From: Alicyclobacillus sacchari
Lineage (GTDB): Bacteria; Bacillota; Bacilli; Alicyclobacillales; Alicyclobacillaceae
Assembly: GCF_004366795.1 (NCBI RefSeq)
Contig: NZ_SORF01000011.1
Coordinates: 1 to 64,000 of the forward strand
Direction: 5' to 3'
Length of the DNA: 64,000 nucleotides
The notes under the pieces were generated by a model. That model saw nothing but the letters and a program-made list of their open reading frames with translations, did no database searches and was not told the origin of the DNA. Shown here piece after piece: positions 1-64,000 of the stretch. Positions within the stretch are counted from its first letter, which is position 1; each line of letters begins with the position of its first letter. Made by a program: the position numbers and the translations under genes.

Positions 1-117
1 CGAGGGCCATGGTTCATGGCGAAGAACCTGAACAACGCCATGGACAAGGCGTACTTTGAGGCACTTGGTCTGAAGAGTCTTCAGGAAAGGTACTTGCAGC
101 TTCGTAGTGTTTCATGA
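1..117 (+). CDS. ltrA: Group II intron reverse transcriptase/maturase, C-terminal end (partial)
   Basis: Only the last 38 codons are in the window, in frame 1, ending at TGA 115-117. The peptide starts RGPWFMAK and continues with a helical tail rich in Leu and Lys. The RGxWxMA pattern is the usual C-terminal signature of bacterial intron-encoded LtrA-type proteins, which combine reverse transcriptase and maturase (splicing) activity. The stop codon directly abuts the intron's domain V hairpin, as in other group II introns where the ORF lies in domain IV. The RT domain is off the left edge, so activity cannot be judged. Confidence 0.85.
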   Translation, partial: RGPWFMAKNLNNAMDKAYFEALGLKSLQERYLQLRSVS

Positions 118-187
118 ACCGCCGTATGCGGACCCGCATGTACGGTGGTGTGAGAGGTCGGGGGCTAGGCGCCCCCTCCTACTCGAT
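1..187 (+). mobile_element. Group II intron, 3' end (domains V and VI)
   Basis: After the maturase stop there is a domain V-like hairpin at 118-149: nine bases at 118-126 pair with 141-149, a second stem of four pairs 127-130 with 135-138, and the loop is GACC. A short linker leads to a domain VI-like GC hairpin (GGGGGC 160-165 with GCCCCC 171-176). The sequence then ends CTACTCGAT near 187, with an unpaired A suitable as branch point. The order maturase, DV, DVI, 3' splice site is diagnostic. The 5' part is outside the window, and the exact splice site is inferred to within a few bases. Confidence 0.85.
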
Positions 188-421
188 TAGCCGATGATGA
201 AATATCGGTTATTTGCATCCTGCTGATCATGGACGAACCTATTTGACCTGATTGGATTATAGACTTCCAACAATTGAATTGAACGGCGGGGCTGATTGTA
301 CCGTCCTTGCATACGAGTGTCGACTCGGCTGCCGCGATGTCGAATGTGGTGAGCATATCAACTATCTGTCGCTCATAGACTGGTTGCGAGATATGCGCCA
401 GTTCTAAGGAGGCGGTGGACG
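188..421. other. Gap after the intron; no recognised gene
   Basis: This stretch is the 3' exon side of the group II intron. A reading frame from about 282 to a TAA at 405-407 encodes 41 residues ending in LIDWLRDMRQF. It has no start codon with a ribosome site and no family I recognise, so it may be the tail of an interrupted or decayed gene. A Shine-Dalgarno AAGGAGG at 406-412 serves the next gene. Confidence 0.4.
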
Positions 422-1444
422 TTGAACGATACGCGCTTTCATCGCAGCTACACACCAACGAGGCCTTCGTCATCTTCGATTTTAGTCCGTGTCGGCGAGC
501 GTAGTTGGCAGACTGCGCCGAGCGGGTCTGAAACTGTCACTGAACATCAAGCGCAGCGCGTGTTAACGATTGAGAAGTCAGCCACCGCGCCGATCACGCT
601 GCGGGCTATGCGCGAGCGGATTGCCAATGCACAGCGGGAACAACAGGACAGAGAGCGTGCGAATCGCTGGCGCCAATTCGTGCATCTGTGCAGGGAATTG
701 CTGTTTCCAGCAGACGAGGGACGCCTGTGGCCTGGACTTCGTGGGGGGCTGTCCATCGGTATGGCTTTGGGCTGCATCTTCATGGTCCTATTTCATCAAG
801 TCCCCGTCTCTGCAGCTTCTGCGGCGGGACAAGCGGTTGGCGCAAATTCGGGCGTTGTGGCAATGCCAACGAGCACCGAAGCATTGCCTACATCGCCCCA
901 AGCACATGCGGGAATGGAAATGCCAGGGTTAGAGCTTGTTCTTGTCGAAGGAAATAGCAAGGAGCGCATTGGAAGTCAGAAGTACGTATCCGTCCATGAC
1001 AGGCATATCTATGCCATCGCCTTAACCGAAACAGGTGCCGTTTCTTATATCCGGAATGCTGGTCTCGCCTCAAAACATGTTCAAGTTGAAGCCGTACAGC
1101 TAAAGGCCAGGATGGTTCCTGTCTTAGGAACAGTTGACAAATCGACACTCCGCCGCACGGAAGAGTGGCTCTCTGCTTCCGGAAGTGCCCTGCGCAGTTT
1201 AACCGCGTGGCTGTCGGATGGCGGGCGCCAAGCGGACGCAGCCGCTGCGTTGCACACGGCCCTCGCGCTGTATCCGGGTGACATCAACTTGGTCAAGACG
1301 GGTGTCGAGCCGCAATTGCATGCGCTGTATCAATCGCTGGCGGCTGCCGAGAGCGCATTTGCGCATCGCGATCGCGCCGCTGCCATGCGCGATGCCATTC
1401 GGGGATTCGACGATTTTATGAGTTTCCGTGGATTAAGTATGTAA
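422..1444 (+). CDS. Single-pass membrane protein, possible divergent SPOR-type protein
   Basis: Start TTG 422 is chosen because GGAGG (408-412) lies nine bases upstream. The 340-residue product has a polar, basic N-terminal region of about 110 residues, one hydrophobic segment near residues 105-130 ending in an Ala/Ser-rich stretch, and an external C-terminal part. A segment around YAIALTETGAVSYIRNAG looks loosely like the alternating strand-helix pattern of SPOR peptidoglycan-binding domains. In relatives a SPOR-domain gene often sits between folC and maf/radC, so position supports the idea. Sequence similarity is too weak to claim it, and the function is unassigned. Confidence 0.6.
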   Translation: MNDTRFHRSYTPTRPSSSSILVRVGERSWQTAPSGSETVTEHQAQRVLTIEKSATAPITLRAMRERIANAQREQQDRERANRWRQFVHLCRELLFPADEGRLWPGLRGGLSIGMALGCIFMVLFHQVPVSAASAAGQAVGANSGVVAMPTSTEALPTSPQAHAGMEMPGLELVLVEGNSKERIGSQKYVSVHDRHIYAIALTETGAVSYIRNAGLASKHVQVEAVQLKARMVPVLGTVDKSTLRRTEEWLSASGSALRSLTAWLSDGGRQADAAAALHTALALYPGDINLVKTGVEPQLHALYQSLAAAESAFAHRDRAAAMRDAIRGFDDFMSFRGLSM

Positions 1445-1561
1445 TTTCCGGGATCAAGCATTGACGAATGGTCGGGAACATGGTCACAATAATACCGACA
1501 CAGTTCGCCATGTTCCGAGGAATTGGAACGACTCGGCGAGTGCCAGGTCGAGGGTGAAATT

Positions 1562-1806
1562 GTGTAGAGACGAGGTTGCCATCCGCTCGGCTTGGTGGCG
1601 GTGGCTACCGTAGTTGGGACGTTGGCAGACCATCTCATTTCCTCAGACATTCCCATTCTCAAATCGCAGACAAAGGTTTCATGGCACCTCGGATTGGATC
1701 TCTGCGTTGTGCGTTCTCGATGAACCTGCAATTTACGATCAACTGAGGAACCCTCGTTGGACTTGTCGCCGGTTTGCTATTGGCCTGCAGGGCGAAATAT
1801 TTTTCG
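1562..1806 (+). pseudogene. Broken DUF4321-type small membrane protein gene
   Basis: Translation from 1568 gives RRGCHPLGLVAVATVVGTL, followed by a short polar loop, IPILKS and LGLDLCVV, then a stop at about 1721. The frame starting at 1720 continues with MNLQFTIN, an in-frame TGA at 1744-1746, then GTLVGLVAGLLLA. Joined, these match the DUF4321 pattern as I know it: a basic start, a first membrane helix with a glycine motif, an amphipathic middle ending in an INLGTLVGL-like motif, and a last helix. At least one frameshift, one internal stop and a TAG at codon 2 of the only GTG start break it. DUF4321 genes commonly sit just upstream of maf-radC-mreB in Firmicutes, which fits. Sequencing error cannot be excluded. 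Confidence 0.6.
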
Positions 1807-1909
1807 CGATTCCGTCCGCGACAGTACATATGTTTAATGGATGGGATTTGTATGGACTACCTTTCCTTCGTAATCTATGCGTGAGCAGTTTGAAGGGGTG
1901 GTTGATACG

Positions 1910-2605
1910 ATGGACGGAGAAGCTGTGGTGCAGGCGTACCAAATGGAAGATGGTCCACGGGAACGTTTGTTGCGATTAGGTGCATCTGCCCTGCGTATTG
2001 ACGAATTGTTGGCCTGCATTATGCAATCAGGCAATGGCAGACAAAACGTTTATGCCATCGCGCGGTCGGTGGTCAACCATTTGGGTGGGCTGGATGCACT
2101 TGCAGATATCGAAGTTGCAGAACTGCTACAAATTCCCGGGATTGGTCGAGCGAAAGCTGTGCAAATTGCGGCGGCCGTTGAGCTGGGGCGGAGAATTGCA
2201 CGTAAGCCAGCGACGGAGAAAAGACAAATTCGGACGGCTGATGATGCAGCCAAGTATGTTATGGATAGGATGCGGTATCTTAAAAAGGAACATTTTGTTA
2301 CACTCCTTTTGGACACGCGGCATCGCGTCCTGGCTGAAGATACGTCGTCCATTGGCAGTCTGGACGCCTCGATTGTGCACCCCCGGGAAATATTTCGGCG
2401 TGCGGTGCGGTGCAGCGCCTCGGGAATTTTATGCGTACACAACCATCCAAGTGGAGATCCGTCGCCGAGTCCAGAGGACATTGCGGTGACAAGGCGGCTC
2501 GTTGAAGCCGGAAGGTTGCTGGGAATTGACGTTTTAGATCATATTGTCATCGGAGATGGCAAATATGTCAGTCTTCGTGCAGCAGGCTATTTGGATCACG
2601 GATGA
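1910..2605 (+). CDS. radC: RadC family protein (UPF0758, JAB/MPN domain)
   Basis: The product has an N-terminal helix-hairpin-helix region (LLQIPGIGRAKAVQI) and a C-terminal JAB/MPN metal-binding domain with HNHPSGDPSPSPED, the Zn ligands of the family. Despite its name the family has no proven DNA-repair role in most species. The gene sits directly before mreB as in many Firmicutes. ATG 1910 is preferred because AAGGGG lies about 11 bases upstream. An in-frame ATG at 1877 would add 11 residues but has no ribosome site. Length (231 aa) is normal. Confidence 0.95.
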   Translation: MDGEAVVQAYQMEDGPRERLLRLGASALRIDELLACIMQSGNGRQNVYAIARSVVNHLGGLDALADIEVAELLQIPGIGRAKAVQIAAAVELGRRIARKPATEKRQIRTADDAAKYVMDRMRYLKKEHFVTLLLDTRHRVLAEDTSSIGSLDASIVHPREIFRRAVRCSASGILCVHNHPSGDPSPSPEDIAVTRRLVEAGRLLGIDVLDHIVIGDGKYVSLRAAGYLDHG

Positions 2606-2635
2606 CTATTTGGATCAGGATGAGAGGAGTTTTGA

Positions 2636-3676
<1,041 letters not shown>

Positions 3677-3700
3677 GATTCGAGGGGAAGAGGGATTCGG

Positions 3701-4570
3701 GTGTCCCGTTACCTTACCAGCCGCAGGCTGTTTTTGCTCCTTGGGAGCGTCATTGTACTAATGGTCATTGCGGGTCTGACGCTGGCGCAAAGCGGGCGTC
3801 GGGCCAGCTTCCCTGAGCGCGTTGTCATGGACGTAGAAAATACGGTGGCTGGATGGATTTATCGACCAGTCAGCAAGATTACCGGATTTTTTGCTGGTTT
3901 GAGCGACATGCGCAGCATGTATCAGGAGAACGCTCAGTTAAAACGGGAAATGCAAAAATACCAGGCGTTACGCGCTGAGCTAAGCGACGCTGAAGCGGAA
4001 AATCAGCGGCTTGCTACCATGCTCAACTTTTACAATCGAACAAACAACACGTTGCACGAAATTCCGGCAGCGGTAGTTGGTCGTGAGCCATCCGAGTGGA
4101 ATTCCCAATTGACAATCAATGTCGGAACCGCCGATGGAGTTCAACCCAATATGGCCGTGGTGGCTCCCGATGGCAGCTTGGTCGGTCGTGTGGACACGGT
4201 CGCTGCACATAGTGCGAAGGTCATTCTGATCACTGATACTCAGGTTGGAGACGGGGTGGCGGCCTTGGTGGAGGCTGCAAAGTCGCAACCCTTCGCCGTG
4301 GTCACTGGTTCTGGCGCGAGTGCCGGGGAATTGGCGCTCGACTTCCTTGGACAGATTGTGCAAATGCCGGCCTCTGAACTTGTCGGAGATGAGGTCATCA
4401 CTTCTGGGTTAAGCAACGTGTTTCCGCGAGGACTGGTCATCGGTACCATTACAAAGGTTCAATATGGCGCCCACAATACGGTGAAGTCGGCGATTGTCCA
4501 ACCCGCCGCTCAGATGGACTATCTTCAGGACGTATTTGTCGTGCGGCAATCAGGAAGTGGCACCCCATGA
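3701..4570 (+). CDS. mreC: Rod shape-determining protein MreC
   Basis: Bitopic membrane protein of 289 aa. A short basic N-terminus is followed by one transmembrane helix (about residues 9-29), a coiled coil around residues 70-105 (acidic and Gln/Leu rich), and the two beta domains that bind penicillin-binding proteins and MreB-associated partners. The GTG start at 3701 follows a GAGGGGAAGAGGG purine run. The gene overlaps mreD by four bases (ATGA), implying translational coupling. Confidence 0.95.
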   Translation: MSRYLTSRRLFLLLGSVIVLMVIAGLTLAQSGRRASFPERVVMDVENTVAGWIYRPVSKITGFFAGLSDMRSMYQENAQLKREMQKYQALRAELSDAEAENQRLATMLNFYNRTNNTLHEIPAAVVGREPSEWNSQLTINVGTADGVQPNMAVVAPDGSLVGRVDTVAAHSAKVILITDTQVGDGVAALVEAAKSQPFAVVTGSGASAGELALDFLGQIVQMPASELVGDEVITSGLSNVFPRGLVIGTITKVQYGAHNTVKSAIVQPAAQMDYLQDVFVVRQSGSGTP

Positions 4571-5088
4571 GATGGGTCATGACGTTTATCACCTTGTGGA
4601 TCGGCTTGATTTTGGAGGCGACGGTGTTCCAAATCCCGCCAATGAATGCGATTCATCCCGATTTTGTTCTTGTGATTCTAGTTCTGGTTGCACTCATGCG
4701 CGGGTCGAACACGGCTGTCGTCATGGCCATTCTGATTGGCCTTGTCGATGATGTTTGCTATGGTTCGTTTATTGGTTTGAACGCGTTTGCGTTCGGCATT
4801 GTCGCGTATTTTGCGGCAGCGGTATTTGGGCAATTCCTACAGAGAAACTTGGCGATCACGTTTTTTACGACGGTCGCCTTGACATTTTTGCACACTTGGG
4901 TGACGTACGGGCTGATGCGATTGTTCCAATTGACGGCCGATCCCGCACATTACGCCTTGTCCCAATCCCTACAGACGATGATTGTCAACGGTGTGCTCGT
5001 CCTCCTGTTATATCCTGTCTACGTTAGGTTGCTCCGCGATCGCCGCAGCGGCCGCTATGACACCCGCGGCAGTGTGGATGCAAGTTGA
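4567..5088 (+). CDS. mreD: Rod shape-determining protein MreD
   Basis: Polytopic membrane protein of 173 aa with about five hydrophobic segments and the loop GLVDDVCYGSFIGLNAF, similar to the MreD motif in which acidic and glycine residues follow the second or third helix. It partners MreC in the elongasome. The start overlaps the mreC stop. About 118 bases without a gene separate it from minC. Confidence 0.93.
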   Translation: MRWVMTFITLWIGLILEATVFQIPPMNAIHPDFVLVILVLVALMRGSNTAVVMAILIGLVDDVCYGSFIGLNAFAFGIVAYFAAAVFGQFLQRNLAITFFTTVALTFLHTWVTYGLMRLFQLTADPAHYALSQSLQTMIVNGVLVLLLYPVYVRLLRDRRSGRYDTRGSVDAS

Positions 5089-5206
5089 ATTTTGCCCTCC
5101 TGGGAAATCACTCGCCCAACGGTTTCTTGTGCACATGGAAGGAAAATCGATGTCTGAACGCGAATAGTGCCTGTTGGGCAAGTGCCCACCCTGGAGGGAA
5201 TTGTCG

Positions 5207-5902
5207 TTGATTGTCAACAGTGAAACACTATCCGATGCGAAGCCTCCCGTCACGGTCAAAGGGACCCGCGACGGACTTCTTTTTCTACTAGATGAACAAG
5301 CAGACATGGATCATCTGTGCGAATATCTGCATTCTTTACTTTTCGGGGAGACGGCCAGCATCTTTGACGGCCCTGTTATCGAAGTCGTGGTCGACTATGG
5401 CAAGCGTACGTTGACACCAAAAGAGGTCTGGCGCATTCTCGGTCTCTTTCAAGCGCGCGACAACTTCCTGATCAAAGCATGGGGCGGGGGGACAGAAGCG
5501 CGGCAATCGCTGTTTCAACGTAGGCCATCAGCGCGGACCCAACATATTTACCATGGTCTCGTGCGCTCCGGCCGGCCGCTTATGTTTGACGGGGATGTGG
5601 TCATTATCGGCGACGTCAATCCAAGTGGCCACGTGCAGGCGACCGGTGATATTTACGTGTTTGGTCGCTTGCTTGGCATTGCGCATGCCGGCATGCACGG
5701 AGATACGACGGCAATTATTGCAGCAGCTGAATTTGCCCCGATGCAGTTGCGGATTGCCGACGTGGTAAGCCGTGCACCACAGCTCAAAGCTACCATGGAG
5801 TACGCTTACCTCGAGGATCATCAGATGATGGTTGCCGAAATGAAGCAGTTCGTGACGTGGAACAAAGCTCGACGCAGAAACACGAATCAGGAACGAAGGT
5901 GA
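5207..5902 (+). CDS. minC: Septum site-determining protein MinC
   Basis: FtsZ-polymerisation inhibitor of 231 aa that works with MinD. The N-terminal alpha/beta domain (about 1-105) precedes the C-terminal right-handed beta-helix domain, seen in the repeated Gly/Val pattern VVIIGDVNPSGHVQATGDIYVFG and the LAGIAHAG-like GIAHAG turn. TTG 5207 is chosen over upstream TTG codons because GGAGG (5193-5197) is nine bases away. minD follows after five bases. Confidence 0.93.
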   Translation: MIVNSETLSDAKPPVTVKGTRDGLLFLLDEQADMDHLCEYLHSLLFGETASIFDGPVIEVVVDYGKRTLTPKEVWRILGLFQARDNFLIKAWGGGTEARQSLFQRRPSARTQHIYHGLVRSGRPLMFDGDVVIIGDVNPSGHVQATGDIYVFGRLLGIAHAGMHGDTTAIIAAAEFAPMQLRIADVVSRAPQLKATMEYAYLEDHQMMVAEMKQFVTWNKARRRNTNQERR

Positions 5903-5907
5903 TTGGC

Positions 5908-6702
5908 ATGGGGTCGGTAATCGTAGTCACATCGGGCAAAGGTGGCGTCGGCAAAACGACGACCACGGCCAACATGTCGACAGCACTTGCCCTTCTTGGC
6001 AAGCGGGTATGCATTGTCGACGCCGATATCGGCCTGCGCAATCTCGATGTCGTAATGGGGTTAGAAAACCGGATTATTTATGACATTGTGGATGTCGCGA
6101 ACGGCGATTGTCGGTTGGAGCAGGCCTTGATTCGAGACAAGCGTTTCGAACATCTAACTCTGCTTCCGGCGGCTCAGACCAAGGATAAACGAGCTCTCAC
6201 CGAAGCAAAAATGGTCGATTTGGTGGGGCAATTAATGGCTAATTACGACTATGTCGTGATTGATTGTCCCGCCGGTATCGAGGAAGGATTCAAGGTGGCG
6301 GTGGCGCCAGCTGATTCTGCCATCGTGGTGACCACGCCGGAAAACACCGCGGTTCGCGATGCGGACCGGGTCATCGGCCTGCTTGAACGGGACAAGGTTG
6401 GGGACCCGCGGCTCATTGTCAATCGGATTCGCCCTGACATGGTCAAGCGCGGCGAAATGCTCGATATCGATGAGATCGTCCAGATGCTTGGCTGTGATCT
6501 GTTAGGCGTCGTACCGGATGACGAGGCGGTCATTCGCAATGCAAATCGCGGTGAACCGATTGTCGTGCAACCGAACACACCAGCATCCCTTGCTTATCGC
6601 AATATTGCCCGCAGGATTCTGGGGGAATCAGTGCCCCTCATGCAGTTGGAGGAGAAATCCGGCCTATGGGGCCGCGTCCGTAAGTTCATCGGAGGGCGCT
6701 GA
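5908..6702 (+). CDS. minD: Septum site-determining ATPase MinD
   Basis: ParA/MinD-type ATPase of 264 aa. The deviant Walker A GKGGVGKTT lies at about residues 10-18, with VDADIGLRNLD after it and VIDCPAGIEEGF as Walker B. The C-terminal amphipathic tail that anchors MinD to the membrane is present (LWGRVRKFIGG). ATG 5908 starts the protein directly at the P-loop domain. An ATG at 5857 lies inside minC and would add 17 unrelated residues. Confidence 0.97.
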   Translation: MGSVIVVTSGKGGVGKTTTTANMSTALALLGKRVCIVDADIGLRNLDVVMGLENRIIYDIVDVANGDCRLEQALIRDKRFEHLTLLPAAQTKDKRALTEAKMVDLVGQLMANYDYVVIDCPAGIEEGFKVAVAPADSAIVVTTPENTAVRDADRVIGLLERDKVGDPRLIVNRIRPDMVKRGEMLDIDEIVQMLGCDLLGVVPDDEAVIRNANRGEPIVVQPNTPASLAYRNIARRILGESVPLMQLEEKSGLWGRVRKFIGGR

Positions 6703-6769
6703 CTCAAGAACGTCATACTTGTCCTCCTCAGCACATAACCATGTGGTGAATGTGAGAGGAGGAAGCCTC

Positions 6770-7660
6770 ATGGCGCGGGTGAAGCGGAAGTGGCCTTGGC
6801 ACAGCCCCACCCGGGGACAGGGTGATGAGTGGTCGAATGTGCCGAGGAATACGTCTGGTTTCGGTGGAACAGACGCTGGCGAGCCTGCCCCCAGGCGGTG
6901 GGTCGTCGAAGCCGATGAGGACGGAGGTCTTCACAATCCTCCGGTTTCGCCGTATGGATTTGCGGATGACGACGGGGGTATGCGCCAGGTAGAGAGCGAA
7001 ATCTGGCGACGTCCGCCGATGAGTAGTGGCAAACAGAGTCGCGGACGAAGTTTTGTTCCCGCAACTGGCACGGGGCCGCGCGCACGATTCGGCGCGAATT
7101 GGGCGTGGCAATTGTTTGGTGCCGTCGTCCTGGTGGCGGTGGGGTACACGATTCAACATGACCCGCGGATACCCGCCTCTGTTGCTGCGCGTGCGGTGAG
7201 CGTGTTTGACACCGACTACACGTCTTCCGTACAGCCTTCGATTGATCGCGTCTTTGCCAAGCTACACTTGCGACCACCTTCACTCGAGGCGGTCTCTGGG
7301 CCTATGCATGCTCCGGTGTTTGGTTCAATCGTGGCAGACTATGGGCCGGATCATCCTGAGGTGTGGATTGCCGGCGATGCAGGAGATGTCGTGCAGGCGG
7401 CAGCCTCGGGCACCGTACTAACCGTTGTGAAAACATCAGGTTCCTATTTGATCAAAATCGATCACGGTGCGCTAGGAACCGCGGTGTATAGTGGATTAGC
7501 GAGTGCAAGTGTGCAACCGGACGAATTCGTATCGGCTGGTGAAGCCATTGGCAGATTGCCGTCGACGCCAACACACCCAGTCTTTCGTTTTTCGCTCGTG
7601 AAGGATGGCAAATACGAAAATCCACATCAGTACATCTCGTTCCCAGGAGCCTCGTCATGA
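6770..7660 (+). CDS. spoIVFA: Stage IV sporulation protein FA (degenerate M23/LytM protein)
   Basis: Membrane protein of 296 aa. A long polar N-terminal region, rich in Arg, Pro and Gly, precedes one transmembrane helix near residues 108-125. A C-terminal LytM/M23-like domain follows (VADYGPDHPEVWIAGDAG onward). The catalytic HxxxD histidine and the HxH pair are not kept (FRF stands where HxH should be), so it is not an active endopeptidase. This matches SpoIVFA, which anchors and inhibits the SpoIVFB protease in the outer forespore membrane. GAGAGGAGG precedes ATG 6770. The stop overlaps spoIVFB by four bases. Confidence 0.88.
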   Translation: MARVKRKWPWHSPTRGQGDEWSNVPRNTSGFGGTDAGEPAPRRWVVEADEDGGLHNPPVSPYGFADDDGGMRQVESEIWRRPPMSSGKQSRGRSFVPATGTGPRARFGANWAWQLFGAVVLVAVGYTIQHDPRIPASVAARAVSVFDTDYTSSVQPSIDRVFAKLHLRPPSLEAVSGPMHAPVFGSIVADYGPDHPEVWIAGDAGDVVQAAASGTVLTVVKTSGSYLIKIDHGALGTAVYSGLASASVQPDEFVSAGEAIGRLPSTPTHPVFRFSLVKDGKYENPHQYISFPGASS

Positions 7661-8556
7661 CGGTTCTAGAACGCGTGGAGCGAGTGGTTGGGCGATGGTT
7701 CGGCGTATCGCGGGTGCGAGTGCACCCGCTTTTTGTCGCATTGCTTGTGGCAGCCTACTTTGTGGGCATGTTGAAGCAAGCCTTGTTGCTATTTTTGTTC
7801 GTGTTCCTTCACGAGTGTGGTCATGCCATCGTCGCCAAGCGCTTGGGCTACGAGATTGAGGAGGTCTCGCTCTTGCCATTTGGCGGCGTCGCACAACTCT
7901 CGTATGTTCGCTTGGGTTTTTCCCCGAAATGCGAAGCCTTGGTCGCAATCGCAGGGCCAACCGTCAATTTGCTCTGCTCACTAGTGGCTTTGGCTTTGTA
8001 CGCCGCGGGCGCGATCGACGATCGCATCTACGCCGAGACCGTAGGCCTGAATAGTTGGATTGCCGTGTTCAATTTGCTGCCTGGTCTTCCGCTTGACGGA
8101 GGACGCATTTATCGAGCTGTCCGATCGCGAGAAAAAGGATATGAACCTGCGACGGAGGAGGCGTACCGAATGTCGATCGCGCTTTCTGCAGTTCTCATGT
8201 TCGCTGGTTTAGCTGCGCTGTTTGCTGGTAGGCCGCACATCGGCATCGTCGTCCTGGGTTTATTTTTGTTTGTAACAGCATGGCGTGGTCGGCGCGATTT
8301 ACGTCTCGAGACGATGCGCTTTCTCGATGCCAAGCGGCGGGATGTAGGGTCATCCATGCTGCGTACCCGGGCGCTGGCGGTACCCGCGTCGATTCCGATC
8401 CGCGATGTCGTTGTCCGATTTTCACCGGATCGGTATCATATCGTCTATATCTTACACGAGGATGGCACGGTTGCCAGTCTTGTGGAAGAGCCGGAGTTGC
8501 TCGATGCTGTCTTTGAAGGCAGATGGCTCGAGCCTGTAGCCAACTTGCGGCTCTAA
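7657..8556 (+). CDS. spoIVFB: Stage IV sporulation intramembrane metalloprotease FB
   Basis: M50-type site-2 protease of 299 aa that cleaves pro-sigma-K in the mother cell. HECGH is at residues 52-56 in the second membrane segment and the third zinc ligand lies in LPLDGGR (Asp 147). Several further helices follow. The C-terminal region (RYHIVYILHEDGTVASLVEE) resembles a single CBS half-domain, the ATP-sensing part described for SpoIVFB. The pair FA-FB just upstream of rplU is the B. subtilis arrangement. Confidence 0.95.
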   Translation: MTVLERVERVVGRWFGVSRVRVHPLFVALLVAAYFVGMLKQALLLFLFVFLHECGHAIVAKRLGYEIEEVSLLPFGGVAQLSYVRLGFSPKCEALVAIAGPTVNLLCSLVALALYAAGAIDDRIYAETVGLNSWIAVFNLLPGLPLDGGRIYRAVRSREKGYEPATEEAYRMSIALSAVLMFAGLAALFAGRPHIGIVVLGLFLFVTAWRGRRDLRLETMRFLDAKRRDVGSSMLRTRALAVPASIPIRDVVVRFSPDRYHIVYILHEDGTVASLVEEPELLDAVFEGRWLEPVANLRL

Positions 8557-8562
8557 TTTGCT

Positions 8563-8591
8563 TTGCAAACACTTTTTCTTTGTGATAATAT
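8563..8591 (+). promoter_or_regulatory. Putative sigma-A promoter of the rplU operon
   Basis: TTGCAA (8563-8568) and TAATAT (8586-8591) are separated by 17 bases in an AT-rich patch just after spoIVFB. An alternative -10, GATAAT at 8584, overlaps it. Position before the leader and rplU supports the call. Confidence 0.6.
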
Positions 8592-8592
8592 A

Positions 8593-8660
8593 TTGCGGGT
8601 ATAGCGCTACAACCGCATGGTTCCAGGTTGTAAATGGGTTGCCGCCCATACCTGGAGCAG
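8593..8660 (+). promoter_or_regulatory. Putative L21 autoregulatory mRNA leader
   Basis: The untranslated region before rplU folds well. GCGG 8595-8598 can pair with CCGC 8613-8616. A longer hairpin has CCAGGT 8623-8628 paired with ACCTGG 8650-8655, enclosing ATGGG 8634-8638 paired with CCCAT 8645-8649. Firmicutes carry the L21 leader family in exactly this place, and it is thought to bind L21. I assign it by position and structure, not by a covariance match. Confidence 0.55.
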
Positions 8661-8685
8661 CGAGTCTGAGTGAAGGAGAAAAGAC

Positions 8686-8997
8686 ATGTACGCAATTGTT
8701 GAAACAGGTGGAAAGCAATTTAAGGTTAGCCAGGGTGATACGATTTTCGTCGAAAAACTGGAAGGCGAAGTCGGATCGACCATTGTGCTGGACAAGGTGT
8801 TTCTCGTGCAGGACAATGGGCAAGTGAAGGTTGGTTCGCCGCTGGTTGCTGGGGCGAAAGTGGTGGCAAAGGTCATTGAACATGGGCGTGGGAAAAAGAT
8901 CATCGTCTTTAAGTACAAGTCGAAGAAGAACTACCACAAGAAGCAGGGTCACCGTCAACCGTATACGAAACTGACCATCGAATCGATTGAGGCTTGA
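8686..8997 (+). CDS. rplU: 50S ribosomal protein L21
   Basis: 103 aa starting [14 protein letters not shown], the conserved L21 N-terminus, with the C-terminal signature [28 protein letters not shown] precedes ATG 8686. First gene of the rplU-prp-rpmA operon. Confidence 0.99.
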
Positions 8998-9317
8998 TGA
9001 TTCAATTTGAGATTGTACAGCGTGGGCGGCATGTCACAGGTTTTCGTGTTCGGGGGCACGCTGGATACGCGGAATCCGGAAATGATATTGTGTGTGCTGC
9101 CGTGAGCGCTTTGGTTTACAATGCCATCAATTCATGCGAACGATTTGCTGGCACAACGTTAGATGTTTCGGACGGTGGGGACGTTCTTGCATGTCGCCTT
9201 CCGAGCCAGCCGTCTGAAGCGGTGCGGTTACTGATGAACAGTTTGTTTTATGGGATTGAACAGATTGCAGAGCAATACCCTGAATTCGTTCGGTTACGCG
9301 CGGTTCAGGCAGAATGA
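8997..9317 (+). CDS. prp: Ribosomal-processing cysteine protease Prp
   Basis: 106 aa, family once called YsxB. The catalytic pair is visible as GHAGYAESGNDIVCAAVSAL (His 21, Cys 33). Prp removes the N-terminal extension of L27 in Firmicutes, and rpmA follows 21 bases downstream with such an extension. ATG 8997 overlaps the last base of the rplU stop, with GAGG just upstream. This suggests coupled translation. Confidence 0.95.
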   Translation: MIQFEIVQRGRHVTGFRVRGHAGYAESGNDIVCAAVSALVYNAINSCERFAGTTLDVSDGGDVLACRLPSQPSEAVRLLMNSLFYGIEQIAEQYPEFVRLRAVQAE

Positions 9318-9338
9318 TCGAAGAAAGGAATGGATGTC

Positions 9339-9638
9339 ATGTTGTTGATGAATCTACAACGTTTTGCTCATAAGAAGGGCGTGTCATCGACCCGTAACGG
9401 CCGTGACAGCATATCGAAGCGCCTTGGTGTCAAGGAGCCGGATGGGAAGGTTGTAACGGCTGGTAGCATTCTCGTTCGTCAGCGCGGTACGAAGATCCAT
9501 CCTGGCCTCAACGTTGGTATTGGTAAGGACGACACGCTGTTTGCCAAAGTTGAAGGTTGCGTTCGCTTTGAGCGGTTTGGGCAAGGCAAGAAGCGCGTGA
9601 GTGTGTATCCAGTTGCTGCAGAAGTTGCAGTTCAGTAA
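9339..9638 (+). CDS. rpmA: 50S ribosomal protein L27 with Prp-cleavable N-terminus
   Basis: 99 aa starting [14 protein letters not shown]. The first nine residues are the Firmicute-type extension that Prp cleaves after Phe 9, exposing AHKKG, which reaches the peptidyl-transferase centre. ATG 9339 is preferred to ATG 9330 because AAAGGA lies about nine bases upstream of it. The core [14 protein letters not shown] and [15 protein letters not shown] is typical. A terminator hairpin follows. Confidence 0.98.
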
Positions 9639-9652
9639 TAGAATGAATGCAG

Positions 9653-9707
9653 AAGGGGCTGTCTCATGGGCGCAATGGCAACGGCGCCTGAGTCAGTCCC
9701 TTTTGTG
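9653..9707 (+). terminator. Rho-independent terminator after rpmA
   Basis: AAGGGGCTG (9653-9661) pairs with CAGTCCCTT (9694-9702), with an inner GC stem (GGGCGC with GCGCC), followed by TTTTGTGTT. It separates the ribosomal operon from spo0B-obg. Confidence 0.75.
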
Positions 9708-9725
9708 TTGAAAAGGTGACGACCA

Positions 9726-10196
9726 ATGCCAAATGGTGAACCACAACCGAGTCCGGCTGCTCAATTTAGGACGCATCGGCATGACGTATTGAATGAATTG
9801 CAGCTGATTCGGGCGTATCTCCAAATGGAGCGCCCGGCACAGGCCGTCGCCGTGGTAGACCGGCTTTCAACTTGGTTGCAGTCATTAACCACATGGCAGA
9901 TTAGCGCAGGTGCTTTCGGTGAACAATTGATGTGGACGGCTGCAGTCTGTCCCCATGTCCTTTTGGATTCTTTCACATGCCAGATTCCTCCTGTCGATGA
10001 TGTGGTCGAACAATTTTGCAGGTGGCTGAAGATGTGGAACGACGAGTTATCCATACGTGGGCAACGAGGTCGACTCTGTGTTACTGTGGATCAAAGTGGA
10101 TTTCGCATTATGTGTTCAGACGAGGAAGTCGTCAAACGGATAGATGAATGGACGGGCGCGTATCCGGACCTTGACTTTGTTGTAAACAGGTGGTGA
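9726..10196 (+). CDS. spo0B: Sporulation initiation phosphotransferase Spo0B
   Basis: 156 aa. The N-terminal helical hairpin carries THRHDVLNELQLIRAYLQM, the Spo0B phosphoacceptor motif (His 19). A short degenerate ATPase-like C-terminal domain follows. Spo0B passes phosphate from Spo0F to Spo0A in the phosphorelay. Its place immediately before obg is conserved in Bacillales. AAAAGGTGA precedes ATG 9726. Confidence 0.92.
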   Translation: MPNGEPQPSPAAQFRTHRHDVLNELQLIRAYLQMERPAQAVAVVDRLSTWLQSLTTWQISAGAFGEQLMWTAAVCPHVLLDSFTCQIPPVDDVVEQFCRWLKMWNDELSIRGQRGRLCVTVDQSGFRIMCSDEEVVKRIDEWTGAYPDLDFVVNRW

Positions 10197-10202
10197 CGAC
10201 GA

Positions 10203-11483
10203 GTGTTTTTTGACCACGCCAGCATTTATGTAAAGGGTGGCGACGGTGGCAACGGCATCGTCTCGTATCGGCGTGAAAAGTACGTGCCGCTAGGTGGACC
10301 AGCTGGCGGTGATGGCGGGCGCGGCGGCGACGTCGTATTGATTGTCGACGAAGGTTTACGCACGCTCATCGACTTTCGCTATCAACGCCATTTTAAGGCC
10401 AAGCCCGGTGAACAAGGCGGTACCAAAAACAAACACGGCGCGGACGCCTCGGATTTGGTGATCAAGGTTCCCCCCGGCACGGTGGTCCGAGATGCGAATT
10501 CGGGTCAATTTCTTGGTGATTTGATACAACACGGGGATCGCCTCGTGGTTGCGCGCGGCGGGCGCGGGGGGCGTGGAAATGCCCGTTTTGCCACTGCCGT
10601 CAATAAGGCACCCGATATGGCGGAAAAGGGCGAGCCCGGTGAAGAGCGCTGGTTGGAGCTTGAACTTCGCGTATTGGCGGATGTCGGTCTCGTCGGCTTT
10701 CCGTCCGTCGGGAAGTCCACATTGCTTGCTGCCGTGACACGCGCACGCCCAAAGGTTGGGGCATATCACTTTACGACGCTCAACCCCGAGCTTGGGGTCG
10801 TCGAGACCTCGGACGGCCGAGGATTCGTCATTGCCGATCTCCCAGGCCTCATTGAGGGAGCACACGCCGGGCATGGGTTGGGGCACGAATTTCTTCGGCA
10901 CATTCAAAGAACACGCGTGATCGTTCACGTCATTGATGCCGCATCCGTCGACGGGCGCGATCCGGTCGAGGATTTCCGGATTATCGAGAATGAGTTGGCT
11001 GCCTACGATCCGGTGTTGGCCGAACGGCCACGCATCGTTGCGGCAAATAAGATGGACCTGCCTGGCGCAGCGGCGGGATTGGAGCGTTTTCGGCAGGCGT
11101 ATCCGAATCTTGAGGTGTTTCCCATCTCAGGCGCGACGCATCAGGGTCTTGAACCTCTTATTCGCAAACTAGCTGATATGTTGGATGCACTGCCGCACGG
11201 AGTAGAACCCCAGATCGTCGCTCCAGATGAAGAAGAGCACAAGGTCTACCGCCTTGAGCGCAAGGAGCCGTTTGCGATCCGCCGGGAGGGTGGTGAATTT
11301 ATCGTCGAAAGCCCAGAGCTTGAGAAGCTTGTAAAAATGACGAATTTCCAGCAGTTTGACGCAGTGAAACGGTTTCAAAGAATTCTCAAGCAGCGCGGAG
11401 TTGACGACGCTCTGCGTGAACGCGGCGCGAAGGATGGCGATAGTATTCGCATCGGAGATATGGTGTTCGATTTTGTGGATTGA
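10203..11483 (+). CDS. obgE: GTPase Obg (CgtA)
   Basis: 426 aa with three domains. The glycine-rich Obg fold (GGDGGNGIVSYRREKYVP, GGPAGGDGGRGGDV) is followed by the G domain with GFPSVGKST at about 165-173, DLPGLIEGA as G3 and NKMDLPG as G4. A C-terminal OCT domain completes it. It acts in 50S assembly and stress signalling, and in Bacillus is needed for the Spo0A phosphorelay, fitting its pairing with spo0B. The start is GTG. Confidence 0.98.
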   Translation: MFFDHASIYVKGGDGGNGIVSYRREKYVPLGGPAGGDGGRGGDVVLIVDEGLRTLIDFRYQRHFKAKPGEQGGTKNKHGADASDLVIKVPPGTVVRDANSGQFLGDLIQHGDRLVVARGGRGGRGNARFATAVNKAPDMAEKGEPGEERWLELELRVLADVGLVGFPSVGKSTLLAAVTRARPKVGAYHFTTLNPELGVVETSDGRGFVIADLPGLIEGAHAGHGLGHEFLRHIQRTRVIVHVIDAASVDGRDPVEDFRIIENELAAYDPVLAERPRIVAANKMDLPGAAAGLERFRQAYPNLEVFPISGATHQGLEPLIRKLADMLDALPHGVEPQIVAPDEEEHKVYRLERKEPFAIRREGGEFIVESPELEKLVKMTNFQQFDAVKRFQRILKQRGVDDALRERGAKDGDSIRIGDMVFDFVD

Positions 11484-11853
11484 AGCGAACCACACGTTGC
11501 CTAAGGAAGTTCTTCGCGAATTGATATCGCTTGCGATAGCAAGCCATCCGGTTGAATGTGTTGGTTTTGTCGTCTACCGATTTCAGCATTGGATACTGCC
11601 TCTGCCTGCCCTGGCATCGCCGCGGTCTGTTTTTGTTGATCCGGCGGTGCTGATCCCCACCCTCTACCTTTTGGAGCAGCATGGCATGACCATCGTCGCG
11701 TCCTATCACAGCCATCCGAATGGGCTTACTCATCCTAGTAAACTGGACGATGGATTTCGACTATACGGCGGATCGCACGTTTTACTCGTGCGCGAACAAC
11801 GGACATTTACTCCACACACCTACATTTGGCGCCATCAAATTTCTCATCCATAA
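11473..11853 (+). CDS. Small JAMM/MPN-type metallopeptidase-like protein
   Basis: About 126 aa. The core motif HSHPNGLTHPSKLD gives the zinc ligands His 79, His 81 and Asp 92, with Ser 89 and an upstream Glu (about 28, HPVECVGFV), as in prokaryotic JAMM (Mov34/MPN/PAD-1) proteins that cleave isopeptide or thiocarboxylate conjugates. The product is little more than the bare domain. The start is uncertain: TTG 11473 overlaps obg by 11 bases, and TTG 11497 is an alternative. A terminator follows, so it likely shares the obg transcript. The substrate is unknown. Confidence 0.75.
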   Translation: MWIEANHTLPKEVLRELISLAIASHPVECVGFVVYRFQHWILPLPALASPRSVFVDPAVLIPTLYLLEQHGMTIVASYHSHPNGLTHPSKLDDGFRLYGGSHVLLVREQRTFTPHTYIWRHQISHP

Positions 11854-11892
11854 ATCCTCATCAACTCTTGTGAATATTTACATAAAGATATG

Positions 11893-11922
11893 CGCCTGTA
11901 TTCGTTGAAAACAGGCGTTTTT
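11893..11922 (+). terminator. Rho-independent terminator of the obg-JAMM unit
   Basis: CGCCTGT (11893-11899) pairs with ACAGGCG (11911-11917), followed directly by TTTTT. It lies between the JAMM gene and the comG operon. Confidence 0.85.
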
Positions 11923-11964
11923 GGTGCTGGCTCGAATTCTTTGTGCCAAAGGAGGATACGAGTC

Positions 11965-12948
11965 ATGGAACCATTGACAACCGCCAGAATGGTGCAGGAT
12001 GTTCTCGATGCAGCAATCGAGTTGGGTGCTAGCGATATTCATCTGAAGATGTATGAAGGACAGGTCACCGTCTCCTGCAGGATTGCCGGGGTAGTGCGCC
12101 CGTTGATGTCGTTCTCTTGTTTAGGAGAAGAGTTGCTACGACGTTTTAAGGCCTTGGCACGCATGGACGTAACCGTGCGCCAGTCTCCGCAGGAGGGAAG
12201 TTTTGTTTGGGACTGTTCCAGCGGCAAGGTATTCATTCGCATGTCTGCCCTGCCCATCTATCGAGGAGAATCACTCGTGATGCGGCTACTGGTGGAGCAA
12301 AGGGCGATATTGTCGATGTCAAATTTGGGCTTTACCGATGTACAACTTGGCGAGGTTGAACGCTGGTTGTGCCACAGAAGCGGCCTCATCGTCGTCTCTG
12401 GGCGCACGGGCGTTGGGAAAACGACGACGCTGTACAGTTTGATGAACGAATTGGCCAATCGCGGTCGACAGGTGTTTTCGTTGGAAGATCCGGTTGAAAT
12501 TCCGTTGCCAAATTGCAGGCAAATTGAGATTCACGAGCGTTCGGGTGTAACCTTCCATACCGCCTTGCGCACCCTGCTGCGCCAGGATCCGGATGTGATG
12601 ATGATCGGTGAAATTCGAGATGAAGAAACCGCACAGGCAGCTTGTCGGGCAGCTTTGAGCGGGCGCTTGGTGTTTGCCACGACACACGCAAGCGGCCTGC
12701 CTGGAACGGTGATGCGGCTTGTCGATTTCGGCGTACCGCAGGCTGTGGTTCGCGACGTGTTATCGGGAGTGATCGTCCAACATGCGTTGTCCCGGGATGC
12801 GGGCAAAGAACAACGCTATACCCTGGAGGCATTTCAATCGCAGTGTATCGGAACTGTTCAAAAGCACGGTGTACGGAGCGAGATGGGTGATGTATATGAA
12901 GCCAAGTCGTTCAAGTTGGAGGATCTTCAATTCGCCTCAAGTATGTAG
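11965..12948 (+). CDS. comGA: Competence pilus assembly ATPase ComGA (PilB/GspE family)
   Basis: 327 aa secretion ATPase. The N-terminal ATPase-associated domain (GASDIHLKMYEGQV) precedes Walker A GRTGVGKTTTLYSL, the Asp box, Walker B QDPDVMMIGEIRDEETAQA and the His box (TTHAS). It powers the pseudopilus for DNA uptake. AAAGGAGG precedes ATG 11965. No tetracysteine zinc motif is seen, as in B. subtilis ComGA. First of seven closely packed genes. Confidence 0.93.
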   Translation: MEPLTTARMVQDVLDAAIELGASDIHLKMYEGQVTVSCRIAGVVRPLMSFSCLGEELLRRFKALARMDVTVRQSPQEGSFVWDCSSGKVFIRMSALPIYRGESLVMRLLVEQRAILSMSNLGFTDVQLGEVERWLCHRSGLIVVSGRTGVGKTTTLYSLMNELANRGRQVFSLEDPVEIPLPNCRQIEIHERSGVTFHTALRTLLRQDPDVMMIGEIRDEETAQAACRAALSGRLVFATTHASGLPGTVMRLVDFGVPQAVVRDVLSGVIVQHALSRDAGKEQRYTLEAFQSQCIGTVQKHGVRSEMGDVYEAKSFKLEDLQFASSM

Positions 12949-13996
12949 ACGCCTTTGGCGTACCAATGTTGCCAATAAAAAATGGCGCACCACACGGCAC
13001 ATGCGTGCCACGGTGGTTTGGATGGAATGCGTTGGACAGATGCTTGCCGCTGGCCTTGACGTACGCCGCGCGGTTGCGGCGGTAGTGGGCGAGGGCGCGA
13101 TGGGGAAGGAGCTTGCCGCACGAATGCTGGCCAGGGTGGAATCCGGGGCCAGTTTGACACCCGCCTTTCAGGATTTTTTGGCCCCGGAGCAACTTTTTAT
13201 CCTGCGCGCCTCCGAGCAGGCGGGGACATTTGCAGATGGGCTACTGTCTGTAGCCAGACGCATTGACGAGCAATTGGAGTGGCGGCGAACGATATCGAAG
13301 TCGGTCGCATATCCAGGCGTTTTATTGCTGAGCTGTTATGCTTTGGCGCTGTTTGTGCGTTTAGAAGTCGATCCCATGCTCCGGCGTTTGGTGGCGTCTC
13401 TTACGGTTTCTCATGACACGACTCACCCCCTCACGGCCATAGCGGCCAATTTGCCGATCGCGCTCACGACCCTCATGACAGGTGCCGTTTTTGGCCTTCC
13501 GTGCCTATGGTGGGTACAGCGACGAACTTCGTTCGCAAATCGACTACCACTACCACTGACTCAACTGATGGTGCGGATACGAAGTGAGCGGCTGGCGTAT
13601 CAATTGTCGGTTCAGCTTGGGGCGGGCATACCCTTGTTGGACTTGTTGCGAGCGGAGAGCGAGCAGGTGGCCAGCCTGCATGCCGATGAGGCCATGCGGT
13701 TGCACCAAGCGCTACTGCGAGGGCGTTCACTCGCGGCGGCTTTACAGGAGGATTGCCGGCCCATTCATTACGATCCGCTTTTACTCGAGCTCGTGCAGGT
13801 CGCGGAGGAAACTGGAGATATGGCGAGTTGCATGTCGCGTGCCTGCGAACTATTGCGTCGCCAAATCGTCAATCAACTTGACACCATGGGTCGCTACCTC
13901 GAGCCATTCGTGACGGGCATCATGGGGCTCATCGTCGGAAGTGTCGTGTATAGCGTGTTTGGTCCTATGTATACGGCCATTGCGCAACTGAGTTAG
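12896..13996 (+). CDS. comGB: Competence pilus inner-membrane protein ComGB (PilC/GspF family)
   Basis: About 366 aa. Two GspF domains are present: the first around MLAAGLDVRRAVAAV and LRASEQAGTFADGLL, the second around QLGAGIPLLDLLRAESEQ and QVAEETGDMASCMSRACE, with three hydrophobic segments. It is the membrane platform for pilus assembly. The start is uncertain. ATG 12896 overlaps comGA by 53 bases and has a weak ribosome site. Residues before MRATVVWMECV are not conserved. Confidence 0.9.
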   Translation: MKPSRSSWRIFNSPQVCRRLWRTNVANKKWRTTRHMRATVVWMECVGQMLAAGLDVRRAVAAVVGEGAMGKELAARMLARVESGASLTPAFQDFLAPEQLFILRASEQAGTFADGLLSVARRIDEQLEWRRTISKSVAYPGVLLLSCYALALFVRLEVDPMLRRLVASLTVSHDTTHPLTAIAANLPIALTTLMTGAVFGLPCLWWVQRRTSFANRLPLPLTQLMVRIRSERLAYQLSVQLGAGIPLLDLLRAESEQVASLHADEAMRLHQALLRGRSLAAALQEDCRPIHYDPLLLELVQVAEETGDMASCMSRACELLRRQIVNQLDTMGRYLEPFVTGIMGLIVGSVVYSVFGPMYTAIAQLS

Positions 13997-14021
13997 AGAT
14001 TGAAGGACTTGGGGGCTTTCG

Positions 14022-14420
14022 ATGCCGATGTGCACGATTCGAAGAAATCCAACCATGAATGCAGGACAAGAAGGGTTTAGCTTAATCGAATTGATGATTG
14101 CCGTCGTGATCGTCGCCATCATGGTTGCCATGATCACACCACAGTTGATGCGGGCGTCGGCGCGGGCAGAGGCAACGGCTTGCTCCGGGAACGTACGGAC
14201 CATCTCTGCAGCCCTGGCCGAATACCAACTCTTGCATCAGTCCCTGCCGCCGGGAAATTCGACACAGCAAATTCAGGCATTGGTCGGAGACGGTTTGCTA
14301 TCGAACGACGCGCTGCAAGGAAGTTACGTGATTCAGGATACAGATCCAAACAACATTGCGGTCAGTTGTGCTGCAAATGGGAATGGTGCAGGGGGGATGA
14401 ATAATGGCTCCGGAGATTAA
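14022..14420 (+). CDS. comGC: Major competence pseudopilin ComGC
   Basis: 132 aa type IV prepilin-like protein. A short positively charged leader ends in EG, then FSLIELMIAVVIVAIMVAMI forms the methylated hydrophobic helix; processing is expected between Gly and Phe. ATG 14022 follows a GGGGG run. An internal ATG at 14055 would give a shorter leader. The C-terminus is Asn/Gly rich. ComGC is the main subunit of the DNA-uptake pseudopilus. Confidence 0.9.
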   Translation: MPMCTIRRNPTMNAGQEGFSLIELMIAVVIVAIMVAMITPQLMRASARAEATACSGNVRTISAALAEYQLLHQSLPPGNSTQQIQALVGDGLLSNDALQGSYVIQDTDPNNIAVSCAANGNGAGGMNNGSGD

Positions 14421-14886
14421 GCTGCATATCGTGTCTCCAAGGAAGCCGGAGGCTGCTTTTACACTGTTGGAGACGATGATTGCCGTTGCGCTCATGAGTG
14501 TTGGTATCTTGTTTGCCTCTGGAGCGGGCGTTGGTTTGATACGCGACAGTGAGTTGGATGCAGGTGCGTATGATCTGCTCGAGCAGATGCGAATGGTGCA
14601 AAATCTTGCAGCGACGAGCGGGGTGTTTGCTGCTGTCTGGCTCGATCCTTACGACACACGATATCACCTGACCCATGGCGCTGTCACGCTCGAACAGGAC
14701 GAGTTCCCACCTGGGATTCATTACGTCGATGGCTATCTGGAGTTTCCCGTTCACGAGATTTCCTATGACGATCTCGGTGATGCACAAGCGGCAGGTGTCA
14801 TTCGCGTGACGGATGGCCAAGATGAACGCGATATTCACCTGTACATGGGATCAGGGCTACAAGCAGCGGGGTGGGTTTATCCGTGA
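14404..14886 (+). CDS. comGD: Minor competence pseudopilin ComGD-like
   Basis: 160 aa with a prepilin leader ending EAA followed by FTLLETMIAVALMSVGILFA, a type IV pilin N-terminal helix with the conserved Glu at +5. It overlaps the comGC end. Name assigned by position and pilin fold; the C-terminal globular part is divergent. Confidence 0.8.
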   Translation: MAPEIKLHIVSPRKPEAAFTLLETMIAVALMSVGILFASGAGVGLIRDSELDAGAYDLLEQMRMVQNLAATSGVFAAVWLDPYDTRYHLTHGAVTLEQDEFPPGIHYVDGYLEFPVHEISYDDLGDAQAAGVIRVTDGQDERDIHLYMGSGLQAAGWVYP

Positions 14887-15224
14887 ATGTATGGGAGAGT
14901 ATTGTCGCCATCTGCGTATTGGCTTGCGTTTTGCCGTTATCCGCCATGGCAGAACAGAATGCCTTACATGCGTATCGCATAGCTCGGGAATTGCAAGGGG
15001 CGGAAATCGCATATGGCATGATTGCAGAGTTGACGCTGAACAGCCAGTCCACACCAACAAGCATACAGGAAGGAGGGGTGCGCTATCAAATTGTCCGTGT
15101 GCCGTACGATGCAGAGAGTCCGGAAGGGTGCCGTACTGGCTACCAAGTCGGAATCGTTGCAGGAACCAATCTCGTTGCCGACGGTCAGGTACCCGTCTGC
15201 GATGATCGCCTTTTCTCTCATTGA
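14883..15224 (+). CDS. Probable minor pseudopilin, ComGE position
   Basis: 113 aa with a single N-terminal hydrophobic segment (VNVWESIVAICVLACVLPLS) carrying a Glu where pilins have their +5 Glu, but without a clear Gly/Ala-Phe cleavage site. GTG 14883 overlaps the previous stop and has GGTGGG seven bases upstream. It occupies the comGE slot. Function by context only. Confidence 0.65.
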   Translation: MNVWESIVAICVLACVLPLSAMAEQNALHAYRIARELQGAEIAYGMIAELTLNSQSTPTSIQEGGVRYQIVRVPYDAESPEGCRTGYQVGIVAGTNLVADGQVPVCDDRLFSH

Positions 15225-15633
15225 AGTCATGATCGGTATGAGTATCGGAACGCTAGCGTTGACATTGGCGACTGCGCTGTTTTTACAGGTCCGTGAGGCC
15301 GCTGTCAGACAGGAGATGCTGGCAGAAGAGATGGCGACCCTCGACAGCGTCCACCGCGTGCTCACGCAGGACATTCATGCGGCAACCACCTGTTCTATGC
15401 TCGGATCGAGCTTCGTGTTAAACGAACTAAATGGTACGCAGTACACATATTATGTAAATAATGCACGCGAGCTCATTCGGTATCGGACAGGTGGGGGCAC
15501 TGCTGTTCTCGCTCTCCATATGCAGTCGTTCCAAGTGCAACCAGAAGGACGAGATATGCTTGCGTGCCAATTGACTTTGACAACGGGACAGAGCGATTGG
15601 TTTGTGGCTCGTTTGCAAGGAGGCGGCTCTTGA
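15175..15633 (+). CDS. comGF: Minor competence pseudopilin ComGF-like
   Basis: About 152 aa. The prepilin-type motif FSLIEVMIGMSIGTLALTLA follows Ala. TTG 15175 gives a 12-residue leader containing an Arg and has AGGA about nine bases upstream. ATG 15202 would leave only MIA before the cleavage site, too short. A GTG at 15091 would give a long unusual leader. The C-terminal beta-rich part (residues with VLTQDIHAATTC) resembles ComGF/PilX-like subunits. Confidence 0.7.
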   Translation: MPTVRYPSAMIAFSLIEVMIGMSIGTLALTLATALFLQVREAAVRQEMLAEEMATLDSVHRVLTQDIHAATTCSMLGSSFVLNELNGTQYTYYVNNARELIRYRTGGGTAVLALHMQSFQVQPEGRDMLACQLTLTTGQSDWFVARLQGGGS

Positions 15634-16037
15634 TGCGAAACGACGAATCGGATCGCGAGTCAGGGGCGGTTTTGATTTACGTGTTAACCACCGTGACAGC
15701 TTTGGGTATTGTCTTGTCGACCCTCGTATACACAGGCCGGATCGTATGGATGGGTCAGGCGAGACAACTCCAGTTTGTTCAGTGCAGTGTAGTCGGGCGC
15801 AGTGTCGCAGAGGCAGCACTACGAGATCTTCAGGCCGGACAAAAACTTCCGGCTTCTGATTCCTGGACGATAGCGGGAGACCAGGTTACCATGGGATGTA
15901 TATTCGATGGGCGAAATGTGTCTGCTCGAATTGATGTCGTGAGCGGGAGTGTTTCCGATACAATCTCGTTTGTCTATGATACAATCGCTCGTACAACACG
16001 AGCGTGGCAGGACAATGGTCCTGGGCTGACGGAGTGA
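15633..16037 (+). CDS. Probable minor pilus component, ComGG position
   Basis: 134 aa. A polar N-terminus (about 14 residues) precedes a hydrophobic segment AVLIYVLTTVTALGIVLSTL, then a soluble domain. It has no canonical prepilin cleavage motif, as is true of ComGG/PilX-like subunits of several species. GGAGG ends nine bases before ATG 15633, which lies at the comGF stop. Assigned by operon position. Confidence 0.65.
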   Translation: MRNDESDRESGAVLIYVLTTVTALGIVLSTLVYTGRIVWMGQARQLQFVQCSVVGRSVAEAALRDLQAGQKLPASDSWTIAGDQVTMGCIFDGRNVSARIDVVSGSVSDTISFVYDTIARTTRAWQDNGPGLTE

Positions 16038-16042
16038 TGATC

Positions 16043-16558
16043 ATGCAGCGTTTGGCCTTGATTGGATTCATGGCCAGTGGTAAGTCGACGGTCGGAGAGC
16101 TCGTCGCGGCAAAATTGGACGTCCCGTTCGTCGATCTCGATCGCTACATCGAAGCGCGAGCGGGCATGACGATACCAGAAATTTTTGCGACTCTCGGCGA
16201 ACAAAGATTCCGCGTAATGGAAACAGAAGCACTTGGCGACATTGGACGAGACATGAAATGTGTCGTCTTGGCGACAGGCGGTGGAGCCGTCATTCATCCG
16301 TCCAATCGGGATTTGTTAAAGGCTTCGTTTACGACCGTGTATTTGCGAGCCGCGCCTGAGACGATTCTCTCCCGTCTGAAACAAGATGCCGCACAGCGCC
16401 CGTTACTTCAAACGGACAATCCAGCACAGCGTGTGCGCACTTTGCTCAAGCAGCGTCAAACTTGGTACGAAGATGCAGCGTCATGGATCGTCGATGTCGA
16501 TCATGGAACCGTTGAGGAGATTGCGCAATTCGTGATCCAAACGGCAATAGGGGAGTAG
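16043..16558 (+). CDS. aroK: Shikimate kinase
   Basis: 171 aa. The P-loop GFMASGKSTVGELVA, the shikimate-binding DLDRYIE, and the substrate-closing GGGAV segment (LATGGGAVIHPSNR) are all present, with the lid Arg (QRPLL). It phosphorylates shikimate in aromatic amino acid synthesis. ATG 16043 suits the GGAG at 16031; GTG 16034 or ATG 16037 are alternatives. aroK after comG is the B. subtilis order. Confidence 0.95.
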   Translation: MQRLALIGFMASGKSTVGELVAAKLDVPFVDLDRYIEARAGMTIPEIFATLGEQRFRVMETEALGDIGRDMKCVVLATGGGAVIHPSNRDLLKASFTTVYLRAAPETILSRLKQDAAQRPLLQTDNPAQRVRTLLKQRQTWYEDAASWIVDVDHGTVEEIAQFVIQTAIGE

Positions 16559-16569
16559 GTGGCATTGCT

Positions 16570-17496
16570 GTGAGACACATTGAAAGTCTCTTTCCCAAGC
16601 AGTTTTCCGGACATGATAGCGGATATGACGTTGCGTACTTCCGAAGGCAAATACCAGAGCTCAATGAACTAAACGTTTCAGACGCGTTCATTCACCGACA
16701 TCGCGCTGCGTTGCTTGAGTATCTGCGACAGTCGTCCATATGCCGGACATGCCGTGGCTATGCAACTTGCGCAAAGCACGGTGACATGAAGGGGTTTGTC
16801 CAAGTTCTCGAACCGAGTCCTGCAGGGGTTTCATTTGGTGTAAGACGTTGTCAGCCATTTCATGAGTTCATGGCGAAGTTAAAGGTTGATCGGTTCGCGA
16901 GAGTCGCTGGCGTGACGGAAATGGATGACTCATTTCAGTTCTCAAATTATCCACCGGAGCAGATCAAACGTTATCCAAACGTCATTAAGTATGCTCGTGA
17001 GTTTGCACGTGACTTTCATCCGTCGTCTCATGCCGATAAGCCAGGTTTGTATATTTTTGGGCCGCCCGGCGTGGGCAAGACACATCTGATGTTCGCCGTG
17101 TTTCATCAGTTGCGTGAGCGAGGCGTGCCGTCGCTCATTGTTCGATCTGACTCGCTCTTTGATCACATGCGTCATCTCATCGCAGATGGACAAGATCTCG
17201 AGCCTTTTCTTGAAGCACTTTCGACTGTGCCAGTACTTGGCATCGATGAATTCGCACAGGAGCGGGCAAACGACTTCAGCATGGAGAAGCTGTTCCGCAT
17301 TATCAATCATCGCTTCCATGCAAAGCTCTCCACATGGTTTACGAGCAACTACAGTCCCCCTGATGCGTACCGCAAAGGGGCAGACGATATCAACGATGCG
17401 GTTGCTCCTTTGCGATCGCGAGTGATGAATATGGCGATACTCGTCAAAATGGACGGACCTGATGCACGGCAGCGCCATTTAAAGACCTTGGTGTGA
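16570..17496 (+). CDS. DnaI-like helicase loader (AAA+ ATPase)
   Basis: 308 aa. The N-terminal region has Cys 58, Cys 61, Cys 67, His 70 and Cys 94, like the zinc-binding N-domain of DnaI. The C-terminal AAA+ domain has GPPGVGKTH (about 164-172), a Walker B VPVLGIDEF and a sensor-1 TSNYSP. This fits B. subtilis DnaI, which loads the replicative helicase DnaC. IstB of insertion sequences is a relative but lacks the zinc region, and no transposase is nearby. In Bacillus dnaI sits with dnaB elsewhere, so this may be a relocated dnaI or a second copy. The start is GTG. Confidence 0.75.
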   Translation: MRHIESLFPKQFSGHDSGYDVAYFRRQIPELNELNVSDAFIHRHRAALLEYLRQSSICRTCRGYATCAKHGDMKGFVQVLEPSPAGVSFGVRRCQPFHEFMAKLKVDRFARVAGVTEMDDSFQFSNYPPEQIKRYPNVIKYAREFARDFHPSSHADKPGLYIFGPPGVGKTHLMFAVFHQLRERGVPSLIVRSDSLFDHMRHLIADGQDLEPFLEALSTVPVLGIDEFAQERANDFSMEKLFRIINHRFHAKLSTWFTSNYSPPDAYRKGADDINDAVAPLRSRVMNMAILVKMDGPDARQRHLKTLV

Positions 17497-17510
17497 CGCC
17501 CCGCTGATCC

Positions 17511-18437
17511 TTACGCATGTGCCCGGAGCGGGAGTCCGACGAGTGCAAGCTGCGTTACTTCGATTTCGACCCGGGGGGTACTTTTTTCGATGAGGGCCTG
17601 ACGCTTCTTGGCGTGCTCTTGCTGAAGCACGTTCCGCTCCTCGGGAGGGTATTCGACCTCGATGCTCTGATAATAAGCATCGAGTTGGGCGAGATCGTCC
17701 GCCAAGCGCAGGCGGGCTTCTTCCGCCCAGTTCAAATCGCCTTCTGCAACAAGGTGCGAGAGGTACGCCTGCAAGGCCTCTGCCGCTTCCAGCAATGAAT
17801 GCTTGGCTTGGCGCACTATGACTTCCGGTGAGGTGCCCGCCATCTCCAGGTGCGCTATCCGATCGTAGAACGATTCGACGATTTGCAAATTCGCAAGGCA
17901 GACGCCTTTCGACCACCAGGTCTCGCTTACGGAATCCGTCACGTATCGCGTCAGGCCGTTGATCATCAGCCAAGGGATATATTGCGCATGCGGATGTGCG
18001 CCATGCGGCACGACGCAGACTGTTTGCCCGCGGCGGCGTGCACTCTCTATTATTTTGTCGAGACGGAAGCTGCCGAGATCGACGAGTTCGGTCTGTTTAG
18101 GCCTCCGGTATAAGATATCGAAACCGCTTAAGGGTTGCGCCTGCGCAAGAGCCTGCTGGTGCAGTTCTGCCAGGCGCTCGTCTTCTCGCAACTTCGCATC
18201 TTGATCAAAAGCCAGCCGGAGCGTGGTCGGTTCTACGGTTTGATTGGTTTTTTCTACCCACATCCAATAGAACGGACGATCTGTCAACTCTTTGTCGACG
18301 TCTACAGGTAAAATGTATTCTCGATACATCGGGCGCTCGCATATGACGTCTGCGCCAACTGCCTGAAAATATCGATCGCAAAAAGTCAGACGCTCCTCGC
18401 TCGTTCGCAATGGATGCCTGTTTGTCAATTGCTTCAC
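17511..18437 (-). CDS. yqhG: YqhG family protein, unknown function
   Basis: 308 aa, no membrane segment. It starts with a region containing FCDRYFQAVGAD and YILPVDVDKELTDRPFYWMW, typical of the YqhG family found beside the YqhH helicase, and ends in a charged helical segment. GTG 18437 overlaps the yqhH stop (GTGA), so both are on one transcript. The conserved pairing suggests a role linked to the helicase, but no activity is known. Confidence 0.85.
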   Translation of the reverse strand: MKQLTNRHPLRTSEERLTFCDRYFQAVGADVICERPMYREYILPVDVDKELTDRPFYWMWVEKTNQTVEPTTLRLAFDQDAKLREDERLAELHQQALAQAQPLSGFDILYRRPKQTELVDLGSFRLDKIIESARRRGQTVCVVPHGAHPHAQYIPWLMINGLTRYVTDSVSETWWSKGVCLANLQIVESFYDRIAHLEMAGTSPEVIVRQAKHSLLEAAEALQAYLSHLVAEGDLNWAEEARLRLADDLAQLDAYYQSIEVEYPPEERNVLQQEHAKKRQALIEKSTPRVEIEVTQLALVGLPLRAHA

Positions 18438-20158
18438 CGCCCTTTCTTGAGTGATAGTTGCCTTGGATCAAGCGCGCGCAATTTGGCTGCAAGTTCTTCG
18501 TGGGACGAACTTGTCATCGTTGCTTCGAACACTCGATTTTCCCATGCGTTCAATCGGGTATCGCTGACGATATCGTCAAGCGTTCCGATCACGCTCTCAA
18601 ACATGCGAACCTTTTCATACAAGATCTGCACGATATGCTGTTCGATGGTATCGCGTGTCGCAAGATTAAAGACATGGCACTCTTCTGATTGTCCAAGACG
18701 ATGTATACGCCCGATCCGCTGCTCAAGGCGCATCGGATTCCACGGTAAGTCATAGTTAATCATATAATGGCAAAACTGCAGGTTGATTCCTTCCCCACCA
18801 GACTCGGTTGCAACCAAAACGCGCACTTTGCGGGAAAATAGTTCGGTCATCCAATCCTTTTTCCCGCGTTTGAAACCGCCGCGAAACGGAACTGCCGAGA
18901 TGCCGCGTTTCTTTAACATGTACATGATGAAATCTTGGGTTGCCCGGTACTCCGTAAAAATAATGCATTTGTCATCGAACTCATCGACAAGTTCCAATAC
19001 TTTCTTGATCTTTGTGTACTCGGGGATTGCGGTACCCATTTCGATCAGTTTCTGTAGGCGTTGTTGTCGGGTCGGATGGCTTGTCTTTTTCAGCATCTTC
19101 TCCAGAGAGATGAGCGCTGCGTAAGATGAACTGCAGATTTCGCGCTGTAAAGTAAGCAGTGGCAGCATGGAGGCGCGAACCGATAATCTGGCTTGATATT
19201 CATCCCGCAAAAAATGCTGGACCTCTTCATAGAATGACCTTTCTGCGGCGGATAGCTCGAGGTCCATAACCTGCACATGGCGCTTAGGCAAGCGCGTGCC
19301 ACCGTCCTGGCGGCGATTGCGGATCATGATATCGGCAATCGTCTCGCGCAACTTGTCGGGGTCCTTCGGTGTTCGCTTGTCCGCGACGTATTGGACCGAG
19401 AATTGATTGGCGCTGCCCAGATGTCCAGGTTTCAGAAGCGTTACAAGGGTATGAAGTTCCTTCAGTTGGTTCTGTACAGGTGTCGCTGTTAGTAACAAAA
19501 GATACTTGTTCGGGATTTGATTCGCCATCTGCCAATTTTTCGTCTTCTGATTCTTTAACTTATGAGCCTCGTCGATAATGACGATGTCCCAAGGTTGTTG
19601 CAGAACGATATCTCGGTGTGGCGGGCGTTTCGCCGTATCCAGCGATCCGACAACAATGTCGTCCTGTTCCCAGGTCCACTCGTTGCGTTGAGGTGTCGCG
19701 TTGATTCGAAACTTGTCATGTAATTCCTTTGTCCACTGCAGAACCAACGAGGCCGGAACAAGGATCAAAGCCTTTTTGACGAGTCCTCGCAATAAATACT
19801 CTTTTAAGACAAGCCCTGCTTCAATCGTTTTGCCAAGCCCCACTTCGTCCGCCAGAATAGCTCGTCCGCGCAATTCGCGAACAACCCGTTTGGCAGTTTC
19901 AATCTGATGTGGCAGGGGCGTGAAGCCGCGAACGTGTTCCAACGCCAACAATTCTTCAAAGGTCGGGGCTATATTTGCCTGTGCCGCGATAGCAGCCAGT
20001 TGAAACAACTCCCACTGCCGATGGTCAGAGTGCTGGCCGAGATGCAGTAAGGCGTTGAGTTCCTGTGCAAGCGACAGGCCTGTCCACTGGATCGGCACAT
20101 TGGTTGTATGTTTCCGTGCCGTTGCGTTTCGCCAATCTGCTTGCAGCGTCGTATGCAA
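18434..20158 (-). CDS. yqhH: SNF2-family DEAD/DEAH-like helicase YqhH
   Basis: 574 aa SNF2/RapA-like protein. Motif I DEVGLGKTIEAG, motif II DEAHKLKN, motif III LLLTATPVQN, and the C-terminal helicase motifs ESGGEGINLQFC and QRIGRIHRLGQ are in the expected order. It is a nucleic-acid-dependent ATPase of unknown specific role. The TTG start has GGGAGGGG upstream. It is transcribed away from gcvT; 172 bases separate the two starts. Confidence 0.93.
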   Translation of the reverse strand: MHTTLQADWRNATARKHTTNVPIQWTGLSLAQELNALLHLGQHSDHRQWELFQLAAIAAQANIAPTFEELLALEHVRGFTPLPHQIETAKRVVRELRGRAILADEVGLGKTIEAGLVLKEYLLRGLVKKALILVPASLVLQWTKELHDKFRINATPQRNEWTWEQDDIVVGSLDTAKRPPHRDIVLQQPWDIVIIDEAHKLKNQKTKNWQMANQIPNKYLLLLTATPVQNQLKELHTLVTLLKPGHLGSANQFSVQYVADKRTPKDPDKLRETIADIMIRNRRQDGGTRLPKRHVQVMDLELSAAERSFYEEVQHFLRDEYQARLSVRASMLPLLTLQREICSSSYAALISLEKMLKKTSHPTRQQRLQKLIEMGTAIPEYTKIKKVLELVDEFDDKCIIFTEYRATQDFIMYMLKKRGISAVPFRGGFKRGKKDWMTELFSRKVRVLVATESGGEGINLQFCHYMINYDLPWNPMRLEQRIGRIHRLGQSEECHVFNLATRDTIEQHIVQILYEKVRMFESVIGTLDDIVSDTRLNAWENRVFEATMTSSSHEELAAKLRALDPRQLSLKKGR

Positions 20159-20330
20159 GGGGATCCCCTCCCAATGGCTTGTTTCTCTCTTATCGCGTCA
20201 TGTAGTATGTGACAAGTGGTGTGTATTCTTTCATGAATGCGCTACACATGATGCACAAGTGCTTGCTCGATTCTGCGGGTTGTTTGTTTTGCCATCGTAA
20301 CTTCGGATACCCGTAAAGGCAGGGATAGCA

Positions 20331-21425
20331 ATGGGAAAGCGAACGTCGCTATATGACGCCCATTTGCGGTTGGGCGCAAAAGTGATCGATTTTCACGGCT
20401 TCGAGATGCCAGTGCAGTATCGCGGTATCCGGGAGGAGCATACGTCTGTTCGTTCATCGGTGGGCATCTTTGACGTATCACACATGGGTGAAATTGAGGT
20501 TCAGGGGGAGGGGGCTCGCCTATTTTTGCAGCACCTGGTGACCAACGACGTCGAGCGCCTACGGGTGGGGCGTGCCATGTATACGCTGATGCTTGATGAA
20601 ACAGGCGGCGTGATCGATGATTTACTGGTGTATCAATTGGCGGAGGATATGTACTGGCTCGTCGTCAATGCGAGTAACATTGCGGACGACTTCGCTTGGA
20701 TTCGCCAGCATGCGGATGGATACGCAGTGACGGTTCAGGATCGCTCGGACGAAGTGGCACTCGTTGCTGTGCAAGGTCCGGAGGCTGCAACGTTGCTAAG
20801 TTCCGTTGCGGAGGTGGACGTGACATCATTGCGGCCATTCTCGTTTCTGCGCGCAGATTTGTACGGCGGGTCAAGCATCATCTCCCGCACGGGGTACACC
20901 GGCGAGGACGGCTTTGAAGTCTATGCAAGCCCGGATGTCGTACAGCGCCTGTTTACAAGTCTGATCGATCGCGGCGCTCTCCCTTGCGGTCTTGGTGCCC
21001 GCGATACATTGCGGCTTGAGGCGTGCTTACCTTTATACGGGAACGAGCTGAATCGTGACATCACACCGCTGGAAGCGGGGTTGGACCCATTTGTGAAGCT
21101 GGAGAAAGGGCCGTTCATTGGGCGCGACGCGCTTGCGCAACAGCGCCAGGCAGGTCTTTTGCGGAAACTGGTCGGGCTGCAAATGGATGATCGCGCAATT
21201 GCCCGTGGCGGTTATCCGGTATGGCATGGCGAGAAGGTGGTGGGGCACATCACCTCGGGTACGCTTTCGCCGACATTAGGGGTTCCCATCGCGCTTGCAC
21301 TTGTAGATGCCAGCTATGCGGAAATCGGCCAACCGCTTGACGTCGAGATTCGCAACAAGCGTTATCCTGCGCATGTCGTGCAAACGCCGTTTTACAAACG
21401 ACCGCGAGGCAATCGCCCCTCGTAA
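20331..21425 (+). CDS. gcvT: Glycine cleavage system T protein (aminomethyltransferase)
   Basis: 364 aa. The family pattern is complete: [11 protein letters not shown] near the N-terminus, [12 protein letters not shown], the folate region, [11 protein letters not shown], and [17 protein letters not shown]. It transfers the aminomethyl carbon to tetrahydrofolate. I see no tandem glycine riboswitch in the 172 bases upstream, although such switches often precede gcvT in Bacillus. Confidence 0.97.
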
Positions 21426-21463
21426 CATCGGGTTGCACATCTGGGAAGAGAGGAGTTTGTGTC

Positions 21464-22819
21464 TTGAATCGATACGGGTACGTCCCCCATACGCGAGAGG
21501 ATCGCGAAGAAATGCTTGCCGCACTTGGCCTGGACAGCACCGATGCCCTCTTTGCAGACATCCCTGAATCCCTGCGCTTGCAGCAACCGCTTGCGATCCC
21601 GCCGGCGATGTCGGAACTGACACTTTCGCGGCATCTGGAGCGACTCGCGGGGCGCAATCAGCATTTGGGCGCAGTGGTTAGCTTCTTGGGTGCCGGTGCG
21701 TATGAACATTATCAGCCAAGCGTCGTCGACGCGATTGTCAGCCGGTCCGAGTTTTACACCTCGTATACGCCGTATCAACCGGAAATGAGTCAAGGCCTGT
21801 TGCAAGCTATCTTTGAATACCAAACCATGGTCGCCGAGTGGACAGGCATGGATTTGGCGAATGCAAGTATGTATGACGGCCCGACCGCATTTGCGGAGGC
21901 GGGATTGGTCGCTTGCGCTCACACGCGCCGCAACCGGCTTCTGGTGGCTGACAATATCCACCCGGAGTATCGCCGCGTGTTGGAAACGTACGCTTTCGGG
22001 CAAGGTGTAGAGATTCTTTATGTGCGTGAGGTTGGCGGCCAAATCGCGATCGACGCGTTTCGTGAACTCTGTGATGAGACTGTGGCTGGCGTCATGATTC
22101 AATATCCAAATTTCTTCGGTGTTGTCGAAGATGTGCGATCCATTGCTGAACAAGCGCACGAGGCGGGCGCACTCCTGGTTGTCAACACGTATCCTATCGC
22201 CCTTGGCCTCTTGGAGGCTCCGGGTCACTTGGGCGCTGACATCGTCGTCGCCGAAGGCCAGTCCCTTGGTAACAGCCTTTCCTATGGTGGTCCCTATCTT
22301 GGCATCATGGCCGTCAAGAACCCCCTGATGCGCCGCATCCCGGGTCGCGTCGTCGGGCAGACGACGGATGCCGAAGGGCGAAGGGGATTCGTCTTGACCC
22401 TGCAGGCGCGCGAACAACATATCCGCAGGGAGAAGGCCACGTCCAATATCTGCTCAAATCAGTCACTTTGTGCGCTAGCTGCTACAGTCTTCTTGTCGTA
22501 CATGGGCAAGGAAGGAATGCAGGAGCTCGCGCTGCAGAATTTTCATAAGGCACATTATCTGCATGACCGACTTTTGACCGTCGACGGCGTCAAGTCCCTG
22601 TTTGCGGCGCCGTTTTTCAACGAGTTTGCTATCGAACTGTCCAAGCCCGTGGCAGAGGTACAGGCTGCGATGCTCGAGGCAGGGTACCTGTTCGGCTATG
22701 ACTTATCGCACGATTACCCACAGTATGGTTCCAGCGTATTGCTGACTGTGACCGAAATGCGCACCCGCGAGGAAATGGACGAGCTGGTGCAAACACTGAG
22801 GGAGGTGCTCGCATCGTGA
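21464..22819 (+). CDS. gcvPA: Glycine dehydrogenase (decarboxylating) subunit 1
   Basis: 451 aa, the N-terminal half of P-protein as found in Firmicutes. It has [38 protein letters not shown] and MYDGPTA motifs. With GcvPB it decarboxylates glycine using PLP. TTG 21464 follows GAAGAGAGGAG. It overlaps gcvPB by four bases. Confidence 0.97.
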
Positions 22820-24282
22820 CCATTCAGCGAGATGGACAGGAGCCGTTAATTTTCGAACTAAGTCGTCCAGGCCGACGTGCCTACGCACTTCCTCAACTCG
22901 ACGTACCAGCAGCGGATTTGGGGAGTCTCCAGTCTTTCGTGCGAAGTGAAGCGGCACCTTTGCCGGAGGTTGGTGAACTGGATGTTGTTCGCCATTACAC
23001 AGCGCTTTCGCAAAAGAACCATGGCGTGGATAGTGGCTTTTATCCGCTTGGCTCGTGCACGATGAAATACAACCCAAAGCGCAATGAGCGAGCTGCGCGC
23101 TTGGACGGCTTTGCTCGCATTCACCCGCTTGCGCCAGCCCAGACCGTGCAAGGGGCACTTCAATTGATGTACGAGCTGCAGAACGATCTCGCTGCCATCA
23201 CGGGCATGGACGCTGTCAGTTTGCAGCCAGCCGCAGGCGCGCACGGCGAGTGGACAGGTCTGATGATGATTCGCGAGTACCATCGCCGCCGCGGTGATGC
23301 GGGCCGGGATAAAGTCATCGTGCCTGATTCGGCGCATGGAACGAATCCAGCCAGTGTGAGCATGGCGGGGTTGCGTGTAGTCACGGTTCCTTCACGGGCG
23401 GATGGTCGCGTCGATCTCGATGTGTTGCGCCGGACGGTTGGCGCAGACACGGCTGCCCTCATGCTGACCAATCCAAGTACGTTGGGCTTGTTTGAGTCAG
23501 ACATTCTTGAAATTGCCGAGATCGTACACGAAGCAGGAGGACTGCTCTATTACGACGGAGCCAACATGAATGCCATTCTCGGTTATGCGCGGCCGGGCGA
23601 CATGGGATTTGATGTGGTGCACCTGAATCTGCACAAGACCTTTTCGACACCGCATGGCGGCGGTGGTCCAGGTGCTGGACCTGTGGGTGTAAAACAGTTT
23701 CTGGAACCGTACTTGCCAAAACCGGTGATTGTTCAAAATAACAACCGCTATGATTGGAACTGGGATCGACCGTTGTCAATCGGCAAGGTAAAAGGCTTCT
23801 TTGGCAACTTCGGCATTTTGGTGCGCGCATATGCGTATATTCGCACGCTTGGACCGGATGGGCTGAAGTTGGTATCCGAGTCAGCCGTACTTGCGGCAAA
23901 TTATTTGTTGCAGCAGCTGGCGGATGTTTATGAAGCTCCTTATGGTGGACCTTGTAAGCATGAGTTTGTACTCTCGGGCGTGCGTCAGAAGCAGCAAGGT
24001 GTGCGCACTTTGGACCTCGCGAAGCGGCTGATCGACTTCGGCATTCATCCACCCACCATTTATTTTCCGCTCATCGTTGATGAATGCTTGATGATTGAGC
24101 CGACTGAGTGTGAAAGCAAGGAAACTCTTGATCGCTTTATTGCAGCCATGCGCCAAGTGGCAGAGGAAGCGGCGACCGATCCGGAATTGGTGAAGACAGC
24201 GCCTCACCGCACGATTGTCGGCCGCCTTGACGAGGTGACGGCAGCGCGTTCACCGGTGCTGCGATATCAGTTCAACCGCTGA
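22816..24282 (+). CDS. gcvPB: Glycine dehydrogenase (decarboxylating) subunit 2
   Basis: 488 aa, the C-terminal half carrying PLP. Motifs include [20 protein letters not shown] and the PLP-lysine segment [17 protein letters not shown]. The end overlaps the convergent phosphatase gene by 33 bases. The H protein and lipoamide dehydrogenase genes are not in the window. Confidence 0.97.
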
Positions 24283-24834
24283 TCCGCCGTCTAAATGGGG
24301 CGTTTCATTGACGCCCAGGATGTCAAAGCCATCAGCATGTACGTGTAAACGAGTGATGCTCGTGTTGGTGATGGGCGGATGACTGTATCCGAGCCAGCTG
24401 AGAATGGCGCGAATGACGCCGCCGTGGGTCGCGACGAGAATGCGACCTGCGGCGTGCCGGCTCACAATGTCTTGCAGGCACTGTGTAACGCGGGACCGCA
24501 ATGCCTCTGGTGGTTCGCGATCCGGCGCGCCGTTTGGGAATCTGCGGTCGCTTTCTTGCCGCAGCAAGCCTTCGGCTTGGCCAAACCGGTGTTCGCGCAA
24601 GCAAGCGAGCGGGGTGACAGGCGCGCCTACCGCGTCGGCGACAATTCGTGCCGTATCCAACGCGCGGCTTAAGTCACTCGCGTAGATATGTTCAAATGAA
24701 ATCGATTTGAGGCACTGAGCCAACAGGGATGCCTGTCGTCGACCCTCGGCATTGAGCGGAACGTCTGTCCAGCCTTGCACGCGGCCTTGAGCATTCCAAT
24801 CGGTTTCGCCGTGGCGAACGAGCCAAATTTCCAT
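24250..24834 (-). CDS. Histidine phosphatase family protein (GpmB/CobC-like)
   Basis: 194 aa. The catalytic [10 protein letters not shown] lies at the N-terminus, the second histidine in [11 protein letters not shown], and the acid residue in [10 protein letters not shown]. Members are phosphoglycerate mutases, alpha-ribazole phosphatases or broad phosphatases; the substrate cannot be told here. AAGGAGG seven bases before ATG 24834 decides the start. Its 3' end overlaps gcvPB in opposite orientation. Confidence 0.9.
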
Positions 24835-24941
24835 GTGGTTTCCTCCTTCGCGAGACCAGTATAGCAAGGATTTATAGGCCTGTGATACAATGAGTGCGGT
24901 TTTCGCGCTGGAAGGGTTGGGACATAAGGGAGGATGCGCCA

Positions 24942-25382
24942 ATGACGGAGCCATATCTGCTGCTGGTTCACGGACCAAACCTAAATCGTCTTGGGGTTCG
25001 CAAGCCGGAAACCTACGGCAGCCAGACCTTGGCGGATGTCGTGCAAATGGTTCGCGATACGGCGGCATCATACGGTTATGGCGTTGTCGATAAACAGTCG
25101 AACCACGAGGGTGAACTGATCGACTTTCTGCAGTCGCATGGGCCGAACGCTCACGGCATCATCATCAATCCTGGAGCGTTTGGGCACTATAGCTACGCTT
25201 TGCGGGACTGCTTGGAGGATATTGACCGCCCAACCATCGAAGTGCATATCTCGAACGTGCACCGACGGGAGGCGTTTCGACACCATCTCGTGTTGAGCGA
25301 TGTGGTCCGCGGCCAGGTTGTTGGTCTGGGGACAGAAGGGTATCGCTACGCGACGCTCGCTCTTTGTCAGCCGAGGCCGTGA
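24942..25382 (+). CDS. aroQ: 3-dehydroquinate dehydratase, type II
   Basis: 146 aa. The type II motifs are present: HGPNLNRLGVRKPETYG with the catalytic Tyr, the flexible lid, NPGAFGHYSYALRD and VEVHISNVHRRE-like EVHISNVHRREAFR. It catalyses the third step of the shikimate pathway. GGGAGG precedes ATG 24942. A TGTGATACAAT extended -10 near 24886 may start transcription. Confidence 0.97.
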   Translation: MTEPYLLLVHGPNLNRLGVRKPETYGSQTLADVVQMVRDTAASYGYGVVDKQSNHEGELIDFLQSHGPNAHGIIINPGAFGHYSYALRDCLEDIDRPTIEVHISNVHRREAFRHHLVLSDVVRGQVVGLGTEGYRYATLALCQPRP

Positions 25383-25413
25383 TTTTGCCTATTGATTTGG
25401 AGGTTACCAACAT

Positions 25414-25971
25414 ATGATTTCAAGCAATGATTTTCGAACCGGTACCACGATTGAATATGACGGTGCCATTTGGCGCGTGATCGAATTTATGCACGTGAAA
25501 CCGGGTAAAGGTGCGGCTTTTGTGCGCACCAAGTTGAAAAACGTCAAAACGGGCGCCGTGAAAGAACAAACGTTCCGAGCTGGTGAAAAGGTGCCGCGCG
25601 CACATATCGAGACGCGCGAAATGCAATATCTGTACAACGATGGCGAGAACTACACCTTTATGGATACGGAAACGTATGAACAGATCAACATCAGCAGGGC
25701 ACAGCTGGAGTATGAGCTCAATTTCTTGAAAGAGAACATGAACTGCTATATCGTCATGCACCAGGGTGAGACCATCGGCATTGACCTGCCGAACACTGTC
25801 GAACTGGAAGTCGTCGAGACCGAGCCAGGTATTCGCGGCGATACGGCGACGGGTGGCAGCAAACCGGCGACAGTAGAAACCGGTTATACACTACAGGTTC
25901 CCTTTTTCGTCAACGTTGGAGACAAGCTGATCATTGACACACGGTCAGGTGAATACGTATCGCGGGCGTAA
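25414..25971 (+). CDS. efp: Elongation factor P
   Basis: 185 aa, three-domain KOW/OB fold. It starts [20 protein letters not shown] and has the loop [14 protein letters not shown] with the tip Lys. The C-terminal signature is [16 protein letters not shown]. It relieves ribosome stalling at polyproline. GGAGG precedes ATG 25414. A strong terminator follows. Confidence 0.99.
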
Positions 25972-25985
25972 TCGATGCGCCGTCG

Positions 25986-26027
25986 CCGCACGGGGAGACT
26001 TCATGGGTCTCCCCATGCGGCTTTTTG
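25986..26027 (+). terminator. Rho-independent terminator after efp
   Basis: CCGCACGGGGAGAC (25986-25999) pairs with GTCTCCCCATGCGG (26007-26020) apart from one mismatch, with a seven-base loop, followed by CTTTTTG. Confidence 0.9.
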
Positions 26028-26105
26028 TTTGGTTATCGCGTTGACCACGCATAGACATGCTTACCCGATCCGACGCATATGTACAGGCAAAGGAGGCATG
26101 TTCAG

Positions 26106-26387
26106 ATGTTTGGCAACTTTGGAGATATCGAAAAGTGGGTCTACCCGATGGCCGCCCTGCGCTGTTTGTCCGGCCTTTGCGAACTGGCCGGCTGCTTTGT
26201 CATGCTCTGGTATGGCACGGTCGGACGGGCCTTGCAAGTGAATGGATTACTGGCCCTGGTTGGGCCTTTTATTCTCGTATCCGTGACGGCTCTCGGGCTG
26301 ACCGGGCTCGCGGGCGAGGTGAGACTGTGGCGCGTGGCCCTCGTTGTTGTCGGAGTGGGTTTGGTCTTATACGGCTCGCGTCCCTGA
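26106..26387 (+). CDS. yqhV: YqhV family small membrane protein (DUF2619)
   Basis: 93 aa with three hydrophobic helices and a conserved N-terminal part (AALRCLSGLCELAGCFVMLW). It sits between efp and spoIIIAA as in B. subtilis. AAAGGAGG precedes ATG 26106. The function is unknown; some members are linked to sporulation by position only. Confidence 0.88.
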   Translation: MFGNFGDIEKWVYPMAALRCLSGLCELAGCFVMLWYGTVGRALQVNGLLALVGPFILVSVTALGLTGLAGEVRLWRVALVVVGVGLVLYGSRP

Positions 26388-26415
26388 ACCACCTCGCGGC
26401 AAGCAGGTGTGACGG

Positions 26416-26514
26416 TCATGCTTTCTTTTTGAGCAAGCTGAAAACGAGCGCCATCAACAAGACGAAAATAATCAGAAAGACGACAATCCATCGGATCATG
26501 ATTGAGACATCCAC
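26416..26514 (-). CDS. Possible 32-residue single-pass membrane peptide
   Basis: On the minus strand a GTG at 26512-26514 lies seven bases after a good GGGGAGG site. It encodes 32 residues: a short N-terminus, a hydrophobic stretch WIVVFLIIFVLLMALVF and a basic tail SLLKKKA. It lies in the gap between yqhV and spoIIIAA, antisense to both. Ribosome site plus one clean transmembrane helix with a positive cytoplasmic end supports a real gene, but I recognise no family. Confidence 0.5.
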   Translation of the reverse strand: MDVSIMIRWIVVFLIIFVLLMALVFSLLKKKA

Positions 26515-26590
26515 GGCGCTACCTCCCCAACCTTCTCCCTTTAGTCAATGCAGCTTGGCGGGAAACCGTGCTTGTTTCCGGCGATTGTTC

Positions 26591-26619
26591 GCATATGCTT
26601 GTACCCCTGTCCATATATA
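26591..26619 (+). promoter_or_regulatory. Putative sigma-E promoter of the spoIIIA operon
   Basis: GCATATG (26591-26597) and CATATATA (26612-26619) are 14 bases apart. They resemble the sigma-E elements (about kmATATT and CATACAMT) at the correct spacing, 26 bases before the spoIIIAA start. spoIIIA is a sigma-E operon in B. subtilis. Confidence 0.5.
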
Positions 26620-26645
26620 TTGCAGTAGATGGGAGGTGGACAACG

Positions 26646-27638
26646 ATGTCGATCCCGCCGCCATTCCGGCCTCGAGAAACGGCTGGTTGGAGTCAGGCCC
26701 TTGCGGTTCTCCCGATCGATCTCCAACGCTTGCTTCTCGCCCTCGACGACGCGATCCTGGCTGAACTCGAAGAAGTTCGCTTACGGGTTGGCCAGCCAAT
26801 TGAGCTACGGTTCGGAACGGATAGTCAGTACTTGAAACAAGGCGGTGGACTTACGATGATGCCGCCAACTGCGGCCGTGTTGTCGCAAGCGGCACTCGAT
26901 CACGCCATGCAACAGGTGACACAGTTTTCCTTGTACGCGGTCGAAGATGAGTTGCGCAAGGGATTCATCACCCTTCCTGGCGGCCATCGCATCGGCGTTG
27001 CCGGCCGTATCGTGACGGATGGCGGGCACATCCGCTCGATTCGGAGCATCTCATCGCTCAATATTCGTATTGCCCGCGCCTATCCCGGTATGGCGACACC
27101 TCTTCGGTCGTGGCTGGCGGATCGTGCGGATGGGCACCCGTTGTCGACCTTGGTCATTTCACCGCCGCAATGTGGAAAGACCACTCTCGTTCGTGACATT
27201 GCTCGCCAGTGGAGTGAAAATCTCGTCACACGGCGCAGATCTCCAGCCAAAGTCGTCGTCATTGACGAGCGTTCTGAAATTGCAGGAATGTTTGAAGGAC
27301 GTCCGCAGTTTGCGCTCGGTCCGCGCACCGACGTGTTGGACGGGTGCCCGAAGGCCGAAGGGTTGCTGATGGCGATTCGCAGCCTCTCGCCTGACATTGT
27401 CGTCACAGACGAGATCGGCAAGCAAGGCGACGTCGAGGCCGTGCTTGAGGCGGCGAATGCGGGAGTTGCGGTCATTACCACCGCTCATGCCTCGTCCCTT
27501 GAGGGGTGGCGCAGGCGTCCACACATGGAAGAACTGTTCCAGGCCCACGCGTTTGCACGCTATGTCATCCTCAGTCGGCGGCGCGGCCCAGGTACAATCG
27601 AATGCGTGCTGGACGGCGACGGCCGTTCGTTGGTTTAG
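26646..27638 (+). CDS. spoIIIAA: Stage III sporulation protein AA (secretion ATPase)
   Basis: 330 aa AAA+ ATPase related to type II/IV secretion motors. Walker A PPQCGKTTLVRD, Walker B VVVIDERSEIAG, and DIVVTDEIGKQGDVEAV are visible. It energises the mother-cell to forespore feeding-tube complex with SpoIIQ. GGGAGG precedes ATG 26646. Confidence 0.97.
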   Translation: MSIPPPFRPRETAGWSQALAVLPIDLQRLLLALDDAILAELEEVRLRVGQPIELRFGTDSQYLKQGGGLTMMPPTAAVLSQAALDHAMQQVTQFSLYAVEDELRKGFITLPGGHRIGVAGRIVTDGGHIRSIRSISSLNIRIARAYPGMATPLRSWLADRADGHPLSTLVISPPQCGKTTLVRDIARQWSENLVTRRRSPAKVVVIDERSEIAGMFEGRPQFALGPRTDVLDGCPKAEGLLMAIRSLSPDIVVTDEIGKQGDVEAVLEAANAGVAVITTAHASSLEGWRRRPHMEELFQAHAFARYVILSRRRGPGTIECVLDGDGRSLV

Positions 27639-27650
27639 GGGGCACATCGC

Positions 27651-28166
27651 GTGTTGAAACTGGTTGGGTCCGTGATCATTGTCTTCGCGACCACGCTCAT
27701 AGGGTTTCGCATGGCGCACGCGTATCGGGAACGCCCGCGCGAACTGCGACGCCTCTTGCAAGCGGTCCAGCAGTTGCAAGCGGAAGTGGAGTATCATGCC
27801 AAGCCGTTGCCAAGGGCACTTGTCGACGTTGGCCAGAACAGCGGGGGCGCGTGTGGCAAGTGGTTTGTTGCGGCTGCGAAACACCTGCAGGAAGACGGGC
27901 GAGGTGTCGCCGACTCGTTTGTCGCCGCAGCGCAGAGCATCGTAGCGGAGAGTGCGTATCGCTTGTCTGATTTCGATCCGTTGGATGGGGTGGCCGCCTC
28001 CTTGGCCACGATGGATACGGCACATTTGCATGGGCAGTTTCAAATTGCGGCACAGGCGCTTGAGCAGGCGGAGGTGCGGGCACGGGAAGAGGCAGAGCGA
28101 AGTGCTCGCCTTTGGCAATATCTCGGCGTTCTCGCCGGCGTTCTGATCGTCATCCTGCTTTATTAA
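27651..28166 (+). CDS. spoIIIAB: Stage III sporulation protein AB
   Basis: 171 aa with an N-terminal and a C-terminal hydrophobic segment (GVLAGVLIVILLY) and a helical middle. It resembles a GspF-like platform component. GTG 27651 follows the spoIIIAA stop by 12 bases, with GGGGG upstream. Confidence 0.93.
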   Translation: MLKLVGSVIIVFATTLIGFRMAHAYRERPRELRRLLQAVQQLQAEVEYHAKPLPRALVDVGQNSGGACGKWFVAAAKHLQEDGRGVADSFVAAAQSIVAESAYRLSDFDPLDGVAASLATMDTAHLHGQFQIAAQALEQAEVRAREEAERSARLWQYLGVLAGVLIVILLY

Positions 28167-28223
28167 TACATTCATACGTTTTAGGGATTTGGTCGGCGAA
28201 CGGGGAGATGGGGGGGCGACACG

Positions 28224-28427
28224 GTGTCACCGGAGATTCGGGACATCTTTCGGATTTTTGCAGTCGGCTTTATCGCAGCCATTTTTCATACGGTGCTCAA
28301 GCAAAGCGGCAAAGAGGACTTCGCGCACTGGGCAACGTTAGCTGGGCTTGTGGCTGTGTTTGCAATCGTCATTGGCTACGTCGATCACCTGTACCATGAG
28401 ATTACCAGTGTATTCTTGCTGCAGTAG
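28224..28427 (+). CDS. spoIIIAC: Stage III sporulation protein AC
   Basis: 67 aa with two transmembrane helices (IFAVGFIAAIFHTVLKQSGK and the C-terminal one). Short polytopic proteins AC and AD form the membrane ring of the channel. GTG start after a GGGGGG run. Length matches the family. Confidence 0.93.
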   Translation: MSPEIRDIFRIFAVGFIAAIFHTVLKQSGKEDFAHWATLAGLVAVFAIVIGYVDHLYHEITSVFLLQ

Positions 28428-28435
28428 GTGAGGCC

Positions 28436-28822
28436 ATGCACATTTTTCAACTCGTTGGCATCGGCTTGACCGCAACGGTTTTCGCGACGATTCTGCGGCC
28501 ACACTCCCCACAGTTCGCGACACTCATCAGCATCTTTGCAGGTGCTGTCTTACTGTGGATGGTCGTTCATTCCTTGACGGGCGTCGTGCAGGAATTACAA
28601 GGTATGGCGACGGATGCCAAGATAAGCCAGACGTTTCTTGCTACAGTTCTCAAAATCATTGGTATCGCCTATATCGTTGAATTCGCAGCGCAGGTAGCCA
28701 GGGATGCGGGTGAGTCAGCGCTTGGTGGGCGAATCGAACTGGCGGGCAAAGTGGGTATTGTGGTGCTTGCGCTTCCGATTTTCACGGATGTCGTTCAGAC
28801 CATCGTCCACTTGTTGCCGTGA
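28436..28822 (+). CDS. spoIIIAD: Stage III sporulation protein AD
   Basis: 128 aa polytopic membrane protein with four hydrophobic segments and the conserved KIIGIAYIVEFAAQVARDAGE stretch. Eight bases after spoIIIAC. Confidence 0.95.
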   Translation: MHIFQLVGIGLTATVFATILRPHSPQFATLISIFAGAVLLWMVVHSLTGVVQELQGMATDAKISQTFLATVLKIIGIAYIVEFAAQVARDAGESALGGRIELAGKVGIVVLALPIFTDVVQTIVHLLP

Positions 28823-28837
28823 CGAGGGGGGAGCGGG

Positions 28838-30061
28838 GTGCGGCGGATTGTCGTGATGCTGTGCGCGTGCGTTGTCTGCTGTCTCCTAACATGGATTGTC
28901 CCTGCTACCAACGCTTCGGCAGACACGGCCGCGCCTTCTTTGACCCAGGCGGAAGCTCAAGCGCAAAACGCGATTCAGCAGGCGGCGCAGACTCAACTTG
29001 ATCACCTGCCGACGCAAACGATCGACGAATATTGGCAAGATCTCTTGAATGAGTACGGTGGCTATTTGCCAAATGTTTCAGGTCCTGGTTTGGTGAAATC
29101 GGTTCTGCAGAATGGGCCGCCAAACTTTGCATCTGTTACACATGGTCTCATACGTTACTTCTTTCAGGAACTTGTGGATGACGCCGGGCTGTTGGGCAGC
29201 ATTCTCATTCTGTGCGTTGCGGGCGCTGTCCTCAAGACCTTGCAGACATCGTTTGAGCAGGAGTCCATTAGTGAATTGGCCGATATGGTCGTTTGCTTTG
29301 TACTCATTGCATTGGTCGCGCACTCGTTTGTCGAGACGATTGGTGCAGCTCGCCATGCTATCGAAACGATGAATCACTTTATGCTGGCAACGGTTCCGCT
29401 CACCGTGACACTGCTCGCTGCTTCTGGGTCGATTGCGTCTGCCGCCTTCTTTCAACCGATGCTGCTGTTCACAGTACATTTTGTCAGCAACATGGTGTTT
29501 TATGTCGTCTTTCCGTTGATCTTCTTTGCTGCTGTCCTCGACCTGACTAGCGCATTATCGATTCGCTATACATTAACCCGCTTGGCAGGATTGATCCGAA
29601 CCGTCAGTGTCGCGATCCTCAGTTTTGGACTGGCCGTGTTCATCGGTATCTCGACAGTACAGGGGGCCGGTAAGGGCATTGTCGACGGTGTCGTGCTGCG
29701 GACGATGAAACTTGGGGTCAGTACATTCGTACCGGTGGTCGGTAAGGCGATATCGGATGCGGCCGAGACGGTGCTCAGCGCTTCGTTGTTGGTGAAGAAC
29801 GCAGTTGGCGTGGCAGGGCTGGTTGTCATCACGCTGATCGCCGTCTTCCCGGCGTTAAAGATTCTCGCGGTAGCCACGATGTACGGTGGCAGTGCCGCGT
29901 TCATGCAACCGCTTGGCGAGACACCCATCGTCGCCTGTCTGGGCTCCTTAGGCAAGACGATGGTTCTTGTATTTGCCTGTGTCGCGGGCGTGGCGTTGAT
30001 GTTCTTCTTCGCTATTTGCATTCTCCTGGCATCGGCGAACCTGGCGGTGATGACGGCGTGA
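28838..30061 (+). CDS. spoIIIAE: Stage III sporulation protein AE
   Basis: 407 aa. An N-terminal signal-like segment (residues 1-30) is followed by a soluble domain and seven or so hydrophobic helices. The conserved region FGLAVFIGISTVQGAGKGIVD is present. It is the large membrane component of the A-Q channel. GTG start; overlaps spoIIIAF by four bases. Confidence 0.96.
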   Translation: MRRIVVMLCACVVCCLLTWIVPATNASADTAAPSLTQAEAQAQNAIQQAAQTQLDHLPTQTIDEYWQDLLNEYGGYLPNVSGPGLVKSVLQNGPPNFASVTHGLIRYFFQELVDDAGLLGSILILCVAGAVLKTLQTSFEQESISELADMVVCFVLIALVAHSFVETIGAARHAIETMNHFMLATVPLTVTLLAASGSIASAAFFQPMLLFTVHFVSNMVFYVVFPLIFFAAVLDLTSALSIRYTLTRLAGLIRTVSVAILSFGLAVFIGISTVQGAGKGIVDGVVLRTMKLGVSTFVPVVGKAISDAAETVLSASLLVKNAVGVAGLVVITLIAVFPALKILAVATMYGGSAAFMQPLGETPIVACLGSLGKTMVLVFACVAGVALMFFFAICILLASANLAVMTA

Positions 30062-30594
30062 CAGCGATCGGGGAGTGGTTGAAACAAATCGTGGTGGTGG
30101 CGATGTTGGCCGGGATTGCCGAAATGCTGCTTCCGACACGAGCGCTTGTCAAATATGTTCGGAGCGTCTTGGGTGTCGCGATGATCGCCGCTATGCTCAG
30201 TCCGTTGGTGCCAATGCTGCGATCAAATTGGTCATCCCAATTGGCTGCGCAGGCTTCGGCGGCGCTGTTTGGCAACACATTGGCGACGCAAGGTTCTGGT
30301 GTGGACGACAACTCCGCAGCGGTTCGTGGGTACGCCGCGGCACTCAATCAGGAGGAGAGCTTGGATGCGGACCAATATCTTGCACAGGAAGCGAAGTCAG
30401 CGTTGCCGGAAAACCTCGCAAAGTATGTGACGAGCGTGCACGTAGACAACGCGATGAATCCTGCGGAGCTTCGTGTCACCGTCGGAATCGACGCAAACGG
30501 GACGGCGTGGGGTGGCGAGATCGAGCAGACAATCGCAGAAGCACTTGGTGTTGAAGCGGATCAGGTGCTTGTCGTGGACGATGGAGGGCGATGA
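30058..30594 (+). CDS. spoIIIAF: Stage III sporulation protein AF
   Basis: 178 aa. Two N-terminal transmembrane helices, then a soluble ring-building-like domain. GTG 30058 shares GTGA with the spoIIIAE stop and gives the usual N-terminus (MTAIGEWLKQIVVVAMLAGI). The C-terminus overlaps spoIIIAG. Confidence 0.93.
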   Translation: MTAIGEWLKQIVVVAMLAGIAEMLLPTRALVKYVRSVLGVAMIAAMLSPLVPMLRSNWSSQLAAQASAALFGNTLATQGSGVDDNSAAVRGYAAALNQEESLDADQYLAQEAKSALPENLAKYVTSVHVDNAMNPAELRVTVGIDANGTAWGGEIEQTIAEALGVEADQVLVVDDGGR

Positions 30595-31052
30595 GAGTGG
30601 ACTGGCAACAACTGTGGAAACAAAAATGGTTGCTCTTTGTGGCTGCCGTTGGCGTGCTGATGCTGATTGTCGGATCGATGGTACAAGCCCATCCGGCCAA
30701 GTCGTCCAGTGCCCTGCCGGTCTCTACGACTGATGCATTCACCAGCTCGCTGGGTACATCGAATGCATCCGACTCATTGCCAACAGCGCCGACAGAGCGG
30801 CATTACGACGATGAACTCGATGCCATGCTCGCAAAAATCCAAGGAGTGCGCGCAGTGAATGTGATGGTCGTCTTGACCAACGGTGGCAACCTCGCCGGGA
30901 GCGGCAGCACCGGCGTCGGCGTCGCGGGCGTGCTGGTCACGCTCGACGCGGACAATTTTTTTACCGCCAAAACAGAAATCGTGGACGCAATTACGAATGT
31001 GTTGGACGTGCCTGCATATAAGATTAGTGTGGAACCTCAAAAGGGAGACTAG
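30591..31052 (+). CDS. spoIIIAG: Stage III sporulation protein AG
   Basis: 153 aa. One transmembrane helix (WLLFVAAVGVLMLIVGSM region), a Ser/Thr linker, then a ring-building motif domain (LDAMLAKIQGVRAVNVMVVL) that forms the large intermembrane ring. ATG 30591 overlaps the previous stop (ATGA). Confidence 0.95.
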   Translation: MRVDWQQLWKQKWLLFVAAVGVLMLIVGSMVQAHPAKSSSALPVSTTDAFTSSLGTSNASDSLPTAPTERHYDDELDAMLAKIQGVRAVNVMVVLTNGGNLAGSGSTGVGVAGVLVTLDADNFFTAKTEIVDAITNVLDVPAYKISVEPQKGD

Positions 31053-31077
31053 ACGCTAGATTAGGAGGATGTATAGC

Positions 31078-31656
31078 ATGGTAAAGCGGCAAACAGTATG
31101 GTTGTCCACAATGATGGTCCTATCTTTGATGCTCATCGGGTATTACACGATGAATAATCAAGCCAGCCCGACGACGACGACGCCAACCGCCTCGAACTCA
31201 ACGACCGTCGTGACGACACCGGACAACGGCAACAGCACTCAGACGCAGAGTGGGGACAGCCAGCAAAGCAACAGCTCGGGTGAGACCGGGATGAGCTCGA
31301 CGGGCAATTGGTACAACTCTCTGCAGACCCTGGTTAACAATCAGATCAGTCAGCGAATCAGCAACTATCAGTCGGTGATTGCAAATAACAATGCCTCCCA
31401 GACACAGATTGCAGAGGCACAAAAGGCGCTTGGCAATGAAGAATCCCTGTACAACAGCCTGCAACAGGCGACACAAGCGGTTCTTGCAGAAGGTTATACG
31501 AACGCCGTGATTGAACCGGACAAGGATCAGAAGACCTTTACGGTGTATGTCCAAGCGAAGGACATTTCGCGAGCGGACGCGGTCAAAATCATGAATGTGG
31601 TTAGCCAACAGCTCGACGTGTCCATTCTGAACATCTCTGTCAAGCCGCACGCGTAA
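31078..31656 (+). CDS. spoIIIAH: Stage III sporulation protein AH
   Basis: 192 aa. One N-terminal membrane helix, a Thr/Ser/Asn/Gln-rich linker (about residues 30-75), then a YscJ/FliF-like domain that docks to SpoIIQ (AVIEPDK and RADAVKIMNVVSQQL). ATG 31078 is chosen over ATG 31069 because AGGAGG lies nine bases before it. A terminator ends the operon. Confidence 0.95.
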   Translation: MVKRQTVWLSTMMVLSLMLIGYYTMNNQASPTTTTPTASNSTTVVTTPDNGNSTQTQSGDSQQSNSSGETGMSSTGNWYNSLQTLVNNQISQRISNYQSVIANNNASQTQIAEAQKALGNEESLYNSLQQATQAVLAEGYTNAVIEPDKDQKTFTVYVQAKDISRADAVKIMNVVSQQLDVSILNISVKPHA

Positions 31657-31668
31657 AGTGGACTTGAC

Positions 31669-31704
31669 GCCGCCAGCATCGACAGCCGATGCGGCGGCTG
31701 TTTT
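31669..31704 (+). terminator. Rho-independent terminator of the spoIIIA operon
   Basis: GCCGCC and GCATCG (31669-31681, one unpaired A) pair with CGATGC and GGCGGC (31687-31698), followed by TGTTTT. Confidence 0.85.
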
Positions 31705-31739
31705 CATATGCAGGGAACCTAGAGGTACGACCAAAGCTA

Positions 31740-31748
31740 TGGTATACT
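31740..31748 (+). promoter_or_regulatory. Putative extended -10 promoter of accBC
   Basis: TGGTATACT gives a TGn extended -10 with hexamer TATACT (31743-31748), 42 bases before the accB start and just after the spoIIIA terminator. No good -35 hexamer is seen. Confidence 0.45.
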
Positions 31749-31789
31749 TGGACGAGCATTTACGAGATATGGATCGGGGAGAGAACACA

Positions 31790-32266
31790 TTGCTGAAATT
31801 GGAAGACATCCACGAGCTGATTCGTCTTTTGGATGAAAGTAGTTTGAGTGAAATTCATATTGAATTTGAAGATGGAAAGTTGCAGCTTAAGAAAGCGACG
31901 CCGGAGGCCGTAGCCTATATGCCGGTGCAAACAACGCCCGGTATAGCCGCTTCTGTTTCGCCACAGACGGCCCCAGTTGCTGTACAAACGGCGAACGCGC
32001 CGGCACAGGTGTTAAACGATATTGATGTTCATGTGATCACCTCGCCGATGGTCGGCACCTTTTATCGCGCTCCATCGCCCGAGTCGGCGCCATTCGTGGA
32101 AGTTGGTGCACAGGTGACGAGCAAGACTGTCGTCTGCATCATTGAGGCGATGAAGCTGATGAACGAGATTGAGGCGGAAGTGTCCGGAGAAGTGATCGAG
32201 GTTTTGGCCGAGAACGGCCAACTGGTCGAGTATGGGCAGCCGCTGTTCAAAGTTCGGCGCGCTTGA
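31790..32266 (+). CDS. accB: Biotin carboxyl carrier protein of acetyl-CoA carboxylase
   Basis: 158 aa. The N-terminal helical domain (IHELIRLLDESSLSEI) and an Ala/Pro/Thr linker precede the biotinyl domain with EAMKLMNEIEAE; biotinylated Lys 122. TTG 31790 follows GGGGAGAG. A longer upstream frame lacks family similarity. Confidence 0.97.
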   Translation: MLKLEDIHELIRLLDESSLSEIHIEFEDGKLQLKKATPEAVAYMPVQTTPGIAASVSPQTAPVAVQTANAPAQVLNDIDVHVITSPMVGTFYRAPSPESAPFVEVGAQVTSKTVVCIIEAMKLMNEIEAEVSGEVIEVLAENGQLVEYGQPLFKVRRA

Positions 32267-32330
32267 CCAGTTATCGTGAGAGGCACGGCCTGATCAACAT
32301 CATTTACGTTCGACAAGGGGCAACGCGGTT

Positions 32331-33674
32331 ATGTTTAAACGTGTACTTGTGGCTAATCGGGGCGAGATCGCCGTCCGTGTCATTCGCGCTTGCCGCGAGT
32401 TGGGGATTGAGACGGTCGCCGTTTATTCGATGGCAGATAAGGACGCTTTGCACGTTCGTCTCGCCGATGAGGCGTACTGCATCGGGCCGGCGGCGCCAAA
32501 ACTTAGCTACCTACATATTCCGAGCCTAATTTCCGTGGCGACGCTGCGGGGGGTTGATGCTGTACATCCGGGGTACGGCTTTTTATCGGAGAACAGCGAC
32601 TTTGCCGAAGCGTGCGAGGCTTGCGGCATCACTTTTATAGGGCCCAGTCCGAAGGCCATTGAGCAGATGGGTGACAAGTCCGCCGCGAAGGAAACGATGC
32701 GCAAGGCAGGGGTGCCGACGGTTCCAGGAAGCGACGGCCTGGTGGATAATTTGCAGGAAGCTCTGGATATCGCGAATGCAATCGGGTATCCGCTCATCAT
32801 CAAGGCGACGGCCGGCGGCGGTGGCCGCGGTATTCGCGTCGTGCGCGATGAACAGGCGTTGCGGCAAGCGGTTGATGCGGCGCGGCGCGAGGCAGAGGCT
32901 TCGTTTGGTAACGGTGGTATCTACATTGAGAAATACATCGAGCGAATGCGGCATGTAGAGATTCAAATCTTGGCGGATCGTCACGGAAACGTCGTCCACC
33001 TCGGGGAACGCGATTGTTCGGTGCAGCGTCGCCTGCAAAAGTTGGTGGAGGAATCTCCTTGCCCGGTGTTGAGCGATGACGTGCGCGATCGAATGGGGCG
33101 AGCTGCCGTTGCGGCCGCGCGTGCGGTTGACTATGTCGGTGCAGGCACCATCGAGTTTATTTATACAGACGATGGCGATTTTTACTTCATGGAGATGAAC
33201 ACGCGCATTCAAGTTGAGCATCCTGTTACTGAGTGGGTAACCGGTGTGGATCTTGTGCGGGACATGATCCTCGCTGCCGCCGGTGAACCTTTGTCCGTGC
33301 GCCAGGAGGATATTCAATTGCGGGGGCATGCGATTGAGTGTCGAATCAATGCCGAAGATCCACTGCGTCAGTTCGCGCCGTCTCCCGGCACCATCACGAC
33401 GTATTTACCGCCGTCGGGACCAGGTGTTCGCGTTGATTCAGCTTGTTATCAAGGCTATACGATTCCGCCGTTCTACGATTCTATGGTGGCAAAGCTCATC
33501 GTTTGGGCGCCTACGCGCGAACAAGCCATCGCTCGCATGTTGGCAGCCTTGGACGAATATGAAATCGACGGAGTTCGCACAACCATTCCGTTTCACATTG
33601 CCCTGATGCAGAACGACAAGTTTCGGAACGCCGATGTGACGACTCGCTTTTTGGAGGAGAATCACATACTTTAA
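32331..33674 (+). CDS. accC: Acetyl-CoA carboxylase biotin carboxylase subunit
   Basis: 447 aa ATP-grasp enzyme. The N-terminal [20 protein letters not shown], the glycine-rich ATP loop [14 protein letters not shown], and [14 protein letters not shown] are complete. It carboxylates the biotin of AccB in fatty-acid synthesis. Start ATG 32331. Confidence 0.98.
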
Positions 33675-33726
33675 GCGAAGCTTGTCATAGGATGAAGGGA
33701 CAACGATAATCAGGAGTGTGATAAGC

Positions 33727-34158
33727 GTGGCTGACATGGAGTACGAACTGACTGACCGTGGTTCTGTGCATATCGCGGACGAAGTTGTGCAGATCATTGC
33801 CGGTGTAGCAACCAGTGAGGTCGAGGGTGTCGCGGGCATGAGCGGATCGTTTGCGGGCGGTTTGACGGAATCTTTGACAGGCCGTAAAAATCTGTCGAAG
33901 GGCGTGAAGGTTCAGTTCGTAGAAAATGAACGGGCGTGTTCGATAGACGTCTCGGTTTCGCTACGATTTGGTGTAAACATTCCTGATACAGGGTATCAAA
34001 TTCAAGAACGGGTAAAAGCTGCGGTGGAAGGGATGACTGGTCTGAAGGTTGTCGCGGTTCACGTTCACGTCGTGGGCGTCGCCTTCCAGTCAGATGTTGA
34101 TCCGAAAGCGGTCGATGCGGATCAGATTCTTAGTACCGAACGAAGTCCGGGCCTCTGA
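33727..34158 (+). CDS. yqhY: Asp23/Gls24 family envelope stress protein (YqhY)
   Basis: 143 aa. Asp23 family features: GSVHIADEVVQIIAGVATSEVEGVAGMSG and the FVENERACSIDVSVSLRFG beta region. GTG 33727 lies ten bases after GGAG. Linked to acetyl-CoA carboxylase genes across Firmicutes, where YqhY modulates ACC activity. The next two genes encode its probable membrane anchors. Confidence 0.95.
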   Translation: MADMEYELTDRGSVHIADEVVQIIAGVATSEVEGVAGMSGSFAGGLTESLTGRKNLSKGVKVQFVENERACSIDVSVSLRFGVNIPDTGYQIQERVKAAVEGMTGLKVVAVHVHVVGVAFQSDVDPKAVDADQILSTERSPGL

Positions 34159-34175
34159 CCCGCTGGGGGGATAGC

Positions 34176-34721
34176 ATGAGCCTATTGGATCGTTTGTTGT
34201 TGTTTTTACTTGCCGTGATCGGTTTGGTTGTTGGCGTCGTACTTGCTCTGGTTGGCGCCAATGTCATCTCCGTCGCGTGGGTAAGTACAGAGTTGTTGAC
34301 GGTGCCCTATAACATGGCGGCCATTGTCGTTGGAGCCGTTGCCGCCCTTTTATCGCTCCGGTTTTTGTTTTATCGCATATCTCGCATGCAAACGGCGGAG
34401 TACGTTGCTCTGACGGGTGACCACGGGCAGATTCGGATATCCTATGACACCTTGCGCCAGTTGGCCAATCGCCGGGGTTCGCAACTGAAGGGCGCCGAAT
34501 CGTTCGACTCGCGAATTCGCCAGGGGCAGGAGGGAATCCTGATTCTGGTTCGCATGCAGGTATTGCCTGATGTGGATATCGCGCAGTTGAGCCGAGATGC
34601 ACAGACGGCCGTTAAAGAGTACGTCGAGGGTGCCACGGGAGTTGTGGTGGAGCGCGTGCTTGTGCATGTGACCGAACTGGCAGCTGGTGCGCGTTCGAGT
34701 AAGGCGTGGAGTGGCGTATGA
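34176..34721 (+). CDS. amaP: Alkaline shock response membrane anchor protein AmaP
   Basis: 181 aa. Two N-terminal transmembrane helices, then a soluble domain with the Asp23-like pattern. AmaP tethers Asp23 to the membrane in Staphylococcus. The order asp23-amaP-DUF2273 is conserved. Overlaps the next gene by four bases. Confidence 0.9.
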   Translation: MSLLDRLLLFLLAVIGLVVGVVLALVGANVISVAWVSTELLTVPYNMAAIVVGAVAALLSLRFLFYRISRMQTAEYVALTGDHGQIRISYDTLRQLANRRGSQLKGAESFDSRIRQGQEGILILVRMQVLPDVDIAQLSRDAQTAVKEYVEGATGVVVERVLVHVTELAAGARSSKAWSGV

Positions 34722-34948
34722 GCGCGTTGCGTCGCGCAATTGCGGCATTTTTGGCCTGGCCTCGGCGCTATCATGGCTTGCTCGCAGGGGTCGTGCTTTG
34801 GGCGCTGTGGTTGCTGGTTGGTTTCTGGCGCACGCTGTTGCTGGCGGTACTTGCCGCCACTGGTTACACGATTGGTCGTGTGCTCGAGGAGAATCAATCA
34901 TGGCGGGAGCTTTTGGATAAACTACTTTCAGATCGATATACGGAGTGA
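34718..34948 (+). CDS. DUF2273 family small membrane protein
   Basis: 76 aa with two hydrophobic helices (LLAGVVLWALWLLVGFWRTL and LLAVLAATGYTIGRVLE). DUF2273 proteins accompany Asp23 and AmaP. ATG 34718 shares ATGA with amaP. No function is established. Confidence 0.88.
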   Translation: MSALRRAIAAFLAWPRRYHGLLAGVVLWALWLLVGFWRTLLLAVLAATGYTIGRVLEENQSWRELLDKLLSDRYTE

Positions 34949-34953
34949 CGTGC

Positions 34954-35424
34954 TTGACTCGACATGAAGCTAGAGAGTGTGCCTTGCAGGCTTTGTATCA
35001 AATTGACCTGAGCGATAGCGGCGTGATCGACGCCGTTTCGTTCGTTTTGGAGGACAAGTTATATACAGACGCCGATGTAGACTACATGACAAGGCTTGTG
35101 CGAGGTGTCATGGAGCATTTGGCGGAGATCGACGCCGTGCTTGCTGGAAGCATGGATCGCTGGTCGCCGGAGCGGATCGGACGGGTGGAGAAAAACGTGC
35201 TGCGCTTGGCTGTGTTTGAATTGATGTACGAGCCGGACATTCCGATGGCAAGTGCCATCAATGAGGCGGTCCGCCTGGCGAAAACGTATGCAACTGAGCA
35301 ATCGGGGAAGTTTGTCAATGGCGTTCTCGCCAAGGTTTTACCGGCGATTGCTCGCAACAACGGAGTGGCGACAGCGGATGTATCGCGTGTGGAGGTCGAA
35401 CCGCCAGATGGCGAGCCGACGTGA
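34954..35424 (+). CDS. nusB: Transcription antitermination factor NusB
   Basis: 156 aa all-helical protein beginning TRHEARECALQALYQID, with LRLAVFELMYEPDIPMAS and NEAVRLAKTYATEQSGKFVNG. It binds boxA RNA with S10. TTG 34954 is preferred to GTG 34945 because CGGAG is eight bases before it. The C-terminus overlaps the next gene by 17 bases. Confidence 0.96.
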   Translation: MTRHEARECALQALYQIDLSDSGVIDAVSFVLEDKLYTDADVDYMTRLVRGVMEHLAEIDAVLAGSMDRWSPERIGRVEKNVLRLAVFELMYEPDIPMASAINEAVRLAKTYATEQSGKFVNGVLAKVLPAIARNNGVATADVSRVEVEPPDGEPT

Positions 35425-36409
35425 AGTAAGTTGCGTTCTTGGGATCGATACAAGCAATTACACAACGTCCCTTTGTGCCGTCGACGCCAGTGATGGGAAC
35501 ATGCTCGCCGAAGCCAGGACGATTTTGCATGTCGTCCATGGTGAGAAGGGACTACGCCAGTCCGAGGCCACATTTCAGCACGTGCAAAATATTCCTAGGG
35601 TGATGGCGTCGATACAGGATCAACTCGCACGGGACGGCATACAGCCGCGTTGGGTGCATATCGCTGCCAGCGTCCGGCCACGGCCATGGTCAAATTCATA
35701 CATGCCGGCGTTTCAGGCGGGTGCCTCGTTTGGACTTGCGATTGCCCAGATGCTGTCCATTCCCATGACGCGGACGTCCCACCAGGAGGGTCATCTGGCG
35801 GCGGCCGAGTATTTCGAGCCGATGCCATCCGCTCCATTTGTGGCCGTTCATATTTCTGGTGGAACGTGTGATGTCATGGTCGCCAGGCGCACCCCGTTTG
35901 GCTATCGAATTTCACGTGTCGGCGAAGGGGCAGATCTGCACGTGGGACAGTTTGTCGATCGCGTCGGTGTTGCGTTAGGTTTGCCGTTCCCAGCAGGGCC
36001 GCATCTCGAGGCGTTGAGTAAGGTCGACCTGGAGTTGCCAGAGCAGCTCGAGTTGCCCGCACCTGTGCGCGGTGCCAGGATGAGCTTTTCCGGGCCGTTG
36101 ACCAAGGCGCTTACCGCGATTGAACAAGGCGTACCCGGCCCCGTCGTCGCTCGCGCCGTGCAATCGTGTATTGCACGTGCGATTGCGAAATCCGTGGAAT
36201 ACGTGGTGCGTACCTATCGTGATCGCGATCCGCTGGATCATGTGCTCATTGCCGGTGGGGTCGCCTCCAACCAAGTGATTCAACAGGATGTTGTCGCTCG
36301 TCTACACAGACGTTTACGGGCCGTTCGGATAGCATTTGCTCCGCCTCAGTTTGCACGAGACAACGCGCTCGGTGTAGCGCGGATCGGTTATTGGCGAGCG
36401 CATGCGTAA
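35408..36409 (+). CDS. Kae1/TsaD-like (ASKHA) protein, paralogue of tRNA t6A synthase
   Basis: 333 aa ASKHA-fold protein. GIDTSNYTTSLCAV is the N-terminal phosphate motif, HQEGH (His 125, His 129) the metal site of Kae1/TsaD, and VLIAGGVASNQ the C-terminal motif. It is shorter and more divergent than TsaD, and true tsaD normally sits in another locus, so this looks like the second, uncharacterised family member found beside nusB in some Firmicutes. ATG 35408 follows GGAGG by 12 bases. Its reaction is unknown. Confidence 0.75.
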   Translation: MASRREVSCVLGIDTSNYTTSLCAVDASDGNMLAEARTILHVVHGEKGLRQSEATFQHVQNIPRVMASIQDQLARDGIQPRWVHIAASVRPRPWSNSYMPAFQAGASFGLAIAQMLSIPMTRTSHQEGHLAAAEYFEPMPSAPFVAVHISGGTCDVMVARRTPFGYRISRVGEGADLHVGQFVDRVGVALGLPFPAGPHLEALSKVDLELPEQLELPAPVRGARMSFSGPLTKALTAIEQGVPGPVVARAVQSCIARAIAKSVEYVVRTYRDRDPLDHVLIAGGVASNQVIQQDVVARLHRRLRAVRIAFAPPQFARDNALGVARIGYWRAHA

Positions 36410-36489
36410 AAACCGGGTAAACAAGTTGGCAAAGGTTGAATTGTCGACAAAACACATAGGTTTTCGTAGTCTTTTTTTTCTGTCTCTTG

Positions 36490-36495
36490 TATAAT
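36490..36495 (+). promoter_or_regulatory. Putative -10 element of the ferredoxin reductase gene
   Basis: A perfect TATAAT lies 41 bases before the TTG start. No -35 hexamer is convincing. A 10-bp palindrome TTGTCGACAA at 36441-36450 lies 39 bases upstream and might be an operator. Confidence 0.5.
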
Positions 36496-36536
36496 GAGCG
36501 CAAGTGTGTTTTTACGTTGACTAAGGAGGTTTCACG

Positions 36537-37541
36537 TTGTCAAATCAGGCTCTCGTCCAGGAAAACGTCACAGACATGCTGATTATCGGCGGCGGCCCAA
36601 CAGGATTGTTTGCGGCATTTTATTGCGGTATGCGCAATTGTTCCTGCAAAATTATCGATAGCCTACCGGAACTGGGTGGGCAGTTGGCTACGTTGTATCC
36701 CGAGAAATTTATTTATGATGTCGCTGGATTTCCGAAAATTCGCGCTCGCCAACTTGTCGACCAGCTGGTTGAGCAAGCGATGGAACGCAATCCGGGCATC
36801 CACCTGAACGAATCGGTTCAAACTTTGGTTCGTCGCGAAGATGGCCTGTTCGAACTGCATACGGATAAATCGGTGCATATCGGTCGTGCAGTCATCATTT
36901 GTGCGGGCATTGGCGCTTTTTCGCCTCGGCCGTTGCCGGCACCGTCCGCTAAAGATTTCGAGGGGCGCGGTGTTGTCTATTACATTGATAAAGTCGAAAA
37001 TTATCGAGGCAAGAACGTACTGGTCATTGGTGGCGGCGATTCTGCTGTCGATTACGCTTTGATGCTCGAGGAAGTGGCCGCCTCTGTGACATTGATTCAC
37101 CGCCGGGATCAGTTCCGCGCACACGAAGAAAGCGTGCGCCAACTGTACGAATCCAGCATCCAGATCAAGACGTTTTACGAACTGTCTGACGTGCAAGGCG
37201 GAAATTGGGTAGAGCGTGCCGTCATCGTCAACAACCAGACGAAGCAGACAGAGACCATCGAAGTTGATGCGATTGTCAGCGGCCTCGGGTTCACGGCTTC
37301 ACTCGGACCAATTAAGGAGTGGGGGCTCGAGATCGAGAAAAACGACATCGTCGTCAATTCGAAGATGGAGACCAACATACCCGGTGTGTACGCGGCTGGC
37401 GACGTCGTTACCTATCCAGGCAAACTGAAGCTGATAGCGACAGGATTTGGAGAGGCGCCGACGGCAGTCAACAATGCGAAGACATTCATCGACCCGCAGG
37501 CCAAGTTGTTCCCGGGTCACAGCACAAGCATGAGCCGCTAA
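36537..37541 (+). CDS. Ferredoxin--NADP+ reductase type 2 (YumC-like)
   Basis: 334 aa thioredoxin-reductase-like flavoprotein. The FAD motif is MLIIGGGPTGLFAAFYCGMR, the NADPH motif VLVIGGGDSAVDYAL. The active-site CxxC of thioredoxin reductase is absent. A C-terminal region with GVYAAGDV and FGEAPTAVNNA is typical. It transfers electrons between NADPH and ferredoxin or flavodoxin. TTG start after AAGGAGG. It interrupts the usual nusB-folD order and has its own promoter and terminator. Confidence 0.92.
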   Translation: MSNQALVQENVTDMLIIGGGPTGLFAAFYCGMRNCSCKIIDSLPELGGQLATLYPEKFIYDVAGFPKIRARQLVDQLVEQAMERNPGIHLNESVQTLVRREDGLFELHTDKSVHIGRAVIICAGIGAFSPRPLPAPSAKDFEGRGVVYYIDKVENYRGKNVLVIGGGDSAVDYALMLEEVAASVTLIHRRDQFRAHEESVRQLYESSIQIKTFYELSDVQGGNWVERAVIVNNQTKQTETIEVDAIVSGLGFTASLGPIKEWGLEIEKNDIVVNSKMETNIPGVYAAGDVVTYPGKLKLIATGFGEAPTAVNNAKTFIDPQAKLFPGHSTSMSR

Positions 37542-37550
37542 AGGGACAGT

Positions 37551-37601
37551 GGGCTGTCTTGTTCGGATCCGAAATCGGAGCGAGACGGCCCCTGTTCTTT
37601 T
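37551..37601 (+). terminator. Rho-independent terminator after the ferredoxin reductase gene
   Basis: GGGCTGTCT (37551-37559) pairs with AGACGGCCC (37583-37591, one G-U pair), with an inner short stem, followed by CTGTTCTTTT. Confidence 0.75.
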
Positions 37602-37643
37602 AGGAAGTTGTACATGCCAGGATTGAAACGGAAGGTGAGGCAC

Positions 37644-38498
37644 GTGGCTCAAATCATCGATGGCAAGCAAGTCGCGGCTGAAGTGAAGCGAGACGTGACA
37701 GAGCGCGTACAGCGTTTGCGCGAGCGGGGCATTGTACCCGGGCTGGCACTTGTTCTCGTCGGTGACGATCCATCTTCTGCGTCCTATGTACGCAGTAAGC
37801 GCAGGTTGGCTACGGATTTGGGATTGAACGCGATGGTGCACGAACTGCCTGTTGCGATTCAGGAATTGGACTTGGTGCAGTTTATCGGGCGGTTGAACGA
37901 GGATGACAGCGTGGATGCCGTTCTCGTTCAACTGCCGTTGCCGTCGCATCTGCATGCGGATCGCGTGCTTGCCGCCATATCGCCGGAAAAGGACGTGGAC
38001 GGCCTGCACCCTGCCAATCTAGGGCGAGCGAGTCAGGGCAAACCGCCAGTTTGGCCGTGTACGGCCGCGGGAATTGTGCGCCTTCTGGATTTTGCCAATG
38101 TGCCGATTGCGGGTCAAACTGCTGTCGTCGTCGGCCGCAGCCGCCTGGTTGGTTGGCCGACCGCGCAATTGCTCTTGTCGCGTGGAGCCACCGTGGTACA
38201 ATGCCATCGTCAGACCGTCAATCTATCATCCTACACCAGACAAGCCGATGTTCTTGTTGTGGCGGCAGGTGTGCCACATCTGATTGGCAGGGAGCACGTC
38301 AGGCCGGCAACGGTCGTCATCGATGTCGGCATGAACCGCGTCGATGGCCGTTTGCTTGGCGATGTCGACTTCGAGCAAGTGGCGCCCCTTGTTAGTGCCA
38401 TTACGCCGGTTCCAGGTGGGGTCGGGCCGATGACGGTGGCCATGCTTGTCGCCAATGCCGTTTCTCTCTGCGAACAGAGGCGTGGAAAGAGGGGGTGA
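37644..38498 (+). CDS. folD: Bifunctional methylenetetrahydrofolate dehydrogenase/cyclohydrolase
   Basis: 284 aa. SASYVRSKRRLATDLG has the catalytic Lys region, VQLPLPSHL and DVDGLHPANLG follow, then the Rossmann motif VVVGRSRLVGWPTAQLL, a slight variant of the usual GRSxxVGxP. PGGVGPMT near the C-terminus is intact. GTG 37644 is chosen since GGAAGGTGAGG is just upstream. An ATG at 37614 would add an unrelated tail. Confidence 0.95.
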   Translation: MAQIIDGKQVAAEVKRDVTERVQRLRERGIVPGLALVLVGDDPSSASYVRSKRRLATDLGLNAMVHELPVAIQELDLVQFIGRLNEDDSVDAVLVQLPLPSHLHADRVLAAISPEKDVDGLHPANLGRASQGKPPVWPCTAAGIVRLLDFANVPIAGQTAVVVGRSRLVGWPTAQLLLSRGATVVQCHRQTVNLSSYTRQADVLVVAAGVPHLIGREHVRPATVVIDVGMNRVDGRLLGDVDFEQVAPLVSAITPVPGGVGPMTVAMLVANAVSLCEQRRGKRG

Positions 38499-38503
38499 CA
38501 TCG

Positions 38504-39907
38504 ATGAGTGAAGCCGCGCTCTCTCCCTCGGCAGCGACTGTTTTCACGGTCACCGAGCTCAACTTGCGGATTAAGCGCCGGATTGAAGCGGACCCAAGTC
38601 TCACCCAATGTTATGTGGCAGGGGAAATTTCGAACTTCAAACATCACTCCAGCGGCCATATGTACTTTACTTTAAAGGACGAAACCAGCCGCATACGGGC
38701 GGTGATGTTTGCAGGCCGGAATCGCAGGTTGCGGTTTAAGCCCGAAGACGGCATGCGGGTCATCGCGCTCGGGACGGTCAGCGTTTTCGATCGCGATGGC
38801 CAGTATCAATTGTATGTCGACGATCTGCAGCCTGATGGCGTCGGTGCCCTGTATGTCCGGTTTGAGCAGTTGAGGAATCAACTGCAGGCGGAAGGACTGT
38901 TTGCCGCTGAGAGAAAGCGAAAGCTGCCGATGTATCCGAAGCGAATCGGCGTCGTGACGTCTGCAACGGGGGCGGTCATACGCGATATTTGTACGACGCT
39001 GGAGCGCCGCTATCCGTTGGCTCGTGTTGTTCTTGCCCCCGCCCAGGTGCAGGGTGTTGCCGCATCCCGAACGATTGTCGCAGCCTTGGAACGGCTGTGG
39101 CGATTATCAGAGCCGGTGGATGTCATCATTGTGGGGCGTGGCGGCGGATCGCTCGAGGAACTGTGGCCGTTTAACGAAGAAGAGGTGGCGCGTGCCGTCG
39201 CCCGTTCGCCGATTCCTATTGTCTCGGCGGTTGGGCATGAGACGGATGTCACCATTTGCGACTATGTCGCGGACGTGCGCGCGGCGACGCCGACCGCGGC
39301 GGCCGAATTGGTGGCACCGCATTACCGCGACCTACAATTGCAGTTGTCGCAGACATTGGCGCGCTCACAGGCGGCTGTTGCGGCAAAGGTGCAACTGTAT
39401 CGGAAAACGTTGCAGCAAATCGAAAATCGTCCACTTTTTCGCTTCCCCGAGCGCCTGTTAATGCCCCAACGGCAAGCCGTGGACTTTTTGGAAGGCAGGT
39501 TGCGCGAATCGTTCAGGCGGCCAACGGTGCAAGCGAGGAGACGTCTCGATGATCTCGAACGCCGCCTGCTTCGAACCGATTTGCGGCATTTCCTCGGTGA
39601 TTACCGCCATTGCATCGAGCGCTTGGAAAGTCGGCTGGGACAGGTTTTGCAGGCGCGTATTGGGCGATCACAGGCCGATCTCGACCGGACGATTGCGGCG
39701 CTTGAGGCGTTAAATCCGTTGGCGGTATTGCGGCGCGGTTACAGTTTGGTGCTCGATCAAGCTGGTGACCAGGTATTGGCGAGCGTCGAACAATTCACGC
39801 CGGGCAGGCGCATTCAGATCCAGGTGGTCGATGGAATGGTCGAAGCGGAGGTGAAACGACATGGTGACGGGCGAGAACGAAGCGAGCAAATCAGACTTGA
39901 CATTTGA
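38504..39907 (+). CDS. xseA: Exodeoxyribonuclease VII large subunit
   Basis: 467 aa. An N-terminal OB fold (TVTELNLRIKRRIEADPSLTQCYV and GEISNFKHHSSGHMYFTLKD), then the catalytic region with RGGGSLEELWPFNEE and SAVGHETDVTICDYVADVRA, and a long coiled coil. ATG 38504 suits AAAGAGGGGG. It overlaps folD closely and extends 47 bases over xseB. Confidence 0.97.
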   Translation: MSEAALSPSAATVFTVTELNLRIKRRIEADPSLTQCYVAGEISNFKHHSSGHMYFTLKDETSRIRAVMFAGRNRRLRFKPEDGMRVIALGTVSVFDRDGQYQLYVDDLQPDGVGALYVRFEQLRNQLQAEGLFAAERKRKLPMYPKRIGVVTSATGAVIRDICTTLERRYPLARVVLAPAQVQGVAASRTIVAALERLWRLSEPVDVIIVGRGGGSLEELWPFNEEEVARAVARSPIPIVSAVGHETDVTICDYVADVRAATPTAAAELVAPHYRDLQLQLSQTLARSQAAVAAKVQLYRKTLQQIENRPLFRFPERLLMPQRQAVDFLEGRLRESFRRPTVQARRRLDDLERRLLRTDLRHFLGDYRHCIERLESRLGQVLQARIGRSQADLDRTIAALEALNPLAVLRRGYSLVLDQAGDQVLASVEQFTPGRRIQIQVVDGMVEAEVKRHGDGRERSEQIRLDI

Positions 39908-40109
39908 GCAAGCCATGCAACGACTTGATGAAATTGTGCGCAAGCTAGAGGCCGGCGATTTGCCACTCGACGCCTCGATACGTGCCTACGAGGAGTCGAT
40001 GCGGTTGGTTGCGTTCTGCCGTGAACAGTTGGACAAAGCAGAGTTCCAGTTGGAGCAGCTTACCCTCGATGCGGTGGAAGAAGGACCGGCAGGCGAGGAA
40101 AGGGCGTGA
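39861..40109 (+). CDS. xseB: Exodeoxyribonuclease VII small subunit
   Basis: 82 aa with the family signature LTFEQAMQRLDEIVRKLE, followed by LPLDASIRAYEESMRL. Several XseB bind each XseA. The start lies within xseA, and the end overlaps ispA by four bases. Confidence 0.95.
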   Translation: MVTGENEASKSDLTFEQAMQRLDEIVRKLEAGDLPLDASIRAYEESMRLVAFCREQLDKAEFQLEQLTLDAVEEGPAGEERA

Positions 40110-40990
40110 TCGGTATGGGCTCTTATTTAGAGACCTGCAAGGTAGAGTTAAACGCATATTTGAAGCAGCTGCTTCACACCGAAGGTCTGGCGACGCGTCT
40201 ATATGAAGCGATGAATTACAGCTTAATGGCGGATGGCAAGCGTCTGCGCCCGGCGTTGCTGATGGCGACCGCTCAGACGTTTGGCGTCGGTCGTGAGCGA
40301 GTGTTGCCGGCGGCGGCCGCGTTGGAGATGATCCACTGCTACTCCTTGATTCACGATGATTTGCCTTGTATGGACGATGATAGCTTGCGTCGCGGACAGC
40401 CCACCAACCACGTGGTGTTTGGCGAGGCCATGGCATTGCTCGCCGGCGACGGACTCCTGACCGAGGCGTTCGCCTTACTGTCGCAACCGATTCCGGAAGT
40501 CCCGCCTGCACGGCAATTGCGCATGGTTCAAATCCTGGCTTCCCGTGCGGGCGCAAACGGCATGGTCGGTGGACAGGCGGTGGACGTCGAGCGAACAGGC
40601 GGGCAGGGAACATTGGCAGACGTTCAGTTTATTCACCTTCACAAGACGGCGCGGTTGATTCAAGCTGCAGTAGAGATTGGCAGTCTCTTTCCGGAACTGG
40701 ATCAGGAAGCGCAGGAAGCTCTCTCGACCTATGGCGAGGCTTTGGGGCTGGCCTTTCAAATGGTTGACGATGTCTTGGACGTAGTTGGTTCGACTGCCGA
40801 GTTGGGAAAGACGGCGGGCAAGGACGAGGCAGAAGGCAAGCTGACCTATCCGCGCTTTATCGGGATCGATGAGACCCGGCGTCTTGCTGAGGAAACGATC
40901 GCGCGTGGGCAAGAAGCGTTGCGCAGGTGCGGGATCTATTCCTCCTACTTGGATGAATTACAGTCGCTCGTACTCGTTCGTTCCCATTGA
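40106..40990 (+). CDS. ispA: Farnesyl diphosphate synthase (polyprenyl synthetase family)
   Basis: 294 aa. The first Asp-rich motif DDLPCMD is at about 84-90 and the second near DDVLD; LMADGKRLRPAL and the GNMVGGQA-like NGMVGGQAVD segment are present. It makes C15 prenyl diphosphate. GTG 40106 shares GTGA with the xseB stop; ATG 40115 is an alternative. The noncoding RNA follows it. Confidence 0.96.
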   Translation: MIGMGSYLETCKVELNAYLKQLLHTEGLATRLYEAMNYSLMADGKRLRPALLMATAQTFGVGRERVLPAAAALEMIHCYSLIHDDLPCMDDDSLRRGQPTNHVVFGEAMALLAGDGLLTEAFALLSQPIPEVPPARQLRMVQILASRAGANGMVGGQAVDVERTGGQGTLADVQFIHLHKTARLIQAAVEIGSLFPELDQEAQEALSTYGEALGLAFQMVDDVLDVVGSTAELGKTAGKDEAEGKLTYPRFIGIDETRRLAEETIARGQEALRRCGIYSSYLDELQSLVLVRSH

Positions 40991-41075
40991 CGTCGCAATG
41001 CGCCAAAAGTTGCTGTGACATCACTTCTTTGCAAAGTTGTCCAGCAAACGACTACGGGTATTGGGCCTCATCATG

Positions 41076-41084
41076 TGATATAAT
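41076..41084 (+). promoter_or_regulatory. Extended -10 promoter of the OLE RNA
   Basis: TGATATAAT gives TGn plus a perfect TATAAT (41079-41084). The -35 region is weak, as is common with extended -10 promoters. Predicted start about 41091. Confidence 0.7.
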
Positions 41085-41090
41085 ACGAAG

Positions 41091-41750
41091 ATGTAAAGTC
41101 GTTTTTCGGGTAATGGTCATACACTGACGATTGTCAATGGGTGGCGCAGTATTCTAGTCAGCCGTCCGCGCCTGAAGGCGGGGCTAAAAATCCGTCAAAG
41201 GGCACATCGATGAAGTTCCTGGTGTTGGCTTGGGGCGCCCAGCCCTGGGCTTATGCTGGGAGTTAAGAAAGTTGGGTAGCCCGCAATGGCATGCGGAGAC
41301 TAACCCAGCTTTCGCGGAGGCCCAAGTGCGTAGCTCGCAATCCATGGGGAAGGGTTATGGCTTGGGGTATGAACCTGCATGCGGAGGCAATCTGTGTGCA
41401 GTGTAGCCTGCCTTGAAGTGGTGCTGAAGGATCCCAGGAATTCAGGTGGCGTCCCGCGGCCACGGAGACGCCGCCGGTGCTGGGTGAAATCCGTACTGCA
41501 AAAGAGGCTAGGGCGCGTTCGCGGCTGTTGCGGAAAACGCCTAGACTGTTCGCTACAAGGCGAGGTTTTCTGAGGATTATAGTGTGGACTAAGTGGTAAT
41601 CCAGTCTGACAGTCGGTGACGCTGTCAAGGCGTTCATAATGGGAAACCACCGTGACGGCGACGTCTCGGTGAACGCTTGGGAAAACCTACTGGACCTAAG
41701 CCACAGCGTTTACTCAGGAAACTGCCACCCTTTGATTTTCATTACATACC
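41091..41750 (+). ncRNA. ole: OLE RNA (ornate, large, extremophilic RNA)
   Basis: Roughly 600-nt structured RNA between ispA and oapA, which is its known place in extremophile Firmicutes. Direct structural evidence: near the 5' end GGGTGG (41139-41144) plus CAGT (41147-41150) pair with ACTG (41721-41724) plus CCACCC (41725-41730), with TCAA/TTGA outside, so the ends close on each other. Local hairpins include CGCC/GGCG 41169-41180, CCCAG/CTGGG 41238-41249, and a long stem 41268-41279 with 41300-41312 capped by CCGCA/TGCGG. No good reading frame fills the region. OLE RNA forms a membrane ribonucleoprotein with OapA and OapB and aids tolerance of ethanol, cold and magnesium stress. Confidence 0.93.
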
Positions 41751-41782
41751 TGCGTGAGAACCCTGCATTGAGTGAGGTTTCA

Positions 41783-42367
41783 ATGAAGAAGAACGGTTCG
41801 AGGTCAGCCAATTTCAAATTTGTTTGGACTATCGCCGCACTGACTTTGCCTATCAGTGCGGTTTTCGATACATCTACCATTTTTTTAAATCAGACCAGTT
41901 GGTACATTGGCGCCGTGATCGTGCTCCTCATCGTTTGTATCGGTGCGCTGTTCGACATGCTTGGCATGGCGGCTGCGGCTGCGCGGGAGACACCGTTTCA
42001 CGCGATGGCCTCCAAGCGTGTTTATGGTGCCCGTCGGGCGATAGCCATTGTTCGCAATGCCGAAAAGGTATCGAGTGTTTGCAGTGATGTCATCGGTGAT
42101 ATTGCGGGTGTCTTAAGCGGAGCTGGTGCGCTTGCTGTGAGCGTGCAGGTATTGCTTGCCGTGCACGCCCAGGGGTGGTCGCAGGAGGCGTGGAAAATCG
42201 GCATCACAGCTGTCATCACCGCGTTGACCGTCGGAGGCAAGGCTGTCGGAAAGACAGTCGCGATTCATTCGCCGACACCCATCATCCTGTTTGCCGCACG
42301 GGTATGGGAGACAGTTGCTCTTGTCGGGCGCAATCCGGCACGGTTGCGGCGGACAAATCGGATGTGA
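41783..42367 (+). CDS. oapA: OLE-associated membrane protein OapA
   Basis: 194 aa with three or four transmembrane helices: about 12-35, 41-62, 103-128 and 137-155. The DxxxD motif reported as important for OapA is present as Asp 102 and Asp 106 (DVIGD). An Arg/Lys-rich loop between helices (about 69-95) could contact RNA. ATG 41783 has GTGAGG upstream. An earlier in-frame ATG at 41639 lies inside the RNA and gives no membrane or family sequence. Found directly downstream of OLE RNA, its binding partner. dxs, usually next, is missing. Confidence 0.93.
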   Translation: MKKNGSRSANFKFVWTIAALTLPISAVFDTSTIFLNQTSWYIGAVIVLLIVCIGALFDMLGMAAAAARETPFHAMASKRVYGARRAIAIVRNAEKVSSVCSDVIGDIAGVLSGAGALAVSVQVLLAVHAQGWSQEAWKIGITAVITALTVGGKAVGKTVAIHSPTPIILFAARVWETVALVGRNPARLRRTNRM

Positions 42368-42386
42368 GGCAAGAAAGGAAGACAGC

Positions 42387-43217
42387 ATGGCCAAAGTTCG
42401 ATTGGACGTGTTTTTACATGAACGGGGTGACTTTCCAAGCCGGGAGGCGGCGCGGCGGGCCGTGATGGCTGGCCTGGTCGATGTCGATGGGGTGCGCGTT
42501 GAGAAACCTGGGACACAAATCAACCCGGAACGGCAGGTTACGGTAAAGCGTCCGCCGCATCAATTTGTGTCACGTGGCGGTCTGAAGTTGGAACGGGCGT
42601 TAACGATGTTCGGCGTCCCCGTGGCGGATCGCGTGGCCATCGATGTCGGAGCATCGACGGGTGGCTTCACCGATTGTCTGCTGCAGCACGGAGCGCGCTT
42701 GGTCTATGCGGTCGATGTGGGATATGGCCAGTTGGCGTGGTCGTTACGGCAGGACGAGCGGGTACGTGTGATGGAGCGGTTCAATTTCCGCCATGCCGAT
42801 CCGAAATGGTTTGATCCGACTCCGGAACTGGCTGTCATGGACGTTTCATTCATCTCCACAAAATTGCTGTTTCCCAAGCTGGCGGAGGTGTGTCACCCCG
42901 CTTCGGATATTGTCAGTCTGATTAAGCCTCAGTTTGAAGCGGGACGAGGGAAAGTCGGGAAGGGCGGCATCGTTCGCGACAAACAGGTTCATCTGGACGT
43001 GTTGTTGGACATGCTGGATCATGTCACGACACTCGGCTGGTCCTGTTGGGGGCTTGATTACTCTCCGATTTCGGGCGGCGACGGCAATATTGAGTTTCTC
43101 GCTTGGTGGAGGATGTTTGGGAGCCCAGAACAAACGGCCGTATGGCGATCGCGCTGTTCCGACGTTGTCCAGTCTGCATGGCAAGCTGTGGGAGGCAACG
43201 GGAAGGAACCCGGTTGA
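42387..43217 (+). CDS. tlyA: TlyA/YqxC family rRNA methyltransferase
   Basis: 276 aa. An N-terminal S4 RNA-binding domain (RLDVFLHERGDFPSREAARR) is followed by an FtsJ-type SAM methyltransferase domain (AIDVGASTGGFTDCLLQHGA, then DVSFIS and LIKPQFEAGR). TlyA makes 2'-O-methylcytidines in rRNA in mycobacteria; the Bacillus role is less clear. AGGAAG precedes ATG 42387. Confidence 0.95.
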   Translation: MAKVRLDVFLHERGDFPSREAARRAVMAGLVDVDGVRVEKPGTQINPERQVTVKRPPHQFVSRGGLKLERALTMFGVPVADRVAIDVGASTGGFTDCLLQHGARLVYAVDVGYGQLAWSLRQDERVRVMERFNFRHADPKWFDPTPELAVMDVSFISTKLLFPKLAEVCHPASDIVSLIKPQFEAGRGKVGKGGIVRDKQVHLDVLLDMLDHVTTLGWSCWGLDYSPISGGDGNIEFLAWWRMFGSPEQTAVWRSRCSDVVQSAWQAVGGNGKEPG

Positions 43218-43255
43218 CCAGCCGTGTATTCGGGTGACGGTCGGGAGTTGGGTTA

Positions 43256-43756
43256 GTGCTGACGGGCTTGGTTTTGCTGGCGGCGTGTATTTGTGTTGGC
43301 CTCGTCATTCGCTCGTTGTGTCGCGAGTGGCTGTATCGGGATCGTGAGAATCGCGTCGATGGTTTGAAATCGGTTGCGCGCAAATGGCTTGAAGAGAACG
43401 GGTACGATATTCTGCGGATCGAAGGCAAGGCGGAATATGTGGGTCGCGTCGACGATTCGCAATGGAGCTATTCGATGAGCGCCGACTTTATTGCGCGCAA
43501 AAATGGACGCGAGTATGCTGTTTTTGTAACGATCCATAAGGTACCGGAAACCGAAGTGAATGAACGGTATTTTCCGCTCGCCGTGATCCTCGGTGTGCAC
43601 GGTGTGCTCTTTGTCGATGTCCTGAATGAGCGTATTCAACGTGCTGAATTTTTGATTGCCAAACCGCGGCGTCAACAAATGCGACACTGGTTGCACAATT
43701 TGGCTTGGCTTGGTGGGGGTGCACTGGTCGTATTCGCTTGGCTTCACCGCATGTAG
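43256..43756 (+). CDS. Membrane-anchored protein with a degenerate nuclease-like fold
   Basis: 166 aa. An N-terminal helix (residues 1-20) precedes KWLEENGYDILRIEGKAEYV and ADFIARKNGREYAVFVTIHK, then a C-terminal membrane helix (LGGGALVVFAWL). The middle resembles the strand order of PD-(D/E)XK nucleases (Asp, then GxxxYAVxV), but the expected ExK reads FVT, so an active nuclease is unlikely. GTG 43256 follows GGGAG by eight bases. I recognise no named family. Confidence 0.7.
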   Translation: MLTGLVLLAACICVGLVIRSLCREWLYRDRENRVDGLKSVARKWLEENGYDILRIEGKAEYVGRVDDSQWSYSMSADFIARKNGREYAVFVTIHKVPETEVNERYFPLAVILGVHGVLFVDVLNERIQRAEFLIAKPRRQQMRHWLHNLAWLGGGALVVFAWLHRM

Positions 43757-43772
43757 GGATGGGGGAGGACAT

Positions 43773-44624
43773 TTGCGCCAGATTGCTCTCTTGTACAATC
43801 CGCAAAAAGCAGAGGCTTGTTCGGTCCGCAACGATGTTACAGAGCAATTGGAACGAGCAGGCATCGGCGTGATCGACGTCTCGGTCAATCACGATACCGA
43901 CATTATGGCGAGCCATGCGCAGGTTAAAACGGCGGAGCTGGCCATTGTTCTTGGCGGCGATGGGACATTGCTCGGGGTTGCTCGTCAACTTGCTCCGCAC
44001 CGCATTCCTCTTCTTGGCATAAATGTAGGTCACCTCGGGTTTCTAACAGAATCTGAACCTTCACAGCTAGAACCTGCCATCCGTCGGATCGTTGCCGGGG
44101 ACTACCATTTAGAGGAGCGTTTGATGCTTGAAGCCCTTGTGTATCGCGATTTGAAAGAGGTAGCGAAATTTACAGCATTGAATGATGCGGGTATCGGCAA
44201 AGGATCGTTTGCTCGCATGGTAACTCTCGACGTTCACGTCGATGATGTTTACGTCGATACCTATACAGGGGATGGTGTCATCATTTCGACGCCCACCGGG
44301 TCGACCGCCTATTCTCTGTCCTGTGGCGGGCCCATCGTCAGCCCGCACCTACAAGTGATGCTGATTACTCCGGTTTGTCCACACACGCTGTTTTCGCGTC
44401 CGTGTGTCATCGATGCGTCGTCTGTGGTGCGTCTTACGGTACATGCACGGCATCGCGATGTCGCGCTCGCGGTCGATGGGCAAGAGGGCGTATGGTTGCA
44501 AGAAGGCGATGAAGTGTTGATTCGTCAGGCACCGTACGATGCGACGCTGGTCAGGTGGCCGGATCGCGAGTTTTTTGATGTTCTTCGCAACAAGCTTCAC
44601 AACGATCCGTCCTCTGGTGTGTGA
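43773..44624 (+). CDS. nadK: NAD kinase
   Basis: 283 aa. The GGDGTLLGVAR loop, the NDAGIGKGSFARM catalytic segment and the GDGVIISTPTGSTAYSLSCGGP motif are present. It phosphorylates NAD to NADP. TTG 43773 follows GGGGGAGG. It lies between tlyA and recN, where argR is missing. Confidence 0.96.
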   Translation: MRQIALLYNPQKAEACSVRNDVTEQLERAGIGVIDVSVNHDTDIMASHAQVKTAELAIVLGGDGTLLGVARQLAPHRIPLLGINVGHLGFLTESEPSQLEPAIRRIVAGDYHLEERLMLEALVYRDLKEVAKFTALNDAGIGKGSFARMVTLDVHVDDVYVDTYTGDGVIISTPTGSTAYSLSCGGPIVSPHLQVMLITPVCPHTLFSRPCVIDASSVVRLTVHARHRDVALAVDGQEGVWLQEGDEVLIRQAPYDATLVRWPDREFFDVLRNKLHNDPSSGV

Positions 44625-44636
44625 GGAGGAAAGGTA

Positions 44637-46322
44637 TTGCTTATCGAGTTGTACGTTCGCAATTTTGTCCTCATTGATGAATTACGGCTCGCATTTGGCA
44701 AGGGACTACATGTTTTCACAGGTGAAACGGGCGCTGGCAAATCTCTGCTGCTCGACGCGACAAGAGCTGTGCTCGGTGCGCGAGTGTCTTCACAGATCGT
44801 GCAGATTGGCGCGGATCACGCGCTCATCGAAGCTGTGTTTGCCGTCGCGGATAGCCCGGCATCTTTGCAACTGTTGGAGCAATGGGGGATCGATCGCGAT
44901 GACGTACTTGTCGTCTCGCGCACGGTGTACGCGAACGGGCGGTCCCAGTGCCGTATCAACGGCCGCGCGGCAACCGTGCAAATGTTGCGTCAGCTTGGCG
45001 AGACGTTGGTCGAGATGCAAGATCAGCATGAATCGGTCGCGTTGGTAACACCTATGTACCAACGGCGCTTATTGGATCTTTATGGCCGTCATCGAGAGTT
45101 GCTGGATGCGACGGCTTCTACATATATGCAGTGGCAATCGCTTGTACGTGAATTGGCGGCTACGCAAGTGAGCGAACGGGAGCGGGCACAACAGATTGAT
45201 GTGTGTCGTTTTCAGATCGAGGAAATCGAACGAGTGAACATGGCTGTCGGTGAAGACGAAAGCCTTCGCGAAGAACGGCAACGCCTGCTGGTTGCGCAAA
45301 AGCTTCGTGGGCATGTCGATGCCTTAGCCACCAGTCTTGACGATCCTCGGGTTGGCGCAATAGTCCAGTTGGCTACGGCTGAGCACGAGGCCGCTGAGTT
45401 GGCTGAACGTGTGCAAGGGTTTGCTGAAATTCACGAGTTGATTGCGGCTGCCAAGATCCACGTCGAAGAGGCTGCGTTTGCGGTGAGTCGCTATGCTGGG
45501 CGCTTGGATGTCAATCCGGCCCGTTTGGCGCAAATTGAGGACAGGTTGGCCGAATTGCGGGGATTGATGCGTAAATATGGTTCTACGGCAGCCGAGATCG
45601 ACGACTACTTACAGCGAGCAAAGACGAAACTTGCTGAGTTGGAGTCATACGAACAACGTGTCGCTGACCTCGAGCAAGATGTCAACACCACGGAAGGACG
45701 GTATATCGAATTTGCGCGGCGACTGCATGATGCTCGAGTCGAAACAGCTAGGCGTCTGCAAGCGAAAATTACGGAAGCGTTACGCCGATTGCAGATGATG
45801 GATGCTGAGTGTGAAATCACCGTTCATTGGCAGGATGACATGAGGTCAGAGGAAGGCATGGACGACGTTCAATTCCTTTTCCGGGCAAATCGCGGTCAGC
45901 CGTTGCTTCCCCTGCAAAAAGTTGCATCGGGCGGAGAGCTTTCGCGCACTCTATTGGCTGTCAAGGTCGTTGTCGCTGATCTCGAACACGTCGAGACGCT
46001 TGTTTTTGACGAAATTGACGCTGGCGTCAGCGGTGAAGCTGCCCAGCGAGTCGCAGAACTTTTGCGAGAACTGGGTTCGGATAAGCAAGTCTTATGTGTG
46101 ACGCACTCCCCACAAGTAGCTGCGGCGGGGCATGTGCATTTTGAAATCCTCAAAGAGGTTGCGGGAGATACGACTTCAACACGGGTCCGGAATCTCAATG
46201 ATCGAGATCGGGCTATGGAGATTGGTCGGCTGCTTGGGGCCGGGGTCTCGGACGACACAGCTTTGCGCCATGCATGCGCACTGCTGGAAAGCTTCCGAAG
46301 AGGGACCACGATTGCGAATTAG
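44637..46322 (+). CDS. recN: DNA repair protein RecN
   Basis: 561 aa SMC-like ATPase. Walker A TGETGAGKSLLLDA at the N-terminus, coiled coils in the middle, and the C-terminal signature SGGELSRTLLAVKVV with Walker B VFDEIDAGVSGEAAQ. It acts early at double-strand breaks. TTG start after GAGGAGG. Confidence 0.97.
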   Translation: MLIELYVRNFVLIDELRLAFGKGLHVFTGETGAGKSLLLDATRAVLGARVSSQIVQIGADHALIEAVFAVADSPASLQLLEQWGIDRDDVLVVSRTVYANGRSQCRINGRAATVQMLRQLGETLVEMQDQHESVALVTPMYQRRLLDLYGRHRELLDATASTYMQWQSLVRELAATQVSERERAQQIDVCRFQIEEIERVNMAVGEDESLREERQRLLVAQKLRGHVDALATSLDDPRVGAIVQLATAEHEAAELAERVQGFAEIHELIAAAKIHVEEAAFAVSRYAGRLDVNPARLAQIEDRLAELRGLMRKYGSTAAEIDDYLQRAKTKLAELESYEQRVADLEQDVNTTEGRYIEFARRLHDARVETARRLQAKITEALRRLQMMDAECEITVHWQDDMRSEEGMDDVQFLFRANRGQPLLPLQKVASGGELSRTLLAVKVVVADLEHVETLVFDEIDAGVSGEAAQRVAELLRELGSDKQVLCVTHSPQVAAAGHVHFEILKEVAGDTTSTRVRNLNDRDRAMEIGRLLGAGVSDDTALRHACALLESFRRGTTIAN

Positions 46323-46414
46323 GTGGGAGCTTTTTTACGTTATAGATCAGCCCGCCGCGGGCACCTTAGGATTACGCTGCACGAGGTGTCATGTCCAAGG
46401 GGAGGGAACGAACC

Positions 46415-47692
46415 ATGGCGGGTTGGTTACGTGCGCTGAAGTTTGCCAGTTTGATTGCGGTTACACTTGCTTGCTTTGCGCCACCGGTTCGGCACCTAGA
46501 AACCTTGCCGACCAATATCGATATGACGACTGACGATGAGGTCGCGGTTCCTCGCACAGGTGGTTTTCGTATCATTAATTCCCCACAGCAAATGCATTCT
46601 GATTTCTCTCATCCGGCATTTGTCGATCTCTCATCGCAGCAGCCTGGTGACGTCGAGATTCAGAACCGCGTGTTCGGACTTATTCCTTGGCACACACATG
46701 TTCATGTTCAGCAAGCGGAGCGGGTGATGGTCGGCGGCCAGGCGGTAGGGATTCGCCTGTCATCCACGGGACCCATTGTGGTCGGTTTTCACCGAACATC
46801 CGATGGCTCGTCGCCGGCAGCCAACGCACACGTGGAAATTGGCGACATGATCCTTTCGGTCGATAAGCATCCCGTGCGTTCGGCGATCGAACTGCAGCAA
46901 GTGATACGCGATAAGCGGGGTTCTATCCTTCTGACAATTCAGCGAGGCGAACACAAAAAGGACGTCGTCGTGCATTGTCCAGCTACTGCCGCCGGATCGC
47001 AGTTGGGCGTATATGTTCGGGACAAGACGGTCGGCGTTGGCACCTTAACCTTTTATAATCCCGAAACAGGAGCTTTTGCAGCGCTAGGACACATGATTAG
47101 CGACGTCGACACCGGGCGGCCTATTATTGGTGAGGGCTTGATGTATCCTGCTGTCATCACTGGGGTACAAGCGGGAAAAATCGGCGAACCAGGCGAAAAG
47201 AAAGGAATGTTTGTTCATTCGAGTCGTGAACTAGGCCACATCGCTGAAAATACTCCGTATGGAATATTTGGAAAGTTAGACGTCTCCGCTTGTCATGCCA
47301 CTGGAGGCTTGCGCGAAGCCATACCTGTTGCACTGCCGACACAGGTTCATCCGGGACCGGCTGTCATTTACACCGTTCTGCACGGGCAAAAGGTAGAGCC
47401 ATTTCAGGTGCGAATTGAAAATACATCACGGCAGCGAACGCCTTCGACAAAAAGCTTGATTCTGCGAGTGACAGATCCTCGCTTGTTGTCGGCCGCTGGC
47501 GGTATTGTTCAGGGTATGAGCGGCAGCCCAATCGTACAGGATGGCAAGCTTGTCGGAGCGGTAACGCATGTGTTTGTTTCAGACCCTACGCGCGGATACG
47601 GAGTCTATGCGTATTGGATGCTTCATCACAACGCCCGTGATGGCGAGTCCGCTTCTGCGGCGTTTGCGAATGGCCCGGCGAAGGCTGTATAA
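46415..47692 (+). CDS. spoIVB: Stage IV sporulation serine protease SpoIVB
   Basis: 425 aa. An N-terminal membrane anchor (residues 8-25), a PDZ domain (VEIGDMILSVDKHPV, LTIQRG), and an S55 peptidase domain with GHMISDVD (His, Asp) and GMSGSPIV (Ser). It is secreted from the forespore to start sigma-K processing by cleaving SpoIVFA, whose gene lies at 6770-7660. ATG 46415 follows GGGAGGG. A longer frame starting at 46391 is less likely. Confidence 0.96.
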   Translation: MAGWLRALKFASLIAVTLACFAPPVRHLETLPTNIDMTTDDEVAVPRTGGFRIINSPQQMHSDFSHPAFVDLSSQQPGDVEIQNRVFGLIPWHTHVHVQQAERVMVGGQAVGIRLSSTGPIVVGFHRTSDGSSPAANAHVEIGDMILSVDKHPVRSAIELQQVIRDKRGSILLTIQRGEHKKDVVVHCPATAAGSQLGVYVRDKTVGVGTLTFYNPETGAFAALGHMISDVDTGRPIIGEGLMYPAVITGVQAGKIGEPGEKKGMFVHSSRELGHIAENTPYGIFGKLDVSACHATGGLREAIPVALPTQVHPGPAVIYTVLHGQKVEPFQVRIENTSRQRTPSTKSLILRVTDPRLLSAAGGIVQGMSGSPIVQDGKLVGAVTHVFVSDPTRGYGVYAYWMLHHNARDGESASAAFANGPAKAV

Positions 47693-47717
47693 ACGTCGAC
47701 GGTCCATTTACATCAAT

Positions 47718-47748
47718 GACTCCATAAGACATAGGACTCCATAAGACA
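47718..47748 (+). repeat. Tandem 14-bp direct repeat before spo0A
   Basis: GACTCCATAAGACA occurs at 47718-47731 and again at 47735-47748, a 17-bp period. It is in the spoIVB-spo0A gap, just upstream of the 0A boxes. Confidence 0.8.
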
Positions 47749-47773
47749 AGGGCCACCTCGTTGGAGATGGTCC

Positions 47774-47791
47774 TTGTCGAACGTTGTCGAA
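47774..47791 (+). promoter_or_regulatory. Two tandem 0A boxes
   Basis: TTGTCGAACGTTGTCGAA holds two perfect copies of the Spo0A binding box (TGTCGAA with 5' T), with starts 10 bp apart, one helical turn. They sit 103 bases before the spo0A start. Spo0A~P binds such tandem boxes in B. subtilis to control its own gene. Confidence 0.85.
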
Positions 47792-47830
47792 AAGCCATAC
47801 ATCAACACGAAAAGTATTACATAGATTTGG

Positions 47831-47857
47831 CAGGAGTGTACGCTTTGCCGTCGAATC
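47831..47857 (+). promoter_or_regulatory. Putative sigma-H promoter of spo0A
   Basis: GCAGGAGTG (47831-47839) resembles the -35 RnAGGAwWW and GTCGAAT (47851-47857) fits the -10 RnnGAAT, with an 11-base spacer. It lies between the 0A boxes and spo0A. B. subtilis spo0A has a sigma-H promoter in the same place. Confidence 0.6.
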
Positions 47858-47893
47858 CTTAGAATGACAGATAAGCAGGGAGGGTGTTCATTC

Positions 47894-48703
47894 GTGTCTT
47901 CTCGGATGAAGGTGTTGATTGCGGACGATAATCATGAGTTCGCCGAACTTTTGGGCGAATTCATTTCGGCCCAGCCGGATATGCAGGTTTGTGGAATTGC
48001 GTATAACGGAAGTGACGTCTTAAATCTCATTCGCGATGCAGAACCAGATGTATTGGTGTTAGACATTATTATGCCAGTTCTTGACGGAATCGGAGCGTTA
48101 GAACGTCTCTCTGAAGTGACGAGACGTCCTCCGAAGGTGATCATGCTAACTGCATTTGGCCAAGAGACCGTTACCCGACGCGCTGTTGAGTTGGGCGTGT
48201 CATACTTCATTCTCAAGCCCTTCGACATGCCTCTTTTGGCTGAACGAATCCGCCAGGTGATGAACGGCAATGCCGCGCCTGTCGCCGCTACCCAGCAAGT
48301 CGCGGCCTATAATCACACCAGTACATATGCGCCAGCGCCGCCATCCCGCCGTTCCGTCGATGCACAGATCACCCAAATTATTCATGAAATTGGCGTGCCG
48401 GCACATATCAAAGGCTACCATTACTTGCGGGAAGCGATAGGGATTGTGTACGAAGACGTCGAGATTCTGGGATCCATCACAAAGATTTTGTATCCCAAAA
48501 TTGCCGACCGATACAAGACCACACCATCCCGTGTGGAACGAGCCATTCGCCATTCCATTGAAGTTGCTTGGGGGCGTGGCAATATCGACGCCATTCGGAA
48601 AGTGTTCGGATATACCGTCAGTGCTTCCAAGACGAAACCGACAAATTCGGAGTTCATCGCCATGATCGCCGATAAATTGCGGATGGAACATCGAGTCGGA
48701 TAA
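47894..48703 (+). CDS. spo0A: Sporulation transcription factor Spo0A
   Basis: 269 aa response regulator. Receiver domain with [15 protein letters not shown], the phosphorylated Asp 57 ([12 protein letters not shown]), and a conserved Lys in FILKPFD. The C-terminal DNA-binding domain has [19 protein letters not shown] and [22 protein letters not shown] 47894 follows GGGAGGG. Its partner Spo0B is at 9726-10196. Confidence 0.99.
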
Positions 48704-48736
48704 CCAAACGCGAGGGATGTGTGAGCCGACGCAAGT

Positions 48737-49108
48737 TTACGGACTGTTGCTCAACGAGGGCATGTGATACTTGCGTTGGCGCCATCCTGCGAACACTGAC
48801 ACACCGCAATGGATGGCTGCGACACCGCACCACAGCCAGACGGTGACGTCGCCATAAGCTGCCGCCACAGCACTACACCACAGCATATTCAGTCCATGAA
48901 CAACAGCAGCAACCCATAACCTCCAAATCGCAAGGAAACTTGCCATGCAAAAAATGAGACCGGCGATGGTCTCGGCAGCACCTGCCGCTGCAAGTTGGTC
49001 AATGCCGTTTATGGTTCCCGCGCGAGCGACGACGAGTGCTGAACCAGTGCTATACACAGCCATGGCAAATGAAGTTGCAAAGACGGTCCATTTCACTGCA
49101 CGAACCAC
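48737..49108 (-). CDS. Four-helix membrane protein, unknown
   Basis: 123 aa with four hydrophobic segments (about 7-27, 43-63, 66-86, 90-107) and a basic C-terminal tail. No motif I recognise. It is divergent from hemQ and convergent to spo0A. Confidence 0.65.
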   Translation of the reverse strand: MVRAVKWTVFATSFAMAVYSTGSALVVARAGTINGIDQLAAAGAAETIAGLIFCMASFLAIWRLWVAAVVHGLNMLWCSAVAAAYGDVTVWLWCGVAAIHCGVSVFAGWRQRKYHMPSLSNSP

Positions 49109-49182
49109 GATTCATCCCCTGCCTGTCCAAGGATATAGAACGAGACTATGCCTTGTGTCGTTGAAACATGCCTGTAACGCCT

Positions 49183-49211
49183 TTGGGGCCCGTCCAATAC
49201 CTTGTTATAAT
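49183..49211 (+). promoter_or_regulatory. Sigma-A promoter of hemQ
   Basis: TTGGGG (49183-49188), 17-base spacer and TATAAT (49206-49211) preceded by TGT, an extended -10. The start would be about 49218, five bases before the ribosome site. Confidence 0.75.
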
Positions 49212-49238
49212 TGGACACAGTAAAGGAGGAAGGTCGTT

Positions 49239-50054
49239 ATGAGTGCCCCGAAAACATTAGATGGATGGTATGTTTATCACGACTTTCGAAAAGTTCGTTA
49301 TGATCTTTGGAAGGGGATGTCTCAGCCTGCGGCCAATGCGTTGCTGCGTGCCTATGCCGGGTTTGCTGAAAGCCAATACGAGATTCAGCAAGATCGGAAA
49401 GGCAGCTTTGGGCAATTTGTGATCGCTGGTAACAAGGCGGACATCCTGTTTCTCTATATGCGACCTTCGTTGGAAGAATTGAACGAGGTAAAAGCGGCGT
49501 TTGCTGCCACTCCGATGGCAGACTTTACGGAGTCCACGTATTCCTATATCTCTGTCGTCGAATTGGGTGGTTACTTGGCGAAGCCCGGCGTCGATATTGA
49601 GCAGGATGAAGCCATTCAAGCCCGCCTCAAACCAGCCATGCCGTCACACCGCCACATCTGTTTCTACCCAATGAACAAACGGCGGATTCATCCAGATAAC
49701 TGGTATATGCTCGACGAGGAAGAACGCCGCAAATTCTTGCTGGCGCATGGCGCCATTGGGCGGCGTTACGCGGGGATCGTCAAACAAATTATCTGTGGGT
49801 CCATCGGCCTTGACGACTGGGAATGGGGTGTGACGCTGTTCGCCGACGATCCGCTCCAGTTTAAGAAATTGGTTCACGAGATGCGCTTTGATGAGTCCAG
49901 CGCGCGATTCGCGGAATTTGGTCCGTTTTACGTGGGACATCAGGTCGATACGGATGAACTGTGGCGGTGGCTCATGCGATCACGCGCGTCATTTACGCAC
50001 GAGAGGGGAGCGGGGATACATGACAGAGATCGAACAATGGGTCAAGGCAATTGA
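49239..50054 (+). CDS. hemQ: Coproheme decarboxylase HemQ (ChdC)
   Basis: 271 aa chlorite dismutase-like protein of the Firmicute haem route (coproporphyrin-dependent). TYSYISVVELGGY carries the catalytic Tyr, AHGAIGRRYAGIVKQIICGS the proximal His region, and LDDWEWGVTLFADD the family end. AAAGGAGGA precedes ATG 49239. The last 35 bases overlap the next gene. Confidence 0.95.
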   Translation: MSAPKTLDGWYVYHDFRKVRYDLWKGMSQPAANALLRAYAGFAESQYEIQQDRKGSFGQFVIAGNKADILFLYMRPSLEELNEVKAAFAATPMADFTESTYSYISVVELGGYLAKPGVDIEQDEAIQARLKPAMPSHRHICFYPMNKRRIHPDNWYMLDEEERRKFLLAHGAIGRRYAGIVKQIICGSIGLDDWEWGVTLFADDPLQFKKLVHEMRFDESSARFAEFGPFYVGHQVDTDELWRWLMRSRASFTHERGAGIHDRDRTMGQGN

Positions 50055-51183
50055 GTCCGATTTGGTGCGTTGGCGGCGGCATCTTCATGCCAATCCTGAA
50101 CTCTCTTTTGAAGAGGTACAGACTTCCCAATTTGTGTTTGACACGCTCTCTCAATTGCCTGGGCTTGAAATCTCCCGTCCCACTGAGACGAGCGTTGTGG
50201 CCCGTCTGCGCACCGGAAGGCCGGGGAAAGTACTCGCGTTGCGAGCCGACATGGATGCGCTTCCGATAACCGAGGAAACGGGCCTCTCATTCGCGTCGAA
50301 ACACCCAGGCATCATGCATGCCTGCGGCCATGACGGCCACACCGCCATGTTGCTCGGGGCGGCCAAAATTCTACACGAACAGCGGGCGCTGCTGACGGGC
50401 GAAGTTCGTTTTGTCTTTCAACACGCCGAAGAGCTGAATCCTGGTGGAGCGCAGGAACTTGTCGATCAAGGTGTTTTGGAGGGCGTGGACGCGGTTATCG
50501 GGCAACATTTGTGGCAAGAGCTCGAAAGCTGCCGCGTCGGAGTGCGCGAAGGCGCTTTGATGGCGTCACCAGATACGTTCCACATCACCATTGTCGGGCG
50601 TGGTGGCCATGCGGCTCAACCGCATCTGAATGTCGATCCCATCGCGATTGCTGCGCAAGTTGTCGTCAATCTGCAGCACATTGCAAGCCGTATGGTCGAT
50701 CCGCTCGAACCCTTCGTCTTGAGCGTGACCAAGTTCGTTGGAGGCACGGCTGACAATGTGATCCCAAATTCTGTGGAATTGTGCGGAACGGTGCGTACCT
50801 TTCAAGAGGAACGGCGTGATCTCGCCGCGCGTTGGATGGAAGATATCATCCGCGGCATCACATCGGCGCATGGCGCCACATACACGTTTCACTACGACAA
50901 AGGCTACCGCCCGGTGCATAATGACCCACAACTTACTCGCTTTGTCCGCGATGTACTGCAAAGCGAATTGGGCGAGTTGGTTACCGAAGCCGTGCCGACC
51001 ATGGGCGGGGAGGACTTCTCAGCTTACCAAACGGTGGCGCCTGGGACATTCTTTTTCACCGGGATTCGTCCCCTTGCCAGCGACGCATTTCCTCACCACC
51101 ACCCGCGTTTTGATATCGACGAGCAAGCCCTTGCCGTCGGTTGCCGAGCGTTTGTCGCCATTGCATTGGAGTTTCTCAAATAA
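50020..51183 (+). CDS. M20 family amidohydrolase (HipO/AbgB-like)
   Basis: 387 aa. M20D features: RHLHANPELSFEE at the N-terminus, the metal motif HACGHDGHTAMLLGAAK, Glu pair HAEELNPGGAQ, the dimerisation lid around GRGGHAAQPHLNVDP and the last His ligand near FPHHHPRFDID. Substrates are N-acyl amino acids or similar amides, not resolvable here. ATG 50020 overlaps hemQ. Confidence 0.92.
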   Translation: MTEIEQWVKAIESDLVRWRRHLHANPELSFEEVQTSQFVFDTLSQLPGLEISRPTETSVVARLRTGRPGKVLALRADMDALPITEETGLSFASKHPGIMHACGHDGHTAMLLGAAKILHEQRALLTGEVRFVFQHAEELNPGGAQELVDQGVLEGVDAVIGQHLWQELESCRVGVREGALMASPDTFHITIVGRGGHAAQPHLNVDPIAIAAQVVVNLQHIASRMVDPLEPFVLSVTKFVGGTADNVIPNSVELCGTVRTFQEERRDLAARWMEDIIRGITSAHGATYTFHYDKGYRPVHNDPQLTRFVRDVLQSELGELVTEAVPTMGGEDFSAYQTVAPGTFFFTGIRPLASDAFPHHHPRFDIDEQALAVGCRAFVAIALEFLK

Positions 51184-51314
51184 GACAAAGGGTAAGAATA
51201 TGCAGGCCGTCCAGGTTGGGCCCACGAGGGATGAATTTGACAGGGGCAGCTGTCACTTGCGAGCCAATCAGGGCCCTCATACACTACACCAGAACTGAGC
51301 GAGGGGGTGTAGTG

Positions 51315-51437
51315 ATGTACGGAGTGTTTGGCGGTTACACCCGCTGGGCGGTTGTGTTCCTCATCATCTTCGTCCTGTTCATTTTGCTGGTTCCTTATGC
51401 CACCACCACAACCTGCACCACAACCCCGGTGTATTGA
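51315..51437 (+). CDS. YjcZ-like small sporulation membrane peptide
   Basis: 40 aa. Aromatic/glycine N-terminus (MYGVFGGYTRW), one hydrophobic helix VVFLIIFVLFILLVPY and a Thr-rich end. This resembles YjcZ family spore peptides. ATG 51315 is preceded by a GAGGGGG run. A hairpin follows at 51453. Small length and weak conservation lower confidence. Confidence 0.65.
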   Translation: MYGVFGGYTRWAVVFLIIFVLFILLVPYATTTTCTTTPVY

Positions 51438-51452
51438 TGCATGGTGGCTCAG

Positions 51453-51486
51453 AAAGCGGTTCGACCCTTTGGGCGGACCGCTTTCC
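51453..51486. terminator. Bidirectional hairpin between convergent genes
   Basis: GAAAGCGGT (51453-51461) pairs perfectly with ACCGCTTTC (51478-51486), with an inner CCC/GGG. No U-run on either side, so termination is likely but not certain. Confidence 0.55.
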
Positions 51487-51502
51487 GCCTGTGCTATGCC
51501 TC

Positions 51503-52246
51503 TTAGGATTGCACCCAGCCGTCTTCTCGCAACCGAAACAATTCGTTTCCATGGTGCTTTAACCAGGCGCGCCTTTGCCGCCAATCTGGGATGATGGTTT
51601 CGACGATGGACCAAAAGCGTTGACTATGGTTCATTTCCCGCAAATGCGCCAGTTCATGGATGATCACATAGTCGACGATCCGATCCGGCGCCTGGATGAG
51701 CCGCCAGTTCAACTGAATGTTGCGCTTGGTTGAACAACTCCCCCATCTGCTCCTCTGTTCCCTGACGCGTACGATCTCCGGAAATAAGCCATGCTCAGTC
51801 GCCAGCGCCCACGTGCGCTTCGGCAAAACATCGGCCGCTAGCTGCCTGATGAGAGCATATAGCACCTGATGTTGAATCGCAGGTTGCGCCTCCGGTACGA
51901 AAATACATCTTTGATCCGGGTACATCCCAACGGTTGTCTCGGCCAGGTGAATGGACCAAGGCGTACCGCGCAGGCTGATGGTATCCCCCGGAACAAGAGG
52001 GAGAACGTCCAAGGCGGGCGACGTTTGTTGCTGTGCCAACACCCATTCGCGGTTACGTTCGATCGCGCCTTGAATCGCGGCCATAGGTGTTCTTCGCGGT
52101 GCACTGACCCGCAACATTCCATTGTCCCAGCGCAAAATGATACGCACCTGGTTGGGACGCGGTGCTGCCACCGTATACGGGATGATCACACCGTTTAACG
52201 CGATCTGATAGATTGGGTCCATGTCTTGATGTTTACGCTTGTCCAT
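51503..52246 (-). CDS. YgjP-like (DUF45) M48-type metallopeptidase domain protein
   Basis: About 247 aa. VDYVIIHELAHLREMNHSQRFW holds the HExxH zinc motif with the second His region, preceded by RWGSCSTKRNIQLNW, the DUF45 hallmark. The start is unclear. ATG 52246 has no ribosome site but lies seven bases after TACAAT and may be leaderless; ATG 52222 and ATG 52261 are alternatives. Confidence 0.85.
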   Translation of the reverse strand: MDKRKHQDMDPIYQIALNGVIIPYTVAAPRPNQVRIILRWDNGMLRVSAPRRTPMAAIQGAIERNREWVLAQQQTSPALDVLPLVPGDTISLRGTPWSIHLAETTVGMYPDQRCIFVPEAQPAIQHQVLYALIRQLAADVLPKRTWALATEHGLFPEIVRVREQRSRWGSCSTKRNIQLNWRLIQAPDRIVDYVIIHELAHLREMNHSQRFWSIVETIIPDWRQRRAWLKHHGNELFRLREDGWVQS

Positions 52247-52333
52247 AGATTCATTGTAGCGCATGGGCATAACCGTGTCGCTGGGAAGCAGACTACACGA
52301 TAGTCCATCCAGTCCAAGATTGGAGGTTTCGCC

Positions 52334-52849
52334 ATGCATCGGTTAACACCTGTGGCTGTCGCTGTCCTGTCTGCCACCTTGCTTCTTGCTGGCTGTGGCG
52401 ATGGAAATCGGCCAGCGAATCAAGCTGCGCTCGCCCAACAAGCTCTTCCCAGCGCGATCGCCGATCCGCCAAGCAAAGTGGATCTCCCGCACTATCAAGC
52501 ACGCAATCCGCATTTTGATGTCATGACAAAAGATGGCAACATCGTGGTCCGCTCGGACGATCACGGCTGGAACGGACGCTCGATCGACATCTATTACGCG
52601 CCGCCAGAAGCCGTCATGATTCACGACGGTGATTATGTGTTGCGCGACGCGACGCACTTACAGCGCATCGCGTCGGTTCCCCTTAAAGGAAATCAAACCT
52701 GGATCGCCGTGTGGAACGTGAAGGGCCACACCTTGCCGCGAGAGTTTTATTTATTGGCTAAGACGAATGTCGGACAGGCGAACATTGAACATGTGCTTTG
52801 GATGAATCAAGGATATATCGAAGGAGGGGCCGAGTCGCGCGTGCAATGA
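52334..52849 (+). CDS. Lipoprotein of unknown function
   Basis: 171 aa. The signal sequence ends in LLLAGC, a lipobox with Cys 21, then a Gly/Ala/Gln linker and a small beta-rich domain (DDHGWNGRSIDIYYAPPEAV). No motif I recognise. GGAGG lies close upstream of ATG 52334. The gene overlaps nothing of known role. Confidence 0.75.
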   Translation: MHRLTPVAVAVLSATLLLAGCGDGNRPANQAALAQQALPSAIADPPSKVDLPHYQARNPHFDVMTKDGNIVVRSDDHGWNGRSIDIYYAPPEAVMIHDGDYVLRDATHLQRIASVPLKGNQTWIAVWNVKGHTLPREFYLLAKTNVGQANIEHVLWMNQGYIEGGAESRVQ

Positions 52850-52875
52850 CGGCGGTTCGAGGGGCATTCGCCGTC
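52848..52875. terminator. Hairpin between convergent genes
   Basis: GACGGCG (52848-52854) pairs with CGCCGTC (52869-52875) over the 3' ends of the lipoprotein and the permease genes. No U-run. Confidence 0.45.
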
Positions 52876-53377
52876 AGCGAAGCCGCTGCCAGTGCCCCCA
52901 AAGCCCTTGAAACGCAACGCCGCCTGCGATTGCCATCAGCAATGAAACTGCCGTTTTAAGGGCGGTATAGCGTATCCCGAAAAACGGCAGTTCCGCTGGC
53001 AGGCGGGTGAGCGATATCAACTGCCATGACGTCATGAAGGCAAAAACGGCCCCTGGTGCCGCATCTGCCGCCAAAAGTCCAGCTGCGAGCGGATAGACCG
53101 CAAAGCGGGAGCCAGTGCCGACAAGTCCCATCAAGGCCGCCAACGTGATGCCGATCACGCCTGATTGGGGTCCGAGCCAGAGCGCGATGGCAGCCGAATC
53201 GAATAATTGCGCCGCCAGCCCTGCGGCAAACATCGAAACCAAAATCCAAGGTATTGCGTTCACCAGCATGTCGATGGCCTCGTTCCAACCTTCGGCCGCA
53301 ACTTCTGGGCGCGCCCCCGCGCATATGGCGTACCCTGCAGCTGTAACAGCCGCTAGGCCTATCAGCGTCTTATCCAT
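52874..53377 (-). CDS. Half-size DUF318/YraQ-like permease
   Basis: 167 aa with four or five hydrophobic segments. The pattern LVNAIPWILVSMFAAGLAAQ, LMGLVGTGSRFAVYPLAAGL and FAFMTSWQLISL parallels one half of YraQ/ArsP-type permeases (DUF318), without the usual Cys motif. AAAGAGGG precedes ATG 53377. The substrate is unknown. Confidence 0.55.
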   Translation of the reverse strand: MDKTLIGLAAVTAAGYAICAGARPEVAAEGWNEAIDMLVNAIPWILVSMFAAGLAAQLFDSAAIALWLGPQSGVIGITLAALMGLVGTGSRFAVYPLAAGLLAADAAPGAVFAFMTSWQLISLTRLPAELPFFGIRYTALKTAVSLLMAIAGGVAFQGLWGHWQRLR

Positions 53378-53395
53378 ACACATCCCTCTTTCCTA

Positions 53396-54754
53396 TCAAC
53401 CGGCAACGTGGATGGTCTGAGCGTTCCCTGCGCGCAAGGATTGAACGGTCGTTGTCCAGGTGTTTGGATCAGACCAGGCGAGCGACCAAACCGCGACCCC
53501 CGCAAGTCCGTTCTGCGTCACGAGCGACAAGGTATCTTGATACGTGTTGGCCGTCGGGTACCATACTTCTGTGTAGCCGTCGGCATCTGGAAATTTGGTG
53601 TACATGAGATCAAGCGACGGACTCCACGCGCCAACGGGGGCTTTGTCTTGACGCAAAATGTCGGTGACAGCTCCTGCGCTCACGGGTGAACTGGTGACGC
53701 TCCCATCGCTGTGGACGTACCAAAAACGAGTATAAAACGGCATGCCAAGAATGAGCTTGTCGGTCGGTACGCCAGTGTTCAGCAAATCGTTGACACCAGC
53801 TGTCACCCACGGCAAATCGGCGACCGGACCGGGATCGGGATCTGTCCCCCAGTGTTCGTCATATGCCATTAAGACGATTTCGTCTGCGTTATCGGCCAAG
53901 CCAGCATGGAAAAAGGCGAGACTATCGTCCAATGGGACGATATCCGGCGAGATGTCGACCGATAGATTGGCGTGGATGGGGGCGAGGGCTCGATGTAAAT
54001 TCGCGATGAATTGTGTAAACAGATTTCGATCCGCAGCCGCCAGATTTTCAAAATCGATGTTGACGCCGTCCAAGTGATAGAGCTTGGACTGATAAACCAG
54101 TTCGTCGATCAGATTCGACTCCGCCTTTGGATTGGCGAGAACTTCGTGTGTCAAGGTCGCTGAGAACTGATTGTCAACCATGACCCATACCTTGATGTCA
54201 TGCTGATGGGCGTAATCGACCACGGACGGTAATACGCTGCCGCTTAGATTTCCAGACGCATCCTGTAGGTGCAGCCACCCTGGGCTGACGACGTTCATGC
54301 CAGGATTATCCGCCATCAGTTGGATTGAGGAACTGGCTGACGTGGAAGGCAGCCAGCCAAGGACAATGTCCTGATTGTTGTTGGCAATCGTCGTGATCGA
54401 CTGAAACAACGACGTCTGTGCGCCACTATTCTGGACGGCTTGTGCACTGGTCTCGGGCAGGAGAGAGGTCAACATTTTGAGTGGATCGGAAAACGGCAGC
54501 CGGACGTGAGCCGCCACGGCAGACGCGATGGACTCTGTCGGTGCCGTGGATTGTCCTTGATAGTCTGCCGTTCCGTAAAGTTGATTAAGTTCGATATTCG
54601 CTAGCTCGTCCGCTTCAGAGGTGGCAATTTGCTGCATTCCCGACTTGCCGAGGAATGCCCACACCGTGCATGCACAACCGACCAAGAGAAGCAGGAGTGC
54701 GGCGGAAGCGGCGATGAATTGTGAGACGACGTTGCGAAGCGTGGTACGATCCAT
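53396..54754 (-). CDS. Spore-type glycoside hydrolase family 18 protein
   Basis: 452 aa. One N-terminal membrane helix (LLLLLVGCACTVWAFLG), a helical linker and a GH18 barrel with LDGVNIDFENL (DGxNxDFE, catalytic Glu), MAYDEHWG and a C-terminal VWSLAWSDP. Such proteins include YaaH and YdhD spore cortex or coat enzymes. No LysM domain is seen. ATG 54754 suits GAGAGG. Confidence 0.88.
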   Translation of the reverse strand: MDRTTLRNVVSQFIAASAALLLLLVGCACTVWAFLGKSGMQQIATSEADELANIELNQLYGTADYQGQSTAPTESIASAVAAHVRLPFSDPLKMLTSLLPETSAQAVQNSGAQTSLFQSITTIANNNQDIVLGWLPSTSASSSIQLMADNPGMNVVSPGWLHLQDASGNLSGSVLPSVVDYAHQHDIKVWVMVDNQFSATLTHEVLANPKAESNLIDELVYQSKLYHLDGVNIDFENLAAADRNLFTQFIANLHRALAPIHANLSVDISPDIVPLDDSLAFFHAGLADNADEIVLMAYDEHWGTDPDPGPVADLPWVTAGVNDLLNTGVPTDKLILGMPFYTRFWYVHSDGSVTSSPVSAGAVTDILRQDKAPVGAWSPSLDLMYTKFPDADGYTEVWYPTANTYQDTLSLVTQNGLAGVAVWSLAWSDPNTWTTTVQSLRAGNAQTIHVAG

Positions 54755-54848
54755 GGCCACACACCTCTCTGTTGGAATTCCTACGAGAGTCTATGACCGG
54801 ATTGCCCCGTTTAGAAGAATAACCGCAACGTGCTAGAATGACAGTGGA

Positions 54849-55529
54849 CTAGGATGATGGATTGGCTCGCCAAGCTGTGGAGCCATCTGCAAAGTACTCT
54901 TTCTTCCAAATGGCAGCTTCACGTTTCAGTCGTTCAATCAGCGTGTTTGCCGCCTCAAATGCAGCGGCTCGGTGTGGCGAGGACGCTCCACAGATGACGG
55001 CGATATCGGTCGGTAGGAGTTTGCCAATTCGGTGCCATTGCAACGTCTTCATGCCTGGGTAACGTCGCTCCACTTCGGCTTGAATGGTCGCTAGTTGTTT
55101 GTACACCATCTCCGGATACGCTTCGTACACCAGGTGATCGGTATGCCGCTGGCCAGTCCACTCGCGAACGGTGCCAACGAACAATACGGTTCCGCCATGG
55201 TTGGGATCTTCCAACAGCTGATATGCTTCCTCGACGGCGAGAGGCTTTTCGGTAACGCGCAGCCACGGCGCGACACTTTCCATTTCGCCGCCCCCGACGG
55301 GCGGAATGAATGCGATCTCGTCAGTTGGGCGCAACGTATCAGCCGGCCTTGCCAGCGCATGGTTTTTCGCGACAAGCACGTTCGCCAACGCATCCTCAAG
55401 CTGCGGATAGCGGCTTGCTACCAGACTAGGCAGCTCACCTGCTGGCAGTGCGTCTGGCACATCGATGCTGATTTTGTCTTGTCCCATGATTTCCTTTAAA
55501 TTTGCAAACAGGCGAATTTCGATCTGCAT
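54849..55529 (-). CDS. moaDE: Fused molybdopterin synthase MoaD-MoaE
   Basis: 226 aa. Residues 1-81 are a MoaD ubiquitin-like domain (MQIEIRLFANLKEIMG) ending in VGGG at about 78-81, and the rest is MoaE (VLFVGTVREWTG, HRIGKLLPTDIAVICGASSPHR, and WKKEYFADG with the catalytic Lys). MoaD needs a free Gly-Gly end to carry the thiocarboxylate sulfur, so this chain is expected to be cleaved after Gly 81, as with the mycobacterial MoaX fusion. The gene is divergent from moaC, with 52 bases between starts. Confidence 0.92.
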   Translation of the reverse strand: MQIEIRLFANLKEIMGQDKISIDVPDALPAGELPSLVASRYPQLEDALANVLVAKNHALARPADTLRPTDEIAFIPPVGGGEMESVAPWLRVTEKPLAVEEAYQLLEDPNHGGTVLFVGTVREWTGQRHTDHLVYEAYPEMVYKQLATIQAEVERRYPGMKTLQWHRIGKLLPTDIAVICGASSPHRAAAFEAANTLIERLKREAAIWKKEYFADGSTAWRANPSS

Positions 55530-55581
55530 GTCGGATCACCTCGTGCCAGTCGGTACAAATGGACAACAGGAGCGATGTCAA

Positions 55582-56076
55582 GTGTCTGAGCAAAGTTTGA
55601 ACCATTTTACACAGGATGGCCGACCTCACATGGTCGACGTCAGCGAAAAAGCTATCACCAAGCGTACAGCTGTCGCCGAATCGCTGGTGCGCATGCAAAG
55701 AGCGACGCGCGACGCTATTGTACACCAAGCGATGCGCAAAGGCGATGTCCTCACCATTGCAGAATTAGCTGGGATTATGGCGGCGAAAAAGACGTCTGAA
55801 TTAATCCCCTTATGCCATCCTGTACCCATTCATCACGTTTCGGTCGATATGGACTTCGAGGAGCGGGATCACCCCGAATGCGCTTGGCTGCGTATTGAGG
55901 CGCAGGTCGATACCGCGCATCAGACGGGCGTCGAGATGGAGGCGCTCACCGCTTGTACCGTCGCAGCGCTCACCGTGTACGACATGTGTAAGAAGGTCGA
56001 TCGGGCGATTGAGATTGAGTATACGCGCTTGGTCTATAAGAGCGGGGGCGAAAGCGGCACCTTTGACCGCCGCTAG
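55582..56076 (+). CDS. moaC: Cyclic pyranopterin monophosphate synthase
   Basis: 164 aa. MVDVSEKAITKRTAVAES and LIPLCHPVPIHHV, then GVEMEALTACTVAALTVYDM, all MoaC signatures. It forms cPMP in molybdenum cofactor synthesis. GTG 55582 follows CAGGAGCG. moaA is not in the window. Confidence 0.95.
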   Translation: MSEQSLNHFTQDGRPHMVDVSEKAITKRTAVAESLVRMQRATRDAIVHQAMRKGDVLTIAELAGIMAAKKTSELIPLCHPVPIHHVSVDMDFEERDHPECAWLRIEAQVDTAHQTGVEMEALTACTVAALTVYDMCKKVDRAIEIEYTRLVYKSGGESGTFDRR

Positions 56077-56122
56077 AAGCTCATGTTAGCAAGCGTTACA
56101 ATAGAGGGAGGACGAAAGCGGA

Positions 56123-57085
56123 ATGTCGCCGCTTTTGATCTCACAAGTTGGGATGATGAAGATGAGTGAATCGACGATTGGGGCCAAGGCAGAGCGGGCT
56201 CAAAAAATAGAAGAACAGCGAAAAAATCGCCCGGAATGGCTCAAGGTGACGGCGAAGACGGGCAAGAACTACACGGCTTTGAAGGACATCATGCGCACGC
56301 AATCCCTGCACACGGTTTGTGAAGAGGCTCACTGTCCAAACATCTTTGAATGCTGGGAACAGCGCACCGCCACGTTTATGATTCTCGGCGACATCTGTAC
56401 GCGTGCTTGCAGGTTCTGCGCCGTGCACACGGGACGGCCGACAGAGCTTGATCTCCGCGAACCCAAACGGGTCGCGGAAGCGGTCGTCGCTATGGGTCTC
56501 GAACACGTTGTCATTACTAGTGTCGCCCGGGACGATCTCGCCGATGGCGGCGCGTCGATGTTCGCCGCGACGATTCGCGAGGTTCGCAAGCTGGTGCCGA
56601 GTTGCAGCGTCGAAGTGCTGATTCCCGATTTCGACGGCAACTGGGACGCACTGCGGCTCGTCATGGACGCGGAGCCGGATATCTTGAATCACAACGTGGA
56701 GACGGTGCGGCGCCTCTCTGACAGCGTCCGTTCGCGTGCGAAGTACGAGCGCACGCTTGAACTTTTGCGCCGCGCCAAGGAGATGAAACCCGCCATTCCG
56801 ACCAAGTCCAGTATTATGGTTGGCGTGGGCGAAACGATGGAAGAAATTTATGCGACGATGGACGATCTTCGCCGCGTCGACGTCGATATCTTGACCATTG
56901 GACAGTATTTGCAGCCAACCGAAAAACACCTGGTCGTCGAGCGTTTTTATACGCCGACCGAATTCTTGCGGTTGCGTGGTGAAGGCTTGAAGCGAGGATT
57001 TCAACACGTCGAGTCAGGTCCCATGGTACGCAGTTCCTACCACGCCAAGGAGCAGGTACCAACGGGTGCGCAAAAACTGCGCTGA
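56123..57085 (+). CDS. lipA: Lipoyl synthase
   Basis: 320 aa radical SAM enzyme. The two clusters are [12 protein letters not shown] (C-x4-C-x5-C) for the auxiliary [4Fe-4S] and CTRACRFC (CxxxCxxC) for SAM. The C-terminal RSSYHA Ser ligand is present. It inserts sulfur into octanoyl chains. Start ATG 56123 after GGGAGG; ATG 56162 is a later option. Confidence 0.97.
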
Positions 57086-57126
57086 CGCCGTGACAACGCT
57101 CGATTTCGATTGTGGAGGTCATCGAG

Positions 57127-57819
57127 ATGGCAGTTGCGCTTGATTGGCAGTCGCTCGGCGAGATCGAATACGATAAGGCTCTTGAATTGCAGTTGTCTCG
57201 CGTCGATACGTTGCTTGCCGGCGCGGATGAGCGACAGACGGTGTACGCTTTGGAGCATCCGCGGACCATCACCATCGGTCGCAACGGTACGCGTGATCAT
57301 ATCCTGCTCCCTGCCGAAGTACTCGAGCGGCAAGGCTTTGTCGTGCGCGAAGTCGATCGCGGCGGCGATGTGACATACCACGGGCCTGGACAGTTGGTCT
57401 TGTATCCGATTCTTCACCTTGATCCGTGGGGAAACGACGTTTCCAGGTTTGTCCGTAATTTGGAAGAGTTCGTAATCCGCGCTATCGCAAACGTGGGCAT
57501 TACGGGCACCCGCGTTGGCGATCTGCCTGGTGTATGGGTTGGCGATGATAAGATTTGCGCCGTGGGTGCGCGTGTCAAGCGGCGCCCAAGCGGAGAATTC
57601 GTCACGTATCACGGCATCGCACTCAACGTCAATACGCAGTTGTCCGACTTTGGCGCCATTGTTCCCTGTGGCATTCAGGATCGCGGGGTAACGTCCATCG
57701 CACAGGTATTGGGCGAGCCACAATCCTTGCCTGTCTGGGAGAAGGTGCTTTGCGACGCGTTTTGTGACGTGTTTGACTGCACTCTGACCCCCTCTGGGAT
57801 GAGCCATGCAGACGCCTGA
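57127..57819 (+). CDS. lipB: Octanoyltransferase LipB
   Basis: 230 aa. VDRGGDVTYHGPGQLVLYPI, the catalytic Lys in GARVKRRP and Cys in IVPCGIQDRG place it in LipB, not LipM. It moves octanoate from ACP to lipoyl domains. ATG 57127 is eight bases after GGAGG. Pairs with lipA. The end overlaps the next gene by 14 bases. Confidence 0.95.
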   Translation: MAVALDWQSLGEIEYDKALELQLSRVDTLLAGADERQTVYALEHPRTITIGRNGTRDHILLPAEVLERQGFVVREVDRGGDVTYHGPGQLVLYPILHLDPWGNDVSRFVRNLEEFVIRAIANVGITGTRVGDLPGVWVGDDKICAVGARVKRRPSGEFVTYHGIALNVNTQLSDFGAIVPCGIQDRGVTSIAQVLGEPQSLPVWEKVLCDAFCDVFDCTLTPSGMSHADA

Positions 57820-58924
57820 GCCAATCACCGGACGGAATGGCGTAATCGGACTCTTTTTCGATCTCGTTGCCATCCCAAGCCCTTCGTTTCAAGAAGGGGC
57901 GATGGCCAGTGCATGTCGTGCATGGCTCGAACGTTTCGGCTGCGAGGTGCAGATCGACAACGCCGATCGCAAATTCGGTGGGCAGACCGGAAATCTGTGG
58001 GCGGCCATGCCCGGTAGATCCGGCATGTCCGCCGTTTTGTTGTGTGCGCATCTGGACACGGTAAGGTCAGCGTCGAAAGCCGTGCCATACATCGATCACG
58101 AGGGCGTGATTCGCAGTCGTACCCTTGCGCAGTTAGGTGCTGACGACAAGGCGGGGGTTGCAGCGATTCTCGCATCGATTCGGCGCCTGCACGAGGAGAA
58201 CCTGCCTCATGGGGACATTCAGGTACTCTTGACCGTCGGTGAAGAGGCGGGGCTCTATGGTGTGCGATCACTCGAGCCCAGCGCCCTCGGCGCAGAGAGG
58301 GCGTTGGTGCTCGACTGCGATGGTCCGGTGGGTTCCATTGTCACATCGGGATCCGGTCTCGTTCGCTTGACTGGCACACTTTGTGCGGCGAGTGGCGCTG
58401 GCATGCCACAGGTCGGGGCGATGCAGGCGACTGCGCAAGCCGTCTCAGCCATGCGCCAGAAATCGTTTGGCGGTGCAACCATCGAGATCGATTCGTTTCA
58501 TCCGGTGGACGGGGGCGTACAGGTGATGGGAAGAGCGATTGCGAGCGAGATCCATCTACTCGAAGACGCGGTCCGTGCTGCATCCGATGATTTTCAGCGG
58601 ACGGCGGCCGCCTGTGGCTACGACGGCCGCGTCGAGCACGAACTCGTGTATCCGCCCTATGCCGTCGCGCGCGAGGGAGCCTGGTATCGTGCGGTAACTT
58701 CTGCGATCCGCCGCTCCAATCTCGCGTGTCAGGAGCTGCATGTGGTGCATGGGAGTGACGCAAACTGGTTGTCCACGTTCGGTGTGGAAGCTCTGAATCT
58801 CGGCACAGGTTATAAAGGTTCACACTCAGAGGACGAGTGTATCAGCGTGACCAGTCTGTGCCAGCTTGAGCATCTCATCGTCGAGATTTGCAGTCAGGCG
58901 GGCATGGACAAGGAGGGATTTTGA
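57806..58924 (+). CDS. M20 family metallopeptidase (PepT/YqjE-like)
   Basis: 372 aa. The metal-binding segments LLCAHLDTVRS, LGADDKAGVAAILASI and GEEAGLYGVRSLEPSAL are in the order expected for M20/M42 peptidases. A C-terminal His ligand region is GYKGSHSEDECIS. Start overlaps lipB. Likely a tripeptidase-like enzyme; the substrate is unproven. Confidence 0.9.
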   Translation: MQTPEPITGRNGVIGLFFDLVAIPSPSFQEGAMASACRAWLERFGCEVQIDNADRKFGGQTGNLWAAMPGRSGMSAVLLCAHLDTVRSASKAVPYIDHEGVIRSRTLAQLGADDKAGVAAILASIRRLHEENLPHGDIQVLLTVGEEAGLYGVRSLEPSALGAERALVLDCDGPVGSIVTSGSGLVRLTGTLCAASGAGMPQVGAMQATAQAVSAMRQKSFGGATIEIDSFHPVDGGVQVMGRAIASEIHLLEDAVRAASDDFQRTAAACGYDGRVEHELVYPPYAVAREGAWYRAVTSAIRRSNLACQELHVVHGSDANWLSTFGVEALNLGTGYKGSHSEDECISVTSLCQLEHLIVEICSQAGMDKEGF

Positions 58925-58925
58925 C

Positions 58926-59459
58926 GTGATTCATCATGAAGAGACGATTGGCGAGGAGTCATTGTTTGCGGGACGCATGATTCAGTTGAAGCGGCTGACA
59001 GTGAAACTGCCCAACGGATCGACCAGTACGCGGGAAGTTGTTGTTCATCCAGGTGCGGTGGCGGTGTTGGCCGAGGCGGAACCTGGTTTCGTCGTGCTTG
59101 TACAGCAATATCGCAAGCCGTGTGAAAAAGTCTTGTGGGAAATTCCTGCGGGCAAGTTGGAACCGGGTGAAGCACCGGAACAAGCCGCGCTGCGGGAACT
59201 GGCTGAAGAAACGGGGTATGTCTCGAAGGATGTACAGCTGGTGCACAGTTTTTTCACGGCACCCGGATTCACCAACGAGTATTTGCACGTCTATTTCACC
59301 AAGGCCGTGGAAGCCGGGGAGGTACACCCTGACGCCGACGAATTTGTCGAAGCGCGCCTCTTTGCCCGGGATGACATTGAGCGGATGCTTGCAAACGGTG
59401 AAATCGAGGACGCCAAGACGCTCGTGGCGCTTTACTGGTGGCGCCAGAACGGCCGATGA
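58926..59459 (+). CDS. nudF: ADP-ribose pyrophosphatase (Nudix)
   Basis: 177 aa. The Nudix box is complete, with GKLEPGEAPEQAALREL and EETGY, and the family loop IPAGKLE and FFTAPGFTNEYLHVY. GTG 58926 follows AAGGAGGG. It overlaps endoQ by four bases (ATGA). Confidence 0.95.
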   Translation: MIHHEETIGEESLFAGRMIQLKRLTVKLPNGSTSTREVVVHPGAVAVLAEAEPGFVVLVQQYRKPCEKVLWEIPAGKLEPGEAPEQAALRELAEETGYVSKDVQLVHSFFTAPGFTNEYLHVYFTKAVEAGEVHPDADEFVEARLFARDDIERMLANGEIEDAKTLVALYWWRQNGR

Positions 59460-60619
59460 AAACCTACTTTGCGGACTTTCACATCCACGTTGGACGCGCA
59501 AAAGATAGGCCCGTGAAAATCGCCGCCGGGAAGAATCTTACGCTGACGAACTTGCTCGAACACGCGCAAACTGTGAAGGGGCTCGACATTGTCGGCGTGA
59601 TCGACGGTGTGTGCGATCCGGTCTTGGCCGAACTGGACGAGTTGGTTGCAGCTGGCGATCTCGCCGAGTTGCCGGCCGGCGGCCTGCTCTATCGGGATCG
59701 GGTGCTGGTCGTCGTCGGATCGGAAATCGAATTGAAGGGGCCGAAGGGACGAGCCGCTCACTTTGGCTGCTGGTTTCCGAATCTCGCAGCGGCGCGCGAT
59801 TTCAATGGATGGCTCAAGACGGTGCAAACAAACACTTCGCTGTCGTCTCAACTTGCGCGTACGGATGCTTCAGTGCTTAGTCAGGAGACGCACGAACGCG
59901 GTGGTTTGCTCGTGATCCATCACGCGTTCACGCCATTCAAAGGGATTCTTGGCGCTGCCGTCGACCGGGTTTCCGACTTCATCGATCTCGGTGCGATCGA
60001 CGCGTTGGAACTTGGCCTTTCGGCGGATACGTCGATGGCTGACCGGATCGAGCAAATTCAGCCGTTCACATACCTTTCGAACTCAGACGCGCACGGTCTT
60101 GATACCATTGCCCGCGAATGCAATCGCGTGTTGCTTGCAGACTTGTCGTTCGCAGAGGTCCGCCGCTTGCTCGCTCGACAGGAAGGCAGGGAAATTGTCG
60201 AAAACATTGGCCTTCACCCAGTACACGGAAAGTACTATCAAACGCGCTGTCGACGCTGTGGTGAGGTTGCCGGGGAAGGGCGCGTGTGCAGTTGCGGAAC
60301 GCATCGCCATGTGGTGACAGGAGTGTCGGATCGGATTGCCGCTTTGGCTGATTTTGCTGAGCCGCACCATCCACATTGGCGTCCTCCGTATCGCCACATT
60401 GTACCGCTGCTGGCCATTCCCGGGGTGGGGCCGAAAGCGTATCGGTCGCTGGTCGACGCTTTCGGCAGCGAACTCGCGTTGCTCCGAGAAGATATTGCCA
60501 AACAAGATGTGCAACAGGTTGTCGGTGAGGCTCTCGGAGAGCGCGTGTTTCAAACGTTGCGGGGCCATGTTTCGTTCGCGGCTGGAGGGGCAGGCACCTA
60601 CGGCAAGTTGCTGGTGTGA
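59456..60619 (+). CDS. Endonuclease Q (PHP-domain deaminated-DNA endonuclease)
   Basis: 387 aa. The N-terminal PHP domain has DFHIHVGRA, the metal His region VIHHAFTPFKG, and SNSDAHGLDTI. A small zinc region (CRRCGEVAGEGRVCSCG) precedes helix-hairpin-helix sequence LLAIPGVGPKAYRSLVDAFG. This is the EndoQ layout, found in Thermococcales and some Bacilli (YqxK), which nicks DNA 5' of uracil, hypoxanthine and other lesions. Confidence 0.88.
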   Translation: MKTYFADFHIHVGRAKDRPVKIAAGKNLTLTNLLEHAQTVKGLDIVGVIDGVCDPVLAELDELVAAGDLAELPAGGLLYRDRVLVVVGSEIELKGPKGRAAHFGCWFPNLAAARDFNGWLKTVQTNTSLSSQLARTDASVLSQETHERGGLLVIHHAFTPFKGILGAAVDRVSDFIDLGAIDALELGLSADTSMADRIEQIQPFTYLSNSDAHGLDTIARECNRVLLADLSFAEVRRLLARQEGREIVENIGLHPVHGKYYQTRCRRCGEVAGEGRVCSCGTHRHVVTGVSDRIAALADFAEPHHPHWRPPYRHIVPLLAIPGVGPKAYRSLVDAFGSELALLREDIAKQDVQQVVGEALGERVFQTLRGHVSFAAGGAGTYGKLLV

Positions 60620-60623
60620 GGGA

Positions 60624-60642
60624 GGGGCGTGCGCCCCTTTTT
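60624..60642 (+). terminator. Rho-independent terminator after endoQ
   Basis: GGGGC (60624-60628) pairs with GCCCC (60633-60637), GTGC loop, followed by TTTTT. It lies five bases after the stop. Confidence 0.8.
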
Positions 60643-60800
60643 GCAAAATCTCGCAGACCATCAGGACAAATGAGAATTTCAAAGTCTAGCGGCGATACTC
60701 GTTTCATAGAATCCTGTTGAGAGGTGTGGTTGATGTACGCGCCTCTGGAACAAACGGCTTGTCAGGTCAAGTAGCCGACGCCGAATTTGGGGGATGGAAC

Positions 60801-61466
60801 GTGAGATCGACCGCATTCGTACCACAACGTCGCCGCTGGTATCTACTCACGCATACGATCCGCCACCAGCTACGCGCACAGGTCGGAAAACATGGGCACA
60901 CATGGTCGTTTCTGCTTGGTATCGCCGTTTGTGGACTTGTGTTCGGCGCAATGGTCGCGGGACAACTTGGGCAGGCGGACAAGATGGTTTTGGGAAACGC
61001 CTTAGAACAACTCTTTATCGCCCTTGCACACCACCAGATTGCGTCTGGCAGCGAGGTATGGGCACAACGCGCACTGTCGGACGCGGAATGGATAGGATGT
61101 ATTTGGCTGTTTGGCGTCTCTGTCATCGGCATTCCGTTCATCGTCGGTGCGGTGTTCCTCAAATCGTTTACGGTCGGGTTCGGTGTTGCCTATACGACAC
61201 TCCAGTTTGGATGGAAGGGATTTGCCGTCGCCTCTATCGGGATATTTGTGCATCAATTGATCATGTTGTTCACGCTGTTCATTGCAAGCGCGACGGCAAT
61301 TCGTTTTTCCTACCAATTGGTGATGCAAGCCGTGCCGGTGTCTCGTCTTACCGTGCAGTTCTTGAGATATACTGGTACATTTTTGTTATGCAGCGGCGGA
61401 ATCATGTTAGGGGCTTCTGTGCAGGCTTTCATGGTTCCTGCTTTGCTGACTCGACTCATCGGGTGA
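60801..61466 (+). CDS. spoIIM: Stage II sporulation protein M
   Basis: 221 aa with five transmembrane helices and the family motif GIPFIVGAVFLKSFTVGFGV. Part of the SpoIIDMP septal peptidoglycan machine that drives engulfment. GTG 60801 follows GGGGGATGG. An upstream CATAGAAT near 60706 looks like a sigma-E -10 but has no good -35. Confidence 0.9.
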   Translation: MRSTAFVPQRRRWYLLTHTIRHQLRAQVGKHGHTWSFLLGIAVCGLVFGAMVAGQLGQADKMVLGNALEQLFIALAHHQIASGSEVWAQRALSDAEWIGCIWLFGVSVIGIPFIVGAVFLKSFTVGFGVAYTTLQFGWKGFAVASIGIFVHQLIMLFTLFIASATAIRFSYQLVMQAVPVSRLTVQFLRYTGTFLLCSGGIMLGASVQAFMVPALLTRLIG

Positions 61467-61476
61467 GGGCTGGTTC

Positions 61477-61803
61477 GTGTCTCGTTTTACACATCGCAAT
61501 GAATCGTTTACATGTATGAACTGCGGCTTGCAGGTTCAACCAAGTGAACGGACATGCCGCAATCACTGTCCACACTGTTTGTATTCCGTGCATCTTGATA
61601 TCTTCCCCGGCGATAGACAGGCAAATTGCGGAGGCATCATGGAGCCGTTACGGATTGAGTACAATCCACGCAAAGGGTATCAAATTGTTCATCGTTGCCA
61701 GCGCTGCGGTCACGAGTCGCGCAATATCGTACTCCAGGATGTCGCGGTACAACCTGATGAACAAGAGGCCATTTATGAATTGATGAAGCATCCAAAGGCG
61801 TGA
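61477..61803 (+). CDS. RNHCP domain protein
   Basis: 108 aa. The sequence CRNHCPHCLYSVHLD is the namesake RNHCP motif, with four CxxC-type cysteine pairs in all (CMNC, CPHC and CQRC). It is likely a zinc-binding protein of unknown role. In B. subtilis yqkK and fur occupy the gap between spoIIM and xerD. Confidence 0.88.
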   Translation: MSRFTHRNESFTCMNCGLQVQPSERTCRNHCPHCLYSVHLDIFPGDRQANCGGIMEPLRIEYNPRKGYQIVHRCQRCGHESRNIVLQDVAVQPDEQEAIYELMKHPKA

Positions 61804-61898
61804 TGGTCTTCCAAAGGAAACGTGTGGTTGCAGGACTTTCGGCTGTGATCGTGGAATACTCCAATGCTTTTAGATTTGGACGGCAAAGGAGCGTTCCT

Positions 61899-62780
61899 AT
61901 GGACGAGTGGATTCAGCAGTTTATGGAACATCTTCGCGTGGAGCGGGGGTTGTCCGTCAACACACTCGACTCGTATGAGCGCGACTTGCGTGCCTTTCAT
62001 ATGTACCTGAACGAACGCGGATGTCGTTGGGGTGATGTGGAGAGGCACCATATCAACGCGTACTTGGCGCATCTGCACGCGCGCGGTCGTGCGAGTTCAA
62101 CTCTATCTAGGAATTTGGCGAGCATTCGCTCGTTTTTTCACTTTCTTGTGCGCGAGGATTTATTGCCGCGAGATCCGACGCTGCATGTGGAAACGCCACG
62201 GATTGAAAAGCGCTTGCCGCGCGTATTGACGCCAGAAGATGTCGACCGTCTGTTGCGCGCGCCCGATCCCAGTGGTCCGACAGGTCTTCGCGATGTGGCG
62301 ATGTTGGAACTGCTGTACGCTACAGGCATCCGTGTCAGCGAGTTGGTCTCGCTGCGCTGTGAAGACGTGCATCTTGCTGCGGGCTTTTTGCGTTGCTTCG
62401 GCAAGGGAGGCAAGGAGCGTGTCATTCCAATTGGCGAGTACGCCTTGCGAGCGCTCCTGGCATACCTCGATCACGCTCGTCCTGTCTTGGTTCGCGCAGG
62501 AGAAACAGCCTTATTTGTGAATCATCACGGCACGCAAATGTCCAGGCAGGGATTCTGGAAGATTATCAAAAAGCATGCGCGTGAAGCCGGCATTGTGTCG
62601 GACATCACGCCACACACGCTCCGGCATTCGTTTGCGACGCATCTTTTGGAGCGGGGCGCTGACTTGCGCGCAGTGCAGGAGATGCTCGGGCATGCGGACA
62701 TCTCGACGACGCAAATATATACTCATGTGACAAAAACGCGCATGAAGCAAGTCTATGTTTCCGCTCACCCGCGTTCCTAA
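61899..62780 (+). CDS. xerD: Tyrosine recombinase XerD
   Basis: 293 aa. The N-terminal SAM-like domain is followed by the catalytic domain with ATGIRVSELVSL (Arg), HTLRHSFATHLLERG (HxxR), LGHADISTTQIYTHV (His and nucleophile Tyr). It resolves chromosome dimers at dif. ATG 61899 follows AAAGGAG. XerC-like similarity cannot be excluded; position beside drm indicates XerD. Confidence 0.95.
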   Translation: MDEWIQQFMEHLRVERGLSVNTLDSYERDLRAFHMYLNERGCRWGDVERHHINAYLAHLHARGRASSTLSRNLASIRSFFHFLVREDLLPRDPTLHVETPRIEKRLPRVLTPEDVDRLLRAPDPSGPTGLRDVAMLELLYATGIRVSELVSLRCEDVHLAAGFLRCFGKGGKERVIPIGEYALRALLAYLDHARPVLVRAGETALFVNHHGTQMSRQGFWKIIKKHAREAGIVSDITPHTLRHSFATHLLERGADLRAVQEMLGHADISTTQIYTHVTKTRMKQVYVSAHPRS

Positions 62781-62801
62781 CACCAGGGAGGGGATGGCAC
62801 T

Positions 62802-63983
62802 TTGTCATCGCGACGTTGTATTTGGATTGTCCTTGATAGTTGTGGGATCGGCGCTGCGCCAGATGCTTCTTTATACGGCGAGCCAGACGCCATGAGCAAT
62901 ACCATCGTCCATGTGGCGGAGGCTGTCGGCGGATTGGCGGTTCCCAACTTGGAACGCCTCGGTCTGGGGCGGATCGACGATGTGCCAGGCGTGTCGAAGG
63001 CTGCGGCCATAGGAGCGTACGGCACCATGGTGGAGCGCTCGGCCGGAAAGGACACGACGAACGGGCACTTGGAATTTGTCGGGGTTGTCTTGTCCGAGCC
63101 TATGCCGACGTACCCGAATGGATTTCCGCCCGGAATCATTGAACCTTTTGAGCGGTATGTGGGAAAACCGGTGCTGGCCAATAAGCCGGCTTCCGGTACC
63201 GTCGTCATCGAGGAGTATGGCGAACTCCACATGCAAACGGGCCGCCCAATCGTGTATACGTCCGCGGACAGCGTATTTCAGGTCGCGGCACATGAAGCCG
63301 TCGTACCCATCGCCACGTTGTACGACTGGTGCGCGTACGCGCGTTCCATCCTGACAGGACGCCATGCAGTCGGGCGTGTGATCGCTCGTCCGTTTGTCGG
63401 TGAACCAGGCGGTTTTGTGCGTACCGATCGACGCCGCGATTTTTCGTTACACTTTGGCGATACGGCGTTGAATGCCGTCGAGCGAGCCGGGTATCCGGTC
63501 GTCGGGATTGGAAAAATCGGTGACATTTATGGCGGATCGGGCGTGACAACGAGCATTCATACACATGACAATGACGATGCGATGCGCATCATTGCAGAGC
63601 AGATGCAGGTAGTCCATGAGGGACTGATTTATGCGAATCTGGTTGACTTCGATGCCAAGTATGGGCACCGTAATGACCCGGTCGGCTTTGCCCGGGCCAT
63701 CGAGGCGTTTGACCGTTTGCTGGGGCCGTTGCTTGCTGCCATGCAGCCGCAGGACCTGCTCATCGTGACGGCCGATCACGGTTGCGATCCGACGGTTCCT
63801 GGTACGGATCACACGCGGGAGCGCGTTCCGGTGTTGGCCTGGCACATGCGGATGACGTCGCCGGTCGACTTGGGGGTACGTTCCACATTCGCCGATGTCG
63901 GTGCCACGGTAGCTAACTTCTTTGGAGTCGATCAACCGCCCGTAGGAGTTTCGTTTCTGGATTCGTTGCAGCTCCATCGATAA
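62802..63983 (+). CDS. deoB: Phosphopentomutase
   Basis: 393 aa alkaline phosphatase-superfamily enzyme. WIVLDSCGIGAAPDASLYGE holds the first metal Asp, GKDTTNGHLEF the catalytic Thr, and TADHGCDPTVPGTDHTRE the second metal site. It interconverts ribose-1- and -5-phosphates in nucleoside salvage. TTG 62802 follows GGGAGG. Last gene of the window; punA would be expected next. Confidence 0.97.
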   Translation: MSSRRCIWIVLDSCGIGAAPDASLYGEPDAMSNTIVHVAEAVGGLAVPNLERLGLGRIDDVPGVSKAAAIGAYGTMVERSAGKDTTNGHLEFVGVVLSEPMPTYPNGFPPGIIEPFERYVGKPVLANKPASGTVVIEEYGELHMQTGRPIVYTSADSVFQVAAHEAVVPIATLYDWCAYARSILTGRHAVGRVIARPFVGEPGGFVRTDRRRDFSLHFGDTALNAVERAGYPVVGIGKIGDIYGGSGVTTSIHTHDNDDAMRIIAEQMQVVHEGLIYANLVDFDAKYGHRNDPVGFARAIEAFDRLLGPLLAAMQPQDLLIVTADHGCDPTVPGTDHTRERVPVLAWHMRMTSPVDLGVRSTFADVGATVANFFGVDQPPVGVSFLDSLQLHR

Positions 63984-64000
63984 ACATTCTTTGGACATGT

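Follow-up and report, generated by a model that had tools for sequence, protein, structure and literature searches.

We propose, with a probability of roughly 0.7, that the product of the moaDE gene of Alicyclobacillus sacchari is a proenzyme of the MoaX type that is cut after Gly81, probably by the JAMM protease encoded at 11473..11853 of the same window (the whole 64-kb stretch of DNA that was analyzed). The analysis established the MoaD-MoaE fusion, the conservation of its Gly-Gly and of the MoaE lysines, a single E1, a single Prok-JAB gene over the cut-off and the co-distribution of fusion and JAMM. Cleavage, the position of the cut and the identity of the protease are proposed by analogy to MoaX of Mycobacterium tuberculosis, DR2607/DR0402 of Deinococcus radiodurans and HvJAMM1 of Haloferax.

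The moaDE (moaX-type) gene is located at 54849..55529 on the minus strand, has an ATG start and encodes 226 amino acids, as judged from the open reading frame, Pfam, TIGR01682 and alignments. MoaD comprises residues 1-81, followed by the junction Gly79-Gly80-Gly81/Glu82 and a MoaE core at approximately residues 92-220. Both Pfam domains were complete and above the cut-off in this one frame, ThiS/MoaD at residues 5-81 (E 1.3e-11) and MoaE at residues 92-204 (E 6.1e-32), which bears out the initial annotation of MoaD and MoaE fused in one chain. The TIGR01682 moaD model aligned to residues 3-81 up to its last position, with 62.6 bits slightly below the cut-off of 66.15. We rejected the explanation that the fusion is an artefact of annotation or assembly, the chance of which is negligible, because the same single frame was found in independent assemblies of relatives, including Alicyclobacillus tengchongensis, the nearest named relative with 87% identity for MoaDE. 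MoaDE is the only MoaE found in the A. sacchari genome, and the fusion must therefore serve the five PF00384 molybdoenzymes encoded there. Residues R122, H186, R187, K202, and K209 of the MoaE part were invariant in 45 fusions (alignment A2, consisting of 44 of 56 usable loci and the window protein; the separate alignment A1 holds 24 rows of 30 usable). Judging from the motif, K202 and K209 probably correspond to the catalytic lysines K119 and K126 of E. coli MoaE. The E. coli numbering is that used in passages of PMC4443979.

The moaC gene (55582..56076, plus strand), assigned by family matches and with GTG as the most plausible start, is divergent from moaDE. With the GTG at 55582 the 52 bases previously reported between the two starts (55530..55581) were confirmed, and a consensus scan of this gap revealed no sigma-70-like promoter. 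Of 31 loci in the order, 26 had the divergent pair; in the remaining five the stretch covered contained no moaC match, and no locus had a different arrangement. Downstream of moaDE and in the same orientation lies a gene for a glycoside hydrolase of family 18 (PF00704; 53396-54760), and a similar gene is found near moaDE in relatives.

The junction has the sequence IPPV-GGG-EMESV, in which Gly80-Gly81 is the pair that forms the C-terminus of a free MoaD. Its codons for residues 78-85 (V-G-G-G-E-M-E-S) are located at 55275..55298 (minus strand), and the cut is predicted after Gly81 from what is described for MoaX and DR2607. Residues P76, P77, V78, G80, and G81 were invariant in all 45 fusions of alignment A2, which come from several phyla, and the Gly-Gly is therefore not a chance occurrence. 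A Gly-Gly motif was also found ahead of MoaE in 53 of the 55 fused Bacilli genes that were read. In an AlphaFold2 model of MoaDE built from alignment A2 both domains were well folded, with a mean pLDDT of 91.9, and residues 78-82 were the only segment of at least three residues with a pLDDT below 50. In the model, this segment fits an exposed and flexible linker at the expected cutting site. A Gly-Gly inside the chain implies that the protein is cut after Gly81, and by analogy to MoaX and DR2607 it is very likely that MoaDE needs a post-translational cut after the second glycine for activity. The processing after Gly81 that had been suggested earlier is thus supported.

According to passages of PMC4326299, MoaX of M. 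tuberculosis depends on a cut that separates Gly82 from Ser83, so the mycobacterial precedent had been cited correctly; in this 2015 paper the mycobacterial protease is described as unidentified. MoaX resembles MoaDE in domain order, internal Gly-Gly and conserved MoaE residues, and the solved sequence closest to MoaDE, 9jbd, carries the chain name MoaX. Cleavage is followed by Ser in MoaX and would be followed by Glu in MoaDE. In M. tuberculosis, moaD and moaE additionally exist as separate genes (passages of PMC4326299), whereas A. sacchari has no other MoaE than MoaDE. The D. radiodurans JAMM protein DR0402 (DRJAMM) cuts the MoaD-MoaE fusion of that organism, and the mutant accumulates cPMP (passages of PMC8832034, citing Yang, 2018). 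This fusion, DR2607, is like MoaDE a linear fusion and the sole MPT synthase. HvJAMM1 activates an engineered SAMP1-MoaE fusion in vivo by cutting it after the C-terminal Gly (passages of PMC4443979). The Haloferax fusion was engineered from genes that are naturally separate, whereas that of MoaDE is natural. The remark in the initial annotation that the protease is unknown can therefore not be maintained, since JAMM proteins cut such fusions in both D. radiodurans and Haloferax and the window contains a JAMM gene with an intact motif.

The candidate processing enzyme is encoded by a JAMM/MPN+ (Prok-JAB) metalloprotease gene at 11473..11853 on the plus strand, about 43,000 bases from moaDE. 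It likely has a TTG start, as deduced from the LW start conserved in relatives, and overlaps the end of the gene directly upstream (10203..11483, plus strand), which we take from its sequence to be obgE. The gene downstream (11890..12948, plus strand) presumably encodes a comGA-like secretion ATPase, a name likewise taken from its sequence. Among 30 JAMM loci of the order, obgE was upstream in 29 and comGA was matched downstream in 28. The Prok-JAB match (11500-11793) scored 46.8 bits compared to a Pfam cut-off of 25 and was the only one over the cut-off in the genome, RadC being a weak match below the threshold. The JAMM motif (Glu and H-S/T-H-x7-S-x2-D) is intact with E28, H79, H81, S89, and D92, and its H-x-H-x7-S-x2-D part was intact in all 30 loci. 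A single-sequence structure model of the product was poor (mean pLDDT 46.4).

Some observations count against this JAMM as the MoaDE protease. By sequence, it is only distantly similar to characterized JAMM proteins: it scored 25.7 bits with the haloarchaeal desampylase model NF041370, below the NCBIfam cut-off of 130, and 17 bits with solved JAMM1 chains. In addition, the gene lies outside any moa operon of the genome. Compared to D. radiodurans, where DR0402 was shown to cut DR2607, the A. sacchari JAMM is located between obgE and comGA, is far in sequence from the characterized proteins and is a candidate from its sequence. No JAMM with an HSHP-type motif was found beside moaDE in the flanks of 80 named loci. 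Conversely, none of 90 JAMM loci had a moaC match, and in one of them a MoaD-like gene next to an E1 gene was matched weakly.

The fusion is not unusual and occurs in many phyla; passages of PMC4443979 report it for Firmicutes. MoaE was found in 54 of 59 genomes of the order, and every one of the 54 had one or more open frames of at least 222 residues. Among the 30 loci of relatives that were read, 29 were fused and 28 of these 29 had the Gly-Gly. Two genomes of the order (G016 and G007) have extra short MoaE genes besides the fusion. Across bacteria, 60 of 80 named loci were fused and 20 separate, which is not a frequency, since the loci were sampled for their similarity to the fusion. Matches of fusion length were also found in a plasmid search, for example in Paenibacillus cellulosilyticus and Deinococcus proteolyticus.

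The fusion and JAMM were strongly co-distributed. JAMM, counted here as a Prok-JAB match with E <= 1e-5, which may include other JAB proteins, was found in 94 of 96 Bacilli genomes with the fusion, in 14 of 93 with a non-fused MoaE and in 9 of the 60 without a MoaE match (249 genomes altogether). Counted by family, at least one JAMM was present in 15 of 15 fused compared to 7 of 22 non-fused. For named genomes of several phyla, 50 of the 80 loci were chosen by MoaD-MoaE architecture with the JAMM status unseen, leaving out Alicyclobacillus and other loci of the order, truncated loci and some Acidobacteria. JAMM accompanied 30 of 31 fused and 3 of 19 separate loci, most of the latter being Bacteroidota by record title. 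The raw p-values of these comparisons overstate the evidence because there are few independent changes between fused and separate: in a MoaE tree of 127 rows (out of 173 extracted MoaE sequences, with members of the order thinned) the state changed 6 times, giving 3 independent pairs on supported branches. On average JAMM went the same way in 1.4 of these pairs, the opposite way in 0.1 and did not differ in 1.5, and three pairs are too few for significance. No title or abstract opening in the literature searched linked a JAMM of Bacilli or Alicyclobacillus to MoaD-MoaE; PMC4443979 refers to a tabulation of JAMM proteins.

One genome (G127, locus L263) that a regular-expression test had scored as a fusion without JAMM was rejected, as its DNA has a TGA after the MoaD Gly-Gly and a separate MoaE. 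At another locus, from Terriglobia (L127), the MoaD frame ends five residues past the Gly-Gly (ASYCE) and MoaE is in a separate frame; either the fusion has been split and left with a tail, or the sequence contains an error. Outside the order, 11 of 30 JAMM loci of other phyla adjoin an E1 gene (L165 and 10 others among L153-L182), once with a MoaD-like gene between. This suggests a role there that we take to resemble CysO/Mec+, i.e., a sulfur carrier in cysteine synthesis. When one flank of L165 was scanned with Pfam in one frame, no match was obtained.

The five genomes of the order without MoaE also lacked MoaC. JAMM over the cut-off was absent in two of them (G028 and G047) and kept in three (G035, G049, and G054), all except G028 and G035 being less than 90% complete. 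About 120 bases, without a JAMM gene, separate obgE from comGA in G028. Two fusions of one family (G130 and G148, family f24) have LPPPDAP in place of the Gly-Gly. A free MoaD that ends in PPVSGG is encoded beside an E1 gene in G130, where no JAMM was found, and in G148 JAMM is still present. In G050, which is 81% complete, the fusion likewise lacks the Gly-Gly and JAMM is absent. From their sequences, the fused MoaD of these three loci (L286, L287, and L014) cannot be a normal sulfur carrier. The losses in G028 and G130 fit JAMM as the MoaDE protease. G159 is a clear misfit: it has moaC and a fusion with the Gly-Gly, yet no JAMM match reached 1e-5.

A reading that we regard as unlikely, yet worth keeping in mind, is that the cut after Gly81 is made by another protease or by MoaDE itself, while JAMM releases, e.g., other ubiquitin-like conjugates. 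G159 agrees with this, as does the JAMM gene being unlinked to moa genes. JAMM may have another task, because the Moco-less G035, G049, G054, and G182 (the last from another family) retain it. These observations are to be set against the co-distribution of fusion and JAMM and against the two experimental systems, known from the passages cited, in which JAMM makes exactly such a cut. The genome also offered no further ThiS-family ubiquitin-like substrate candidate: the search, which covered the ThiS family, found MoaDE and ThiS, and since ThiS already ends in Gly-Gly-Gly, MoaDE is the only protein of this family found to need trimming. Self-cleavage is further disfavored by the finding, in passages of PMC4326299, that M. 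tuberculosis MoaX yielded only a wrong-sized fragment in E. coli. It is far less probable that the uncut chain is an active MPT synthase or that its MoaE works with another carrier such as ThiS. G130, G148, and G050 retain the fused MoaD domain despite loss of the Gly-Gly, so that an uncleavable MoaD may not prevent MoaE from working, at least in G130, where a free MoaD exists. This hardly agrees with the near-complete conservation of the Gly-Gly in the alignment and in the Bacilli genes, or with the loss of MoaX function when either glycine is mutated and the need for Gly81 in MoaX cleavage (passages of PMC4326299).

In the favored reading, with JAMM as the maturation protease, moaDE would yield an MPT synthase precursor of about 25.1 kDa that is inactive until the JAMM zinc protease cuts its flexible junction behind Gly81. 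This would free MoaD with a C-terminal Gly-Gly and MoaE (residues 82-226), with calculated masses of about 8.7 and 16.5 kDa, respectively. MoaD would be adenylated by the one ThiF-type E1 (ThiF/MoeB family) found over the cut-off in the genome, the gene of which adjoins thiS, and its C-terminus would then be thiocarboxylated. MoaD and MoaE would assemble into the usual heterotetramer and put two sulfurs on cPMP.

The fusion, the requirement for its cutting and the cutting of such fusions by JAMM proteins are already in print. What is added here is that a protease earlier put down as unknown is replaced by a named and testable enzyme-substrate pair inside one 64-kb stretch, and that the natural loss cases predict when the protease is dispensable. 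There is about an even chance that this extends to a large part of the Bacilli, which would then synthesize MoaD-MoaE as an inactive precursor and keep a JAMM maturase dedicated to it, in the Alicyclobacillus order at a fixed position with obgE on one side and comGA on the other. The pair would break up in predictable ways: JAMM would disappear either along with cofactor synthesis or once a free MoaD has taken the place of the fused one, whose Gly-Gly is then lost and which persists as a MoaE partner no longer active in transfer.
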